From the NCBI GenBank assembly GCA_905221605.1, contig CAJNDS010000246.1, positions 123,554-187,553 of the forward strand: a DNA stretch of 64,000 nucleotides, in the 5' to 3' direction. Positions 1-64,000 of the stretch are shown piece after piece (the stretch's first letter is position 1; every line of letters starts with the position of its first letter). A program made the position numbers and the translations under genes. Source of the stretch: Symbiodinium natans (lineage: Eukaryota; Sar; Dinophyceae; Suessiales; Symbiodiniaceae). The notes beneath the pieces were generated by a model, which made no database searches, was not told the DNA's origin, and saw only the letters and a list, made by a program, of their open reading frames with translations.

Positions 1-3000
1 GGAAGTCTGAAGAGCAAAGAGAAAACACAAGTGTGTGTGTGTGTGGTGCTGTGGTGCTTCACGAGGAGAAGAGGAACAGCAAGAAATGAGCGTCGCAGTC
101 TTTTCTGCAAAGGACCCGCAGTTCTTGGCCGCGACAGAGAAGGCCCGGCGAAGACGGGAAGATGACGCCACGATGTGACACGATGTGGCAAGTCTTCAAG
201 ACGCAGAATGAACTCAACGCAGCAAAAGGAGGAGGGCACCTCCATCAAGAAGCGTGCTGCTGGCCCGAATCCAAATGAAGAGAAGAGCGCTGACACTCGT
301 GATTTCCTGATACTTTGGGTTTGGTTTGCCGTGTTGCGCCTTTTCCTGGTGCTGTTTCTTCCTGAGGTCTTTAGAGTGAGAGACCCAGGGACACGTTGTA
401 AGTAGCAAGACAACACAACGATACACAATGGGAATGGACTCTCTCGCGCCGCCCTCAGAGGGATACCTTGGTGCGCATCGTCGTCGTCGTAGTAGCAGCG
501 GCAGCAATACGCCGCCCCCCCTGTGTCCTTTTTCTAGTTTCTCCTCTCTTCTCTCCTTCATACTTAGTGTTAGTTGGCTCTCTCTCTGTCTCTCTCTCTC
601 TTTCGCTCTCTGTGGTTTGTTGGTGGTTGGTGATTGGCTCTGGCTCTGTGGCTGCATCCTCTGCTCTGAGGCTGGGCGAAGACGCTGGGGATGGAAGAGA
701 AGCCGGGGGAGCTCAGAGCGCCGTTCTCCGCGGGAAAAACTCTTCTTTTCTCGAGTTTTTCTGAGCACAGGGAGAGGCTGAGCACTCGGCAAGGATGCAC
801 AGAGAGAGCACTCCTTCGTTATTTGCTCTCTCTCTTTTTGCCTCTCCTTGCTCTCTCCTTGCTCGCTCTCTTTGCTCTCTCTCTCTTTGCTCTCTCTTTA
901 CTCTCTCCGTGCTCGGATTCTGCTCTGACTCTGCTGAGGGGCTGGGTTGACAGCCTGACGACGCTCTTCGGCTCTGATGCCCGCCACTCAACAACAAGCG
1001 CAGACACTCGGTGAGTGTGCCTAGCCAAGTGTTTTCTTTAAGTCTTTCTCCTTTCTTCTTTTGGGGAGGGGGGGGGGGCAGCGGGGCCGGGGTTGGGGGG
1101 TGCAGGCAAGGTGGGAAGGTGCAGGGAAGGGGGGGAGTGCGGAGGTGCGCTGGGGTGGGTGGCTATGTCCTTATGAATTCGTGTGAGATCTCGCGATATC
1201 CGAGGCCGAGGCGTTGCAGGACCCAGTGAACTTCGAGGCGCTCACACGCGAGTGTGCATCAGTCAGAGAACAGACCGAGCGTCTTTGTGAGCGCGCCCTT
1301 TTTTGGTGTGTCTCTCTCTCTCTCGCGCGCTCTCTGTAGTGAATTTCCGCGGAGGCAGCGAATTTGCGAAGGGGCGGAAGCGCGGAAGCGCGAAGGCGGA
1401 AAGATCAAGAAACATCGCGAAGAAAATGAACCGAAAAGGCTGCAAAGCACCACAAGCAACTACACCCCTGCGCAGTCTGGAGTGGACGTCCTCGGCAGTG
1501 CTGAAGCGTCACAAAGAGCGTGGCAACACTTCGTCGTGGTTTTTAAGGTAGCCAATCGCACTTCGGCCCTGTGCGGCTTTGAAGGGGGATCCCAAAGCGT
1601 GGCTAAATCGGCTATGCAAAGTTAATAGACAGCTCGACTTTGTCCAGTTGTAAATGCAGCATGTTCAGCTCCTAAACAGACATAGTTGTACTTTGGCTGC
1701 ATGTGGAGTCATAAGATGTGCGTCTCCGTTGACACGAGGCAACGCTTTGCTTATCACTTGCGTGTCGCAGCTTGAGAGCGAGATGGCGACACAACATGAC
1801 ACAACAGTAATTGCCTTTACGAGCTGCTGAGCAGGGCCTCCGCTTTTGTGGAGCGCAGGTGCGCGACAGGGCTGCAGCCAAGGTTTTGTAGGAGATCGGT
1901 TGCAGCCGAGCTGGGCTTTCCATGGCGAGCTCTCTCAAGAGGCGTTACTCCGTGTCAGAGTTCGATTCTCCGCTGGGGCCGAGCTGGGCCGAGCTGGGCC
2001 GTGCTGGGCCGCGCTGCACACTTACTGGCTGCTGCAATTGCTCGGCTCCTGATGACTGTCCTTCCTCGGCCACTTTTGGGTCTTTCAAGCCCTCTCCGTG
2101 TACCTTTGCCTCCCTTTGCGCCTCCCTTTGCGCCTCCCTTTGCGCCTCCCTTTGCGCCTCCCTTTGCCTCTGCCCTTCCTTCTGGCCTCCCCGGCGTCGG
2201 GAGTCTGCTTCCTGACAGCCACTTTTCTTCCGATCACGTGTTTTGGACATTTTCTTAGGGCCAAGTACCTCAGCCCGCTTGCTGGTCGAAAGAATCTCAT
2301 TGGTACGCGTCACAGGCATGGGAAGAGTGGAAGCCACAACACGTCATGGCAGTCCAGCCCTGCCCAGCATCTGGGCGACTTGAGACCTGGGAGACTCTAA
2401 GATTGGGGAGCCTCCCTTCTTCAGGCTCCCAACCATTTTCCACATGCAAAAACCCCTCAAATCATTCCGAAGAAGCCCCGCAAGAATCCTTGGTGTGACC
2501 ATAGTTCTCATCGGATCCGGCCATGGGGGTAAGTTTGGGTGAGTAGTGTCTTCACTCGCTGGTAGGTTGTGAAGCCTGAGCATCCAAATTTAGACTCCCA
2601 GCCTTCAGAAGCTCTTCACAAGAAACCACAGAGCCAAAACACTTCACCATCCCAACTGACATCGTTTTCACCCGTTCAGATTGTGGAAACTTCGACATCG
2701 GAACCAATTTTCGCGGCTTGGTGAGTGCCCAATAGAGCCGGCCAGACAAGCTGTCGAATCGTTAGCTAGTCGTCGCCCGACGGAAATTTTAGCGAATCGT
2801 GAATATGAGAATAGACGAAACACGGTCAAAAAAAGAGTCAAAAGATGCTTCACTATTTCGACAAAAAGTTGTCGAAATGGACAATGAATTCTTCGTTTTG
2901 ACAACTTAGTAACACGCAATAGGCAGCAGCGCGGAGAAGTTTAGTGGAAACTTCCTGTAAACTGCTTCGGGCTGCCGGGGCTGAACTGTGGCAGTCCTGA

Positions 3001-3724
3001 AGACCAAAAGCAGTTTGGTGGCAGTTTTGCGAGAGACCATAGCTGAGTTCTTGGGCCGGGAACTGCTGAGTTAGGAGGATCAACTGTGGCTGGGCTGCTC
3101 TTGAGATAACTTGAGATAGGCCACGCAGATCCTCCACAAGATCTCGGGCAGTGCGAGCCATTCAATGTTGCTTTTCTCCAGTCTATGCAGTCTATGCTTC
3201 AGTCCACTGAGAAAGGACTCTTCGCAAACTCAAAAGTCCAAAGCGAGCCCTGCAAAGATCAACTGTATTTTAACACACCGTTAAAAATCACAACCAAAGT
3301 CTTTAGAGTACAAAGAGGAAAGTATGATCGTGGAAACAAAGACCTGGGTTGTCCGCTAGTTCTTGCTCTTCCTTGCGTTTCCAAAAAGCCGGAAACCCAG
3401 TCTGGTTTATCAATCTGAATAATGATGGAATTCGGGGCAAGGAATGAAATGGAATGAGTTGGAATGATTTGGAAATTAACGGAATGCTCTGCAAGTAAAT
3501 AGAATGTATTTGAAGCCCCACGTAAGGAAGAAAAGGCACGCCAAAGGTCTCAGCAATCTTGGGGACTCTCGTTGCATGCGCCGCGTGGTACGGGACCTTT
3601 CCCATGCCAACCATGAACAGATGGTGTGCTGCTGCAGTTTCTGCAGTTTCTGCAGTTTCTGATCGCAAAGTTGCAGCATGATGCCAGCATGATGCCGGTC
3701 ATAAAGAGAGTGAGCGCAACTCAC
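1..3724. other. Unrecognised, repeat-rich DNA
   Basis: No gene is recognised here. The stretch begins with a short GT run (about 29-44), has long pyrimidine-rich CT tracts (about 578-620 and 820-915), a G-rich patch (about 1064-1160) and a CTCT run near 1310-1340. Open frames in it follow the low-complexity bias (Ser/Leu/Arg-rich on one strand, Arg/Glu-rich on the other) and look spurious. Minus-strand open stretches at 2344-2583 and 2552-2749 have more ordinary composition, but no family can be named and no splice structure is visible. Confidence 0.6.
2107..2168. repeat. 12-bp minisatellite, about 5 copies
   Basis: Tandem copies of CCTTTGCGCCTC run through this segment and stop abruptly in CCTTTGCCTCTGCC. 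It is an ordinary short minisatellite. Confidence 0.85.
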
Positions 3725-3866
3725 CATTTTCTCGGTATCAGCTCCATGGCCTCCAATGGCATCCCACACGTGCTGTCCAGGGGTACGCGCTGAGGAATGT
3801 TCTTTGTTCCGTCCTCCTTGCCTTTGGAGAACGTTTTGCTGTGTTGTATTCGGTTGCAATCTGCTT
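3725..3866 (-). CDS. Candidate internal exon, unknown protein
   Basis: On the minus strand an open stretch of about 47 codons with ordinary amino-acid composition, ending in residues like WDAIGGHGADTEKM, stops exactly at a good splice donor (ATG|GTGAGT at 3724-3719). Upstream is a pyrimidine-rich tract and a CAG that could be the acceptor, near 3867. No family is recognised. The call rests only on the donor and composition; no neighbouring exon was found, so it could be chance. Confidence 0.25.
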
Positions 3867-5575
3867 CCGGGGCAATCCTCTTCAGAAGGGAAAAGAAGGA
3901 GAAGGACTTTGAGGCAGCTTGTCTTTTTGTTTGTGTTCTGTGTTTTTTGGTTCTCTGTTTTGAGACTTTCAGGGGATGGGGGGGGGGGGGGAAGTTTCGC
4001 GGTGCGAGGTGGTCGCCGCGGACCCGGCCTGGCGCTCAGCCGCTACGCCTGGCCCCAAAGAGCCTCAAGTTCTTTTTCCTCCTCTCCTTAAAGGGTCCTT
4101 CTTTTTGGGTCCTTCTCCTTAGCCTTCTTCTCTCTTTCTTCTCTGCTCCTTCTCTCCTTCTTCTCTCTTTCTCTCTTTCTCTCTTTCTCTCTTTCTCTCT
4201 TTCTCTCTTTCTCTCTTTCTCCCCCCTTTTTGTTTCCCCTTGCTTTGCCCTTGCTCTCCCCTTGCTCTCACCCATTCTGTGTGCAAGAGGAGACCGTGGA
4301 GTTCAAGATCCGGTGCCGCAACGGCAAGACGCTGCACGAGAGGAGCCGCTTCCAAAAGGACCTGCAGAGAGCAGAGAGCAGAAAAGGCAGTAAAGGCAGA
4401 CTACGATATTGAGAAAAAAACAACAAAAGGCAACTCAATTGAGAAAGACGTGTCTCGGCGGAGGGCTCAAAGCTGTCGCCACCCTCATTTCGGTTCCCGC
4501 GCCAGGATAGGAAGTGGGGCTACGTCTACAGCGGCGAGTCTGCTGGAGCCCCACTGTGCATGCGGTCCTGATATCTCAGTGCTGCCTCCTTGCGCACCCT
4601 GTCCCTGTCTCTGGTCCCCAACGAAGCACAAGGTTGAGCTGTGCGGTGTACCATGCAGCGGGGGTGTGCATACTTGTTTGTGTGGTGGGAAATCCGATAA
4701 GAATTTCAAGAGAGAGAAGGCAAAGGACATATTCGTGGACACACGGCTCGTATGATCTCTTTGTTGGAGCCGTTCATTGTTCGTTTCACTCCGCAAAAAA
4801 GGGATAATCATGTGCACGCCCTGAGAATTCTATCTTTTGGGGCGCAATGATCGTGTAATTAGTGACCGCGAATAGAAGGCCTGCGTGAAGAATGTCATTA
4901 CAAGGGGCTTTTGAACTTTTGACATGTGATTCGTGGCTGAATGGCCCGTCTGACCCCAGACTCGGAGCTGAAGACGATTCATGCGTCTGGCTCCAGTTCT
5001 AACGGCAAGACGCCTGCAACGAGTGTTATCCAGGTCAGGCGTTAACAGGGTCTCAACGTGTGATGATGAAGGTAACGCCCCGCGAAACGACCGCGCCGTA
5101 GCAGGCTGGTTTTTTGGGTTGTTTTGTTAGTTTTGTCGAGGTAAAAGCACGATTTCTGCATGACATTGTTTCGATAGCAGGGGCCAATGTCGCGCACCGT
5201 CCGAACGTTTGGAGCGAATGTTTTGTCGAGTTTGCGGTTGTGGGAAGCCTTTCTTTAGTGGTTTTTCCCAGGCGAAAAGCACGTTTTGGTGTTACATGTC
5301 ACGGTCGCGCGTAAACAGGTTTTCACGGGTTTGCGGATAAAATGGGTTTTGTATTTTTTAAGTTAAGGGACAGGGCAGAATGGTATTTTTTCCTCGGAAA
5401 AACGCGCAGTTGGATTTGACAAGGTCTGTTCTGGGGAATCCTTTTGAGACAGGAGAAAAATGGTATTCGTATGTGGTTCCTTGAAAGCGTCATAGTGTTG
5501 TCGATTGAAAAATGTATTTTTTCTCCAGCGGTGCTAGCGTTTCGGTGTTTTGTAGAAAGCTCAGAGTGCAGGGCA
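3867..5575. other. No gene recognised; CT-rich and unique DNA
   Basis: The segment contains a G run near 3976-3991, a long CTCTCTTT array (4136-4222) and otherwise unique sequence. Open frames over the array are low-complexity. From about 5000 the DNA becomes more AT-rich with no convincing coding. Confidence 0.6.
4136..4222. repeat. CTCTCTTT microsatellite
   Basis: Near-perfect tandem 8-bp pyrimidine repeat, with strict purine/pyrimidine strand asymmetry. Confidence 0.9.
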
Positions 5576-5700
5576 CTTCTGGTCTTGCACTGCTTCGGGC
5601 TTTGGTTTGAGGATTGAGGGTGCATGACACTGCTTGGTGCTTTGGGTTGAGGATTGAGGGTGCATGACACGTTTGGGCTTGCACTGCTTCGGGTTTAGGG
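5576..5700. repeat. Tandem duplication leading into telomeric tract
   Basis: Segments of about 45-50 bp containing TTGCACTGCTTCGGG and TTGAGGATTGAGGGTGCATG recur two to three times with small changes immediately before the telomere-like repeats. They resemble degenerate telomeric DNA (GGTTTGAGG, GGGTTGAGG). Confidence 0.6.
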
Positions 5701-5785
5701 TTGAGGGCCTGGGGTGTAGGGTTTAGGGTTTAGGGTCAAGGGTTTAGGGTTTAGGGTTTGAGGGTTTAGGGTTTCGGGTTTAGGG
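5701..5785 (+). repeat. Interstitial telomere-like tract (TTTAGGG)n
   Basis: About ten TTTAGGG units, several degenerate (TTGAGGG, TTTCGGG, GTCAAGG), run up to the copia-like element. Its last unit supplies the TAGGG that is duplicated on the far side of the element, so the element landed in this tract. TTTAGGG is the telomere unit reported for dinoflagellates and plants. The tract is internal to the window, so it is interstitial here unless the assembly is chimeric. Confidence 0.85.
5781..5785. repeat. Target-site duplication TAGGG (left)
   Basis: TAGGG directly precedes the left LTR and recurs directly after the right LTR at 15687-15691. Five bp is the usual length for copia-type integration. 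Confidence 0.9.
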
Positions 5786-6014
5786 TACGGGGGGCAACCG
5801 AAGGAGGACAGAGAACAAAACAGTCAACCCCAACAGAAGCCCTTAATACCCCTGGAACAACCAACAACCGAACAGCAAGACCCCAAACCAAGGGCACACT
5901 TTTTACGGAATCTTCGACCGCTTTGGTCATGGCTTGAGCCAAAGAATACCGGGTTCATTGACCCTTCAACTTCCAATACCAACTCCTTTCTACAATACCA
6001 ATTGCAGCTCCGCA
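5786..6014 (-). repeat. 3' LTR of the copia-like element
   Basis: This is one of two 229-bp direct repeats. Read on the element's strand it begins TGCGGAGC and ends CCCCCGTA, so the usual terminal CA is TA. An 11-nt match to the end of the dinoflagellate spliced leader, TTTGGCTCAAG, lies inside it on the element's sense strand (5943-5933). Polyadenylation and promoter signals were not identifiable by eye. Confidence 0.95.
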
Positions 6015-6027
6015 CTCCCCCTGTCCT
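6015..6027 (-). promoter_or_regulatory. Polypurine tract for plus-strand priming
   Basis: On the element's strand AGGACAGGGGGAG lies directly against the first base of the 3' LTR, the expected position of the RNase-H-resistant primer of plus-strand synthesis. Confidence 0.85.
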
Positions 6028-6199
6028 AGGATTTCCTAGGACACATTGGAGGTGCAAATCTTTGGCCAAAAACCGCCATTTAGGCAGCAGCCAGCTGCTT
6101 GAAATGCACATTGTGGTTTAACCTCTTCCAGGACGAACCTTCAGCTCATTGGCTGAATCCTTTACCATTGAGGATTTCTTCACCTTGCACTTGGAAAAT

Positions 6200-7033
6200 T
6201 CACGTTCCAGCGGCTCGTTCCTCACCAAGGAACTCAGCATTCACCACCCAGCCATCCTTGAGGCAATGCTTACAAAGCGTCTTAGCTCTGAGCTGTGAAT
6301 ATCGCAGAACATCACAGTCACTGCTTGCGTGCATACAGTTCCCACCCACTGTTGTATACAAAGTGGCACTCGCAGGAATAACCACCGCTTTCTTGATCCA
6401 CAGCCATTTATACAGCCGTCGAAAGAGGCACCATGCCAGTTCCCAGAGTATAATCGCTGCCACCAAATATGCAACAAGGTCTGAATTGTTGACAACCATT
6501 TCAATACCTTGAGCCAGAACCATCACCGCAGACGTGTTGGCAACCTTGCACACCCCTTCTTCTGAGCAAAAGAATCCAGCAGTTGACACTTCTTCGCCAC
6601 CAGTTGCCATCCCTTGCAGAGATGCAGCCACCATCATGACCGCCATTGCAAGCGAGGCTTTTTTCAAGTCAGTCCCTTGTACCAACAGTCGGAGACCCCA
6701 AAGTGCCTTTTGCTTTGCGTACACCTGTCCACTCATCAACTTAGTCAACAGGTCAGCGATCATATACTCACCGCGAAGATGCGCTATCACCATATAACCA
6801 CGGTCCACCAGAGACCTGACACCGGCTGCTCGAATTCTCAGGTGTCTTGTCCTCCAGCTTCCAGCAGGATATTGAATGATCGAGCACGTTGAAACCGAAT
6901 CTGTATACAGCACTTTTTGCAGCGATTCTTCACCTGTTCCAACCAAAGCGGCAATTATAGGGGTGCACGACTGAATCATCGTTGCTCCCTCTATAGACGC
7001 ATGCAATTCAGCTTCAGCTGTATTTAAAGTCAC
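6200..7033 (-). CDS. Copia-like RNase H C-terminal part plus membrane/Cys-His tail
   Basis: This frame continues the polyprotein after a frame change at the RNase H active site. Residues 1-115 are the rest of RNase H: TAEAEL (Glu), YTDSVS (Asp45) and ADLLTK (Asp94) match the copia-type catalytic residues whose first Asp (YADASF) lies in the preceding ORF. The true junction is upstream of the listed Met: in-frame codons reading HNSTQRQSTVT run into TLNTAEAEL. Residues about 120-277 are not part of a normal copia polyprotein. They contain hydrophobic segments near 125-140 and 186-202, a basic cluster, then a compact Cys/His motif (C233, H235, C240, C254, C257) resembling small zinc-binding tails. 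The function of this tail is unknown; an envelope-like or membrane-anchoring role is only a guess. Confidence 0.85.
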   Translation of the reverse strand: MTLNTAEAELHASIEGATMIQSCTPIIAALVGTGEESLQKVLYTDSVSTCSIIQYPAGSWRTRHLRIRAAGVRSLVDRGYMVIAHLRGEYMIADLLTKLMSGQVYAKQKALWGLRLLVQGTDLKKASLAMAVMMVAASLQGMATGGEEVSTAGFFCSEEGVCKVANTSAVMVLAQGIEMVVNNSDLVAYLVAAIILWELAWCLFRRLYKWLWIKKAVVIPASATLYTTVGGNCMHASSDCDVLRYSQLRAKTLCKHCLKDGWVVNAEFLGEERAAGT

Positions 7034-10000
7034 CGTTGATTGTCTTTGTGTTGAATTATGACTGGACAGTCACCCCACACCACCACCGCTCCTGAGTGGC
7101 TCTTTTCGTTTTCACCTGCTGCAAAGCTGGCATCCGCGTAGGACTCCACCACTTTAACGCCTCGTCCATAGCGCAACACCTCATTTCTTTCTTTTTCGCA
7201 TGTTGCGATTGCTCCGAACGTCAAGCCTAACGTTGGAGTTGCAGCAAGGTATCGGAAAACTTCCTCAGCCTTTTTAACCACAAATCGCGGCCTTCGGGAT
7301 GTCCACAAAGACAACTGGCTCGTGCAGAACGCCAAATCAGGTCGAGTTTTGATTGCCACCCAGAGGAACTCCCCTACGGCACCTTGAGCCGCTCGCAAGG
7401 AAGGAATATCCACCTCCTCTTCTTCACCTGGAGTTTCTTTCACCATTGGCAGGTTACTCCCTTTTCCAGTTTCATCGATCTGATACCCTCGTCGGTTCAG
7501 CAAATCTCTCACAAAGTCCTCCTGGTTGAGAAAGAAGCTGCCATTTCGATACCAGATTTGGACACCTAAAAACTTCAGGAATCCATCACCGCAGCCTGGA
7601 CCACAGAACTCGGGTTCAGAAGTTTTCCACTCCTTCCTAATCTGTTCCAAGGCCTCCCGGAGCACTGTCATAGTCCCAGCCATCAAAAAATCATCCACGT
7701 AAAGACCCATTGTCCCTACCAACTTGCTTGCACCTTCCGGCTTCTCTTGCGCCATAATAAGGAACAGACTTGGGTCTGCGTTGGACCTCTGAAAGCTCAT
7801 TGCTTGTCCATCCTTTGACACCCAAGACATACCTTGAAGACGTTGGTCTCGCCACTCCACCCATGCTGCAGGACTTTCGGCCAAACCATACAAGGCCTTC
7901 CTCACAATCCACCGCTCCTCTTTTGTGCAAAGACCCAATTTCACCGCCGCCCTTGGGGGCTGCACCACCACCAAACGCCCTTCTCTTTGCGCCCTATTCA
8001 TCGGCGCCGTCAGAAAAGCTTTGGAAATGTCTAAGCCAGCGATGATCCACACCATATATGCTGCGTGCCTCACTTGACACCTGAATGTAGTTGAATCTAA
8101 ACCTGGAGCGTACAGCGAGTGACGACTGAGTGACCTCGGCCCTTCATATTCTGTAGCTGCCGTTGACGAAATGAAGTTTCCACATGCACAGATACGGGCA
8201 CGTCGCCTCCCTGTCCCTTGCTTCCGGGTAAACACCACCAGACTGGGAACGTACTCAATCACCGGTGCATTAGGCTCTTCCGCCAATTTGTCCAGCTTTT
8301 CTTGAGTTGTTGGTTCCACCACCTCCAACTCTTTCACCAAAGACGTCACCTCGTCCGACAATGATTCCCTCCACTTTTCCAGCTCTTGCATGGCTTCTTG
8401 TGTAGGAATTGTTTTTGTTTGCAGGAACTCAACCTCCTCCGCTGCCTCAAGCGCGGTATTTTCTTGTACCATTTGCTGAACTTGAGCTGCTTTGACCAAA
8501 AACTTCGATAGCTGTTCCTCAGCCCTTTTTGCTTTAACCAGCCATTCTCTAGTCTCTGATCCTTTTTCTTCACTCGACTCATTGGCCGATCCATGGAACT
8601 CGTCCAAGATGCAACATTCCTGTTCAGCAATTAGGCGTCGAATACTCAAATGCTCTTCTAGAGCCCATTGATGCGCTTCGAACACAGCGTAGTCGACTTC
8701 CTCGGCAAGGTCGTCCAGCGAGGTTTCTTTCAACGTCATTTTTAACCACTTCCTTTTTCCACCTTCTTCAGCCTGTGGTTCCGGAAGAGGAAACTTGCAT
8801 TGGAGAAGATAGCACCTATCCTTGTAGCCCAAACGCTCCATAAAAACAGGCGTGTACCCTGTCAAGGATACCCTGTTTCCTTTCCAAGGCATAGGGCCAT
8901 GCAGCTTTCTCGGAAAGAACGACATGAAGTTCCACTGGATATCCACCAATTTTCCAGGTAGGACTTTCTTCCCATAGGATTGCTCCACCACTTCAGCTCC
9001 TTCCTCTAAAACCTTTTCATCCTCAACCCACAGCTGACCATCTTTATAGTCACCAAAGCCACACACATAATTGCAGCAATGTTTTTCATTGTGACTATCC
9101 CTATGCAATGACACCGGAGCATTGCACGAGATTTGAAGAGCAGAAAATTTGGCTTCAGGATTGTGGTGCCTCACGAATGATGCCAAATAACGACATAGCC
9201 ATGGTCTTCGATGAGTCTCCTTTGTAATACCACACACTCCGCCATGAGTATAGTGGCCCAACACCAGAGCTCGCGTACTTGTACACCAATTGTTGATACC
9301 ACCTCTTCGATTCACCCTCTTTGGGTATACAATCCCTTCCAAAAGCTCCTCACAGTCCACGTAATCATACATAGACCTTTCATACATTGACTTGGCTTTT
9401 TGCTCTTCTTTTTCCAACTGTGTTCCATCCTCAGCAGTCCCACTTTTGCAGACCAAATAAGCATTTTCATGAGGAGAACAGCAAGTCGGCCAATACTCAT
9501 CACCAGGAACATTGTCCTCAACATCTGCATTTTCTTCCAGCTCCCCCAGACCCTGCATGTCATCCTCAAAAAATTCTAAGGGCGGACTCTCCCCCCGCTT
9601 GCGAAGCAAGCGCAAGGAGCCCACATGACCACGCAGTGAAGAGGCCGGGCTTTTCTCCATCAACCGATGGCGAACTGGAGGATCTCGAGGCGGAGGTAAA
9701 GGAGGTCCTTCCTCATCCGCAAACCGAAGCGCCGGTTTTTTCCCTTTGAGACGATGCTCTGGAGGAGAAGGCTCCTGTTCTTCTACCACCCCTTCCAGCT
9801 CCAATTCAGGCGGTTCCTTTATATTAGAAAAAATCGTAGTGCAGGGAAATAACACCAGTTCATCCGGATCTTTTGCAGTCCCTTGAGCTTCCACCCAATA
9901 ACCACCAGGTAGGTCATCGCATGGACCCAAAAGAAGCGCAGGCTGCGTACGATCGACCCATTGCCGACCTTTCTTTGTTCCATCCGGACCCAGCAACTCC

Positions 10001-10185
10001 CACGGACGACGTTTGACTTGAATCTGAGCACCAAAGGGAAGCAATGCTTTAGGATTCAACCCCAACTCCCTTTCAGCTTTCTGCCACCGTAACATTGACC
10101 AATGGCGAGCAGCCAGTGCCCAGTACGCCGGCCCGAGTCGCGCCTCCTTTAAGAGCGACCTGACACCACGTTTGAATAAACCCAC
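7030..10185 (-). CDS. Copia-like integrase C-terminus, 2OG-dioxygenase-like domain, reverse transcriptase, RNase H start
   Basis: The frame is open upstream to about 10311, where it carries integrase residues SDRAGEF and PQTNGRAE. The listed start is only the first GTG after that, so it is not a real start. Next come the integrase C-terminal region, an acidic Pro-rich linker, and at about 9330-8800 a domain with the 2OG-Fe(II) dioxygenase signature: HRD (9105-9097), a distal His (8901-8899) and NRVSLTGY. A coiled-coil-like acidic linker follows. The RVT_2-type reverse transcriptase has DISKAFLTAP (near 8020), KALYGLAESPAAW and YVDD (near 7700). YADASF and SHSGAVVVWG (near 7130-7080) open RNase H. 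The ORF ends at TGA 7030 because of a frame change; the continuation is the 6200-7033 frame. Confidence 0.92.
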   Translation of the reverse strand: MGLFKRGVRSLLKEARLGPAYWALAARHWSMLRWQKAERELGLNPKALLPFGAQIQVKRRPWELLGPDGTKKGRQWVDRTQPALLLGPCDDLPGGYWVEAQGTAKDPDELVLFPCTTIFSNIKEPPELELEGVVEEQEPSPPEHRLKGKKPALRFADEEGPPLPPPRDPPVRHRLMEKSPASSLRGHVGSLRLLRKRGESPPLEFFEDDMQGLGELEENADVEDNVPGDEYWPTCCSPHENAYLVCKSGTAEDGTQLEKEEQKAKSMYERSMYDYVDCEELLEGIVYPKRVNRRGGINNWCTSTRALVLGHYTHGGVCGITKETHRRPWLCRYLASFVRHHNPEAKFSALQISCNAPVSLHRDSHNEKHCCNYVCGFGDYKDGQLWVEDEKVLEEGAEVVEQSYGKKVLPGKLVDIQWNFMSFFPRKLHGPMPWKGNRVSLTGYTPVFMERLGYKDRCYLLQCKFPLPEPQAEEGGKRKWLKMTLKETSLDDLAEEVDYAVFEAHQWALEEHLSIRRLIAEQECCILDEFHGSANESSEEKGSETREWLVKAKRAEEQLSKFLVKAAQVQQMVQENTALEAAEEVEFLQTKTIPTQEAMQELEKWRESLSDEVTSLVKELEVVEPTTQEKLDKLAEEPNAPVIEYVPSLVVFTRKQGTGRRRARICACGNFISSTAATEYEGPRSLSRHSLYAPGLDSTTFRCQVRHAAYMVWIIAGLDISKAFLTAPMNRAQREGRLVVVQPPRAAVKLGLCTKEERWIVRKALYGLAESPAAWVEWRDQRLQGMSWVSKDGQAMSFQRSNADPSLFLIMAQEKPEGASKLVGTMGLYVDDFLMAGTMTVLREALEQIRKEWKTSEPEFCGPGCGDGFLKFLGVQIWYRNGSFFLNQEDFVRDLLNRRGYQIDETGKGSNLPMVKETPGEEEEVDIPSLRAAQGAVGEFLWVAIKTRPDLAFCTSQLSLWTSRRPRFVVKKAEEVFRYLAATPTLGLTFGAIATCEKERNEVLRYGRGVKVVESYADASFAAGENEKSHSGAVVVWGDCPVIIQHKDNQR

Positions 10186-10428
10186 ACATGCTTCAGCGCG
10201 CCCATTTGTTTGCGGGACTCCAGGATCACCAGTGGTCCTATATATCAGACGAGTTTCGCAAAAGGACCGGAAGCGTGCATTGACAAACTCCCCCGCTCGA
10301 TCCGAGTGGTCTCTGCAAGCGCACCATCATTCTTTGAACTGCCGACAAAACAGTTGTTTGCTGCTTATCCACAATCGGCTCCACCATAACGAAGTTGATC
10401 ATACGGACAGGTTGGGTCAAGTGGTCCT
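10186..10428 (-). pseudogene. Integrase catalytic core, out-of-frame bridge
   Basis: The 1,665- and 1,051-codon frames are in the same phase, but this stretch is not open in that phase throughout. From about 10438 to 10311 the conserved integrase sequence (VRMINFVMVEPIVDK, then QRMMVRLQ) is read in another phase. At about 10311 the original phase resumes with DHSDRAGEF (second catalytic Asp, 10302-10300), then PQTNGRAE (Glu, 10194-10192). The Asp-Glu spacing is 35 residues, the classic DD35E. Two compensating one-base shifts of opposite sign explain this best. Real mutations and sequencing errors cannot be told apart from a single copy. Confidence 0.8.
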
Positions 10429-13400
10429 TCAGTTCCTTCCAGGATTTTCAGAAGCTTGGATTTTCAACACCTCTGCCTCCAGAACTGGCGCAGGTTCCAC
10501 CGGCGCAGAGTCTTCCTCCTCGAAGTTAGCGACTGCGTCGCCTAACCATTCTCCGACACCAGCACCTTCATCTGCCACCTGATCTTCCACCTCATCCGCA
10601 TCTTCCTCCTTTTCTGGAGGGCGACCCACATTGGGATCCAACATTGGAAATTGATACACACCAATAACAGCGTGTCGTGGCTTCTGCTGGTGAGCATCCT
10701 TTGAACACTTGTATGGACCAGCTAAGTCCAATGATAAAGTGTAAGCATCCCCACGCTTTCGCCTCAAATGGCGACGCTCTTTTCCAGCAGCAGACACACA
10801 GATTTGACAATCACGTCTGAAGGGAATATGCCCCCTTAGGCAATGGTCACGGAAAGCTCGCTCCTCAGTCGTCAACCTCCGTAACGTCCCTTCTCGTTCT
10901 TCTTTTTGTAACACCGCAGCTTCCCGTTCAGCATCGCTCTCATGCAACCATTGTGCCAACCTGTGACGTATTCTTTTAACCAATCCAAACGCCCATCGCG
11001 CCCATATAGAGGATTGTCCAATACGCTCTTCCAGGGTAGAAGCGAATGTTGCTGACCACGGAACAACCACGCGAACTTGTTCTAACGATTCCCATAGTTC
11101 CATATCAGACACCAGGAAAGTCGTAGGTTTCACCAGAGCATGTCCCAACGCTCCTTGATCAAAGTGTGCAGCGTGCATTCCATAACGCTCACAAAAGCTT
11201 TTCACCTCTGGCCAACTCCAGAAGGTAGGACTTGAGAGCCCTTCCTGAGAACCATCCACCAGATCCTCAGCACTCAAGACCGTCTTGCCGTTCTGAGAGA
11301 AATCTTTCCCTATGAGTTCAGGGTCCCCAGGGCTTTCCATGCCAAAAAAGACAGAACTCCCATTGATGACTTCAGCAGTTCCACACCTTGAATGCACCGC
11401 CACGTCATATAGGAAAAGCATCTTCAGAAGTAAAACACCATCCTTTTGAGCTAATTCTTGATGTGGCCAAGGAAGACTTTTTAACCCCAACCGTTCAGGT
11501 CCACAGCGTCGGCGTAATACAGGTGGACCACCGTCTTCACCTCTCAACCTTGACACTGTCCTGCATGGAGGTCCTCCCACCACAGCAACCACCTTTCCTT
11601 CAGCCGCCAGATGCAGAAGATACTTCCAGACGCTCGAATTATGTAGGTCACCGCCTTTTGTCAAATCCAGCTCCAGTACCTCCACATCCCGACTGGGAAA
11701 ATGCCATTTTTGTTTTCCCGAAAACAGGTGTACCACCACCCTTTTTGCTCGTGCCAGCCGTCTCCTTTTATGACGGTTGAAAGGCAACGCCGCAATATCT
11801 CCACGTGGCAACAGCTCCATCAGCATATTTTCTGGTATATCCCCATAATACCACCGAAGAAATCTCCAGCATGCCTGGACGAACTCCTCCTCATTCGCTG
11901 ACGCTGTCCGCGCTGCGCTTTGCAACGACGTTTTTACAGCCACCTCGTTGTCCGTATTCGGACACCCTTGAACCATACGTGCCACCTTCAAAGCTTGCTT
12001 TGGTGAGCACCAATCCATTTCATCAATGATCTGAAGCGCCACCTCCTTTTCCAAACAAGGGCACCCATTCAGATCACGAACGCGAAGTTCCCCCAGAACA
12101 GGATGTGAGGCTGTGCACTTGCCACCACGCCACTGAACTCTGAGACCAACCAAGGCGCTCGCTTTGCCAATTGGCACTAGTGGATCTACCATTTCAGGAG
12201 TTACCAGGGTCCCACCTGGGGTTATACACATCTCCCGAGATCCAACAGCTAAAGACACCAACACCTTTTGCTGCGGAAGCTGTTCTCCAGGACGAAGTGA
12301 TCTGAGAGGATGCGATGCTCCCGAGTCCAACATGCCCATTCCCGAACACTCATTGGTGTCAGAAACCCTGGCCACATGTAGAACGCATACTCCTCGGCCT
12401 TCTCCCTGCTTCGGCAACAACGTGGCATCCGACGAACCGACTCCACAGTCCGCCCTTCCATTCCTCCATTGAGAATGGGACCAAGACGCACGCTGCCTTT
12501 CAGCATGCAAAACCATTTTTTCAGCTGTTTTGTAATCCATAACCAAACAGCCATGTTCAAACCACAAGAGCTGGTCCAGCGAAGATTTTGCACCCACGTG
12601 ACACATCCCATTGATCACCGTGAGGTTCGCCCCAAACTCCAAAATCAACCAGAGAGGGATAATCAGGGGCCCATTGTCTTCCCTAATCAACGTCCCTTTC
12701 TCTGTAATCCTCATTGCCACACCACCAAGCGCGCTTTGCACCATAACAGTAGTGTCGGGTAAACATTCCCATGGAAAAAGCGTCCGCACAAGATGCGTAG
12801 CAGCCGTATCCACCAACGCCACTCTCCCTTCCTGCTGAAACAATCCAGATCCACATAACATTCGAACACTGGGATCCCCGCTCGAGGCTGACTGCGCTGA
12901 TGACAGCTTCATAGATTTCAGCACTTCCAACGCTTCAGCAAGGACTTGATTGGGTGTTGATGGTGATGAGGGACTTGCAGAACCTTTATCCAATCCCGCA
13001 CTAGCCGTCTCATCTCCCCCTTCAGCTACCTCTGCCTTTTTGGCATTTCCCCATTTCGCACCTTTGCCGCCCTTTCCCCCTTTGGGAGAATTCCCTTTAG
13101 ATCTGCTTCTCTCAGGGTTTGAGTCCACGAAGGAACTTGCACCATCCTTATATGGACATTGCGGCTGCAAATGGCCAACGGCCCCACACTCAAAACATCT
13201 TCCTCGCTCAAGGGAGTCTTTGTCATGGCGGAATTTACAGCGGGATCCGAACTTGCAACCTGCATCGGTCTTCCCATATATCCAACAGAAAGGACGTTCA
13301 CCATCTCCGCTGTACCTTTTTCCTTTCCCTTTGCCTTTGTCACCCTCCTCTGTCTCGTCACCAGTTCCCTTTTGGGCCTTATTTAACCTGGCCCTTTTCT

Positions 13401-15396
13401 TGGCGTCCGAGTCCTGCTTCACCTCTTGTTCACCAGCACTATGCAATAGCAGTTCAAACTCTGCCTGCAACATTTCAGCTAGTGGTGTCGCAGTTTCAGA
13501 GGTCGGCGAGTAGTCCACCCCCAATTTCTCCCGAAAGGATGCCACTCTGAAATGCACCGTAGGGTGTTTTGCCAGCAACGCGGATGATAAAGCATCCAAT
13601 CCCTTGATAAGCAAGGTAGCGTCTGGCTCGGATGCTCGCAGCTCCCTTAATCGGGAACGCCATTGCGCCCATTGTCGCACTCCCTTAATAGCCTCTGAGA
13701 TCGAGGTTGCTGAAGATGGTTGCACCAAGAAGTTCAACATTGTGCTGCGCTCATTTGCTCCACCTGGTTGGTAGACCGTCAGCAATTTGTAAAATATCAT
13801 CACCGACCCCAACATTCGAGTGGAAACAATCTCGGTCTTCAATCTCTCCGGGATCGCCTGTAGCAGCAAAGACACCGCTCTCTGCTCCAACAAAACATGC
13901 GCAGTTTGAACCACTTTGAGCCCTTCTAGCTCAGCCTTGATGCCCAACCTTTCCAGCGGAGAAACACTCAACCATTTGGCATACGCTTGATACGCCTTTG
14001 AATAGACGCATTGCCACCACACTCCTCCTGTATCTGTCAGCGAAGACAACATTGGTTCGATCATTGCGATCCAATCACCCAGTGCTGTCGGATTGCTTGG
14101 TGTGTAGTCTGCCAAAGTTGGAAGGCTCATCACATGCTTCCCGAGAGCCTCCGGACGTTCGGTTCCAGAACTATCACCAGTGATTGGCGTACCGCGTGGC
14201 ACCACTGCTCCAGGAGGTAAGCTGACCCTTCCACCAGGCCCTTGAGGTAGTCCATGTCCTATACCAGGCGTAACAGCTGTGAGCGGAACCTTTTCTAATT
14301 CCAACTTCCCAGCGACCATTTTCCACCGATGCGGAACCTCATCCACCATTGTATATCCACCCGATCCTGCTGAGTTCTCTTGCATTGCAGTTTCCCGAGC
14401 TGAAACAAAACCGGGCTGGTTCCCCGCAGGTGCGACAGAACCATCAACGCCTGATGGCACGGAAGTAATCGGAACATGTGTTAAACCAGGTGGTCCACCT
14501 GCATATCCACCACTTGCAGGACCTCCCGTGGGGTAATTCAATGGAGGCAATCTGGAGGGTTTCTTCCCTTCAGCCACATGCATCATTGGCACTTCTTTTT
14601 CGTCCTCCACATGAACATCCCCCTTCCTGGACCCAGGCAAGGATTGAAGATCACAACCCTTTGGCAGGTCGTAGCCCTCAATAGGCAGCCATGTCCCATC
14701 AGGCAACACAGTCCAAAAACCACCCATACCATCCGTGTAGAAAACTTGTCCTGGCAGGTACTGCTTCTCTGGAGTCATTCCTAGAGGATATGCCGTGTTT
14801 GCGTCCACCACTCCAGAGCTCCGTGCCCTTGAAGCTGACCCAGATGCAGCAGAGGTATAGCTTTTTTCCTCCACCCGATGCAACCTGTTCCCCAGCTCCT
14901 TTGTCTGCACAAGCAACTCTTTCAGCGCACGCTTCACCACCGCCATATCTTCAGATTGCTCTTCACCACTAACATCAGGAATGAGTTCTTCGTCGGCTTG
15001 CACTCCACCAATAGTACCTCGTTCCATTTGTCCCATTAAGCCTGACGATGGTCTCTCAACAGGTGCAGGTTCCTGACCCAAAAGATCTTGCAGCGAAGGC
15101 GGTCTTCTCGTACCTTCACCACTCCTGTCCCCTCCGCTCGCGGGAAGACTTGCCGGCCTTGACTGCCTAAGTCTCATTTCTTCTTGAGCCCGCTCGCTCC
15201 AGAAAGGATTTGCTGCTTGAACCGGAACCACTTCGTTTTCCACCTGAGGCGTTGGTTGTATCATTGCAACCTCCCTACCATCTGTCAGTGCTTGTACCAT
15301 TTGTTGTCGATCTTCACCCCCATCACCACGATTTCCTTCGGCTTCATTGGCCGTTGGCGACAGTCCAGGCTCAGAGCGACGCCGCATCATGTCCAT
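10429..15396 (-). CDS. Copia-like gag, tandem proteases, methyltransferase-like domain, integrase N-terminus
   Basis: I chose the first ATG (15396); the frame is open about ten codons further but only from a TTG. The N-terminal third is gag-like (Pro/Ser-rich, then helical). At 13292-13154 a CCCH finger (CKFGSRCKFRH) is followed by a CCHC knuckle (CFECGAVGHLQPQC) for RNA binding. Two retropepsin-like repeats follow: one with LVDTAATHLVRTL (near 12820) and one with MLDSGASHPLRSL (near 12330). At about 11750-11030 is a C5-methyltransferase-like domain: HLFSG, GGPPCRTVSRLR (Cys codon 11565-11563), FFGMESPGDPE and GALGHALVKPT. The integrase zinc region (DHCLRGHIP, DCQIC) and first catalytic Asp (LSLDLAGPY) end the frame. 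The TGA at 10431-10429 follows PGRN and interrupts the integrase. Confidence 0.9.
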   Translation of the reverse strand: MDMMRRRSEPGLSPTANEAEGNRGDGGEDRQQMVQALTDGREVAMIQPTPQVENEVVPVQAANPFWSERAQEEMRLRQSRPASLPASGGDRSGEGTRRPPSLQDLLGQEPAPVERPSSGLMGQMERGTIGGVQADEELIPDVSGEEQSEDMAVVKRALKELLVQTKELGNRLHRVEEKSYTSAASGSASRARSSGVVDANTAYPLGMTPEKQYLPGQVFYTDGMGGFWTVLPDGTWLPIEGYDLPKGCDLQSLPGSRKGDVHVEDEKEVPMMHVAEGKKPSRLPPLNYPTGGPASGGYAGGPPGLTHVPITSVPSGVDGSVAPAGNQPGFVSARETAMQENSAGSGGYTMVDEVPHRWKMVAGKLELEKVPLTAVTPGIGHGLPQGPGGRVSLPPGAVVPRGTPITGDSSGTERPEALGKHVMSLPTLADYTPSNPTALGDWIAMIEPMLSSLTDTGGVWWQCVYSKAYQAYAKWLSVSPLERLGIKAELEGLKVVQTAHVLLEQRAVSLLLQAIPERLKTEIVSTRMLGSVMIFYKLLTVYQPGGANERSTMLNFLVQPSSATSISEAIKGVRQWAQWRSRLRELRASEPDATLLIKGLDALSSALLAKHPTVHFRVASFREKLGVDYSPTSETATPLAEMLQAEFELLLHSAGEQEVKQDSDAKKRARLNKAQKGTGDETEEGDKGKGKGKRYSGDGERPFCWIYGKTDAGCKFGSRCKFRHDKDSLERGRCFECGAVGHLQPQCPYKDGASSFVDSNPERSRSKGNSPKGGKGGKGAKWGNAKKAEVAEGGDETASAGLDKGSASPSSPSTPNQVLAEALEVLKSMKLSSAQSASSGDPSVRMLCGSGLFQQEGRVALVDTAATHLVRTLFPWECLPDTTVMVQSALGGVAMRITEKGTLIREDNGPLIIPLWLILEFGANLTVINGMCHVGAKSSLDQLLWFEHGCLVMDYKTAEKMVLHAERQRASWSHSQWRNGRADCGVGSSDATLLPKQGEGRGVCVLHVARVSDTNECSGMGMLDSGASHPLRSLRPGEQLPQQKVLVSLAVGSREMCITPGGTLVTPEMVDPLVPIGKASALVGLRVQWRGGKCTASHPVLGELRVRDLNGCPCLEKEVALQIIDEMDWCSPKQALKVARMVQGCPNTDNEVAVKTSLQSAARTASANEEEFVQACWRFLRWYYGDIPENMLMELLPRGDIAALPFNRHKRRRLARAKRVVVHLFSGKQKWHFPSRDVEVLELDLTKGGDLHNSSVWKYLLHLAAEGKVVAVVGGPPCRTVSRLRGEDGGPPVLRRRCGPERLGLKSLPWPHQELAQKDGVLLLKMLFLYDVAVHSRCGTAEVINGSSVFFGMESPGDPELIGKDFSQNGKTVLSAEDLVDGSQEGLSSPTFWSWPEVKSFCERYGMHAAHFDQGALGHALVKPTTFLVSDMELWESLEQVRVVVPWSATFASTLEERIGQSSIWARWAFGLVKRIRHRLAQWLHESDAEREAAVLQKEEREGTLRRLTTEERAFRDHCLRGHIPFRRDCQICVSAAGKERRHLRRKRGDAYTLSLDLAGPYKCSKDAHQQKPRHAVIGVYQFPMLDPNVGRPPEKEEDADEVEDQVADEGAGVGEWLGDAVANFEEEDSAPVEPAPVLEAEVLKIQASENPGRN

Positions 15397-15445
15397 GGCG
15401 TTAAACAAACGAAAAATCTTTACCAATCCGCAGGAAGCCTAATTT

Positions 15446-15457
15446 GGGCTCATAACC
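15446..15457 (-). promoter_or_regulatory. Primer-binding site for half-tRNA initiator Met
   Basis: Directly inside the 5' LTR the element reads GGTTATGAGCCC. Its complement GGGCTCATAACC is the anticodon arm of initiator tRNA-Met (CAU anticodon with its loop and part of the stem), not the CCA end. Drosophila copia uses the same device, priming with a 5' half of initiator tRNA-Met cleaved in the anticodon arm. Complementarity may extend one or two further bases. Confidence 0.85.
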
Positions 15458-15686
15458 TACGGGGGGCAACCGAAGGAGGACAGGGAACAAAACAGTCAAC
15501 CCCAACAGAAGCCCTTAATACCCCTGGAACAACCAACAACCGAACAGCAAGACCCCAAACCAAGGGCACACTTTTTACGGAATCTTCGACCGCTTTGGTC
15601 ATGGCTTGAGCCAAAGAATACCGGGTTCATTGACCCTTCAACTTCCAATACCAACTCCTTTCTACAATACCAATTGCAGCTCCGCA
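15458..15686 (-). repeat. 5' LTR of the copia-like element
   Basis: The second 229-bp LTR; one mismatch to the 5786-6014 copy. It should hold the element's promoter. The spliced-leader-like TTTGGCTCAAG is at 15615-15605 on the element's strand. Confidence 0.95.
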
Positions 15687-15691
15687 TAGGG
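15687..15691. repeat. Target-site duplication TAGGG (right)
   Basis: This matches 5781-5785. Removing the element restores TTTAGGG running into GCTTCATGG, the edge of the telomeric tract. Confidence 0.9.
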
Positions 15692-16137
15692 CTTCATGGC
15701 TTAAAGCCCTGAAGCCTTTCCTATAGAGACCCCTGAGCACTTAAGCCCCAAAGCCCTTCGCTTCTCAAGCCCTTAGGTCCGAAAATCCTGCAGACCCTAA
15801 ACCCCAACCGCAAACAGGCATCGCACACAAGGAAGCCGCAAGCCACACTACGTTGAGCTACATTGAGCAGAAAAGCCTGCCAGTGCTGATGTCTGGAGAA
15901 ACTGGACGGAACCACCCCCCTCCCCCCCCCACCCATCTGGCACGAACTCGAAAGAGAAACGCCGGAAGACATGCGGCAACAACGCGAAAAGACCTGAAGA
16001 CACATGGCAACAACTCCAAAAGACCTGAAAACAAGCAAGCCCGCGGGTCAATTGGTAGGGCGTTAGCATGAACAAGGCTGTGGAACAAGAGTGAAAGAGA
16101 TGAATGGTGCGGTTTCTCGCTCGCCGCTGATGCTGGT
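15692..16137. other. Spacer, no gene recognised
   Basis: The start has degenerate AAGCCC/CCTAAACCCC motifs reminiscent of eroded telomeric DNA, then a C-rich run (about 15917-15932). At 16038-16068 there is a fragment resembling a tRNA 5' half (GGGTCAATTGGTAGGGCG). It has no acceptor or T-arm partner. Confidence 0.5.
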
Positions 16138-17740
16138 TTGCCCCACGCTTGCAGACACCAAGGCGGTGGGACCCGCACCCTTCGACACGTGCCGCCAGCT
16201 GCCAGGTACTTGTGGGGCCGGGTTTTAGCCTTGGCGGATGTGGCTCAGCGCAACGACCTTAATTCCTCATGCTCCCGCAATGCGTTCTTGGAGCGCCTCC
16301 GCGAGGAGGCAAGCGCCGCCGCAAGGCTATCGCTACCGTGGACCGACTCCAGCGGTGGAGTGAGGGCGAGCGCGCCTCACTGCATGTGGCAGGACAGACA
16401 TGTGGTTCTGGCTCGCTCACCCCGACAGCTTACGCCGGAGCAAAAGCATGAGTTTGCGGTGGAACTAGGCTTTGACCGGAAGGCCTGCAACGCCTTGCTT
16501 GCCACTGGCCTGTGCCCTGACCACCTGAACACGGCAGCGGCGCTTCGAATCTTGCGCCCGACCCAGCCCACGCCGGATGTGGCCTTTGATGACCTGCTGA
16601 AAGTGCTCCGGATCTGGTTGGCAAGGCACTTCGGCAGTTGCCTGCTGACACTGCCCCGGGGCCATGTGGCCTGCGAGTGCAGCACCTTCGGGTTGCGCTC
16701 AAGTCGCGGGTGGGGTAAGGCCGACGATTGCCGTCGGGGAAATTATGATGGTCCGCGATGAGGCTCGGGCTGGCCTCGACCTGACCATCTTCTACCTAGA
16801 TGATGGCGTCATCGCAGCAGACGTCGCCCCTGGCCTACTTGCAACGTCGGGGAGCGGCCGTTGGCCTCGCCCCCAACTTGGCAAAGTGCGAGGTGATTGC
16901 GGTTGGTCGACTTGACCCGAGTTCCCTCGTGCTCGCCTACCTGCTGAGCTTCTTCGTGGGCCAGATGGTTTTTGCCGGTAAAGTGGAACCTTGCTGTGCA
17001 GAGACGCGGGGGATGGAAGAGTGCAAAGTCAGTCATGCGGTATGAGAAGTCGGCCCGCCTGGGAGCCGCCTTCCAGGAGCTGCCGCTGAGACCATTGCGG
17101 GTGGTGCGAAGAACATCTAGGGGATGTCGTCCTGGGCCGGCTGCTAGCAGAGCCCCCTCCATGATGCCCAAACACCGCCGCAGGTACTTCCTCGGCGCTG
17201 GAGGAGTTAGCAGAAGGTGGAGGACTTGCGCCACCTTGCTTCAGCTTTTCAGTCGCAAAGGATCGCGCAGGTGTCACCCGAACCAGTCAGACTCCGTGGG
17301 GAGTGGACGGTCTCCCTACTGCCGAACCGCAGAGACTTGCCGTCGGGAATGCTCCACCTTCCGTGGTGCTTGGAAAACCCCGAGTCAAGCAAGCTTTGGT
17401 TTTTGCCCGCGCTGCATCGCCTGCTTCGTATGTCCCATGTGCGTGCTGTCACGATCGACTTCTGCCAACACGGATCTCCGTGGCGTAAAAGAACCAAGCT
17501 TGTTTTCGGCAACCTTGACCGGCAGGACACACTTCGCCTATGTCATCGCCGATGTGCAGCGCCCCCAGGTTGGTGCTCCAGGACTGGGCCGGCACGCACG
17601 CCTTTCAGGACGCGCGCCTGATGGGCGCCCTCGAACCGCCGTGGCCCTGCCCTATGCAGCCTTGCTCTGCGCTGACTTGTCGTTCGTCTTGTCATCGCCA
17701 TATTTGACTACTGATCCAACAACTTTGTGGTTCACATCCT
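16138..17740 (+). pseudogene. Decayed non-LTR-type reverse transcriptase and methyltransferase-like fragment
   Basis: Coding signals continue across several frames. At about 16764-16815 FYLDDGVIAADV matches the RT active-site block. In the next frame LAYLQRRGAAVGLAP and NLAKCEVIAVG match the sequence that follows it in LINE-like dinoflagellate RTs. Between 17217 and 17621 one frame holds LENPESSKLWFLP and DFCQHGSPWRKRTK, then a Cys-rich CAAPPGWCSRTG. These resemble motif VI (ENP) and the (D)C-x-x-G-x-P-x-x-R block of C5-methyltransferase-like domains found in retroelement proteins. The upstream part (16138-16761) has ordinary composition but no recognisable domain. Frames change at least twice, so the gene is dead. 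Whether RT and methyltransferase-like parts belonged to one protein is inferred from order and spacing. Confidence 0.6.
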
Positions 17741-18179
17741 GATTTGGGGGATGACTTGGGAGGTGTTGGGGTCTCTTTGAGTGTTCTGAGCTTCTGGCCT
17801 CCTTCGAGAAGTTCCTCCCTTGCATGAAGGCAATGTTTGAGAGCTTCTACGGCTAGTCGCTCCCTCAAAGAGTTCGTCTTTGGAAGCATCTTACTTCTGT
17901 TCTCTTAGTGTCACCTCAGCAAGAACCCAGCCAAAGACTCGAGCGCTCCACCGCCACAAAAGGTGTGTTTGCAGGAAGTATGCTCTGTTGGTGGGCGGAG
18001 CGGGCAGGGAATGCTGAAGCCGGGTCTTCTGCTGCCTCAGAAACGAGATTGGCCAGTCTGACCCGCGCCCAGCCGATGTGATTATCCCCTTTCCAGCTGC
18101 GCTTGATATCGCCGTCACGGCGCCACAGCGGCCGGAAACCTTGACTGCTGCATCACAGGTGGTGGCGGCTTCAGAGGCC
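17741..18179. other. Spacer, no gene recognised
   Basis: A helical-looking minus-strand open stretch (17692-17889, with residues like LRERLAVEALKHCL) is the only coding-like signal. No family is recognised and no start or splice context supports it. Confidence 0.5.
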
Positions 18180-18351
18180 AAGCTTCTCCAAGTTATCTAA
18201 GTGTACCTGTGATTGTTCGTGCTGTTGAAGTTGAATTAGAATCAGAAGGCCGTTAACTCGCTATATTGTATATTAGTAGAAATATTTTAAGGGGCTGCGC
18301 CCATGGGCGGGCAGCGCAGGCAGAAGCGCGGGGCGAGCAGTTTCTAAGCAT

Positions 18352-18520
18352 TTTGAGGCCCCTAAACTCCCTTAAAATCTCTAAGCGTTTGAGGCTCCTC
18401 AACCCCCTCAAAGTTTCCAAGCATTTTCAGGCCCCTAAACTCCCTTCAAATCTCTAAGCGTTTGAGGCTCCTAGACTCCCTTAAAGTTTCTAAGCACTTT
18501 ATAAGGCCCCTAAACTCCCT
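18352..18520. repeat. Degenerate tandem repeat, about 35-40 bp units
   Basis: Units alternate between AGGCCCCTAAACTCCCTT and TCTCTAAGCGTTTGAGGCTC with small variations. Confidence 0.7.
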
Positions 18521-18920
18521 TTTTCCTGCCCCAGGCTTAGACACGTCGCTTATGCCCGCCCTTTGGGGGGCATCATGCTCCTGATGCGCCCCCGGGGTCC
18601 CGCCCCGGGAGCCGCTGATGCTCCTGATGCGCGCCTGGGGGTCCGGGCTGGACCCGCTGATGCTCATGATGCGCGCCCTCTGGGGGCCTCCGTGGCGACG
18701 CAAAAAACCACGAAAAAAAAAAACCGTTCACCGGCGGCACGCGGGGGTCGGCGGCACTGGCGTCCGGCCTAATTCTGCTTCGCAGAAGGCCAGAGGCCAG
18801 CAAGGCTATTCCCGGGACGACCCGGGCTGAAAGGTCCGCATTTGCTCGGTCCTTTGGGGACCTCGCGCTGCCCGATTTAATGGCTACCGCCAGTGCCGCC
18901 GACCCCAAATTTTCCAAGGT

Positions 18921-18922
18921 GT

Positions 18923-19002
<80 letters not shown>
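18921..19002. repeat. Homopolymeric G tract of about 80 bp
   Basis: An uninterrupted run of G. The length is probably unreliable, because such runs are hard to sequence and assemble. Confidence 0.9.
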
Positions 19003-19945
19003 CGTTCCCGCCCCCCAACCCATCACCCTTTCTGGCCCCCAACCCCCATGATCCCCATGGACTGGCCCCATTCGATGATTTAAAGGCTCCAGTGCATGCC
19101 CCCACCCCCCCCACCCCCCCACCCACCACCCCCCCCCACTCCCTTTGTGCCCCAGGCCTCGAAGCCAATTCGCAAGGGCTCCACCACCCCCCCTCACCCC
19201 GCCCCACACACCCCCCCCCCCATCACCCCGTCTGGCCCCCAACCCCCATGATCCCCATCATGGACTGGCCCCATTAGATGATTTAAAGGGCTCCAGCGCA
19301 TGCCCGCCCCCCCCCCACCCCGCCTGTGCCCCATGCCCTTGAAGCTAATTCTTAAGGGCTCCAGTGCATGCCCGCGCCCCTCCGTTTTCCCCGCCCGCTC
19401 CCCCCCCCCCTTTCCATGCCCTTGAACCTAAGCTGAGTCTTAAGTGCTCCACCGAGCCCCCCCCTGAGTAGCCCCCCAGGCCCTCACCACCGCCCGTCCC
19501 CACCCACCTCCTTGCAGCCCAAGTCCCAGCCCACGCCCCCGCCCACCCCCTGGGTGAGGGTGGGGGGCACAGGGGTGGGGGGGTGGGCTGGGACTTGGGT
19601 GGGGCGGGGTGCAAGGAGGTAGGTGGGGACGGGCGGTGGGGGGAGCTTGAGGGGGCTGGGGGGGTGGGGGGGGTGGGTGGGCAAGGCTTGGGTGGGCTGT
19701 GTGGGGCGGCACTTGGGGGGGCGGGTGGGGGAGGGGACGGTGGGGTAGGGCGGGTGGGGGGGTGGGCGGACTTGGGCGGGTGGGGGAGTAGGTGGGGACG
19801 GGGTTGGGGGGGGTGGGGGGGGTGGGGGAGGCGGTGGAAAGAGGGGGCGCTGGAGACCGCTCAGGGGGACTTGGGCGGAAGACTCAGCCTAGGTTCAAGG
19901 GCATGGAAGGGGGGGTGGGTGGAGGGGGGGGGGCTGGGCCAGAGG

Positions 19946-19972
19946 TTTAGGGTTTAGGGTTTGGGTTTAGGG
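19946..19972 (+). repeat. Short telomere-like tract
   Basis: TTTAGGG units with one TTTGGG variant sit inside G-rich DNA of the palindrome insert. Confidence 0.7.
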
Positions 19973-20800
19973 AGGGGGGCGGGGGGGTTGGCGGGGGTGC
20001 ATTGGAATTGGAGCCCTTAAGACTCAGATTAGGTTCAAGGGCATGGAAGGGGGGGTGGGTGGAGGTGGGGGGGGGGGGGCTGGGCCACAGGGGGGTGGGG
20101 GGTGGCGGGGTAGCGGGGCAACCGACCCCAGCCAGGGGCGGCGTCAATGCTCCCCTACCCCACCCCCCCCATGGACTGGCCCCATTAAAGCAGGCCCGCT
20201 TCGTTTGCTGGCCCCTAGTGGCTCATGGCCCCATCATGGTCCCCTGATCAGATGGGGCGGATCTCCACCCAAAAAACACCCTCAACAGACCGTATCATCC
20301 CCTGTAGTCATGTTGTTGTTCCTGCCTCAGAGACCCCAAGAGACCCCGGAGACGGTGTCCCAGATTGCCTAGCTAGCAACATTGGCTGCATCACACATGC
20401 TCTCTGTCTCAGCAGAATCAATCAGAAATCGCACCAGCCTACCACTGCATATGAGGGAGGCGCAAGGCCGAAGCGGAGCACAGATGGATATAGATGGATC
20501 AGTGTGGGCAAAGAAGAGCGGGCGGGCGAATCGTCTCAATCCAAGCCGTCTCTAGGCCACACAGCGCGGCCGAACCCGTCAACTGCCCCCCCCCCCCCCC
20601 TACGCCGGGTCCGCCCGAGCTCGGCGCGGACCGGAGACACGGCGACGCCTGTCAACGACCGAACCGCGCTACACCGAGTCCACCCGAGTGCATGATCACA
20701 ACAATGGGGCTAACTTTTCCCAAGCGCCTGTAGTCTCCATCACCTTAGGCACGAACCGCACGCCCTGCGCTCAAAGCCGGGCCGTCCAAGTAGTCCAGCC

Positions 20801-21109
20801 TTGCTTGTGCGAGTGGACGGCCCGGCTTTGAGCGCAGGGCGTGCGTTCGTGCCTAAGGTGATGGATAGTACAGGTGCTTGGGAAAAGTTAGCAGCCAAAG
20901 TCTTGCAGCAAATCTCGCGGGCCGTTGCTGCAAGGACCCAGGGTGAGGCAGCTGTCCTGCGCTCCGAGTTGCTCCAGGACCTGTGCGTGGCCGCACGCGG
21001 ACACACAGCGCGAGCCATTTTCCGCAGGCGGGCCGAGCTGGCAGCTGAAGGCCCCATTGTTGTGATCATGCACTCGGGTGGACCCGGTGTAGCGCGGTTC
21101 GGTCGTTGA
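20801..21109 (+). pseudogene. LINE ORF2 C-terminal fragment
   Basis: About 90 codons of ordinary protein composition: FVPKVMDSTGAWEKLAAKV, a helical stretch, then RGHTARAIFRRRAELA and a stop at 21107-21109. The pattern (VP...TGAW...ARA.-RR) resembles the C-terminus of dinoflagellate non-LTR retrotransposon polyproteins. It lacks all catalytic domains because it is 5' truncated. The sequence to about 21616 would be the 3' untranslated region. The inverted left arm carries the same region with an internal deletion. Confidence 0.55.
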
Positions 21110-21616
21110 CAGGCGTCGCCGTGTCTCCGGTCTGCGCCGCGGTGTGCTGAGCTCGGGCGGACCCGGCGTAGGGGGGGAGGGGCAGTTGACGGGTTCGGCC
21201 GCGCTGCATGGCCTAGAGACGGCTTGGATTGAGACGATTCGCCCGCCCGCTCTTCTTTGCCCACACTGATCCATCTATATCCATCTGTGCTCCGCTTCGG
21301 CCTTGCGCCTCCCTCATATGCAGTGGTAGGCTGGTGCGATTCCTCCTTGATTCTGCCGAGACAGAGAGCATGTGTGATGCAGCCAATGTTGCTGTTATCT
21401 TATCCTAAGCTAGGCAACCGTCTCCGGGGTCTCTTGGGTCTATGAGGCAGGAACAACAGCATGACTACAGGGGATGATACGGTCTGTTGAGGGTGTTTTT
21501 TGGGTGGAGATATTTCTACTAATATACAATATAGCGAGTTAACGGCCTTCTGATTCTAATTCAACTTCAACAGCACGAACAATCACAGGTACACTAAGAT
21601 AACTTGGAGAAGCTTG

Positions 21617-21985
21617 AGGACCCATATATCGAACCTGATAGGATCCGCGAACCCGAATGCAGAAAGCAGTCACCTCTCACGTAAATATAACGCAATATAA
21701 ACGAAACGTCGGTGGCGGGCGGACGGACCACCATCACGGACCACCGCCACGGACGGGACCACACCATGGGACCACCGCCACGGACCGCCGCCTGGGATCA
21801 CCGCGAGATCGCCGCCACGAACCGCCACTACCACCACGGACGGGGCGACCAGGGACCACCACGCAGCCACCGCCACAGGACCACCGCCGCCGCGGACGAC
21901 CGCCAGGACAGCAACCAGCACCGCGGACCACCGGCGCGGGACCCCATGGGACGGGACCACCGCCACCACGGACCACAGCGGCGCG
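21617..21985. repeat. Degenerate GGACCACCGCCAC repeat region
   Basis: From about 21715 the plus strand is built of variants of GGACCACCGCCACGGAC. All open frames are Gly/Arg/Pro/His/Thr-biased by the repeat and not credible as genes. Confidence 0.8.
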
Positions 21986-22960
21986 CGTGCTGTGGAGTTC
22001 CCCCTTAGCTTGACGGAGTCGGAACGCTACGGAACGCCACGTCGGCGCGCGTCCTGTGGAGTTCCCCCCTTATAGCTTGACGGATTCGGAACGCTGTCCT
22101 ATCGAGTTCCCCCTTAGCTTGACGGATTCGGAACGCCATGGAACGCCACGTCGGCGCACGTCCTGTGGAGTTTCCCCTTAGCTTGACGGATTCGGAACGC
22201 CATGGAACGCCACGTCGGCGCGGGTCCTGTGGAGTTCCCCCTTAGCTTGACGGATTCGGAACGCTACAGAACGCCACGTCGGTGTGCGTCCTGTGGAGTT
22301 TCTCCTCAGCTTGACGTCGGCGCGGAGTTCCCTTCTAGCTCGACGGATTCGGAACGCTACAGAACGCCACGTCCACGCGCGTCCTGTGGAGTTTCACCTT
22401 AGCTTGACGGATTCGGAACGCCACGGAACGCCAAGTCGGCGCGCGTCCTGTGGAATTCCCCCTTAGCTTGACGGATTCGGAACGCCACGGAACGCCGCGT
22501 CGGCCACCCTCAGCTTGACGGATTCGGAACGCCATGGACCGCCGCATCGGCGCGCGTTGTGTGGAGTCGCCCCTTAGCTTGACGGATTCGGAGCGCCGTG
22601 GAACGCCACGTCGGCGCGCGTCCTGTGGAGTTCCCCCTTAGCTTTTCGGATTCGGAACGCTACAGAACGCCATGTCGGCGCGCGTCCTGTGGAGTTTCCC
22701 CTTAGCTTGACGGATTCGGAACGAAACGGAACGCCAAGTCGACGCGCGTCCTGTGGAGTTTCTCCTTAGCTTGACGGATTCGGAACGCCACAGGACGCCA
22801 CGTCGGCGCGGGTCCTGTGGAGTTCCCCCTTAGCTTGACGGATTCGGAACGCCACGGAACGCCGCGTCGGCGCGCGTCCTGTGGACTTCCCGCTTAGCTT
22901 GACGGATTCGGAACGCCATGGAACGCCGCGTCGGCGCGCGTCCTGTGGAGTCCCCCCTTA
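21986..22960 (+). repeat. 64-bp satellite, about 16 degenerate copies
   Basis: Each unit reads CTTAGCTTGACGGATTCGG, then AACGCCACGGAACGCC, then GTCGGCGCGCGTCCTGTGG, then AGTTCCCC. Several units are truncated (near 22105, 22320 and 22505). Variants cluster at the CACGG/CATGG/TACAG position. It ends into unique DNA at about 22961. Confidence 0.9.
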
Positions 22961-23514
22961 ACAGCACGCGTTAATTACGCCACTCGCGAACGCTTGCGGA
23001 CGCTTTGCGGACGCTTTGCGGACACAGCGCAAGGACGTTTCGTAACCTCCCAACCCAACTTTAAAACGGGAACCCTTCTGCGGAGCATTCGGGAAAAAAA
23101 GGATGTACCTAAACCTGCTAACCTTCATGGAAAAAAGTTGTGCTGTTGTCATACTCATGGCTGTCGTCGCAGTCCCATGTTGCCTTGTGTATTCTAATCA
23201 AGCAGGGCACATAAGATTCGAGGAAAGAAGGACAGCAGCCATTAGCATAGAATATATACAATGACATCATCATTGAATGCCCAATGCCAATTCGTGCTGA
23301 CTGCACCCCACAGCCCCGTACCACGACCCATAAAAGTGAACAAACCTCGGGGGTTGAGGGCTTGCTTGGGTTTCCGGCTTTTGGGCTTGGGATAGCTATA
23401 CTAAGGGTCTTATTTGGACGAGTACGGGCTTTGCGCTAACTCCATGGTGTGGTGCCCGCCTCAACACCGTGTCCCACGAGTATCCCAGGAGCGCCCAATT
23501 GATTTTGAGCGGGA

Positions 23515-23605
23515 TGTTCGGATGTTTCCGGATGTTTCCGGATGTTTCCGGATGTTTCCGGATGTTTCCGGATGTTTCCGGATGTTTCCGGATGTTTCCG
23601 GATGT
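23515..23605. repeat. 10-bp minisatellite GGATGTTTCC, about 9 copies
   Basis: Near-perfect tandem copies. The repetitive open frames in both directions are by-products. Confidence 0.9.
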
Positions 23606-24711
23606 TGCAAGCACAGCAGAAGTTATCAAGAGAGTTGGCTCCCTCAAAATCCCGTGGGTTCCAGGTGAGCTCGAGCAACCTGTAATCATTGTCACAATTT
23701 CGATGACGCTTCAAAATCCCCGTGATTGTCCCAAAATCAAACTGGAAGGCCTAGGGCTCAAATTTTACTTTGGGCTTTCGTGTAATTTCCGATCTGTCGA
23801 TTGGGCGTCCCTGGATTTCATTTCACAAGTTGGGTCTCCAGCCAGATAGGCTAGATGCGAAATCTGATGGTTCAGATGTTTTGTCACAGGGGTCAGGCCC
23901 CATGGGTTTCATTTTGGTTGCTGCGCCTATCTATGATTCTTCATGTTACCTTATATACAATCCTCATAGAAGGAAAAATCAGGTTATGATGACAGGCAGT
24001 TGTATTCCGTCCTGTTGCATATCACTGAAGTCCGTGGCAATTTCTAAGTCTTCAGAATTGTGAACGCTTGCGCGCGCCGCCTCGGCAGCCGGGCCGGCAA
24101 CAGAACAGGAAAGGAAAGAGGTTAATGAGGGTGGGGGGGGGGGGATGCGCTGCAAAATTTTGTGTGGGGGGAAGGGTTGGGTCAGCTCGGCAGGAAGCCG
24201 CGGCGAATTCTGTGTAACTCTCCGTTGCGTCTGAGTTTCGAGTGCGGCCCAGATTTCATGTCTTAGGCCCACGGGATTCATTGCAATTAAACCATAGGCC
24301 ACACCTATACCGTGCGGAGATCTGCAAATTGCGCTGAGGACTTTGCCGAGTGGAAGTGAGAGCGTTTCAACATCGCGCCAGCGGCACTTGGAAGCTGCTC
24401 GAATGCACTGCATGCCACGAATGCGCAGACACGTTTTGCGACCGGTGGCAACCTGCTTTCAACTTATCAACCAGTGCAGTACAGTGTTCACAACTCCGGT
24501 TCCACCGTATTCGAGGGCCCGATTTTCACCAGTAGATTTTCGCATGTCTCCAACAGAGGCAGCTCGAGAAAATGGAAAGCTTCTCGCATGCTCCAAGTTT
24601 AGGTGCATTCCTCTCTTAACTCCTTTCGAATTCATAGTTTTGTAATAGTGTACGTGTTGTAGTTTCGCGCCGTCTCTTCAGGCATTTTTTCCACCCTGTC
24701 TCTCCTGGCTC

Positions 24712-24826
24712 TCTGGAGCATTCTCTCTCACTCTCACTCTCACTCTCGCTCTCGCTCTCGCTCTCACTCTCTCAGTCTCCCTCTCTCTCTATCTCTCTCG
24801 CTCTCTCGCTCTATCTTTCTCTCTCT
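24712..24826. repeat. CT-rich microsatellite
   Basis: A long CTCTCA/CTCTCG/CTCTAT array on the plus strand. Confidence 0.85.
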
Positions 24827-25960
24827 TGTGTACCTGTTGCTAGCAAGCGCCGCCAGGTCTTGTTTCAGAAAGCTTCCCCACCTTACAGTCAGGCTCACTT
24901 CACAGCAATATGCAACGTTTCAGAGCTAACGCTGGGAGCAGTTTTTTGTTCAGTTTCTGCGTGGGTCTCGGATCGGTGTCCATGGCGCGTGACGACGCCT
25001 CCGCCGTGAGAGGGGAAGGCTCGCTGCCGCACTGTACTAACTTAAGGGGACAGAAATACGACAGGCATACGACAGGCATAGGCGGCATAGGCGGGTTCCT
25101 TCTCATGTTCTTGTTCTGCTCTCCTGGAGAGGTGCTTCCGGCGCTTCCGGCGCTTCCGGTGCTTTCAGTGCTGGAGCTCCTGGTAGCTCCCATGGTAGCT
25201 CCCTTGTGAGTCCTTTTACTGCTTTTGTGAGCATCAGCTCCCTCAGCGCCCTGCCGTCGACATCCTGCTGCCTCGCGCAAAGCGTCCTTGGGAGACGTTT
25301 GGGGGGCCCCTGAAAATCCTGGAAGCCCAGGCCGCTGAGGCCGCTGATGTGAGTGATTCCCAAGAAAGCTGTTAGTTCGAGGCGATCTGGTGGATCAAAG
25401 CTCAGGAACTCGTTAGATCATATGAGTCTGCTCTTCTTGCTGACGGAGAGCTTCCGCTTACAGCGGCTGCCGGCGCCCCAAGTGATCCGCCAAAGCTGAA
25501 GACTTCCTCCGCCCTCGAGCAATTTCCAGCGCAATTTCCAGCACCTCTCGCACCTCTCGCACCTCTCGAGCACCTCGGGAGATCTGAGAGCGCTGAGAGC
25601 GCTGAGAGCGCTGATTAAGAGGGGTGGAAGCCAGTTAAGTTCAGCCAACCCCTTCTGCATTCTCTCTGTTACTCGCAACATGTCTGCAGGGGAACGGGAA
25701 AGGGAAGGCCACTCAGCTCAGCAACTGAGCAACTGAGCAACTGAGCAACTGAGCGCCTTCACTGGCCACGACACTCCTTTGTGGTTCGAGCCGGTATTGC
25801 CAGAACAGCCATTTCTGTTTCTCTGTCAAGCTGTCATGCCAGAACCTTGCAACTTACGAGCTGCCACCGGAGTGTCGCTTTGGTTAGGGCGCCAACCTGG
25901 CAATCTTGGCAGCAATGGCATGCAAGAGGAAGGCCACCTTGCCGCAAGTTCCTCACATCT

Positions 25961-26207
25961 TGCTGACAGCAGCTCCAGATGCAGCAGCGTGCCGGAGCAG
26001 ATGCCGGCGTGCTCACTTGTACATGCAGCTGAAGTTGGAGCTGGGAATGTGAGCCCGTGCCGCATGGCATGTTTGCCCCTTCTTCTCTTTGCACAGGCAG
26101 GAGGCAGGAGCTCACGTCACCACTGTGATGCAATGCAAGCTGCCGCAGCTGTTGCTCGGACTCGAACACACCAGTTGGCTTCTGCTCTCCCATCTCACGC
26201 GGCAGCA
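25961..26207 (+). repeat. 247-bp direct duplication, copy 1
   Basis: This is repeated at 26457-26703 (offset 496 bp) with one visible mismatch (C at 26181, T at 26677). The sequence spans TGCTGACAGCAGCTCC to ACGCGGCAGCA. It is not recognised; it may be an exon-like or unclassified repeat. Confidence 0.9.
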
Positions 26208-26456
26208 TCGCCCTGTTGCCAGGGCGATACCCTCTTGCTTGCCTCAGGGCAACCAGGTGGGATTCTTGGCGACCCATCCGCCCCCAGCATTTCCTGCAGA
26301 CAAAGTAGGAACGCTTCATCTTGCCTCACAGGTTCTTTTCTTCTAACAACTTGAAACAGGCTGCCTGCCTGTCTGAGTCTACCAGAAGCGTGAACAGTCC
26401 AGTTCTTATGCTATGGTCGACGAATGGGGCGTGCTGATCCATCTTTCGGTGCAAGC

Positions 26457-26703
26457 TGCTGACAGCAGCTCCAGATGCAGCAGCGTGCCGGAGCAGATGC
26501 CGGCGTGCTCACTTGTACATGCAGCTGAAGTTGGAGCTGGGAATGTGAGCCCGTGCCGCATGGCATGTTTGCCCCTTCTTCTCTTTGCACAGGCAGGAGG
26601 CAGGAGCTCACGTCACCACTGTGATGCAATGCAAGCTGCCGCAGCTGTTGCTCGGACTCGAACACACCAGTTGGCTTTTGCTCTCCCATCTCACGCGGCA
26701 GCA
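26457..26703 (+). repeat. 247-bp direct duplication, copy 2
   Basis: Second copy of 25961-26207. Sequences on both sides diverge at once, so the duplicated unit is sharply bounded. Confidence 0.9.
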
Positions 26704-27817
26704 GCCTGCTGCGAGGATACACTTTTGTTGCTTCAGAACAAGGCAAGGTGCTGCAACGTACAGAATGTACTTAATATGTACGTACGTGGGTTGATGCCTG
26801 AATCACCTCTGAGTCCCGCATCGGCATGCCGTCTCACCATGCCGTGAGGTCAGGTCCTGCTCAAAGGGAGAAAGCGGGGAGAAATTGGACACAAAAAACA
26901 ACTAAGGCACATGTAAGCTCCATTTCTCAGCGCGGCGCATTCCTGGCGTTGTTGTGGCATCTGCCACAGCTGTCAACTGGTGCACTCGCTCCCAGCTGTG
27001 TAGCCGGCTGTGCATGTGAGCAGAGAGCATCAAGAGGGTCACACCGCATGGCCATTCCCGGGACCATGTCTCAGACCACATCTCATGCATCGCCCCGCGA
27101 TCTCTTGTCGATCCCTTGTCGATCCCTTGTTCCCTTTCGCCTCACAGCAGCTCATAGCGTCTGCGTGCGAGAGCAGAAATGTCTGAGTAGGCTCGGGAGG
27201 CGCTAGTGCCTAAGGAAGCTCTTTTCAGTCGCCCCAAATCGCTGGAGAAGCGCAGCAGGAGCGCGAAGTTGGAACGCTAAGAGTGGAGAGCACGCGACCT
27301 GTTTGAAGTCGTTAACACGCTCTCTCCGTCACATCGAGAGTTCAAAGAAACAGTAGAGTAGAAGTGTTCTCTGAACGTGTGTTCTGCAGAGCCGCGGACA
27401 CGACAGAAGGAACACTCGCGGCGGCATGAGCGGCGGCTGTAGCCGAATTAGCTGAATCAGCTGAATGAGCTGAATTAGCTGAATTGCCTGAGCGGCTCGA
27501 GCTGAGCGGCTCGAGCTGGGCAGCGCTCTCTTTTTTTGGCGGCAAAAACCTCTGCTAAAACCGGACTCTTCTCTTTGGAGTTTGGGGCAGCCATGTGGAG
27601 TGCACCCATAGTGCCCACCAGGTCACCATTGTGCATGTGGCCCATCATTGAAGCTCTCAAACGAAGTCGCTGAGAGTTCCTCTCGCATCCGCCAGTCTCT
27701 CACCAGCGCGGATCCTCTCAGATCCGGAATAGCTCCTGAGCACGTTGAGCTCCTGAGCTCCTTTCCTGCATTTCTTGAGTCGCGGCTTTGATGTCCGTTT
27801 GAGTCCCCACCAGCTCG

Positions 27818-27856
27818 ACCAGCTCGACCAGCTCGACCAGCTCGACCAGCTCGAGT
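27818..27856. repeat. Minisatellite AGCTCGACC
   Basis: Four to five perfect tandem copies. Confidence 0.85.
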
Positions 27857-30064
27857 TCTTTCCTCACGACGAGGAGTTCACTCATTCGAAGTGATCGGCG
27901 TCCTCAGTTGAGCAATGTTTTCAGCTCTGAAGACCACAACTGCGGCCTTTCTTTGAGTCACTGAGCTCTCGAGATTTTTGCGACTGGCAAAAAGACTTCA
28001 TAAACTTCATGTGCGGGGCAGCACCGGGAAGCAAAAGAGAGGGAGCACGGCTTTCGCCGCTTCCTTCGCGCTTCTTGTCCGCAAGGGACAAAGAGAAAAC
28101 ACCAGAAAAACTCCAGGAAGGGAGCGGCGCGGAGCCGCGGAGCGCGGTCGTAGGGGCACTGCGGTCGTAGGGGCACTGCGTAGTAGGGGCACTGCGTTCA
28201 AGGGATTCTCTTAAGGCCAGCAGCCTGAGTGAATAGTGTCAATTGTCAGAGGTCTGAAAAGAAGGTGAGATGCCGGCGCTCTCAGCTGCCCCGCACTCCC
28301 CCGCCGACACGGAGCACCCCGCAGCCTCTCCTCCCCGCTCCACTCAGCTGGCCTCAGCTGGCCTCTGCCCTCTCTCCCCTTGCCTCTCAGAGAGAACATC
28401 CCAGAGAGAGAACTCAGAACTCTGACACCTTCTCTCAGAGGCTTTCCCTCTGTAAGCGAGCGGCTCTGAAGGCAAGCTCGGGCTCTCTCGCACGTGCCCC
28501 CCCAGCGCGCGCGCTGTGAGCGCGAAGAGAGAAGAGCGCCTGAGTCGCGCTCTTCGCAGCTCCTCCGTCGTGGGCGGCGCGTGCGGCGTGTGCTGCTGGG
28601 GGCAGAGGCGAAGATGAGGTGGCGCTTTTGAATCGCTCAACAGTCAATTGAGGAATGCACTGCGGAATGCACCCCCTGAACAGGGCATCTCCAGCAGAGT
28701 CTCAGCCTCTCTCTCTCTTTCTCTCTTTCTCTCTCTCCCTTTCCGTTGCCGTTGGCTCTTGCCGCGGAAGCGGCGGGAGAAAGTCAGACTGAACGTGTGA
28801 GCGCAAGCACCCAGCTGACCTCCGACACAGCACTTCTGTTGCGGCAGACAAATCCAGAAAGATCCACACTTGTCCTTCCTTTTGAATGCTCAGAAGCCAC
28901 CGGACCCGCACTAGGCCTGTGTGAAAGCGCCGCATGCCCCCCAGCGGCACACGCAAAAGCGAGATTCGATACTGTTGTCAGAGCCTACAGGGGCACAGCT
29001 CTCTGGTTCGGTGTCTCTCCGCCTCTCTTGCCGGAGGCCGGCGAGATTTTGAATTTCTGAAAGTGGGCTTTCTAGCGGCACTGCTTTCAACAGCTGCCCC
29101 TTGAACCCAGAGCGCGCACTTCGGCAGTTTAGGCCCAGGCCTTTCTTCATTGCTTATAGAAGCATCTTCTTCAGACTTAAGAGAGCCAAAAAGGGGCTCT
29201 CGCAACAACAGCCTCTCAAGTAGCGGGGTTGGCGCTTTCAGCTCTCTGAGCTCACAGAGAGCTTTTTGAGCTCACAGAGAGCTCACAGAGAGCTCTCTCT
29301 GAGCTCTCTCTGAGCTCGCCGGCACCGCTTCGGTCGAGAATCTGAGCGTCGCCGCCCTCCACGACAGCAGCTGAGCGGCGTTCTGTTCCTAACTGAGTTC
29401 CCGCTCCCTGCTTGTGCTGTGAAAAGGATTGCGATGAACACATATGAGTCATATGAGAATCTGGTGACCCTGCAGCCGCCACAGTGGACTCTTCCAGAGA
29501 GTCCAGGCAGAGTCCGTTGGTTGCAGGGGGCTTTTTAGCCCAGAGTCTCTCTCTCTCTGAGACTGAGGGCGCCTCGCATTCGAGCTGAGAGACCGGGCTT
29601 TGCGTGACAACGGTTTGTGACATGCCACGGAAGAGGGTCTGAGTGAGGGCACTGTCCTGCCATGTCTTGGTGCCTTTTTTGTGGTCTTTGAGTCTTTGAT
29701 GTGGCCTCTGATGTGGCAACGCAAACGGCAGAGCAAACGGCAAAGCAAACGGCCAAACCGCCCCCTTTACCACTCGCAAGCCTTGCTTGTTGAATCTGCT
29801 CAGAATGCCTTTGTCCAGGTCAATTCAACTTCATGGACTGAGAGAAGGGTCCGGTGCAGTGAGGCCCTGAAAGCCCGCACCCGCCACACCCGCCACGCCC
29901 GCCACACCCGCCACACCCACCATAAGTGATGCAAACCAGACCCTAAGATCCTAAGACCCTCTGCGCATTCCCTTGTTGTTTGTCGTAGCTCCGCACACCA
30001 CAGGCTGCTTCAGGCTCCTCTTCTTGATCCCCTTCTTGACCAGAGACGAGGCGGTGTCAAAGCT

Positions 30065-30112
30065 CACTGAGCTCACTGAGCTCACTGAGCTCACTGAGCT
30101 CACTGAGCTCGC
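30065..30112. repeat. Minisatellite GAGCTCACT
   Basis: About five perfect 9-bp copies; the Leu-Thr-Glu open frame over it is spurious. Confidence 0.85.
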
Positions 30113-32304
30113 TGTCAGCGTCGCAGGCCCGCGCAACTCGCATGCCTCGCTCCCAAAGTAGCGCCTGAAGCGGGTCGTCGGGCTTCGCTGGCTTCGCTGG
30201 CGAGGAGGGACAGACTCATGTTGAGAGATTCTGGAGAGTTCCCCGCAGTCTTCTGCTTCTCTCAAGGTCTGCAACACTCTGCGCTCTCAGTGGAGAGGAG
30301 AGGAGATGGGGGCCCCCTGTCCTCTGCCTTTCTTTCGTCTAAGTTGAGCGCTCGCCCAACTTAGCCCAGGCCCTCTGATCTGTCCCGAGCGCTCTGAGCG
30401 CTGCTCTCTCTTTCTCCCCCTTGTCCTGCTTTGAGACTTAACGGGGCAGCAGAGAAGCAGAGTTTGCGTGTGCTCTCCTACTCCCAAATCAGCCCTAATC
30501 CCTTCTTCTTCTGCGCTAGAGCCGAGAGAGCACGCGCAATAGGAGCTCACTGAGTTCTCGATTCGCAGCCCAACTCGCAGCTCTCAGTTCAAAGATTCAG
30601 CTGGGAAGGATCCTGAGTGGGAGGACAGGGCGGAGAGGGCGGAGAGGGCGGACAGGAGGGAGAGGAGGGAGAGCAAAAACCCTTCCAGAGCTTTCCATTT
30701 CCAGCGGAAGAAGGAAATTCCGAAGGAATTGAAGTGACAGATGTGACAGCTGTCAGATGAGGTCAGCTCCTCTTTGAACGCTCGCAACTTGTCCTTTCAG
30801 ACGTCCTTTGCAAGCGAGAGCCAGTTCTCTCGCTCGGTTTTCTTTGGGGGCTCATTTTGAGATGCTGCAGCAGGGGACGAAGTTGCCTTTGGCGTGTCCC
30901 CTTCTGAAGGCTTAAGGCTCATGTGTACCCCGCGAAAAGACCGCCGCGCGGAAAGCTGAGTCTCTGCCATCATGGAAGCTTTGGGCCCCCCCCCCCCGCT
31001 TCCTGGGCGGGCAGTAGGGCGAATCGTACGGCCGTCGGGCACTTCGGGCACTTCGGGCACTTCAATTTTAAACAGTCACGGAGGAGTCGCTGAGCAGTAG
31101 TCGCTGACAAGCATGCCGACAAGCATGCATGCTTGGCTTGTCACAAGCATTGTTTGCTTTCCTCTCTGCGACTCGAACTCGCTTTAGATGTGGGCCTTCT
31201 GGCTTTCCGCTACGCAGGATTTTCACCTCATGCCTCTCTACCCTAGAGACACTTGTAGAGACACTTGTGCTGTGAAGAGCAACTGCACGACCCATGTGAT
31301 CGAAGCTTGTGAGAAGCGCCTCGCAGGGCGTGCTGAGAAGTTCTCTCCGCTGAGAAGAGCTGAGGCCAAGGACAGAGTCAAGGAGAGTCGCAACATTGCA
31401 AAAAACCTCTCTCACAGCTGAAGTCAGAGTTGAGAGAGCTGAGAGAGACACAAAAGAGCGATCCACGGGCCAAAAGAGCTGCTCTCTAGTTGGAGCCTCG
31501 GAAAAGAGCCTTTAACAAACAAGTCCCGCCGTGCCGCAGTGCCTCCCCTTCTTGAAATCTTCGCCGATCTAGATGATTTAGCCCTCACAACCCTCACAAC
31601 CCTCACAACCCTCACACCTGCAGTCTGCAATTCACCGCCATCTCTTTTGAACAATCATGTCCACTGCATTGCGTAAACGTATTTCGCATCCTCTCAAGGT
31701 GCCCTCTCCAAAGATCTCCAAGACCTTGAAGAGCGGCCGAGCAGCTGGCGCTCGCTCTTCTTTGTCGAGTCGAAAGCGATGGAGTGAGTGTAGTGTGAGT
31801 GTAGGCGACCAGATCTAGTTCCGGGACTGAGGCACCTCGCAGACACCTCCTTATAGCCTTGCGCCGGAGAGTTGAGGGAAATAAAGACAAGAGCATAAGA
31901 GTATTTTGTATTACTCATCCCTCTCTTTTCAAAGAGAAAAAGAGACAAAACAATCAGTGAAAAGAGCTGCATGTGAGAACTTCACGCCGTGAGGCTCTCT
32001 CACTCTCTCTCTCTCGCTCTCTGTCTGTCTCGGCAGCCTGTGTTTTCGAGAGTTCACAGACAATATGCGCAACACTCTTCCTTTCAATCTCAAATTGATT
32101 TGCGATCTGCAATACCTCAAGCCAGCGCGGTTGCTGAGTTCGACTGAGTTAGACGCCAGCTTCTGCTCACTGCCTTCAGGGCCGCCTTGCGCCTTGCAAT
32201 GACGGGGAAAGTGGGCAAAATTCTTCTTACTGATGAGGAGACTGGCAACACAACTGGACCCTGCAAGACCAATCCGGCCGGCCTTGCATGCGCTGTGGAC
32301 AGGC

Positions 32305-32372
32305 TGTGCGCTGTGCAGAGGCTGTGCAGAGGCTGTGCAGAGGCTGTGCAGAGGCTGTGCAGAGGCTGTCTG
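32305..32372. repeat. Minisatellite GCTGTGCAGAG, about 6 copies
   Basis: Tandem 12-bp copies of CAGAGGCTGTG. Confidence 0.85.
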
Positions 32373-33458
32373 CACCTCTCCTGGTGAGAGAACATCTTTT
32401 CTCGAAGAGCTGTAGCCCACACGCGTTGCTTAAGTGCCGAGGGATGCCTATGAGCATGTTTCTCCCCTTGTGTTGGGCCGTCCTCTCGCCGCCCTCAGAA
32501 AGGGGCACACACGCCCGTGCTTGTGCCAAGGGATGCCTACTAGAGCGTGTCTGCACGCGTTGCACACCCCTTGTGTTGGTGTGTCCTCGCGCCGCTCTCA
32601 GAAGTAGGGAAGGTGTCTGTGAGTTCTGACCAGCCTGACCTGTTGCAGGAGTGGCCGATGGGTTCGTACTTCGAAGGACTTTCTTGACATGAGCACCTTC
32701 CACAAGAAGCTCCCAGAGCTGGCGCAGCTGGCGCAGCCGGCGCAGCACATGCGGAAGGAACTGCATGCGGCCACGCGAACGTGAAGAAGGTGAGCAGGGG
32801 GAAGAGGCGGAACCCTTCCGCTACAAGATTCACTAGCTTCCCGGGCCAAACTTCCGTTGCCGGTGCCACCAGCGCCTTGCTTGAATGTCAGCTTGCAGAG
32901 TGAGGCCTACCTGGCCTACCTGGCCTGCCTGGCCTGCCTGGCCTACTTTTCTGCCGCTGGCCAACTGGAATGCGCTTTGCTTTGCTTTGCCCGCTGCTTC
33001 TTACAGCAGAATGCAAAGAAACACGAGAGGCACAAGAACATGAGAAAAGAATTGCCTGTTTTCTTGAGAGTCCGTACCGTTCGTGCCACCGGTGTCTCTG
33101 TGCAAAGGGATTCGTGAAAGGACGTGCGTGACGTGCGTGACGTGCGTGACACGTGTGAGCTCTGCCATGCTGCGGATGCGGATGCTGCAGAGCGCTTGTG
33201 GCCCAGATTCCCCGATTTGGAGCCAGAGCCCTGCTTCGAGGGGGGCGCTCCCAGACTTTCGGCCCCGAATGTTGCGCAACCCCTAACCGCCCGGGGCGTG
33301 CGCCGGCGAGCGCCCGGTTTGCCCAGTTTGCCCAGCTTTGCCTACATGGCCAGCAGCTTGCTCCCAGCCTACCCTTCCCCTTCACTTTTTGAAAGGCCCG
33401 TTCCGAAAGGCTTCAGATGTTTTGTGTCTCTACCTTGGGCAATGCCCATTGCAGCTTA

Positions 33459-33662
33459 CCGATGTGTGTCAAAAGGGATGACGAAGGCTGAGATTGTGCT
33501 AAGCCTGCTAGGCCTCGACTTCCAGCTTGTAGCCTCATCGTCGTAGCAGCCTCCTGTACCGTCAAAACACCGCGGATTGTTGAAGACGTGAATCGAGCAC
33601 AGCCCTGACTTCTTGCACGCTTCTTTGAGCACTTCTTTGAGGTCAGGCCTTCCTGGCCTCAA
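33459..33662 (-). CDS. Candidate exon in tandem unit, copy A
   Basis: A minus-strand stretch of ordinary composition (KEVLKEACKKSGLCSIHVF, CFDGTGGCYDDEATSWKS) ends at a stop after VIPFDTHR. In copies B and C a small indel shifts the end into another frame that runs to a potential donor (CG|GTAAGC at 36620-36618). Cys spacing suggests a small disulphide or metal-binding piece, but no family is recognised. It may be the terminal exon of a multi-exon gene duplicated with the unit, or chance. Confidence 0.25.
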
Positions 33663-36619
33663 GCTCCACGTTTTGGCCGAGATCTCCCTCTTCTCCGCCT
33701 GGACTAGGAAGGACTTAAACTTAGGACTTCAGAACAGTTCGGCTGGGTTTCCGTAGGTCGTAGGTCTTCGGGGGCGTGCATGGGGTAGGGGCATGCTCTG
33801 AGTGCTCTGCTGCGTTCCATGAACTAATCAGGCCGCCTTGGTAGAGATCCCTGTGTCATGGACAACTTGATATCGAGATTTGTGCCCTCCAATCACTGGT
33901 GCCCGAAGCCGTCTCACTAGGCCGGGCCTCAAGGATGTTGAAGGGCCACGCGCCTGGCTAGCGCCCAGCTGCCCTTAAGGGGGCCTTCCACGCGCCTTCG
34001 CCTTCGAGGGATTTCACGATCCTTGTGAGACGAGCATTGACACGAGTGCCACGAATCCCACGAGTCCCACGTGCCGATGTGGAAACCTTGGAGTCCTTGG
34101 AGCATGCGCTGGCTGTCCAAGTCAGGTTCGAGCTCGCGACAAATTGCAGAGCCTGCGCAGCTACCCTGGCCTGCGCAGCTAACCTGGCCTGCGCAGCTAC
34201 CCTGGCCAGCACAGCGCTGAGAAGAGTTTGGATGGCTTGCGGCTTGCGGTGCTTTTTGAGATGTTCAGGGATGGTGTGTAAAGTACTGTAAAGTGCTCGT
34301 GCAAGATCAGAAACTCGGTCAATGGTTTGGTCAAGGCTGCCGCTTAGATATCAGAGGCAGCGGTGGGCAAGGCTGCGACAGCGAGCTAGTCTTGTCTGCT
34401 CCCTTTTGTTGCTTCAGGAGCTAAGGAGTGCCTCTGCCTCTGCCTCTGGCCCTTCTGCCCCTTCTGCCCCTTCTGCCTCCGGGATCCCTGCGGCTTCGCA
34501 GTCACTTTCACACCGACGATACCTCGTAGCAATGCTGGTCGCAGAGCTCGCAGAGGACTGCAGAGGATGGCAGGGGAATGCAAGGCTTCCCGGATCGCTC
34601 CGCGCGCTCCGATGGGGGGCTGCTTAGGGGTCACTTAAAAGGCAGCTTGCGGGGCCGCTTGGAGCCTGCTTGGGCACATCACATGGGGCTGTCGCAGCCG
34701 GTCGGGCAGGTCGCACCGGCACTGGGACAAGCTGTGCTGCTGAGCTCCGGCAGCTCCCTCGCCACCGCGTCCGCGTCCGCCGCGTCCGCCCTTTTCCGAT
34801 CCTCTGCAGTCGGCGCCTCCCCCATCATGTCGTGCAAATGGCCAGCTCCGTCTTGAAAAGGAAAGCATGAGATCTCCAGTAGCGGCAGTAGCGTGCCAGG
34901 CAACGGTGGCGAAGGTAGGAAAAGGTCATAGGATTTTGGGATGAGTGCCTCTTAGACGCCCCCCTCTTTTGCTCCGTTTTGAGGCCACTTTGAGGAAAGC
35001 TTGTAGAATCGTTTAGACCCGCTTTGGCTCTGAGAACTGCTGAACAAAGCTCGCCGATATGCGGGGCTTGTGCGAGAACGGTGTCAATGGAGCCAAAGAA
35101 GGCGAAAAGAGCAGGGGGGTAGCAAGATGACAAGAGAGCTATATGACAAGAGAGCAGTATGACAAGAGAGCAACATGGCCTTTTCAGGATGGCAAAAGCG
35201 AGGTATGAGAAGGAACGCTCTGACATCGATGACATCGCCCCTTTTGTGCCTCTTCTCAAGGGGACTGAGACCGGTATTTGGGATGCGGTTTGCAGTGTGG
35301 TTCTGTTGAGACTCAACTTTGTCTCACAGTGCACTCAGTGTGTGAGGGCGGCAGTGGGTGCCTCGCCCATTCTCCACCAGGCACTTCAGCGGGATCCGGC
35401 CCGAGAGAGTTTTGAGTCTTAGGCTCCGTTTACGCTCCTCTCAAATGGGTCCAATAGGTCCCTCTGCAATGCGCCTCGCAAGGGCATTGCGAAGGCGACA
35501 GCTGAGTAGCAGTAGCGACCTAGATGCACTGGACCTTCAACTCCTTTCTTCAAGCTGACACAGGTGGGAGCGCTCCAAAAAGAAGTGCCTCCTTGTTGTG
35601 TCCGCATCTCTCAGAACTCTCAGAACTCTCAAACAAGTTCTCCCAAAAGAAGCACTTTCTGTGTCTCAGACAAACTGCGCGTTGACTCTGAGAAGCTGAG
35701 AAGCTGAGAAGCTGAGGCTGTCCCGCGCGCCGCGCGCAGGGCCCCGCGCGCCGCCGCGCTCGCTGCCGAGCGCGGCGCTTGCCGAGTTCTCCCTACCCTT
35801 TTTGTGAGGCTCGCTGCGCGTGAAACTGTGTGAAATTTGAACTGAGCCTGTGTTGAGCCCTCAAAAAGGAAAAGCAGCGGGATGAGTTCTGAGTTCTAAG
35901 AAGCTTAACATTTCGGTGAAAGCTCGGTTTAGGTCGTAGCCGTAGCATGTAAAGCCTCCGCAATCACGCTGAAACCGCTTTTGGTTACTTGAAAATGCTT
36001 TGGCAAACTTGCGACTTTGCTTGGGACTTCATGATTGGCGCCTTTGTTCCACTGTGAGGTGTCTTGGCAGCCTTACCCCAGTTGGGGAGCAAGGGTTTCT
36101 CGTGTGCTCATGTGGTGAAGTCATGTGAAGCCTCGAAGTCTCTAAGTCTCTAAGTCCTCGAGATCTCATGTCGCACACGTTCTAAGACTGGGCCTCCTGC
36201 AAAGTGCCCTGCACAGCAGAAGGATCACCAGCATCTGCCGTGCCACCGGTGTCTCTGTGCAAAGGGATTCGTGAAAGGACGTGCGTGACGTGCGTGACGT
36301 GCGTGACACGTGTGAGCTCTGCCATGCTGCGGATGCTGCGGATGCTGCAGAGCGCTTGTGGCCCAGATTCCCCGATTTGGAGCCAGAGCCCTGCTTCGAG
36401 GGGGGCGCTCCCAGACTTTCGGCCCCGAATGTTGCGCAACCCCTAACCGCCCGGGGCGTGCGCCGGCGAGCGCCCGGTTTGCCCAGTTTGCCCAGCTTTG
36501 CCTACATGGCCAGCAGCTTGCTCCCAGCCTACCCTTCCCCTTCACTTTTTGAAAGGCCCGTTCCGAAAGGCTTAAGATGTTTTGTGTCTCTACCTTGGGC
36601 AATGCCCATTGCAGCTTAC

Positions 36620-36821
36620 CGATGTGTGTCAAAAGGGATGACGAAGGCTGAGATGTGATAAGCCTGCTAGGCCTCGACTTCCAGCTTGTAGCCTCATCGT
36701 CGTAGCAGCCTCCTGTACCGTCAAAACACCGCGGATTGTTGAAGACGTGAATCGAGCACAGCCCTGACTTCTTGCACGCTTCTTTGAGCACTTCTTTGAG
36801 GTCAGGCCTTCCTGGCCTCAA
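36620..36821 (-). CDS. Candidate exon in tandem unit, copy B (frame-altered)
   Basis: The counterpart of 33459-33662. Identical up to the SRPSRL residues, then the reading frame differs because ATTGTGCTAAG is ATGTGATAAG here. The open frame continues past a GTAAGC donor-like site. The same form recurs in copy C at 39779-39980. If the exon is real, copy A and copies B/C make different C-termini. Confidence 0.2.
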
Positions 36822-39778
36822 GCTCCACGTTTTGGCCGAGATCTCCCTCTTCTCCGCCTGGACTAGGAAGGACTTAAACTTAGGACTTCAGAACAGTTCG
36901 GCTGGGTTTCCGTAGGTCGTAGGTCTTCGGGGGCGTGCATGGGGTAGGGGCATGCTCTGAGTGCTCTGCTGCGTTCCATGAACTAATCAGGCCGCCTTGG
37001 TAGAGATCCCTGTGTCATGGACAACTTGATATCGAGATTTGTGCCCTCCAATCACTGGTGCCCGAAGCCGTCTCACTAGGCCGGGCCTCAAGGATGTTGA
37101 AGGGCCACGCGCCTGGCTAGCGCCCAGCTGCCCTTAAGGGGGCCTTCCACGCGCCTTCGCCTTCGAGGGATTTCACGATCCTTGTGAGACGAGCATTGAC
37201 ACGAGTGCCACGAATCCCACCAGTCCCACGTGCCGATGTGGAAACCTTGGAGTCCTTGGAGCATGCGCTGGCTGTCCAAGTCAGGTTCGAGCTCGCGACA
37301 AATTGCAGAGCCTGCGCAGCTACCCTGGCCTGCGCAGCTAACCTGGCCTGCGCAGCTACCCTGGCCAGCACAGCGGTGAGAAGAGTTTGGATGGCTTGCG
37401 GCTTGCGGTGCTTTTTGAGATGTTCAGGGATGGTGTGTAAAGTACTGTAAAGTGCTCGTGCAAGATCAGAAACTCGGTCAATGGTTTGGTCAAGGCTGCC
37501 GCTTAGATATCAGAGGCAGCGGTGGGCAAGGCTGCGACAGCGAGCTAGTCTTGTCTGCTCCCTTTTGTTGCTTCAGGAGCTAAGGAGTGCCTCTGCCTCT
37601 GCCTCTGGCCCTTCTGCCCCTTCTGCCCCTTCTGCCTCCGGGATCCCTGCGGCTTCGCAGTCACTTTCACACCGACGATACCTCGTAGCAATGCTGGTCG
37701 CAGAGCTCGCAGAGGACTGCAGAGGATGGCAGGGGAATGCAAGGCTTCCCGGATCGCTCCGCGCGCTCCGATGGGGGGCTGCTTAGGGGTCACTTAAAAG
37801 GCAGCTTGCGGGGCCGCTTGGAGCCTGCTTGGGCACATCACATGGGGCTGTCGCAGCCGGTCGGGCAGGTCGCACCGGCACTGGGACAAGCTGTGCTGCT
37901 GAGCTCCGGCAGCTCCCTCGCCACCGCGTCCGCGTCCGCCGCGTCCGCCCTTTTCCGATCCTCTGCAGTCGGCGCCTCCCCCATCATGTCGTGCAAATGG
38001 CCAGCTCCGTCTTGAAAAGGAAAGCATGAGATCTCCAGTAGCGGCAGTAGCGTGCCAGGCAACGGTGGCGAAGGTAGGAAAAGGTCATAGGATTTTGGGA
38101 TGAGTGCCTCTTAGACGCCCCCCTCTTTTGCTCCGTTTTGAGGCCACTTTGAGGAAAGCTTGTAGAATCGTTTAGACCCGCTTTGGCTCTGAGAACTGCT
38201 GAACAAAGCTCGCCGATATGCGGGGCTTGTGCGAGAACGGTGTCAATGGAGCCAGAGAAGGCGAAAAGAGCAGGGGGGTAGCAAGATGACAAGAGAGCTA
38301 TATGACAAGAGAGCAGTATGACAAGAGAGCAACATGGCCTTTTCAGGATGGCAAAAGCGAGGTATGAGAAGGAACGCTCTGACATCGATGACATCGCCCC
38401 TTTTGTGCCTCTTCTCAAGGGGACTGAGACCGGTATTTGGGATGCGGTTTGCAGTGTGGTTCTGTTGAGACTCAACTTTGTCTCACAGTGCACTCAGTGT
38501 GTGAGGGCGGCAGTGGGTGCCTCGCCCATTCTCCACCAGGCACTTCAGCGGGATCCGGCCCGAGAGAGTTTTGAGTCTTAGGCTCCGTTTACGCTCCTCT
38601 CAAATGGGTCCAATAGGTCCCTCTGCAATGCGCCTCGCAAGGGCATTGCGAAGGCGACAGCTGAGTAGCAGTAGCGACCTAGATGCACTGGACCTTCAAC
38701 TCCTTTCTTCAAGCTGACACAGGTGGGAGCGCTCCAAAAAGAAGTGCCTCCTTGTTGTGTCCGCATCTCTCAGAACTCTCAGAACTCTCAAACAAGTTCT
38801 CCCAAAAAAAGCACTTTCTGTGTCTCAGACAAACTGCGCGTTGACTCTGAGAAGCTGAGAAGCTGAGAAGCTGAGGCTGTCCCGCGCGCCGCGCGCAGGG
38901 CCCCGCGCGCCGCCGCGCTCGCTGCCGAGCGCGGCGCTTGCCGAGTTCTCCCTACCCTTTTTGTGAGGCTCGCTGCGTGTGAAACTGTGTGAAATTTGAA
39001 CTGAGCCTGTGTTGAGCCCTCAAAAAGGAAAAGCAGCGGGATGAGTTCTGAGTTCTAAGAAGCTTAACATTTCGGTGAAAGCTCGGTTTAGGTCGTAGCC
39101 GTAGCATGTAAAGCCTCCGCAATCACGCTGAAACCGCTTTTGGTTACTTGAAAATGCTTTGGCAAACTTGCGACTTTGCTTGGGACTTCATGATTGGCGC
39201 CTTTGTTCCACTGTGAGGTGTCTTGGCAGCCTTACCCCAGTTGGGGAGCAAGGGTTTCTCGTGTGCTCATGTGGTGAAGTCATGTGAAGCCTCGAAGTCT
39301 CTAAGTCTCTAAGTCCTCGAGATCTCATGTCGCACACGTTCTAAGACTGGGCCTCCTGCAAAGTGCCCTGCACAGCAGAAGGATCACCAGCATCTGCCGT
39401 GCCACCGGTGTCTCTGTGCAAAGGGATTCGTGAAAGGACGTGCGTGACGTGCGTGACGTGCGTGACACGTGTGAGCTCTGCCATGCTGCGGATGCTGCGG
39501 ATGCTGCAGAGCGCTTGTGGCCCAGATTCCCCGATTTGGAGCCAGAGCCCTGCTTCGAGGGGGGCGCTCCCAGACTTTCGGCCCCGAATGTTGCGCAACC
39601 CCTAACCGCCCGGGGCGTGCGCCGGCGAGCGCCCGGTTTGCCCAGTTTGCCCAGCTTTGCCTACATGGCCAGCAGCTTGCTCCCAGCCTACCCTTCCCCT
39701 TCACTTTTTGAAAGGCCCGTTCCGAAAGGCTTAAGATGTTTTGTGTCTCTACCTTGGGCAATGCCCATTGCAGCTTAC

Positions 39779-39980
39779 CGATGTGTGTCAAAAGGGATGA
39801 CGAAGGCTGAGATGTGATAAGCCTGCTAGGCCTCGACTTCCAGCTTGTAGCCTCATCGTCGTAGCAGCCTCCTGTACCGTCAAAACACCGCGGATTGTTG
39901 AAGACGTGAATCGAGCACAGCCCTGACTTCTTGCACGCTTCTTTGAGCACTTCTTTGAGGTCAGGCCTTCCTGGCCTCAA
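39779..39980 (-). CDS. Candidate exon in tandem unit, copy C (frame-altered)
   Basis: Same sequence as in copy B, with the same indel relative to copy A. Confidence 0.2.
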
Positions 39981-41057
39981 GCTCCACGTTTTGGCCGAGA
40001 TCTCCCTCTTCTCCGCCTGGACTAGGAAGGACTTAAACTTAGGACTTCAGAACAGTTCGGCTGGGTTTCCGTAGGTCGTAGGTCTTCGGGGGCGTGCATG
40101 GGGTAGGGGCATGCTCTGAGTGCTCTGCTGCGTTCCATGAACTAATCAGGCCGCCTTGGTAGAGATCCCTGTGTCATGGACAACTTGATATCGAGATTTG
40201 TGCCCTCCAATCACTGGTGCCCGAAGCCGTCTCACTAGGCCGGGCCTCAAGGATGTTGAAGGGCCACGCGCCTGGCTAGCGCCCAGCTGCCCTTAAGGGG
40301 GCCTTCCACGCGCCTTCGCCTTCGAGGGATTTCACGATCCTTGTGAGACGAGCATTGACACGAGTGCCACGAATCCCACCAGTCCCACGTGCCGATGTGG
40401 AAACCTTGGAGTCCTTGGAGCATGCGCTGGCTGTCCAAGTCAGGTTCGAGCTCGCGACAAATTGCAGAGCCTGCGCAGCTACCCTGGCCTGCGCAGCTAA
40501 CCTGGCCTGCGCAGCTACCCTGGCCAGCACAGCGGTGAGAAGAGTTTGGATGGCTTGCGGCTTGCGGTGCTTTTTGAGATGTTCAGGGATGGTGTGTAAA
40601 GTACTGTAAAGTGCTCGTGCAAGATCAGAAACTCGGTCAATGGTTTGGTCAAGGCTGCCGCTTAGATATCAGAGGCAGCGGTGGGCAAGGCTGCGACAGC
40701 GAGCTAGTCTTGTCTGCTCCCTTTTGTTGCTTCAGGAGCTAAGGAGTGCCTCTGCCTCTGCCTCTGGCCCTTCTGCCCCTTCTGCCCCTTCTGCCCCTTC
40801 TGCCTCCGGGATCCCTGCGGCTTCGCAGTCACTTTCACACCGACGATACCTCGTAGCAATGCTGGTCGCAGAGCTCGCAGAGGACTGCAGAGGATGGCAG
40901 GGGAATGCAAGGCTTCCCGGATCGCTCCGCGCGCTCCGATGGGGGGCTGCTTAGGGGTCACTTAAAAGGCAGCTTGCGGGGCCGCTTGGAGCCTGCTTGG
41001 GCACATGCACCGGCACTGGGACAAGCTGTGCTGCTGAGCTCCGGCAGCTCCCTCGCC

Positions 41058-41959
41058 GCTGCATCCGCCCCGCCTTTTGCTCTGCGGCTTGGCCCGTGTA
41101 GTCACTCATGTTGTGAGTGAGGCATGTAGTCACAACCTAGTCACTCCACACCTCGCCGTGCACACGAGCAGACAGCAAGGAGACAAGGAGATGAGGAGAT
41201 GAGAGATGCAAAAAATGCACCCGGCTCTCCTTGCTCTCCTGGCTCTCCTGGCTCTCCTGGCTAGAAGCAACCGTAAAGAGCGAATTCCGTAAGCAGATGA
41301 CCCAAGCAATTCGATCAATCAGAATCCACACAGGCAATCCTTTTGACCTCTGCGACTTCTCTCTTCTGCTCAGAAGATTCAGAGTTGACAGGCAGAATAC
41401 AGGCTGCGCTCTGAGCGGCGCAGCGCGGTGCCTTGGATCTGAGACTGCGCGTCCGGCGCGTCCGGCGCGTCCGGCGCATCCAGCGCTGAAGTGCTTGAAG
41501 TGCTTTGCTGGGGACCCCGCAACTTATGTAGACGCCCCGCTGAGCGCCAGCGGAGCCGAAAGATGAAGCAGAGCGAGAGAGTGTAAGCCATGTGCCTGAG
41601 CTGAGAACGTTGTTCTCTTCCAACTCCAGCAACTCACTAACAAAAGCAAAAACTCAATAACTTCCGGCAAGCACTCTCTTCCCCTCTCTTTCTTTTCTGA
41701 GCGTCGCCGGAGCGCAGCCGGCGCGTCTCTCGCTGCTGCTGGCAGCTCTCGCAGTGGAGGCCGCGCGAGTGAGAGAGAGAGAGCGCTCCTTTTCCAAATT
41801 ATCCTCTCCCTTTTCTTCGTGTTGAGAGGTGCGCAGCGCAAGGGAGCCCAGGCTCGAGGCGCCCGCGCGCGGCCCCCAGAGAACCAGAGCCATATCAGGA
41901 GTTCTGACAAAAGTAGGAGGTAAGCAAATGCAGCAAATGGTAACCTTTGTTTTGTTTTA

Positions 41960-41992
<33 letters not shown>

Positions 41993-43401
41993 TTCTGTCC
42001 CTCCTTCGCTCCGAGTTCTTGCTTCCACCCTCCACGCGTTTTCCGAGGCCGGCACCTTCGACCTCCCGCAGCTCTGACGCAATTACCTGGCAGCGGAAGC
42101 GCGGAGCAAAAGAGAGTAGGCAAAGACGGGAGCAAGAATCAACACGGAACACGGTAAGACGAGGCGTAGGAGGGGAGTTTTGAAGCGTTGAGTGTTGAGT
42201 GCGAAATGGGATAAGGCATCTAAGTGTCTATTCAGATTGTTTTCTGCGCATTTTCCCCCACCGCGCAAGCGGGGCTGTTAGATTTTAAGGACAAAGCGGT
42301 GACGCACATCATGCGACCGCGACTCTCAGGACGGAAGGCAGTACAGCGGGGACCACGAGAGGAGGGAGGCTCAGGCCGGCAGCTGTACCGGAATGTGGCC
42401 ACACGCAACAAGCAGGCCAGAGAGCCTCAGGCTTTCTGCTTTCTGCTTTCTAGGCATCGAATCCTGTAAGGATGCAGCCGTGTTGGTGCACCTAATTTTG
42501 GTGAAACAGATAGGCGTCGTCTGCCAGGTTTGATACATTCGTGAACCCAATGCCCTGAAACCCCTCAACAAAACGGATCCCTCGGCAAACCCGCAACTTG
42601 TTGTGTATCAGGCCGGACAGTCTGGGCAACACAATGTAAAATGGCACGCGTCTGAGCCAGAGCTGAACTGCAACAAGGACTGCGTCGTTCAGCAACAGCA
42701 AGTCTGGTGGCGACGCCGATGGACTTTGAGAGGCGAAGGACATGAAAGGACAGGTGGCACAAAGTCACGGAGGTGCAGGAGCACGAAGCCAGTGTGATGG
42801 ATTTCGAGGAAGTGCCACAGGCGAAGCTCCCAACTTTCCTGTCCGTCTACGGGCACGGGGGGGCATTGTACCTCCCAGCACGGGCACCAAGCAGAGAAAC
42901 GCCTTGGACGGGGCAACCAGGAAACCGTGGGTGCCCTGCATGGAGCACCACCCACGATCAATGCTGTCTAGATCAAGGCTGTCAAGAACAGCATCACTCT
43001 GCCGAAATGTGGCTGGCAAAGGACCATGTGTGCCATTGTGACCGTCGACTAACCATTCCGCTGAAACGTGTCCAATCAACCACCGTATAGTCCACCCGTG
43101 GGCAGCAGTGGCCTGAATGCTCAGGTGTTCTCCCTCCTTTCCATCAAGGCACTCCTGCCAATAGCTCAAGGCGTCCCGAATCTGACGCTGCTCAAGGCAC
43201 AGAATCCGCAAGACCCGTCGGTGTGTCTCACGAGTTCTGATAAGTTTAAAAGGGGCAGCGATGCTCGGCTATCTTTTTTGAAGGCGCGGCACGTGGAATT
43301 TTCTTGCGGCGCCCGGACGGGTTGCCTTTAAAGGGGGACTCGCAGACAGTCAGGGTGTCCTGAATAATTCAGCCAAAATGTCTCTAAAGGGGAGGCCGAT
43401 A
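41058..43401. other. Unrecognised DNA; CT microsatellite
   Basis: A CT array lies at 41956-41997 and short TGGCTCTCC repeats near 41228-41260. Plus- and minus-strand open frames over 42603-43211 have ordinary composition but no family match and no clear splice sites. The minus 148-codon frame (42765-43211) is the longest. Confidence 0.5.
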
Positions 43402-43606
43402 CTAAAGAGGGTGCAACATTTCTTCCACCACGGGAAGTCCATACACTGGATCTCCAAATTGAAATTGCTGCTTCAACGCACTGTCTGCAGGGATCACGCG
43501 CCTAATGTCGCTTATATCCAGCCATACACCGTCGGCATCGATGCAACAAACTTGTCCACTAACTGTATCCCCAGACTGATAGCAGTGCGTATAATTTGGA
43601 ACTGAC
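43402..43606 (-). CDS. Candidate terminal exon, S1-like RNA-binding domain
   Basis: After a pyrimidine-poor AG (GAGGCAG, minus strand) the frame reads a 68-codon segment ending in TAG at 43404-43402. It includes SGDTVSGQVCCIDADGVWLD and a conserved-looking FQFGDPVYGLPVVEE. The pattern G-D-x-V-x-G-x-V followed by G-x-W-x-D-I resembles an S1 (OB-fold) RNA-binding domain, as in ribosomal protein S1 or S1-containing translation factors. An in-frame TGA lies just upstream of the AG, which fits an exon start. The rest of the gene would lie upstream on the minus strand (above 43610), where only repeats are visible, so this may be an isolated remnant. Confidence 0.4.
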
Positions 43607-43735
43607 CTGCCTCATTGGGCTGATCCCCCACTTGATCACCAGAAATTGGCATTTTTTCTTCAACTCCAGGTAGCCCTTGCGTTCCGCTTGTTTCTCCTTC
43701 TTGACTCCCCTGCACTTCTTCTGCCGTATCTGCTC

Positions 43736-43795
43736 CATTCCCCCCTCCCGCCCCCCTCCTCCCCCCCTCCCCCCCTCCCCCCCTCCTCCCCCCAA
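43736..43795. repeat. C-rich simple repeat
   Basis: CCCCCTCC-type tract that directly precedes the 75-bp array. Confidence 0.85.
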
Positions 43796-44335
43796 TTCGA
43801 AGAGGGCGTTTTCGGCAGGTTATTCGATTTCAACGGTGCAGAAACAGATTTTCCTCGGCTCACAGCCAACTCGAAGAAGGCGTTTTGGGCAGGTTATTCG
43901 ATTCCAACGGTGCAGAAAAAGATTTTGATCGGTTCACAACCAACTCGAAGAGAGCATTTTTGGCAGGTTATTCGATTCCAAAGATGTAGAAAAATATTTT
44001 CCTCGGCTCACAACCGACTCGAAGAGGGCGTTTTGGGCAGGAAATTCGATTCCCATGGTGCAGAAGAAGATTTTCTCCGGCTCACAACCAACTCGAAAAA
44101 GGGTTTTGGGCAGGTGATTCGATTCCAACGGTGCAGAAACAGATTTCCTCGGCTCACAACCAACTCGAAGAGGGCGTTTTGGGCAGGTAATTCGACAGAA
44201 AAAGATTTCCCTCGGCTCACAACCAACTCGAAAAAGGGGTTAGGACAGGTGATTCGATTCCCACGGTGCAGAAAAAGATTTTCCTCGGCTGACAACCAAC
44301 TCGAAGAGGGCGTTTTGGGCAGATTTGCTGGGATC
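43796..44335 (+). repeat. Tandem repeat, about 60-77-bp units, 8 copies
   Basis: Each unit contains CAACTCGAAGAGGGCGTTTT, GGGCAGGTTATTCGATTCC and AACGGTGCAGAAAAAGATTT, then CCTCGGCTCACAAC. Unit length varies by deletions near 44180 and 44230. A 365-codon open frame crosses the array but its amino acids merely follow the repeat. Confidence 0.9.
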
Positions 44336-44344
44336 GTGAGGAAA

Positions 44345-45005
44345 TTCCAAAACGTCCTGGGGCCCTGTGGCCGGAAAATAACCCAGCTGATGCTCATGAT
44401 GCTCTCCCCCCGCCTCGTCAAATCTGCTCGTCAAATCTGCTCAATCACTGGGGCGGTGGGGTTTGGCAAGGGTCTGGAGCTTCTGTGGCCAGGAAATAAC
44501 CCAGCTGACGCTCATATGCTCTCCTCCCGCCTCGTCACTGAGGCGGAGGGGTTTGGCAAGCGTCTGGAGCCTAGGGGGCCCTGCGGAAATAACCCAGCTG
44601 GTGCTCATGATGCTCTCCCCCCGCTTCGTCAAATCTGCTCAATCACTGGGGCGGTGGGGTTTGGCAAGCGTCTGGAGCTTAGGGTGCCCTGTAAATCTGC
44701 TCAATCACTGGGGCGGTGGGTCTGGCAAGCGTCTGGAGCCTAGGGGGGTCTGTGGCCGGAAAATAACCCAGCTGATGCCTCGTCAAAATTGCTCAATCAC
44801 TAGGGCGGTGAGGTTTGGCAAGCGTCTGGAGCCTAGGGGGCCCCTCTGGCCGGAAAATAACCCAGCTGGTGCTCATGATGCTCTCCTCCCGCCTCGTCAA
44901 ATCTGCTCAAACACTGGGGCGGTGGGGTTTGGCAAGCGTCTGCCTTGGGGGCCCTGTGGCCGGAAAATAACCCAGCTGATGCTCATGATGCTCTCCTCCA
45001 CAAAT
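44345..45005 (+). repeat. Tandem repeat, about 110-bp units, 6-7 copies
   Basis: Units contain GGAAATAACCCAGCTGATGC, TCATGATGCTCTCC, CGCCTCGTCAAATCTGCTC and GTTTGGCAAGCGTCTGGAGC. Several are truncated (near 44690 and 44780). Confidence 0.9.
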
Positions 45006-45300
45006 CCCGACAGCCCTAAAACCCTAAACTTCCCAATGACCCAAGACATCGAGCACTTTTAACTTTTCTGGACGCTGCAATTTTCTTTCCATTTGCAAAC
45101 TGCAAAAAAACCTTACGCCCTACGCGCTAACCCGTTAAACCCGAAACCCTAAACATTTGTTGCAGCTCTGACCAAGTAGCTCGCGCCGGGTTATGGAGTC
45201 ACGATCACATTACCCGCACAGGTTTCTGGGCGGTTTTTGACAAGGTCTTTTTGCACCAAAAGAGGGCCAAATTTGCTTAGGGTAACCCTAAACCCTAGAA
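45006..45300 (-). repeat. Degenerate telomere-like segment (CCCTAAA)
   Basis: CCCTAAA-type motifs occur at 45012-45029, 45137-45157 and 45282-45297, separated by unique DNA. The orientation is opposite to the tracts at 5.7 and 19.9 kb. Confidence 0.6.
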
Positions 45301-45705
45301 AGACTAGATCAGCAGCCCCATTTTATTAGTCTCCGTTCTTCGTTCTTTCTTCTTGCCGGCAACTGAACAGATAAGCAGCCCCATTTTGTTAGTGTCCGTT
45401 TTGTTGCTGTGAACTGAAAGACTAGATCAGCAGCCCCATTTTGCTAGTCTCCGTTCTTTTGCTGTGAACTGAAAGACTAGACCAGCAGCCCCATTTTGAT
45501 AGTCTCCGTTCTTCGTTCTTTCTTCTTGCCGGCAACTGAACAGATAAGCAGCCCCATTTTGTAAGTCTCCGTTTTGTTGCTGTGAACTGAAGGACTAGAT
45601 CAGCATTTTGTTAGTCTCCGTTCTTCGTTCTTTCTTCTTGCCGGCAACTGAACAGATAAGCAGCCCCATGTTGTTAGTCTCCGTTTTTTCGTGTGAACTG
45701 AAGGA
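45301..45705 (+). repeat. Tandem repeat, 55-62-bp units, about 7 copies
   Basis: The core CAGCCCCATTTTGTTAGTC with TCCGTT recurs about every 55-62 bp, alternating between two spacers (CGTTCTTTCTTCTTGCCGGC and TTGCTGTGAACTGAAAGAC). Confidence 0.9.
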
Positions 45706-46300
45706 CCAACTCTTGGCGCGAGCTATTTGGTCATGGCGCGAGCTATTTGGTCAAGTTCAAAGAGCTCAATATACTTAGCTGGGTATGGTCAAGTTCCAAG
45801 AGCTCTCAGCTACAACCAGCTAAATTGCAGCTCTTTGAACTTGGGGCGAGCTATTTAGTCATGGCGCGAGCTATTTAGTCATGGCGCGAGCTATTTGGTC
45901 AAGTTCAAAGAGCTCAATGTACTTGACCAAATAGCTCGCGCCATGACCAATTAGCTCGCGCACATTGAGCTCTTTGAACTTGACCAAATAGCTCGCGCCA
46001 CAGCTACAACCAGCTAAATTGCAGCTCTTTGAACTTGGCGCGAGCTATTTAGTCATGGCGCGAGCTACTTGGTCCAGGGGGTTTGAAGAGTATTATACAC
46101 CGGCATTTCGTCTTACGTCTCAAAAGCACGTTCTTGTTTAAGTAAATTGAGATGGCTGTGCTGATTCTTTCGGAACACTGCTTTGCAACATTGCTGTGGG
46201 GGGCAGCTACAACCAGCTAAATTGCAGCTCTTTGAACTTGGCGCGAGCTATTTAGTCATGGCACGAGCTATTTGGTCCAGGGGGTTTGAAGAGCATTATA
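45706..46300. repeat. Interleaved direct and inverted GGCGCGAGCTATTTGGTCA repeats
   Basis: At least ten copies of GGCGCGAGCTATTT[GA]GTCA occur in both orientations. Three copies of a longer block (AGCTACAACCAGCTAAATTG followed by CAGCTCTTTGAACTTGG) begin near 45810, 46010 and 46206. Two copies of GGGGGTTTGAAGAGNATTAT follow some blocks (46078 and 46280). No coding is seen. Confidence 0.85.
45881..45944. repeat. Perfect hairpin, 24-bp arms, 16-bp loop
   Basis: The arm at 45881-45904 is the exact reverse complement of 45921-45944, so a stable stem-loop can form. Confidence 0.95.
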
Positions 46301-46820
46301 CACCGGCATTTCAGGGAGCGTGCTCCTGAGATCAACTAACGACCCTTTTCTCGAATGCGAAGCAGAAGGGTTCCCGAACAAAGAGGTTGGCGGTCTGGGG
46401 GTCGAATCGGAAACCGGCAAGATGAACGGGCGTTCGCAATCGGTCACGGTGTTCATGATCGTTGATTTTTGGACACCTCCGGAGCTGTACTTGGGGGAGT
46501 CTAGTTCGTTTCGGCACCTTCTTGGCTATGCGACGTTTGAAAACCCTGCGTTTTTGCATTGGTGCATTTTTTGGCTTATGTTACGGTTGAAAAGTGTTGA
46601 AAAACCATGCGTTTTGGCACCTTTCCGAAAAGTGTTGAATAACCCTGCGTTTTGGCACGGTTTTTTGGTTATGTCATGTTTTCAAGTGTTGAGATCAGTG
46701 TTGACAAAAACCGGCATAGGCATCAAAAAAAAAAATAATAAGCATCAAAAAGAAAAATAATAGGGATCAATAAAAAAATAATAGGCATCAAAAAAAAAAA
46801 TAAGCCATCCGGCCCACCTG
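46301..46820. other. No gene recognised; A-rich and internally repetitive
   Basis: Loosely repeated TGCGTTTTGGCAC motifs (46545-46660) are followed by an A-rich repeat (GGCATCAAAAAAAAAAATAAT type, about 46716-46803). The 146-codon open frame here is not convincing. Confidence 0.5.
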
Positions 46821-47010
46821 CGTGGTCCTCTGGTCCCGTGGTCCTCTGGTCCCGTGATCCTCTGGTCCCGTGGTCCTCTGGTCCCGTGGTCCTCTGGTCC
46901 CGTGGTCCTCTGGTCCCGTGGTCCTCTGGTCCCGTGGTCCTCTGGTCCCGTGGTCCCCTGGTCTTGTGGTTCCCTGGTCCTGTGGTCCTCTGGTCTGCTT
47001 GTCTGTCCGC
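46821..47010 (+). repeat. 16-bp minisatellite GTGGTCCTCTGGTCCC
   Basis: About 11 copies, degenerating at the right end (GTCTTGTGGTTCCCTGG). Confidence 0.9.
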
Positions 47011-47117
47011 CTGGTCCTGCGGGTCCTATGCGTATAAATAAATAATTAAATTAGACAAATAAGTAAAAATCAATAAATATAAATATATATTATATACGCA
47101 CGATAGTGAAGGCCAAC

Positions 47118-47124
47118 GTGTGTG

Positions 47125-47156
<32 letters not shown>

Positions 47157-47520
47157 TGTATGTATGTATGTATGTATGTATGTATGTATGTATGTATGTA
47201 TGTATGTATGTATGTATGTATGTATGTATGTGCATATATATATATATATATATACATATTACATAATACACATTACATTACACATTACCTATTATATACT
47301 ATACATTATACATTATACATTATATATTATATATTATATATTATGTATTATGTATTACGTATTCTGTATTATGTATTATGTATTATGTATTATGTATTAA
47401 TTATGTATTATGAATTCTATATTATGTTTTATGTTTTATGTACTATGTATTATGAATTATATATTATATGTTTTATATTATGTATTATGCATTATGTATC
47501 ATATATTTATTATGTCGTAT
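47118..47520. repeat. GTAT and TA microsatellites with AT-rich flank
   Basis: (TATG)n runs from about 47125 to 47232, (TA)n from 47235 to 47253, then degenerate ATTATGTATT units to about 47520. Tyr/Val/Cys/Met open frames in it are artefacts of the repeat. Confidence 0.9.
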
Positions 47521-47625
47521 GTACTTGTGAGCAGGTCAAAGCATGCATGGAGTGCTTGCTTAGTGCTAGTGCAGCGTGTTGTTTTCCTTTGCATGCGTAG
47601 TTTTGCAATTCGTAACAACGCCAAT

Positions 47626-47638
47626 ATTTTGGCTCAAG
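47626..47638 (+). other. Relict spliced-leader 3' end
   Basis: ATTTTGGCTCAAG is identical to the last 13 nt of the conserved 22-nt dinoflagellate spliced leader, and GCC at 47620-47622 could be the preceding bases after a 3-nt insertion. Relict leaders mark genomic copies derived from trans-spliced mRNA. It lies about 365 bp upstream of the Ty3-like gag ATG on the same strand. Confidence 0.6.
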
Positions 47639-48003
47639 TACCGAGCTTGTGCCTTTGAGCACGGTAGTTTCGTACAGTAGCTCTTAGGTTGCTGTGCGGT
47701 CCGACCGGACGCACTCAGGCGTAGCTGCACAAGTGCTTGAACTCGCGAAGTCGTAAAACAGCGTGGCCGGGCTGTGATTGCATTGGCTTAGTGCAAGTCC
47801 AGTGCTGGTCGACTTCACAATTGGGGGCTGTTCTGGGAAACGTACAGCTCTTGTGCCTACGGCCCGAGTGGGCAAGCATTGCTTTGCTTGTCTGTCGCGG
47901 TCCGTGACCTGGACGCGTGGACTGTGTGCCACGCTTGCGGCCTGTTAACCAAGGCGCGGCGCTTCGTGTGCCACGCCTGCGGCTTGCTAACCAAGGCGCG
48001 GCG
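47639..48003. other. Leader region upstream of the Ty3-like gag
   Basis: Unique DNA followed by a copy of the dispersed GC-rich motif (47896-47917) and a tandem duplication of about 36 bp (47927-47999) containing GTGCCACGC and TAACCAAGGCGCGGCG. A G-run flanked by AATT and then TGTTCTGGG near 47819-47840 resembles a polypurine tract against an LTR start. No matching second LTR was found, so no LTR is called. Confidence 0.5.
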
Positions 48004-51000
48004 ATGTCCGCAGAGGTTGCAGGTCAGGCCGAGGGCGTCACCCTCCTCGAAGCGATCGAGGGTGGAGACGTTCCCTATCCCGAGCGGATGAGCTACGTCG
48101 CTTGGCTTAAGTGGCGTAGGGAGACTGGCAGCCGTCCGTTGTCCAAGCGGGATGGGATCAGTACTACGCCAGAGCAAGAGGCGGCTCTCTGGCGAAAGGT
48201 CATGAAGTTCCTCCACGACGCCGAAGACGAGGACGAGGATGAGGAGGAAGAAGAAGAGGACTCCGAGCTAGTCCCTGAGGCCTCGGGCGCTGGAGGTGAC
48301 AGTCCGCCGCGGGTGGACGTCAGCGCCGCGGCTAGGGAGCTGGCCATGGTCCCTACCGGTGCTGCCTATGTCCCTGCTACGGCACCAGGGTCCCGCCCGG
48401 CGGGACCGTCCGGTCCGCCGTCGACAGCAGGTTCAGTGCCAGGCACCGCAGAGGGCTTACAGGCGGAGCTGCGCGCGATTTTCCGTCCAGACCAAGAACC
48501 GGTCGCGGACTACTTGACGCGCGTTTCGCGGATTGTCCTCGCGCTCAAAGCGCATGGAGTCACGGTGAGCTCCCGTGACCTTGACGCCTTAAGCACCAAA
48601 GCCACCCTCCTTGCGGATGAGTTCTCGAAGATAGGCGGGGACTGGCATCCGACAAAGATGGTCCGTCGGCTGCGGACCAGGTTCTCGGTCGCGGCTTTGC
48701 GCGGTGGCGAGGACCCCGAAGACGCAGAGGAGATTCAGCGTGAAATCCAATGCATCGGGGAGCTTATCCTCGCGCTAGGGGGAAAAGAAAGCTCGAGCCA
48801 AGAGAAGGTTTGGAGCTCCCCGTCCGATGTGCCAGTTGAAGCCGTGGGGCCGCGTTCCCCAGGGCTCCCACAGCCTGCGACTGCAGGTGGGTTGGGGGTA
48901 GGTTTGGACCGTGGAGGTTTGCACACTGCCGAGGTTGCAGGTGGTCCTTCCGCGGCCCGTGACCTGGGCGCGACGGACGGCGATTCCCCTTTGCGCGCAA
49001 AGCTCGCGGCGCTGGAGATGGAGATAGAAGCCCTGAAGCGAGGTTCAGACGGCGGACGGCGGAGGTTCGAAGCGCTGAAAGAAGCGTTAGCGCAAAGGGG
49101 CGGGCAAAGCTCCATAACGACGGTCAAAACTGACCTCACGTGGCCGACGCTGACCGACGACAAGTCGGACGCGCGAGACGTTGTCCTGTTCTACGAGGAG
49201 TTCGAGGACGTCTGCGCGCTCGCCAACAACTGTCGCGGTATGAGTGCGCGCGAGAAGCTGCTAGCGCTACGCGGGCGCTGCCGCGGCTCGCGCATGAAGA
49301 CGTACACGAACGCCTACCGCGCAGCGTGGAAGTCGGGAGAGGTTCTCTCCGACCCACAGGCAGTGTACGACCGCATCAAGAACAAGCACTTGATGTTCGG
49401 GGAATCGCGGGAGGAAAGAGAAGTCCGCGTGGATGGTGAGCATGCCTCCCTCGCTAAGGGCAAGCTCACAGGCCACCAATTCGAGCCTTTGTTTGAGGCG
49501 TCGATCGCGGACCTTGAGGCGGTGGGTCTTGGGAAGACCCCACGAGAGTTGTATCTCTCGTACCTCCGCAAGATGCCCCCGTATCTCCAAAAGGAGATAC
49601 GTAACGACAAGCGGTTGTGGCCCGGCGATCCCAAGGACGGCGGGCTGAGAGGGCCGCAGACTTGGGAGGAGAGCCACAAAGTCGTCTTGGAGTACGAACA
49701 GAGGGAAGCAGCGCACCGAGCTGTTTCCCACTCTGTGTACTCCACGACCGGCTCTCCAAGCGCGGACCCGTCGGTCGCGCTAGCCGAGGCTCAGAAGGAG
49801 ATTCGGAGCCTCAAGGCCGCCGCTAAGGCTGCTGCTAAGGGAGCAGCTGCCGTGGCCAAGGCTGGCGCGGATCAGACGTTTGCCGCTGCGTCGAAGGGAG
49901 CTGGCAAAGGAGCGGACAAGAAGATCTGCTTCCACTTTCGCGACCACGGGAATTGCCCGAAAGGGGATGCCTGCCCGTTCAGCCACGACAAGGAGCTTCG
50001 CAGAAAAGCTCTCGCGGCCAAGAAGGGTGACCAAACCTTTGCTACGACGAAAGGCAAGGGCAAAGGGAAGGGAGGTGGCAAGGCAAAGGCCAGCGCTAAG
50101 CCTAAGGCTGCGGCCAAAGGCGCGGCAAAGCCACCAGGCACTGTTTGCCCCTTTTTCTCCAAGAATGGGTCGTGCAAGAAGGGAGCCAGCTGCGACATGG
50201 TCCACAACCTGACAACCTCAGGAGGGACGCCGGCCTTGCCTGCCAACTGGGCCGCGCCCTCCGGGGCTTCCATGTCCAACCCCTTCGCCGCGTTCAGTGT
50301 CCAGATAGGCAGCTCAGGCGTCCAGGCAGGCGTCTCAAGAGCCGCAGGACGCGCCGCGGTGCAGCAGCACGCGCTTCCGTTGAGCAAGGGTGGGCGGGAC
50401 AAGTTCGCCACCCTGGACGATCTGCCGAAGGACTGGTGGAACCTGGCGGACAACGAGCCAGGAGGCTACCAGTACAGAACGGTAGTCCAGGTGCTCGACC
50501 GTAAGGTCGAGTGCATGCTCGACGGATGCGCTGGCGCAAACCACGTGACAGAGGAACTCGTGGTGGGCATGATGAACCGGGCTGCAGAGCTGGGGATCGG
50601 TACCGAAGATCCCGGCTTCCCGGTCGTGAGACTCGAAAAGTGGGTCCACCCCGAATATGTGCATGGCATTGCTTCGGGAGCCCCCGTTCCTCTGAAGGGG
50701 GCAGCAGTCTTGCGCGTCACGCTGCTGGAAGGCAGGACGGCGGACGACTGTCGCCCCAACACTGAAATTTTCGTGCGATGCAAAATCGCAGCCGGCGGCA
50801 GAGCGTTGGACTGCGCCGGAAGGATGGGCCTGGGCTTCAGGCCGGGTCCCGACTTTCACGTCCTCGACACGCTGGGAATCAGAATGCCCAGGTGCGAGGA
50901 TCACAGCAAGACCCGGAAGGACAGGGCCTACGCCTTCAAAGCGCGGTTGTCGAGCCTGGACGACGCGTCATGCACCGAGCCTGGGGGCGGAAGCCGGGAG

Positions 51001-51717
51001 CTCCTCCGCTACGACGGGGAAGAGCCTCTCGAGCTCTCGCCAGGCGACGGGGTGCTGGTGCCTGTCGTGCGGGAGCAAGGAGTCTCCGCAGAGGGATCCC
51101 TGTCCGAGGTAGTGCTTCCGGTGGAATGCGGGGTCGAGGCCGTACCAGGCCTTTGGCCCACAGGAGAGGGAAAGGGGTTTGTGTTGCTCGCAGCCCAAGA
51201 GTGTGATCACTCTCTCCAGCCGGGCGAGGTTGTTGCGGAAGTGCGTTCCGGCCTCGTAAGCACTGCGGCCTGTGGTTGTGGCGCGGTTGAGACGGTTTTC
51301 GAGTCGGAGCCGTCTCCGCAGGCATGTGCGGATTGTGGGGTCGCCGTTGCCTCGGTTGACCACGACCCGTGCTTTGCTTGCGGGTCCGCGTCCAGGGCCG
51401 CGGCAAGAAGCTTCCAAGGTTGTTCCTCGTGTGCGCGGTCCTTTGGGCGGCTGCGTACCGGCGCCAGGATCGGTGTGCTATCGGTCCTTGCTGCGGTGAC
51501 TGTTCTCGCTTCGGTGTGGGGCGGGAGCGGCCCGGTTGGGCGCCCTGTTGAGGAGCCTGGAGTGCTTACTTGCTTGGACCACCTTCCAAGCGTCGACAGC
51601 TGGTGGGAGGCGCCGGGTGGTTACGCGTCTGTGTGGGGTAGGCGCCCTGCGCAGAAGGACCTTGGGACCTGGCGGTCGAGAAGGCGCCTTACGAAACGTG
51701 CTTGCTTCAGCGCGTAG
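48004..51717 (+). CDS. Ty3-like gag with CCCH fingers and protease-like domain
   Basis: I chose the ATG at 48004; the frame is open to 47917 but only from a GTG and through a duplicated leader. An acidic run (about residues 74-90) is followed by a gag-like helical region. Two CCCH zinc fingers (residues 641-661, FHFRDHGNCPKGDACPFSH; 714-734, FFSKNGSCKKGASCDMVH) flank Lys/Gly/Ala-rich RNA-binding tails. A retropepsin-like domain follows, with MLDGCAGANHV around Asp840 and a downstream HVLDTLGIRMPR. The active site reads D-G-C instead of D-[ST]-G, so activity is doubtful. The C-terminus has Cys pairs (CADCGVAV, CFACGSAS) and one likely transmembrane segment (about 1157-1175). It ends 16 bp inside the next frame (-1). 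Confidence 0.85.
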   Translation: MSAEVAGQAEGVTLLEAIEGGDVPYPERMSYVAWLKWRRETGSRPLSKRDGISTTPEQEAALWRKVMKFLHDAEDEDEDEEEEEEDSELVPEASGAGGDSPPRVDVSAAARELAMVPTGAAYVPATAPGSRPAGPSGPPSTAGSVPGTAEGLQAELRAIFRPDQEPVADYLTRVSRIVLALKAHGVTVSSRDLDALSTKATLLADEFSKIGGDWHPTKMVRRLRTRFSVAALRGGEDPEDAEEIQREIQCIGELILALGGKESSSQEKVWSSPSDVPVEAVGPRSPGLPQPATAGGLGVGLDRGGLHTAEVAGGPSAARDLGATDGDSPLRAKLAALEMEIEALKRGSDGGRRRFEALKEALAQRGGQSSITTVKTDLTWPTLTDDKSDARDVVLFYEEFEDVCALANNCRGMSAREKLLALRGRCRGSRMKTYTNAYRAAWKSGEVLSDPQAVYDRIKNKHLMFGESREEREVRVDGEHASLAKGKLTGHQFEPLFEASIADLEAVGLGKTPRELYLSYLRKMPPYLQKEIRNDKRLWPGDPKDGGLRGPQTWEESHKVVLEYEQREAAHRAVSHSVYSTTGSPSADPSVALAEAQKEIRSLKAAAKAAAKGAAAVAKAGADQTFAAASKGAGKGADKKICFHFRDHGNCPKGDACPFSHDKELRRKALAAKKGDQTFATTKGKGKGKGGGKAKASAKPKAAAKGAAKPPGTVCPFFSKNGSCKKGASCDMVHNLTTSGGTPALPANWAAPSGASMSNPFAAFSVQIGSSGVQAGVSRAAGRAAVQQHALPLSKGGRDKFATLDDLPKDWWNLADNEPGGYQYRTVVQVLDRKVECMLDGCAGANHVTEELVVGMMNRAAELGIGTEDPGFPVVRLEKWVHPEYVHGIASGAPVPLKGAAVLRVTLLEGRTADDCRPNTEIFVRCKIAAGGRALDCAGRMGLGFRPGPDFHVLDTLGIRMPRCEDHSKTRKDRAYAFKARLSSLDDASCTEPGGGSRELLRYDGEEPLELSPGDGVLVPVVREQGVSAEGSLSEVVLPVECGVEAVPGLWPTGEGKGFVLLAAQECDHSLQPGEVVAEVRSGLVSTAACGCGAVETVFESEPSPQACADCGVAVASVDHDPCFACGSASRAAARSFQGCSSCARSFGRLRTGARIGVLSVLAAVTVLASVWGGSGPVGRPVEEPGVLTCLDHLPSVDSWWEAPGGYASVWGRRPAQKDLGTWRSRRRLTKRACFSA

Positions 51718-53381
51718 GTGAGGCGTGGCGTCTCTGGGACACGAGGGATTTGCGTGTGGCGGAAAGCGTTGCGTGCAGCGATGAGGTTCCAGTCACCGAA
51801 CGCCTCGCGGTCTTTAGGACGCGCAAGGGGCCACGCTGGGCTGGCTGGCGTGAGGGATCGGCCACTGCTGGGAGAGGCGCAAGTGACGCTGTGCGCCCAG
51901 CAGACGCGGTCGATACGGCGCGCTGCCCGAGCTATCATATCGTGGAGAGCTGGGACATCGAGAAGATGATCGAAGAGCCTCCAACGGACTACTATTATGA
52001 GAAGCTCGCGGCAGATATGCGCGCCCGGCACCCTAAAGCGTGCCCGCACCTCCTCGACCACCTCGTTTCCTTAGAGGGTTTCCTAGATAAGTCAATCTTG
52101 TTTGGCTTCTCCTTTGGAATCAGCAAGGCCGAAGTTTGTGTCTCCAAAGGCAAGCTCCTGGGACACAACATTGGGCGGGACGGGAGTTCGCCTGACGAAG
52201 AGCGTTGTCAGGCGGTGATTGACTTTCCCCCGCTCTGGGAGAAGCTTCACATTCAGCAATTTTTGGGTTGCGCAAACTGGTTGCGCGGCTACCTGCCTGT
52301 TGAGTATGGGCACGCAGCCAAGATTTTAGGGCAGTGGCAGAAGCCAGGCGCCGTCTTTCCTGAAGGCGGGCTGGGCTCAGCCGCCACCGAGGGTTGCAAA
52401 GCCTTTAAAGCGATTAAGCGCATGATGCAGAATCGCATCAATTTGGCTACCTTCGATGAGGCCTCTGCTGCGGATGGGTCGTGTCCCCTTGAGCAGATCG
52501 CGGATGCGTCGGGCATCGCGGTAGGGGGCAGCGTCGTGCAGATGACGCGTGACTTGAGCCAGCTCAAAGTGCTTATGACGCACTCGAAGAGCTTGACCCC
52601 CGCGCAGCAGAACTGGCCGCCCTTGATACAGGAAGCGTTTGCTCAGCTCGAGGTAAAGCGGGCGACACGCCGCATGTTTGGCTCTATTCGGACTCTGTGT
52701 TGGACAGATCATGCCAACCTTACCCGAGCGCAAACGTCGGACATCGGAATGGATCCGAAACTCGTCCGGTGGGTTGCGGAAATCCTTATGGATGGGTCCG
52801 AAATAAGGAGCCTTAGCGGTCGCTCAGCGACGCTGGGTGACAGTTTTAGCCGCAATCCCAAGGATCGGGACGCGCTCCTTGCGGCGAGGACGAAGGACCT
52901 CGAGGGCCTTTCGGGCCAACTCCGAGGTTTCGACCTGGACCAGTACCTCGGAGAGGGTACTGAGGGGGACGGTCCCGTGCCCTGGGCGGTCGGCAACGAC
53001 GCCGTCCCAGAGCCTGCGGGCCGTGTCCAGGCCGCGGCTGTGCCGATGTGCGTCGTCGCAGCCCTTCCGGTGCGCGTCATGGTTGTCTTTGACTACGCGC
53101 GTTGGAAAGAGCAGGACGCAGAGCTGACTGAGATCAGGCGCGTCTTCCAAGCGAGCCTCCCTGGAGTTTCTGTGGCTGTCAGGGGTTGTTGGGGTCCGTT
53201 TGAGGATACCGACGGTCTTGCCTCGCATTTTGATTGCGGGGCCGGCAGGCTCGCAGGGACCAAGAAGATCAAGCGGATCAGGGTCGACTTGCTCACTTCG
53301 TGTGCCAAGGTTCTTAGGGAAGCTTCGGGGTTTCGTCCGCAGTTCCTCGTAGGACTTGGACAAGGCGGGCTGGTTCCTTAG
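51702..53381 (+). CDS. RT thumb and RNase H of the Ty3-like element
   Basis: The nominal start is a TTG inside the gag frame, so this is likely made by frameshift or was once continuous. No classic slippery heptamer is visible in the 16-bp overlap. Residues about 117-215 form the RT thumb: FGFSFGISKAEVCVSKG, KLLGHNIGRDGSSPDEERC, IQQFLGCANWLRGY. RNase H covers about 250-385, with catalytic candidates Asp268 (ADASGIAVGG), Glu311, Asp336 (CWTDHANL) and Asp380 (TLGDSFSRNP). A region containing RVDLLTSCAKVLREASGF ends the frame and reads on naturally into the next one. There is no palm domain, YVDD or first RT aspartate here; the expected upstream half of RT is missing. Confidence 0.85.
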   Translation: MLQRVGEAWRLWDTRDLRVAESVACSDEVPVTERLAVFRTRKGPRWAGWREGSATAGRGASDAVRPADAVDTARCPSYHIVESWDIEKMIEEPPTDYYYEKLAADMRARHPKACPHLLDHLVSLEGFLDKSILFGFSFGISKAEVCVSKGKLLGHNIGRDGSSPDEERCQAVIDFPPLWEKLHIQQFLGCANWLRGYLPVEYGHAAKILGQWQKPGAVFPEGGLGSAATEGCKAFKAIKRMMQNRINLATFDEASAADGSCPLEQIADASGIAVGGSVVQMTRDLSQLKVLMTHSKSLTPAQQNWPPLIQEAFAQLEVKRATRRMFGSIRTLCWTDHANLTRAQTSDIGMDPKLVRWVAEILMDGSEIRSLSGRSATLGDSFSRNPKDRDALLAARTKDLEGLSGQLRGFDLDQYLGEGTEGDGPVPWAVGNDAVPEPAGRVQAAAVPMCVVAALPVRVMVVFDYARWKEQDAELTEIRRVFQASLPGVSVAVRGCWGPFEDTDGLASHFDCGAGRLAGTKKIKRIRVDLLTSCAKVLREASGFRPQFLVGLGQGGLVP

Positions 53382-56300
53382 GTGGCCTTTGGTTGTTGAG
53401 CTCACGCTCCAAGCAAGGAACCTGCAGCGCAAGGAAGCTAGGGCTGTAGGAGAGGCTTGGGCAGGGATCAAGGCTATCTGGGCGGTGCGGCCACGCCTTT
53501 GGCGCACGCAGCAAGGCCACTTGGAAGTGGCCGAGGCTTGTCCGGAACTCAAGAAGGATTTTCCGGAGCCTCCCCTGCGAGGTTTTGGGATCGTAGGGAA
53601 GCAGGCATTGGGGGCGGAAGTTCTGCGGTCCTTGAGGTTGGACGCGGTTCGTTCCATCGATGATGCCAGCATTAGAGGGATGCTGGACGAACCGTCACGA
53701 CCCCTCTGGGACCACGAGGGTCTATGCATCTGCGGCAAGCGAACCTACCTGTTTTCTCGCTGCCCCGCCTGCATCGAGAAAGAGGCAGTCGATACCTCGG
53801 TGGAGATAGCCGAGCGGGAGGAGCCCGAACCTCCGCTTGAGGGCGACCTTGAGGCCCATGAGGTGGGCCTAGAGGTCAACTCCGTCCTTGCAACTTTGGA
53901 TAGGACAGGAGGTTTGTTAAGGGTTAGGTCCTCAACCGTCCAGCAATGGGCGGTAGGGTTCAGGACTACGCCCAAGGATGCTCCAGTTCCCACAGCATAT
54001 GGCATGCTGAGTGGGAAGGTATGGAAGAAGGGCCATTCCATGAAGCTCAGCCTCGGCTCCCAGCACAAGGATCTTTCCAAGTGGGGCGATGTGAAGCCTT
54101 ACTGGACCACATGGGTGGTTAGAGAAGATGGTGCTGTGGTGGCGGGGCACAACTGCTCGCCCCTGGATGCGGTTCAGGGGGACATCGTCGTGCATTGGTC
54201 GTCAGTGGTGAACTGGCACGGCCACCGACATGTCGTGAATGAGCAGTGCGAAGTGCTCTGGAGGTCTAAGGGCAAAGAGGTTGCCTTAGACCCCTCCTTC
54301 GGCAAGCTGATAGCCCTTGTGGGTAGGGTTACTCAGGTCATTGGCTGGCGGGCAACCGGAGAAGCTTCGGATCCCCGCGGTTCTACCCGGCAGGCGTCAA
54401 GGGTCCTTGCTCAGTTCTCTGCGTCCAATGAGGGCGTAGAAGGGCATTGGACCGCGGGCGCTATCAGTCGCGGGAAGAATGCCAATGAGTGCAAGCTGGA
54501 GGGTAGAGTTTTGGCGTTTATGGGTGAGGAGCACAAGGGCCCTGCTGTGGTTCTAGAGCTTGTCAGCCATAGCCCTATCCTGTGCGTTTGGGACCATTCC
54601 TCAACCAAGTTCAAGGTCGAGTTTAAGGGCGGTGTTCCGTCTTTGAGCCTGGCCGCGGGGGAGGACGAAAATCGTCGCGAACAGCTTGCGGTCGAGGCGA
54701 GGGACGCGGCGAACATTTCGGAGTTCCGAGTCACGGGATCCCTTCGTACGGCGTGGTACGAGGGCCAGCGGCGCGATCCCTCATTGGCGGGCTCGATCCG
54801 CAAGCCGGAGCCGCCGATGGTGATATCCGGAGACGGGTTGTTGGAGCGCGAGGTGACCCTCAGGACGGGTCAAACCGTCGTCGTCCCAGTGGTTCCCAAC
54901 GGGGCTGCGGGCGCGAATGGGGTGACCTGGCGCCGCGCCTGCTACAATTCAGTCCACTGTGGAGTCCTTGGGGCCCATAGGTCTGCCGAGGTTACCATCA
55001 AACTGTTGGAGAGGGCAGTCTGGTGGCCCGATTTGGAGAAAGATGTGCGGACCTGGGTCGCCAAGTGTCTCGCCTGCATTAAAGGCCGCTCTCGACCGAC
55101 GAAGGTTGAAGCTCGTGCGGTCAAGTGCGGCGCCGAGACTTGCTGGCAGGAAGTCAGCGTGGACTGTGAGGGTCCGAACCGAGAGGACAGGGAGGGGCAT
55201 AGGTACTCGCTTACGTACTTTGATTGCCTCAGTCATGCTGTCCTCCTCGAGCCTATGAGGTCTCTGACTCATGCGGAAGTCAGGAGGGCGTTCGTGCGCT
55301 GTGTGCTTCGCAGCAGGACGATCCCGAGCCTCATCAGGTCGGACAGAGGGCCAGAGTTCAAGAACGCGCTCATGGCAGAACTCAGCGCTATGCTTGGGAC
55401 CGAGTGGCGGTTCAGCGCGCCCTTGAGGCCTTGTGAGTTGGGCGCAAACGAGCGAGTCCACCAAGAAGTTCAAAAGGTGCTGGGGGCGGTCGTCAGACAA
55501 GTCGGCGCATCCCTTTCCGAAGCTTGGTCGGATTGGCTCGTGGTGGCGGAGTACGTCATAGACAACACTCCGGGACCCCACGGGTATACCCCGAGGGACC
55601 TAGAGCGGAGCTGGTCGCTCGCTCTACCACTTGAAAAGGACGTCCTGCGAGACGCCTTGCAGTTTGAACCCATCTCTGATTGGGCTCGGAGCCAGTTCAA
55701 ACAGTTCTCGGAGCTAGCTGCTGCGGTCCGAGAGCACTGGACGCGGTCTTCAGAAGCGCGGGCGAAACTTGCAAACCGTCATAGGCGCACTGTGGACCTT
55801 AAACCAGGCGACCGAGTGGTCTGGAACGCTCCGAGGGCCCGCTCAGAGGGGGCGGGGCGTGTGCCTTGGAAACCGGGTCTGACCGGCCCCTGGCGCGTGT
55901 TGGAAGTCAAGGGCCACAGGCTCACCTTGGAGCCCGTGTCGATGGAGTCGGGGGGTACTTCTTCCGCCCGGCGCGGCCCGATGGAGGCGCACGCAGAAGA
56001 CTGCATTCTTGTTCCTGCGGATGCAGATGGCGCGGAATCCCGCGAGCCGGTCGTCTTTGAAGACGATGAAACCGGCGGGGACGGCTCGTCTCGCCCCAGC
56101 TTAGGGCAGCAGGTTCAAGGCGACGCCAAGCAGGTGGAGTTCACGCTGACCAGGCGCGGGAGGGACTTCGTCCTCCGCCTTGGTGACCGCATTGCCTATC
56201 GGGGTGTAGGTGGAGGCCCGAAGGTGTGCAGGTTAGGACGGGTCACGCAGGTGGATGCGGCCCGTGCGCAGGTCGGCGTCCATCGCTATCTCCCCGACGC

Positions 56301-58400
56301 CAGCGGGGTTCGCGTCAAATGGCGGCTTGCATATATCGCCGAGGACGGAGCGCTCACGCTTTCAGAAGGGACCCGTCCGGCCCATGAAGCGGTTTCTGTG
56401 AAGGAAATCATTTCCAAAATCGACCTAAACCGCGACGGCGTGCTTGCTGCAGCCTCGGCCAGAAAGTTGGACAAGGGGGCGTATTCGTTGCAGGACAGGA
56501 CCCTCGAGCGAGCGTCTCGTGCCGGCACGAGTGTGCTCTCGATCCAAGAGGCCCTCGCGGACCTCTTGGTCGCGGAACCCCGCGCGTTGCAGCCTAGGGC
56601 TTCCCCAGAGTCGGGTGCTGTCGAGAGTTGGTTCCGGCAGTATTTCCTTGGTGGGGTTGCTGATGTCTTAGAGGTTGCTTGGGGTGACGCGGTCGTTTCC
56701 GACGCGGCTAGGAGGCACGGGTACAGGGTCGTTCCCGCTTTTGTGCAAGGCAAGCAGGCCTACGGGATCACCTGGAACCTGGCCGCAGAAGAGCACTTGG
56801 AGGCCATTAACGGCGCTGTTCTGCGCACAGAGCCGAAGGTGCTCGTAATTGGGCTTGAGGGCAAGAATGTGCCCCGGGCTTTCCTCCAGCTAGTCGTCCG
56901 GTGTGCGCAGGAACGCACACGCGCGGGCGCCCACGTCGCGCTGCGTTTGCAGGCGCAAAAAGGCGAGTGGGAACCCTGGCGGCTAGAGGAGTGGGGCGCC
57001 TTGTTTGGGACGCTCGCTGAGCCACGCTGGCCTTGGGCTTTCGTGCGGGCTGACATGTGCCAGTTCGCGCGGGCCAGTGGCCGCGGCAACCTCGTTGAGA
57101 GCGGGGCCCTGTGGCTCGCCGATTTTAGCCTAGAATCGGTAGGTTTGAGGTGTAGTAGGCCGGATGCGTTGGGCGCAGTGCGGCACAAGCACGTTGAGCG
57201 CGCGCAAGCCGACTACAACCTCAGAGGAGCGGCTTTCTGCGCCTCGCTCCAGGACCTTGGTCTGAGGGGCGCAGAAGAGCTGTGCGCCGCTGCAGTTGAG
57301 AGCTTTCCAGCCACTGCGGGTGCAGAAAGCGCCGCGGCTGCGCCACAGCCCTCTCCAGTCGTTCCCCTCCCGGACGTGCGCTCGGGCGAGGACCTCACGC
57401 AAGCAGAGCGTGCGGAGCTGGATAAGGAGGTGGATAAGTACGCCGCTGAAAAGGAAGCGTTTTGGCGGACCAAGGCGGACGCCAAGGACTGGGATTCCGT
57501 CCGGGCTGACCTTGAGGTCTATGCTCTTGCGGGCGAGAAGGTCGCGGAGGATCCTAGGCGCACCGAGGCCTATAGGGACCTCGTATGGTCGGGTTTGAAG
57601 ATCGAGCCTGGACCAACCAGACCCGGGCTGACCGATGCTGATATCGCAGCCGTCAGGGAGGTCATACGGCGAAAGGCCGCTGGGTTCTGGGTGGAGGACA
57701 CCACCAGGACCACGGGCAGGAAGTTCGCCCATGACTGCATCCCCACCGGGCCGCCGGTCTCGTCCCAGCCTCACAGTCTGAGGGGCGAGTCCGCGCAATG
57801 GGTCGACGACAAGCTTGAAGAAGAATGCAAGCGGGGTCAGTTGATCCGCGGCAGCTCGGCTTGGGGATCTGCGCCGTTTCCGACCAAGGAAATGCCCAGC
57901 TACAAGCGGCATAGGAAGCGACGCTTGGTGGTTGACTACCGCCGCGTGAATGCCCGAATTAAGCGCTCCACGTACTATTGTCGGCGGGGCAGTGATGTGC
58001 TCGCCGCCGCAGTAGGTTCGGTTTGGTATACCTTCGTGGATGCGGTTAGTGGGTTTAATCAGATTAGGAACACCAAGCGAGCTCGCGAGGTGTTGGCCAT
58101 TGTGGCAAGGTCAGGGAAATATCTCCCTGTCGGCCTTACCTTTGGCCCGATTAACGGCCCAGATGATTTCAACTTTGTGGTTGATAGGGCCTATGCCCCC
58201 GGCAGAGGTAGGCGCCTTAAGTACACTAAGGAGTGGATTGCCTACGTAGATGACCTTACTGTTAGGACGGGTAGGGTCGTTGATGGGCAGTTTTTCACTG
58301 ATGCCCAAGCCGAGGGGGCGGTGCGCGAAGCGTGCGCCAAGGGGGCAGTCGCGGCTCCGCAGAGCGCGTCGTCTGCTCTTGAAGCCTTAGGCGTTCGCGG
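53356..58400 (+). CDS. Integrase, Rossmann/methyltransferase-like domain and RT palm
   Basis: The frame overlaps the previous one by 26 bp (+1) and starts at a TTG. The integrase has an HHCC zinc region (from about residue 534: HCGVLGAH, CLACIKGR) and a DDE core: Asp603 (VSVDCEGP), Asp663 (IRSDRGPEF), Glu699 (GANERVHQEV), exactly D-x35-E. A linker is followed, at about 56640-57200, by a Rossmann-like domain (VLEVAWGDAVVSDAARRHGY, FVRADMCQFARASGRG, VRHKHVERA). It resembles the methyltransferase-like domains of other dinoflagellate retroelements but lacks a visible catalytic PC. RT fingers and palm follow: RLVVDYRRVNARI, FVDAVSGFNQI (Asp1562), GLTFGPINGPDDF and YVDD (1630-1633). Similarity stops after SALEALG at about 58390. 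The frame stays open to 60315 only because the next ORF shares its phase. Confidence 0.85.
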
Positions 58401-59016
58401 TGCGCACAATTCCAAGCGCGCGAACCATGACGCGTCGCGCTCGGACCAGAATCACCCCACGCGCGTTCTGATGCTCAGGATGTTGGGGCTGTTCGGGTGT
58501 TTTTGTGTTCAGGGCGGGTGTTTTTGGGGCGGGCCGTTTCCCAGGTCGCCGGTCTGCGGGCAGAAGGATTTTTCGTCGTTCGTCACGTGCAGCTTCGTTC
58601 GTGTGTCCCGCAGCCAGTGTGTAGGAAGCAGGCCTAGAGGTTCGGTCCAAGGTCGAAGCAGAAGCCGTAGAAGCCTTAAAGCCCCGACCTTAAGGAAACT
58701 CCCCAAACCCCCGCCGCAGCGGTTCAAGTGTGTTGTAGAGCCTAGGGTAGGTAGTCCCTCCCCGCGTTCGTGCCTGTGCACTGCGCCCCGCTGCGGGTCG
58801 CGACCAGACCGCGCGGGAGCGACCGATCGGTCGCCCGGACCTTCGTGGTCAACCACAAGGCCCCGCTGCGGGCCGTGCCCTGGCCGCGCGGGAGCGGCTG
58901 CCTACCACTACTGCACACCGGCCCCTTGCAGCGGGCCGTGTCCTGGCCGCTCAAGGGCGCGTCAGGCTTCCCTCGCCCATCGGAGGTCCAGCAAAGCCGC
59001 GGGCCTCAGTGCCGCG
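58401..59016 (+). other. GC-rich spacer before the 2'-phosphotransferase-like gene
   Basis: This is open in the frame of the upstream ORF, but the translation is Arg/Pro/Cys/Gly-biased and unlike a domain. Three copies of the dispersed GC-rich motif lie at 58791-58817, 58866-58892 and 58929-58950. It may be a leader or control region for the genes that follow, or an eroded junction. Confidence 0.6.
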
Positions 59017-60315
59017 ATGGGTGGAGGAGGGTCTAAGGGCAGGGGCAAAAGCAAGAGCCCAGGCCCTAAGGGCCGGAAGGGCCCGCCCACGATAGACGAC
59101 GTGCAGCGCCTGCTAGTCCGATGCATGCGGCACGGCGAAGGTGGCTGCAGAGGCCGGTTCGGTCCGGGCGGCCTCTACCCGGTTGATGAGTTGATCGAGC
59201 AACTCGGGATCACCATCAACCAGTACAACCAGGCGGTCGCGCACGACGCCAGCCAGCGGAAAGCGAGGTTGGATACCTCGCACGCTGGTTTCCTTCGTGC
59301 CTTCCAAGGCCACTCTGCCGATTGCGGCCATCCGATGGGGTTCATGATGGAGGGCCTAAGTGAGACGGCCATCGACGACCTCATCCGTCAGTATGGCCCG
59401 GCCATGTGGCACGGCCTGTTGCAGAACGGCCTGATCCCCGGCGGCGGGCCGGGAGGCCGCCTCGGGGTGCACTACGTCCTAGGACACTGCCCCACGCAGT
59501 GGGAGGACGGAAGGCGCGGGTTCCGCCGCGGATCGACTTGCATAGTCGAGGTCCGACTGGCGGTCCTGCGGGACGCCGGAGTGCCCATCTATGCAGGAGC
59601 GGATGGGGTGGCCCTCACTGGCCAGATTAGGGCCACCGGCATTTCCCGCATCTGGGCACTCCCCAGGGGCTCGCCTGTCTACTCAGACTTGATAGCTGAG
59701 TTGGAAGTGGATAGGTTGGTCTTGCGTGTCGACCTAAAGAGTTTAGGCGACCCCAGTGCGGGCCCCAACCCGCCGTTGGGGCGAGGACCGAAACTGGGCA
59801 CGGTCCAAGCGTCCCAAGCTGCTGCGGCCAGCAGTGGCGCGGCGAGCTCCTCGACGGTTGTGCTGGCCCCTGCGGGTCGTGTCATGGCCGCGGGGGCCGC
59901 CCAACCTGTTACCCCTCCTAAGGCCGCGCCTAAGGCCAAAGGGCGTCCCCTAGGAACTCCTAGGACTTCGATCGTGCCAGCGAAGCCCAAGGTGTACCCT
60001 AGGCGCAACATCCCGGGCCCCAATGTCCTCGAGCCCGAGGACTCGCTCGAGGAAGAGGCAGCCCAAGCAGCTGAAGGTGTCGAGGAAGATAGTTCCAGCT
60101 CGGATCTTCCCGACACGCGGGCGCCTCCAGCCGCGGTCAGAGTGAAGGAGGACGAGGAGCCCGCTAGTGGGGCCCAGGCCGAGAGCACGGAGGAAGGAGT
60201 CCTCGTGCTCGGCCAGTCTGTGGCGCGAAGGAATACCTCGCGCGGTCCGAAGCTCTTCTTAGAGCGCAGAAGCTCCAGTCGAGAATACTGGAGGTTGCGG
60301 GAACTGCGATGGTGA
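59017..60315 (+). CDS. Tpt1/KptA-like RNA 2'-phosphotransferase domain protein
   Basis: Start is the first ATG (MGGGGSKGRGK), giving 432 residues with a basic Gly/Lys-rich leader. Residues about 27-215 follow the Tpt1/KptA plan: LLVRCMRHGEG (Arg38-His39), GGLYPVDELI in the winged-helix lobe, AFQGHS (His99), MWHGLLQNGLIPGG and VHYVLGH, RRGSTCIVEVRL, and GVPIYAGADGVALT. In the family, R-H-R-R residues use NAD+ to remove the 2'-phosphate left at RNA ligation junctions; some members ADP-ribosylate nucleic-acid ends. Arg38, His99 and Arg170/171 are plausible equivalents, but I cannot place the full tetrad. The remaining 200 residues are Pro/Ala-rich with an acidic patch. The stop overlaps the next ATG (ATGGTGA). 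Position beside the retroelement suggests cargo, which is inference. Confidence 0.75.
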   Translation: MGGGGSKGRGKSKSPGPKGRKGPPTIDDVQRLLVRCMRHGEGGCRGRFGPGGLYPVDELIEQLGITINQYNQAVAHDASQRKARLDTSHAGFLRAFQGHSADCGHPMGFMMEGLSETAIDDLIRQYGPAMWHGLLQNGLIPGGGPGGRLGVHYVLGHCPTQWEDGRRGFRRGSTCIVEVRLAVLRDAGVPIYAGADGVALTGQIRATGISRIWALPRGSPVYSDLIAELEVDRLVLRVDLKSLGDPSAGPNPPLGRGPKLGTVQASQAAAASSGAASSSTVVLAPAGRVMAAGAAQPVTPPKAAPKAKGRPLGTPRTSIVPAKPKVYPRRNIPGPNVLEPEDSLEEEAAQAAEGVEEDSSSSDLPDTRAPPAAVRVKEDEEPASGAQAESTEEGVLVLGQSVARRNTSRGPKLFLERRSSSREYWRLRELRW

Positions 60316-60800
60316 AGCTGGAGAAGATCACCAAGCGTGAGGAGTCCCTCAAAACGCTGCGCCGAGAGGGAGAGAGTCGGGCGGCCGGGGAAGGCGCCGA
60401 CGGGGAAGAGGTGTCTGACGATGGTCAGGACGCCCCCGGGGCTGCGGGGTCGAGCACTTCCGCCAGGCCTTCGGGAGGCGGGACTGCCCAGTCCGCCTCA
60501 GCCTCAGAGGAGCCTCGCCCCAACGCTGACGGCCACTACGGATGTTCGGCTCCGGGATGCGGGCTAGCCTTTGAGTCGCTGGTGCAGTACCACTTGCATC
60601 AGGCGGCCTGCCATGGCGCCTCTCTTCCGCCCAACCTGGGGATCAGCCCCTCCGCACCTCTTGACCCTTTTCGTCAGGACTGGCGGGGACGGCTGTTCCG
60701 CCGAGGAAAGGACGGTGGGTATGGGGAGGTGCCCATGCTCCGAGTGATTAGGTACCACAAAGCCCCCGCTCCTGAGGCGAGGGGACCGAATCCAGCTTGA
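60309..60800 (+). CDS. Small C2H2 zinc-finger protein
   Basis: 163 residues; the ATG overlaps the stop of the preceding gene by a few bases. Residues about 76-102 form one C2H2-type finger (CSAPGCGLAF followed by HLHQAACHG), with a wide Cys spacing (C-x4-C). The rest is charged and Ser/Pro-rich, followed by a segment with DPFRQDWRGRLFRRG. The end is suspect: an open stretch in the +1 frame (from about 60750, reading RRGDRIQLEDGSHH) runs into the next ORF, so the two may once have been one protein or be joined by frameshifting. A nucleic-acid-binding role is likely from the finger alone. Confidence 0.6.
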   Translation: MVKLEKITKREESLKTLRREGESRAAGEGADGEEVSDDGQDAPGAAGSSTSARPSGGGTAQSASASEEPRPNADGHYGCSAPGCGLAFESLVQYHLHQAACHGASLPPNLGISPSAPLDPFRQDWRGRLFRRGKDGGYGEVPMLRVIRYHKAPAPEARGPNPA

Positions 60801-60936
60801 GGATGGATCGCACCACATCTATGGTGGTAGCCATCCGCCGGGGTGGCTTCGCGACGACCCCGAGCTGGACCCCCTTGGTGCCCCAGAGGGAAGCGATGGA
60901 GGGTCCACGCCCAAGAGCGAGCCCACGGAGGAGGCC

Positions 60937-62925
60937 GTGCCAGAGCCTCCGCGGAAGGCCGCTCCGCGCGGGCGGGCCCTCGGGCCGCCGAAGGGCGACG
61001 TCCAGCGACGCCTGGCCGAGCGTCGCTCCAAGCGAGATTACTCGCCGGACCTGGTGACGCCTCTTGACGATCTCCATGCCAAGGAGATCGACTCCTTCTT
61101 CGCGGTTGACGTCATTTTGATGCGCGCCGAGGTTCGCACTGAGTCCCACCTCAAGGTTGGCCGGGAGGAGGAAGAGCCCCTGGTCAAGGAGGAACAGGAG
61201 GAGGAGGCTGAGGTCGTCAAGGACGAAGAGGTCTCGGTTGAGATGGAGGCTGCCACTGCGGATGAGGCGGACGAGGTCGCCCTCCCAGCCAACCGAGCCT
61301 ACGTCGAAGGCCGCTTTTACCCCTACGGCAGCTGGCGGTGCTTCTTCTGCGAAGCCATCAACCCGGTTACCGAGGACCAGTGCCTCACCACGCACGCGGG
61401 CGGCCCGAATGCGGGCGCCCCGTGCGACGGCCGATGGATCAATGGGATCGACATCGGGTGGTGGGAGGTGGATCCCCAAACCGCGCCGGAGCAATGGCGG
61501 CGGAGGTTTTCTGCCGAAGAGCTTGAAGACCAACAAGCGCGGGCAGATGCCGCGAGGCTCCTCAGCGATGAGGAACTCGCCGAAGCCCTCCAGGCGGCCG
61601 AGGAGGCGCAGGCGGCCGAGCGCGCCAAGAAGCGGGAGCGGCGCCAGGCGGAGAAGGCGGAGCGCGATGATCACATCAGCGAAGCGCTCCGCATAGCAGG
61701 GTGGCAGTGCCCTAACTGCTACGAATGGAACCTTTCATTCAGGCAGCTGTGCTTTAGGTGCAGCACACCCCTCCGCTTGGCAGAGGTCGTTTCCCGCGGG
61801 ATCCCGGATCCGCGGCGCGGCGAACAGAGGGACTCGGGCTCCGAGAGCAGCCAGGATGAGCTGGAGTACGAGATCCTTCTGGCCAATCGCGCGATGGATC
61901 AGGAAACGATCCAGCCTCTTCTTAGAAGCAAACACAAGAAGAGGGGCGGCAAGAGACGTCGCGAGGAGGCGACGCACGGCAAGGGCCGCGACCCTTGGGG
62001 TGCTTGGGCAGACGCCCGTGGCAAGGGCCAGGGCAAGCCGAAGGGCAGAGGCAAGTCCGATGCCAAGGGCAAGCCCAAGGGGAGGGGCAAGTACGCCTGG
62101 GGCGCTTTCGCCGCGGGCATTGTTGCCGCGCTCCAACCCCGCCCAAGCACAAGCTGGGTCCCAGCTTTCCCGTGCGGGTCGGCCCGGCCGCCGCCGAGTG
62201 TTCCGCTTCCGCCGCGGACCCCCTTTTTCCTGGGTCGCGGGCTCCTCAATCGGTTGATGCACGCCCTCAATGGGAACATCAACGGCTGGTGGGGCCTGGC
62301 GGCTGCAGCGTCGGCGCCGATTGCCTTGCAGTTGCACCGCGGAGTCGTGCATGTTGTCGAGGACTCCATGCACGCGGTTGCAACGGTTTCGGCCGACGTT
62401 GTTGAGGAAATCGGCCATGGGGCCAGGCGGACCGTGTGGGTCGCCGGAACAGCCATCACTCTGGTAGTAGTGATCTTGTGCGGTGCTGTTCTGTGGTACG
62501 TGAGTCGTGCCGTTGCCAATCGCATTGCGCATTTGCGACATGGCAACACCGCGGCCCCTGAGGCGCGGCTGTCTCAGCTCCTTGGCTCCGAAGCGACGTT
62601 TGAAGTCGCGAGCACCAAGAAAGGGGTGACCCATAAGGTTTGGGTGCACCTCAAGGAGGAGACAGCTGCCTGTGGCTGTCGTGCTTACCTGGCAGAAGGA
62701 CGCTGCGGGCATTGCGATGCCGCAATGGACACCGCCCGTTCCTTAGGGTTTTTGCACGCGGCCCAGCGAGGCGCGGGTCCTGCGCTCACAGACTCCATTC
62801 GGAGTACCGCCTCCGATGCCCTAGCTAAGGGTAAGGTGGTGTTGGGTTTGGGGAACAGGGTGTTTCTCCCAACTCGCGGCCAAGAGCCGCGGGCTCTCCT
62901 GCTTTCAGGGGCTCGCGGGTCGTGA
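60937..62925 (+). CDS. Membrane protein with RanBP2-like and SWIM zinc fingers
   Basis: The first ATG gives 662 residues, but the frame is open with protein-like sequence back to about 60750 (residues like EDGSHHIYGGSHPPGWL), so the true start may be a frame change upstream. An acidic stretch (77-115) precedes finger 1 (WRCFFCEAINPVTEDQC, Cys135/138/149) and a charged coiled coil (about 195-248). Finger 2 is a good RanBP2-type (WQCPNCYEWNLSFRQLCFRC, Cys258/261/272/275). Lys/Gly-rich RNA-binding repeats (about 350-386) resemble retroelement gag tails. A transmembrane helix (about 499-521) is followed by a SWIM-like C-x-C...C-x-H motif (Cys579, Cys581, Cys590, His592). The function is unknown; a gag-like RNA-binding protein anchored at a membrane is one reading. 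Confidence 0.65.
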   Translation: MPEPPRKAAPRGRALGPPKGDVQRRLAERRSKRDYSPDLVTPLDDLHAKEIDSFFAVDVILMRAEVRTESHLKVGREEEEPLVKEEQEEEAEVVKDEEVSVEMEAATADEADEVALPANRAYVEGRFYPYGSWRCFFCEAINPVTEDQCLTTHAGGPNAGAPCDGRWINGIDIGWWEVDPQTAPEQWRRRFSAEELEDQQARADAARLLSDEELAEALQAAEEAQAAERAKKRERRQAEKAERDDHISEALRIAGWQCPNCYEWNLSFRQLCFRCSTPLRLAEVVSRGIPDPRRGEQRDSGSESSQDELEYEILLANRAMDQETIQPLLRSKHKKRGGKRRREEATHGKGRDPWGAWADARGKGQGKPKGRGKSDAKGKPKGRGKYAWGAFAAGIVAALQPRPSTSWVPAFPCGSARPPPSVPLPPRTPFFLGRGLLNRLMHALNGNINGWWGLAAAASAPIALQLHRGVVHVVEDSMHAVATVSADVVEEIGHGARRTVWVAGTAITLVVVILCGAVLWYVSRAVANRIAHLRHGNTAAPEARLSQLLGSEATFEVASTKKGVTHKVWVHLKEETAACGCRAYLAEGRCGHCDAAMDTARSLGFLHAAQRGAGPALTDSIRSTASDALAKGKVVLGLGNRVFLPTRGQEPRALLLSGARGS

Positions 62926-62980
62926 CCTGGCCGCGGCCCCAGCAAATGGAGCGAGCGCAGCCCACGCACAGTCCGGCTCC

Positions 62981-63691
62981 GTGCAACGTGCCGCCACTGC
63001 CACTGTGGCGCGCACGCCAGGCCGGAGGAACAAGGGCCCAGCCCCCGCTAGGAGTTCTCCAGTCAAAGAAGCGGAATTCCTTGCGGGCGGGCCATACATT
63101 CAGGCCGCCCAAACGCTGCTTGGGTCTGGAGCAGCAGAGGATGTGATCTACATCCGGGCTTACAGCTTAGATTGCCCATCCTGCATCGAGGCAATCGAAG
63201 CGTCGCTTGGCAAGGGCTCAAGCGTTCGGATTGTCGCCGACATGGGACAATGCCACCGCACCAAGCTTCAGTGGCAAGCGTTGAAACGCTTGGCGGCCGC
63301 AGGTGCCGAGGTGAAGGTGGGTTGCGGCACATCCTTGCGCGACGCCTATGCTCGCGACGGCCGCGGGGCTAAGGTAGGCACCGGGATTCAAGGGCTGCAC
63401 CATGCCAAGGCCCTTTGCCTACTGCGGCCTGACGGCGCGGTGGTGCTGATTGGGAGCCTCAATTTTACCACAAGCAGCAAGGCCAATGCGGAGGCAGGGC
63501 TTAAGCTTGAGGTCCCCAAGACGCACCCTGTCGCGCAGTCCTACGTCGAGGATTTCCAGAGGGTGTCGGCTGAGGCATTCTCCCTCGATGAGGCGGTTGC
63601 AAGGCGCCCTCAGTTGGAGCGAGCCAGTAGCTCCAACGTTGCTGGCAACGCCACTCGTGCCCCCAACACTGCTCCACAGGGTATCGAGTAG
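62981..63691 (+). CDS. Phospholipase-D-like nuclease, single HKD motif
   Basis: The nominal start is a GTG. The frame is open with sensible sequence further up (LAGRDLAAAPANGASAA), overlapping the preceding stop at 62923-62925, so a +1 frameshift fusion to the previous ORF is possible. The core (about 30-190) has the PLD fold pattern: AEDVIYIRAYSLD, VRIVADMGQ, and an HKD motif with His141-x-Lys143 (LHHAKALCL) and GSLNFT (158-163), followed by EAGLKL. One HKD per chain implies a homodimer, as in bacterial Nuc and mitochondrial PLD6/Zucchini, which act on nucleic acid or cardiolipin. The substrate cannot be told from sequence. Confidence 0.75.
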   Translation: MQRAATATVARTPGRRNKGPAPARSSPVKEAEFLAGGPYIQAAQTLLGSGAAEDVIYIRAYSLDCPSCIEAIEASLGKGSSVRIVADMGQCHRTKLQWQALKRLAAAGAEVKVGCGTSLRDAYARDGRGAKVGTGIQGLHHAKALCLLRPDGAVVLIGSLNFTTSSKANAEAGLKLEVPKTHPVAQSYVEDFQRVSAEAFSLDEAVARRPQLERASSSNVAGNATRAPNTAPQGIE

Positions 63692-64000
63692 GCTGCGGCC
63701 AGTTGGCGCGGCGTGGTATGTATCCACGCATTATCAGAGCAGGCGTCGCAGCACGGCACGTTGCTTCGCCAACCTTTTGCACTTTCTTTTGCGTGACTGC
63801 GGGCGAAAAGCCGCGGCAGGTTTGAAGCCTGCCCATTTTGCATTCCCCGCACTTTTCTTCTCCGCCCTGCCTGTGGCCCCTCTTGTCGAGGGAGCTCTTT
63901 TGCAGGTGCTGCGGACCGTGTCCTGGTCGCGGCAGTGCGCTCGCCGAAGCGCGTGCGAGTTGCACTGGCTGCGGCACAAGCAATGTGCGCGGCTCTCGCT
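63692..64000. other. Downstream region to window edge
   Basis: No gene is recognised. A Cys/Ala/Arg-biased minus frame is not convincing. A copy of the dispersed GC-rich motif lies at 63909-63933. There is no LTR, primer site or terminal repeat matching the region before 48004. Confidence 0.5.

Follow-up and report, generated by a model that had tools for sequence, protein, structure and literature searches.

The minus strand of the window (the whole 64,000-nucleotide stretch of Symbiodinium natans DNA analysed here) contains, at positions 15686-5786, a Ty1/copia LTR retrotransposon that encodes both a C5-cytosine-methyltransferase-like domain and a TET/JBP-like Fe(II)/2OG dioxygenase domain. 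The identity of both domains is well supported, and their predicted structures and conserved residues suggest that both are active enzymes. A sequence-only reading of this DNA had placed a C5-methyltransferase pattern before the integrase and a 2OG-Fe(II) dioxygenase pattern between the integrase and the reverse transcriptase (RT). The predicted folds agree with both patterns, TET/JBP being the best fit for the second one and AlkB the next. A check set beforehand for this pairing gave the expected fold for each domain, and found the catalytic residues kept in sister copies and in relatives.

The element (5786-15686; all features lie on the minus strand) is complete as judged from its LTR pair, target-site duplication, primer-binding site, polypurine tract and RVT_2 domain. 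Its 5' LTR (229 bp, TG...TA, 15458-15686) is identical to its 3' LTR (229 bp, 5786-6014) at 228 of 229 positions, with one mismatch. The duplicated target site CCCTA is found on the 5' side (15687-15691) and on the 3' side (5781-5785), where it continues into a CCCTAAA-type tract. A candidate primer-binding site, GGTTATGAGCCC (15446-15457), adjoins the 5' LTR and presumably matches part of the initiator tRNA-Met. A candidate polypurine tract (6015-6026) adjoins the 3' LTR. The direct LTR pair and the absence of a Phage_integrase match at E<=1 do not fit the SymbioDIRS-Dnmt3 type, which has a tyrosine recombinase and DIRS-type repeats.

Three open reading frames cover the coding region. ORF1 (stop-to-stop, 10429-15438) extends from gag to the start of the integrase core; it contains a gag with CCCH/CCHC fingers, two protease-like motifs, the methyltransferase-like domain, and a zinc-type motif and the core start of the integrase. 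The CCCH finger and CCHC zinc knuckle (aa 724-762, 13153-13269) are Pfam matches that fall short of the curated cut-offs. ORF2 (stop-to-stop, 7030-10326) contains the remaining integrase, the dioxygenase-like domain, the RT (RVT_2, Pfam PF07727, E = 1.6e-10; ORF2 aa 696-945, 7492-8241) and the start of RNase H. The C-terminal part of RNase H, recognized by motif, and a tail are encoded by ORF3 (6200-7069), in a different frame in the window copy. The methyltransferase-like domain thus lies between protease and integrase, and the dioxygenase-like domain between integrase and RT. The position of the integrase upstream of an RVT_2-type RT is indicated by motifs and by a PHROG transposase match (ORF2 aa 7-55, E = 1.3e-4); Pfam rve exhibits no match in the window copy and is listed for relatives such as P0002-P0006. 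Frame breaks in its integrase and RNase H regions probably leave the window copy non-autonomous.

The methyltransferase-like domain (modelled extent 284 aa, 10936-11787) was modelled with AlphaFold2 at a pLDDT of 82 and exhibits a Rossmann-type C5-MTase fold across its whole length. The 50 PDB matches listed for this model are C5-cytosine-methyltransferase-type chains only. The best ones are the DNA enzymes DNMT1/DNMT3, and DNMT2 is also present among them. The motifs pointed out in the sequence-only reading were all located: HLFSG at 11730-11716, GGPPCRTVS at 11577-11551 and MESPGDP beginning at ORF1 aa 1367. Of 38 related proteins, 37 have the motif IV (PC) cysteine (codon 11563-11565, in GGPPC), and all 34 that reach the motif VI column have its glutamate (codon 11335-11337, in ESPGDP); both are found in all 21 rows of the copy alignment, window included. 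The methyltransferase motifs are common to the 38 proteins at identities down to about 31%, which argues that they are beyond chance. In place of the classical QxRxR of motif VIII, DQG..GH..KPT is found at the likely place, and the target-recognition region appears small, being a short stretch ahead of the last helices. Pfam PF00145 matched none of 18 members. Weak leads at the sequence level came from three DNA methyltransferase families of PHROGs (best E = 0.044) and, around the PC motif, from DNMT1 (E = 1.9). The domain points to a divergent methyltransferase family that PF00145 misses and that many copia relatives carry in their polyproteins, copia membership among the 38 relatives being seen where RVT_2 or rve is listed, or read by eye.

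The dioxygenase-like domain (modelled extent 191 aa, 8767-9339, the first 22 residues at low confidence) was modelled with medium confidence (pLDDT 72) as a double-stranded beta-helix fold closest to TET/JBP. TET2 and NgTET1 are its top structural matches and AlkB/ALKBH proteins the next-best, the Z margin of the TET matches over AlkB-type proteins being about 1. The metal-binding H-x-D motif (HRDSH) lies at 9105-9091, and the second metal-binding histidine, in KLHGP (8907-8893), together with the putative 2OG-binding arginine in GNRVS, spans 8872-8907. The H-x-D...H...R pattern is invariant in all four lineages, whose identity to the window sequence is 25-42%, and is therefore beyond chance; the same His and Asp, second His and Arg are kept in all 18 gap-free rows of the copy alignment (window included). 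Pfam PF12851 (Tet_JBP) exhibits a weak match to one of four members (E = 0.03) and none to the window member.

Neither domain reached a Pfam cut-off, and searches of Pfam, PHROGs, NCBIfam and PDB sequences with both domains returned nothing significant. Weak unrelated matches to ribonucleotide reductase (E = 0.18), YjgF (E = 0.13) and an aminotransferase (E = 0.062) were taken as chance. Scans of IMG/VR with both domains found no relatives.

The genome of origin gave 828 first-look candidate copies, of which 150 were scored. Both domains are kept in all of 20 sampled copies. In 13 of them a single stop-free frame spans both domains in full together with the sequence between them; in seven it is interrupted. 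The sequence-only reading had put both domains in the same polyprotein, as these 13 copies and a sister predicted protein, P0001, show; in the window copy a frame break in the integrase region splits the domains over ORF1 and ORF2. P0001, whose dioxygenase region is 98% identical and which belongs to a cluster of 550 members, contains both domains, as do the single predicted proteins P0002, P0004, P0034 and P0036. The dN/dS ratios are 0.059 for the methyltransferase-like and 0.058 for the dioxygenase-like domain, compared with 0.037 for the RT and 0.150 and 0.092 for two linkers; by this measure, both domains are under purifying selection. LTR pairs were resolved in 14 of the 20 copies, ten being identical and four having one mismatch. 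Unexpectedly, these 14 copies and the window copy all lie in TTTAGGG/CCCTAAA-type sequence and are flanked by a 5-bp duplication; the 15 insertions share one telomere-type 5-bp site, except for one with CAGGG. Such a telomere-repeat target is unusual among LTR elements, and is the second such property of this one. Judged from its copies, the element family is large, young and recently active. Among the 38 related proteins the dioxygenase domain is visible in seven (in two of them partly), and most show the methyltransferase domain alone. Two analyses of whether the dioxygenase domain was captured once gave at least two and three label changes, respectively, in trees with no secure root where the long branches of P0034 and P0036 meet.

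On balance, we favour the reading that this Ty1/copia family uses the divergent C5-MTase and TET/JBP-type domains of its Gag-Pol on its own DNA. Being part of Pol, both domains would be packaged in the particle with RT and integrase. Their substrate would be freshly made cDNA, or else the inserted copy together with its target shortly after integration; the methyltransferase would make 5mC, and the dioxygenase would either take 5mC to 5hmC or further oxidation states or turn thymine into 5hmU. This would make the new copy resemble heavily modified host DNA, or let it evade silencing. In dinoflagellates 5hmU is described as substituting for 12-70% of thymine (PMC6723414), and CG methylation as the default state in Symbiodinium (PMC5890265). 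The earlier proposal that the element may both set and alter marks on its own chromatin is a reasonable inference. Self-methylation has left no strong footprint, since the CpG observed/expected ratio of the element (0.70) is only slightly below the 0.73-0.96 of six 8-kb window stretches outside it. CpG transitions account for 56 of 269 two-state sites among the copies, as a raw count without control.

Alternatively, the TET-like domain may erase host 5mC at element promoters, counteracting silencing at host loci or at old element copies, while the methyltransferase-like domain would be a relic that binds DNA or has a regulatory role. For fungal DNA transposons, TET/JBP domains have been interpreted in print as a means of escaping methylation (PMC12730594). 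P0036 has a glutamine in place of the catalytic cysteine while retaining the dioxygenase residues, so the two domains need not act as a pair. We nevertheless regard this alternative as rather unlikely: with its catalytic residues retained by 37 of 38 and 34 of 34 relatives and a low dN/dS, the methyltransferase-like domain does not look like a relic. Somewhat less likely still, the domains could bind or modify TTTAGGG-type repeats and direct the integrase there. The telomere-type site of the 15 resolved insertions would fit this, and an hmU derivative is described as abundant in kinetoplastid telomeres. However, it is usually the integrase that directs LTR elements to their insertion sites. 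An action on RNA (element RNA or primer tRNA), in the manner of DNMT2-like and ALKBH5-like enzymes, would fit the AlkB/ALKBH and DNMT2 structural matches, but is improbable with DNMT1/DNMT3 and TET2/NgTET1 as the top ones. That the motifs are due to chance or belong to decayed passengers without function, as the lack of Pfam matches over cut-off and the frame broken between the domains in the window copy and seven sampled copies might suggest, is contradicted by predicted folds, conservation in distant families and purifying selection, and is very hard to believe.

Within the favoured reading of action on the element's own DNA, a bolder version is conceivable, if doubtful: the lineage might package a complete methylate-then-oxidise pathway alongside its RT and integrase and, much as phages hypermodify their genomes, write 5hmC, or 5hmU in dinoflagellates, onto its own cDNA and/or telomere-type target repeats. 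If so, such elements would be a possible source of the unusual modified bases in dinoflagellate chromosomes.

SymbioLINE-Dnmt, SymbioDIRS-Dnmt3 and KnitGypsy-Dnmt3, two kinds of which occur in Symbiodinium, are likewise reported as retrotransposons encoding a C5-cytosine methyltransferase domain in which the key residues are conserved (PMC5890265). These are LINE, DIRS and Gypsy elements with DNMTs detected via PF00145, whereas the window element is Ty1/copia and PF00145-negative; the passages describing them do not mention a dioxygenase, which the window element carries. That 2018 survey, based on PF00145, reported that Symbiodinium Copia elements do not carry any DNMT domain. A Copia-DNMT link has already been mentioned in print, as a 2025 paper citing the survey refers to DNMT3 within Copia elements of the LTR class (PMC12344493). 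SART1Bm-type elements likewise insert into telomeric-type repeats, but are non-LTR retrotransposons (PMC7265360); the window element is LTR/copia, has an integrase and duplicates 5 bp of its target. C5-MTase and TET/JBP enzymes frequently occur together in phages, likewise a methylate-then-oxidise set carried by a parasite genome; they cooperate with glycosyltransferases on DNA-phage genomes (PMC12730594), whereas here two domains reside in one retroelement polyprotein, in which no glycosyltransferase was noticed in passing. The fungal TET/JBP elements (Kyakuja, Dileera, Zisupton, hAT, EnSpm, Helitron and others) are likewise mobile, with a TET/JBP-type dioxygenase and mostly undisrupted coding regions. 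As described there, all are DNA transposons, with no mention of a methyltransferase in the same polyprotein (PMC12730594), in contrast to the present retrotransposon with both. The literature searched gave no TET/JBP domain in a retrotransposon. Two captures that this literature reports only apart, DNMT in retrotransposons and TET/JBP in DNA transposons, appear joined in one abundant, recently active element, and a mobile-element origin of some dinoflagellate 5mC and 5hmU becomes a testable question.

The window copy is a single Ty1/copia LTR retrotransposon on the minus strand (15686-5786), delimited by a pair of 229-bp LTRs with one mismatch between them and flanked on either side by the direct repeat CCCTA as target-site duplication. 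A PBS-like site (GGTTATGAGCCC) directly follows the 5' LTR, and the 3' LTR is preceded by a purine tract. In ORF1 (1669 aa), gag zinc fingers are recognised by weak Pfam matches, alongside two protease-like motifs, a methyltransferase-like stretch and the start of the integrase. ORF2 (1098 aa) carries the remaining integrase, a dioxygenase-like stretch and an RVT_2 reverse transcriptase (RT; Pfam E = 1.6e-10), and ORF3 the RNase H end, assigned by motif. Assignment of the integrase relies on sequence motifs together with a PHROG transposase hit (E = 1.3e-4). The sequence-only reading had proposed a C5-cytosine-methyltransferase-like domain before the integrase and a TET/JBP/AlkB-like Fe(II)/2OG dioxygenase domain between integrase and RT; the motifs it listed were all found where it had placed them. 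The frame is disrupted twice, first in the integrase region, across which the sister predicted protein P0001 has an uninterrupted frame, and then in RNase H.

The protease-like motifs are in tandem, VDTAATH (12793-12810), which lacks the Gly of D-T/S-G, and LDSGASH (12310-12330). By eye, two such motifs are also present in the related predicted proteins P0002 and P0006, and one altered motif each in P0008, P0020 and P0030. At 6200-6660 the frame runs on for about 150 residues past RNase H, including hydrophobic stretches and ending rich in Cys and His.

In the assembly holding the window (759 Mb, 2543 contigs), the methyltransferase domain gave 828 first-look candidates, and the 150 scored among them share 98-100% identity with the window copy, with a stop-free matched stretch in 149. 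Open frames of at least 3,000 aa were found for 37 of the 150, with 27 at 3,080-3,110 aa. The pol stretch was retrieved for 20 copies sampled down the list of 150. Both domains are present in all 20, the methyltransferase always complete and without gaps, the dioxygenase without gaps in 17 (gaps of 6, 9 and 1 bases in the other three). A single open frame spans both domains in 13 copies and is interrupted in seven. We computed dN/dS by the Nei-Gojobori method over all pairs of rows, counting the window copy and leaving out rows with gaps. The methyltransferase value is 0.059 (21 rows; bootstrap 0.033-0.099), biased downward by the ranking of rows on similarity in this very domain; the dioxygenase value, which should be less affected by that ranking, is 0.058 (18 rows; 0.023-0.120). 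RT gave 0.037 (18 rows; 0.012-0.079), and the linkers 0.150 (19 rows; 0.070-0.296) and 0.092 (18 rows; 0.048-0.158), with intervals overlapping those of the domains. The catalytic residues are identical in every row counted.

A search with the methyltransferase region identified 38 proteins at E <= 0.01, including P0001 (2399 candidates); P0002, P0003, P0004 and P0007 carry the source names RE2 or GIP and come from Symbiodinium sp. CCMP2592. The nearest named relatives being from this alga, the host of the window element is probably a dinoflagellate. The PC cysteine is present in 37 of the 38, the sole exception being P0036, with Gln instead. The motif-VI glutamate is found in 34/34 and the KPT-motif lysine in 25/27 of the relatives extending to those columns. 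With the dioxygenase region as a single query, only P0001 was found (178 candidates); a four-lineage profile found nine short proteins and no closer kin of the element domain (1867 candidates). Scanning with this profile placed the domain in at least seven of the 38 polyproteins (P0001, P0002, P0003, P0004, P0007, P0034 and P0036; partial in P0003 and P0007), a lower bound in that some of the other 31 end short of the integrase-RT interval. In P0006 (82 members) the predicted protein skips the dioxygenase site, through a predicted intron or a true deletion. The copia relative P0036 retains the dioxygenase H-x-D...H...R intact despite its Cys to Gln change, which suggests that the dioxygenase may be useful on its own.

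Trees of RT (23 rows) and methyltransferase (31 rows) both split the dioxygenase carriers into two separate groups. The window group includes P0006 in both trees and P0005 in the methyltransferase tree; the profile scan did not find the dioxygenase in either protein. Given two carrier groups, the same integrase-RT position in both and no closer kin found, the domain would be either ancestral with frequent loss or transferred between elements, in trees that have long branches.

Both ends were retrieved for the 20 sampled copies, and a true LTR pair was found in 14; the end pieces of five contained none, and those of the own-genome copy C1867 only a spurious match. The pairs are identical in 10 of the 14 and differ by one base in four, one of these with an additional 7-base gap; the insertions are thus recent. 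All 14 exhibit a 5-bp duplication: CCCTA (n = 8), its complement TAGGG (n = 5) or CAGGG (n = 1). Their flanks are CCCTAAA/TTTAGGG-type repeats of variable length and quality; the window copy has a clear CCCTAAA-type run on its 3' side only (5700-5785). Two copies without a located pair (C724 and C1722) carry CCCTAAACCCTA at the 5' end. Since telomere-type 7-mers number 30 in the 54.1 kb of the window outside the element, the coincidence is not due to chance. The element is an LTR retrotransposon preferring telomere-type repeats as its target, in all 14 located copies and the window. Contig positions suggest that many of these sites may be interstitial. In the eight own-genome copies among loci L051-L070 for which one comparison located both LTRs, identity to the window LTR is 76-97% although the two LTRs of each copy are nearly identical, reflecting several young subfamilies with rapidly changing LTRs.

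The likeliest use of the two domains is that the element modifies its own DNA. Packaged within Pol, both would be placed beside the nascent cDNA, with possible access to SAM, 2OG, iron and oxygen. The methyltransferase would produce 5mC, and the dioxygenase 5hmC, or 5hmU from T. Excerpts of two papers report 5hmU in place of 12-70% of T in dinoflagellate DNA (PMC6723414) and 5hmU enrichment in most Breviolum repeats (PMC11071213); cDNA so modified would therefore look like host DNA.

A literature search over titles and the beginnings of abstracts, covering few subscription papers, found no retrotransposon with a TET/JBP domain, none combining it with a methyltransferase, and no copia element with a specificity for telomere-type repeats. 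The portions available of PMC6338049, PMC11453091, PMC11065753 and PMC12460157 describe no such element. PMC12730594 describes TET/JBP domains encoded by fungal DNA transposons. As excerpted, PMC5890265 describes DNMTs carried by LINE and DIRS elements of Symbiodinium and by a charophyte Gypsy, and states that Copia elements lack the domain; a passage of PMC12344493 cites that paper when it speaks of DNMT3 in LTR Copia elements. The search model described in that part of PMC5890265 is PF00145, which matched none of 18 members of the methyltransferase family of our element, and this may explain why its statement on Copia differs from our finding.
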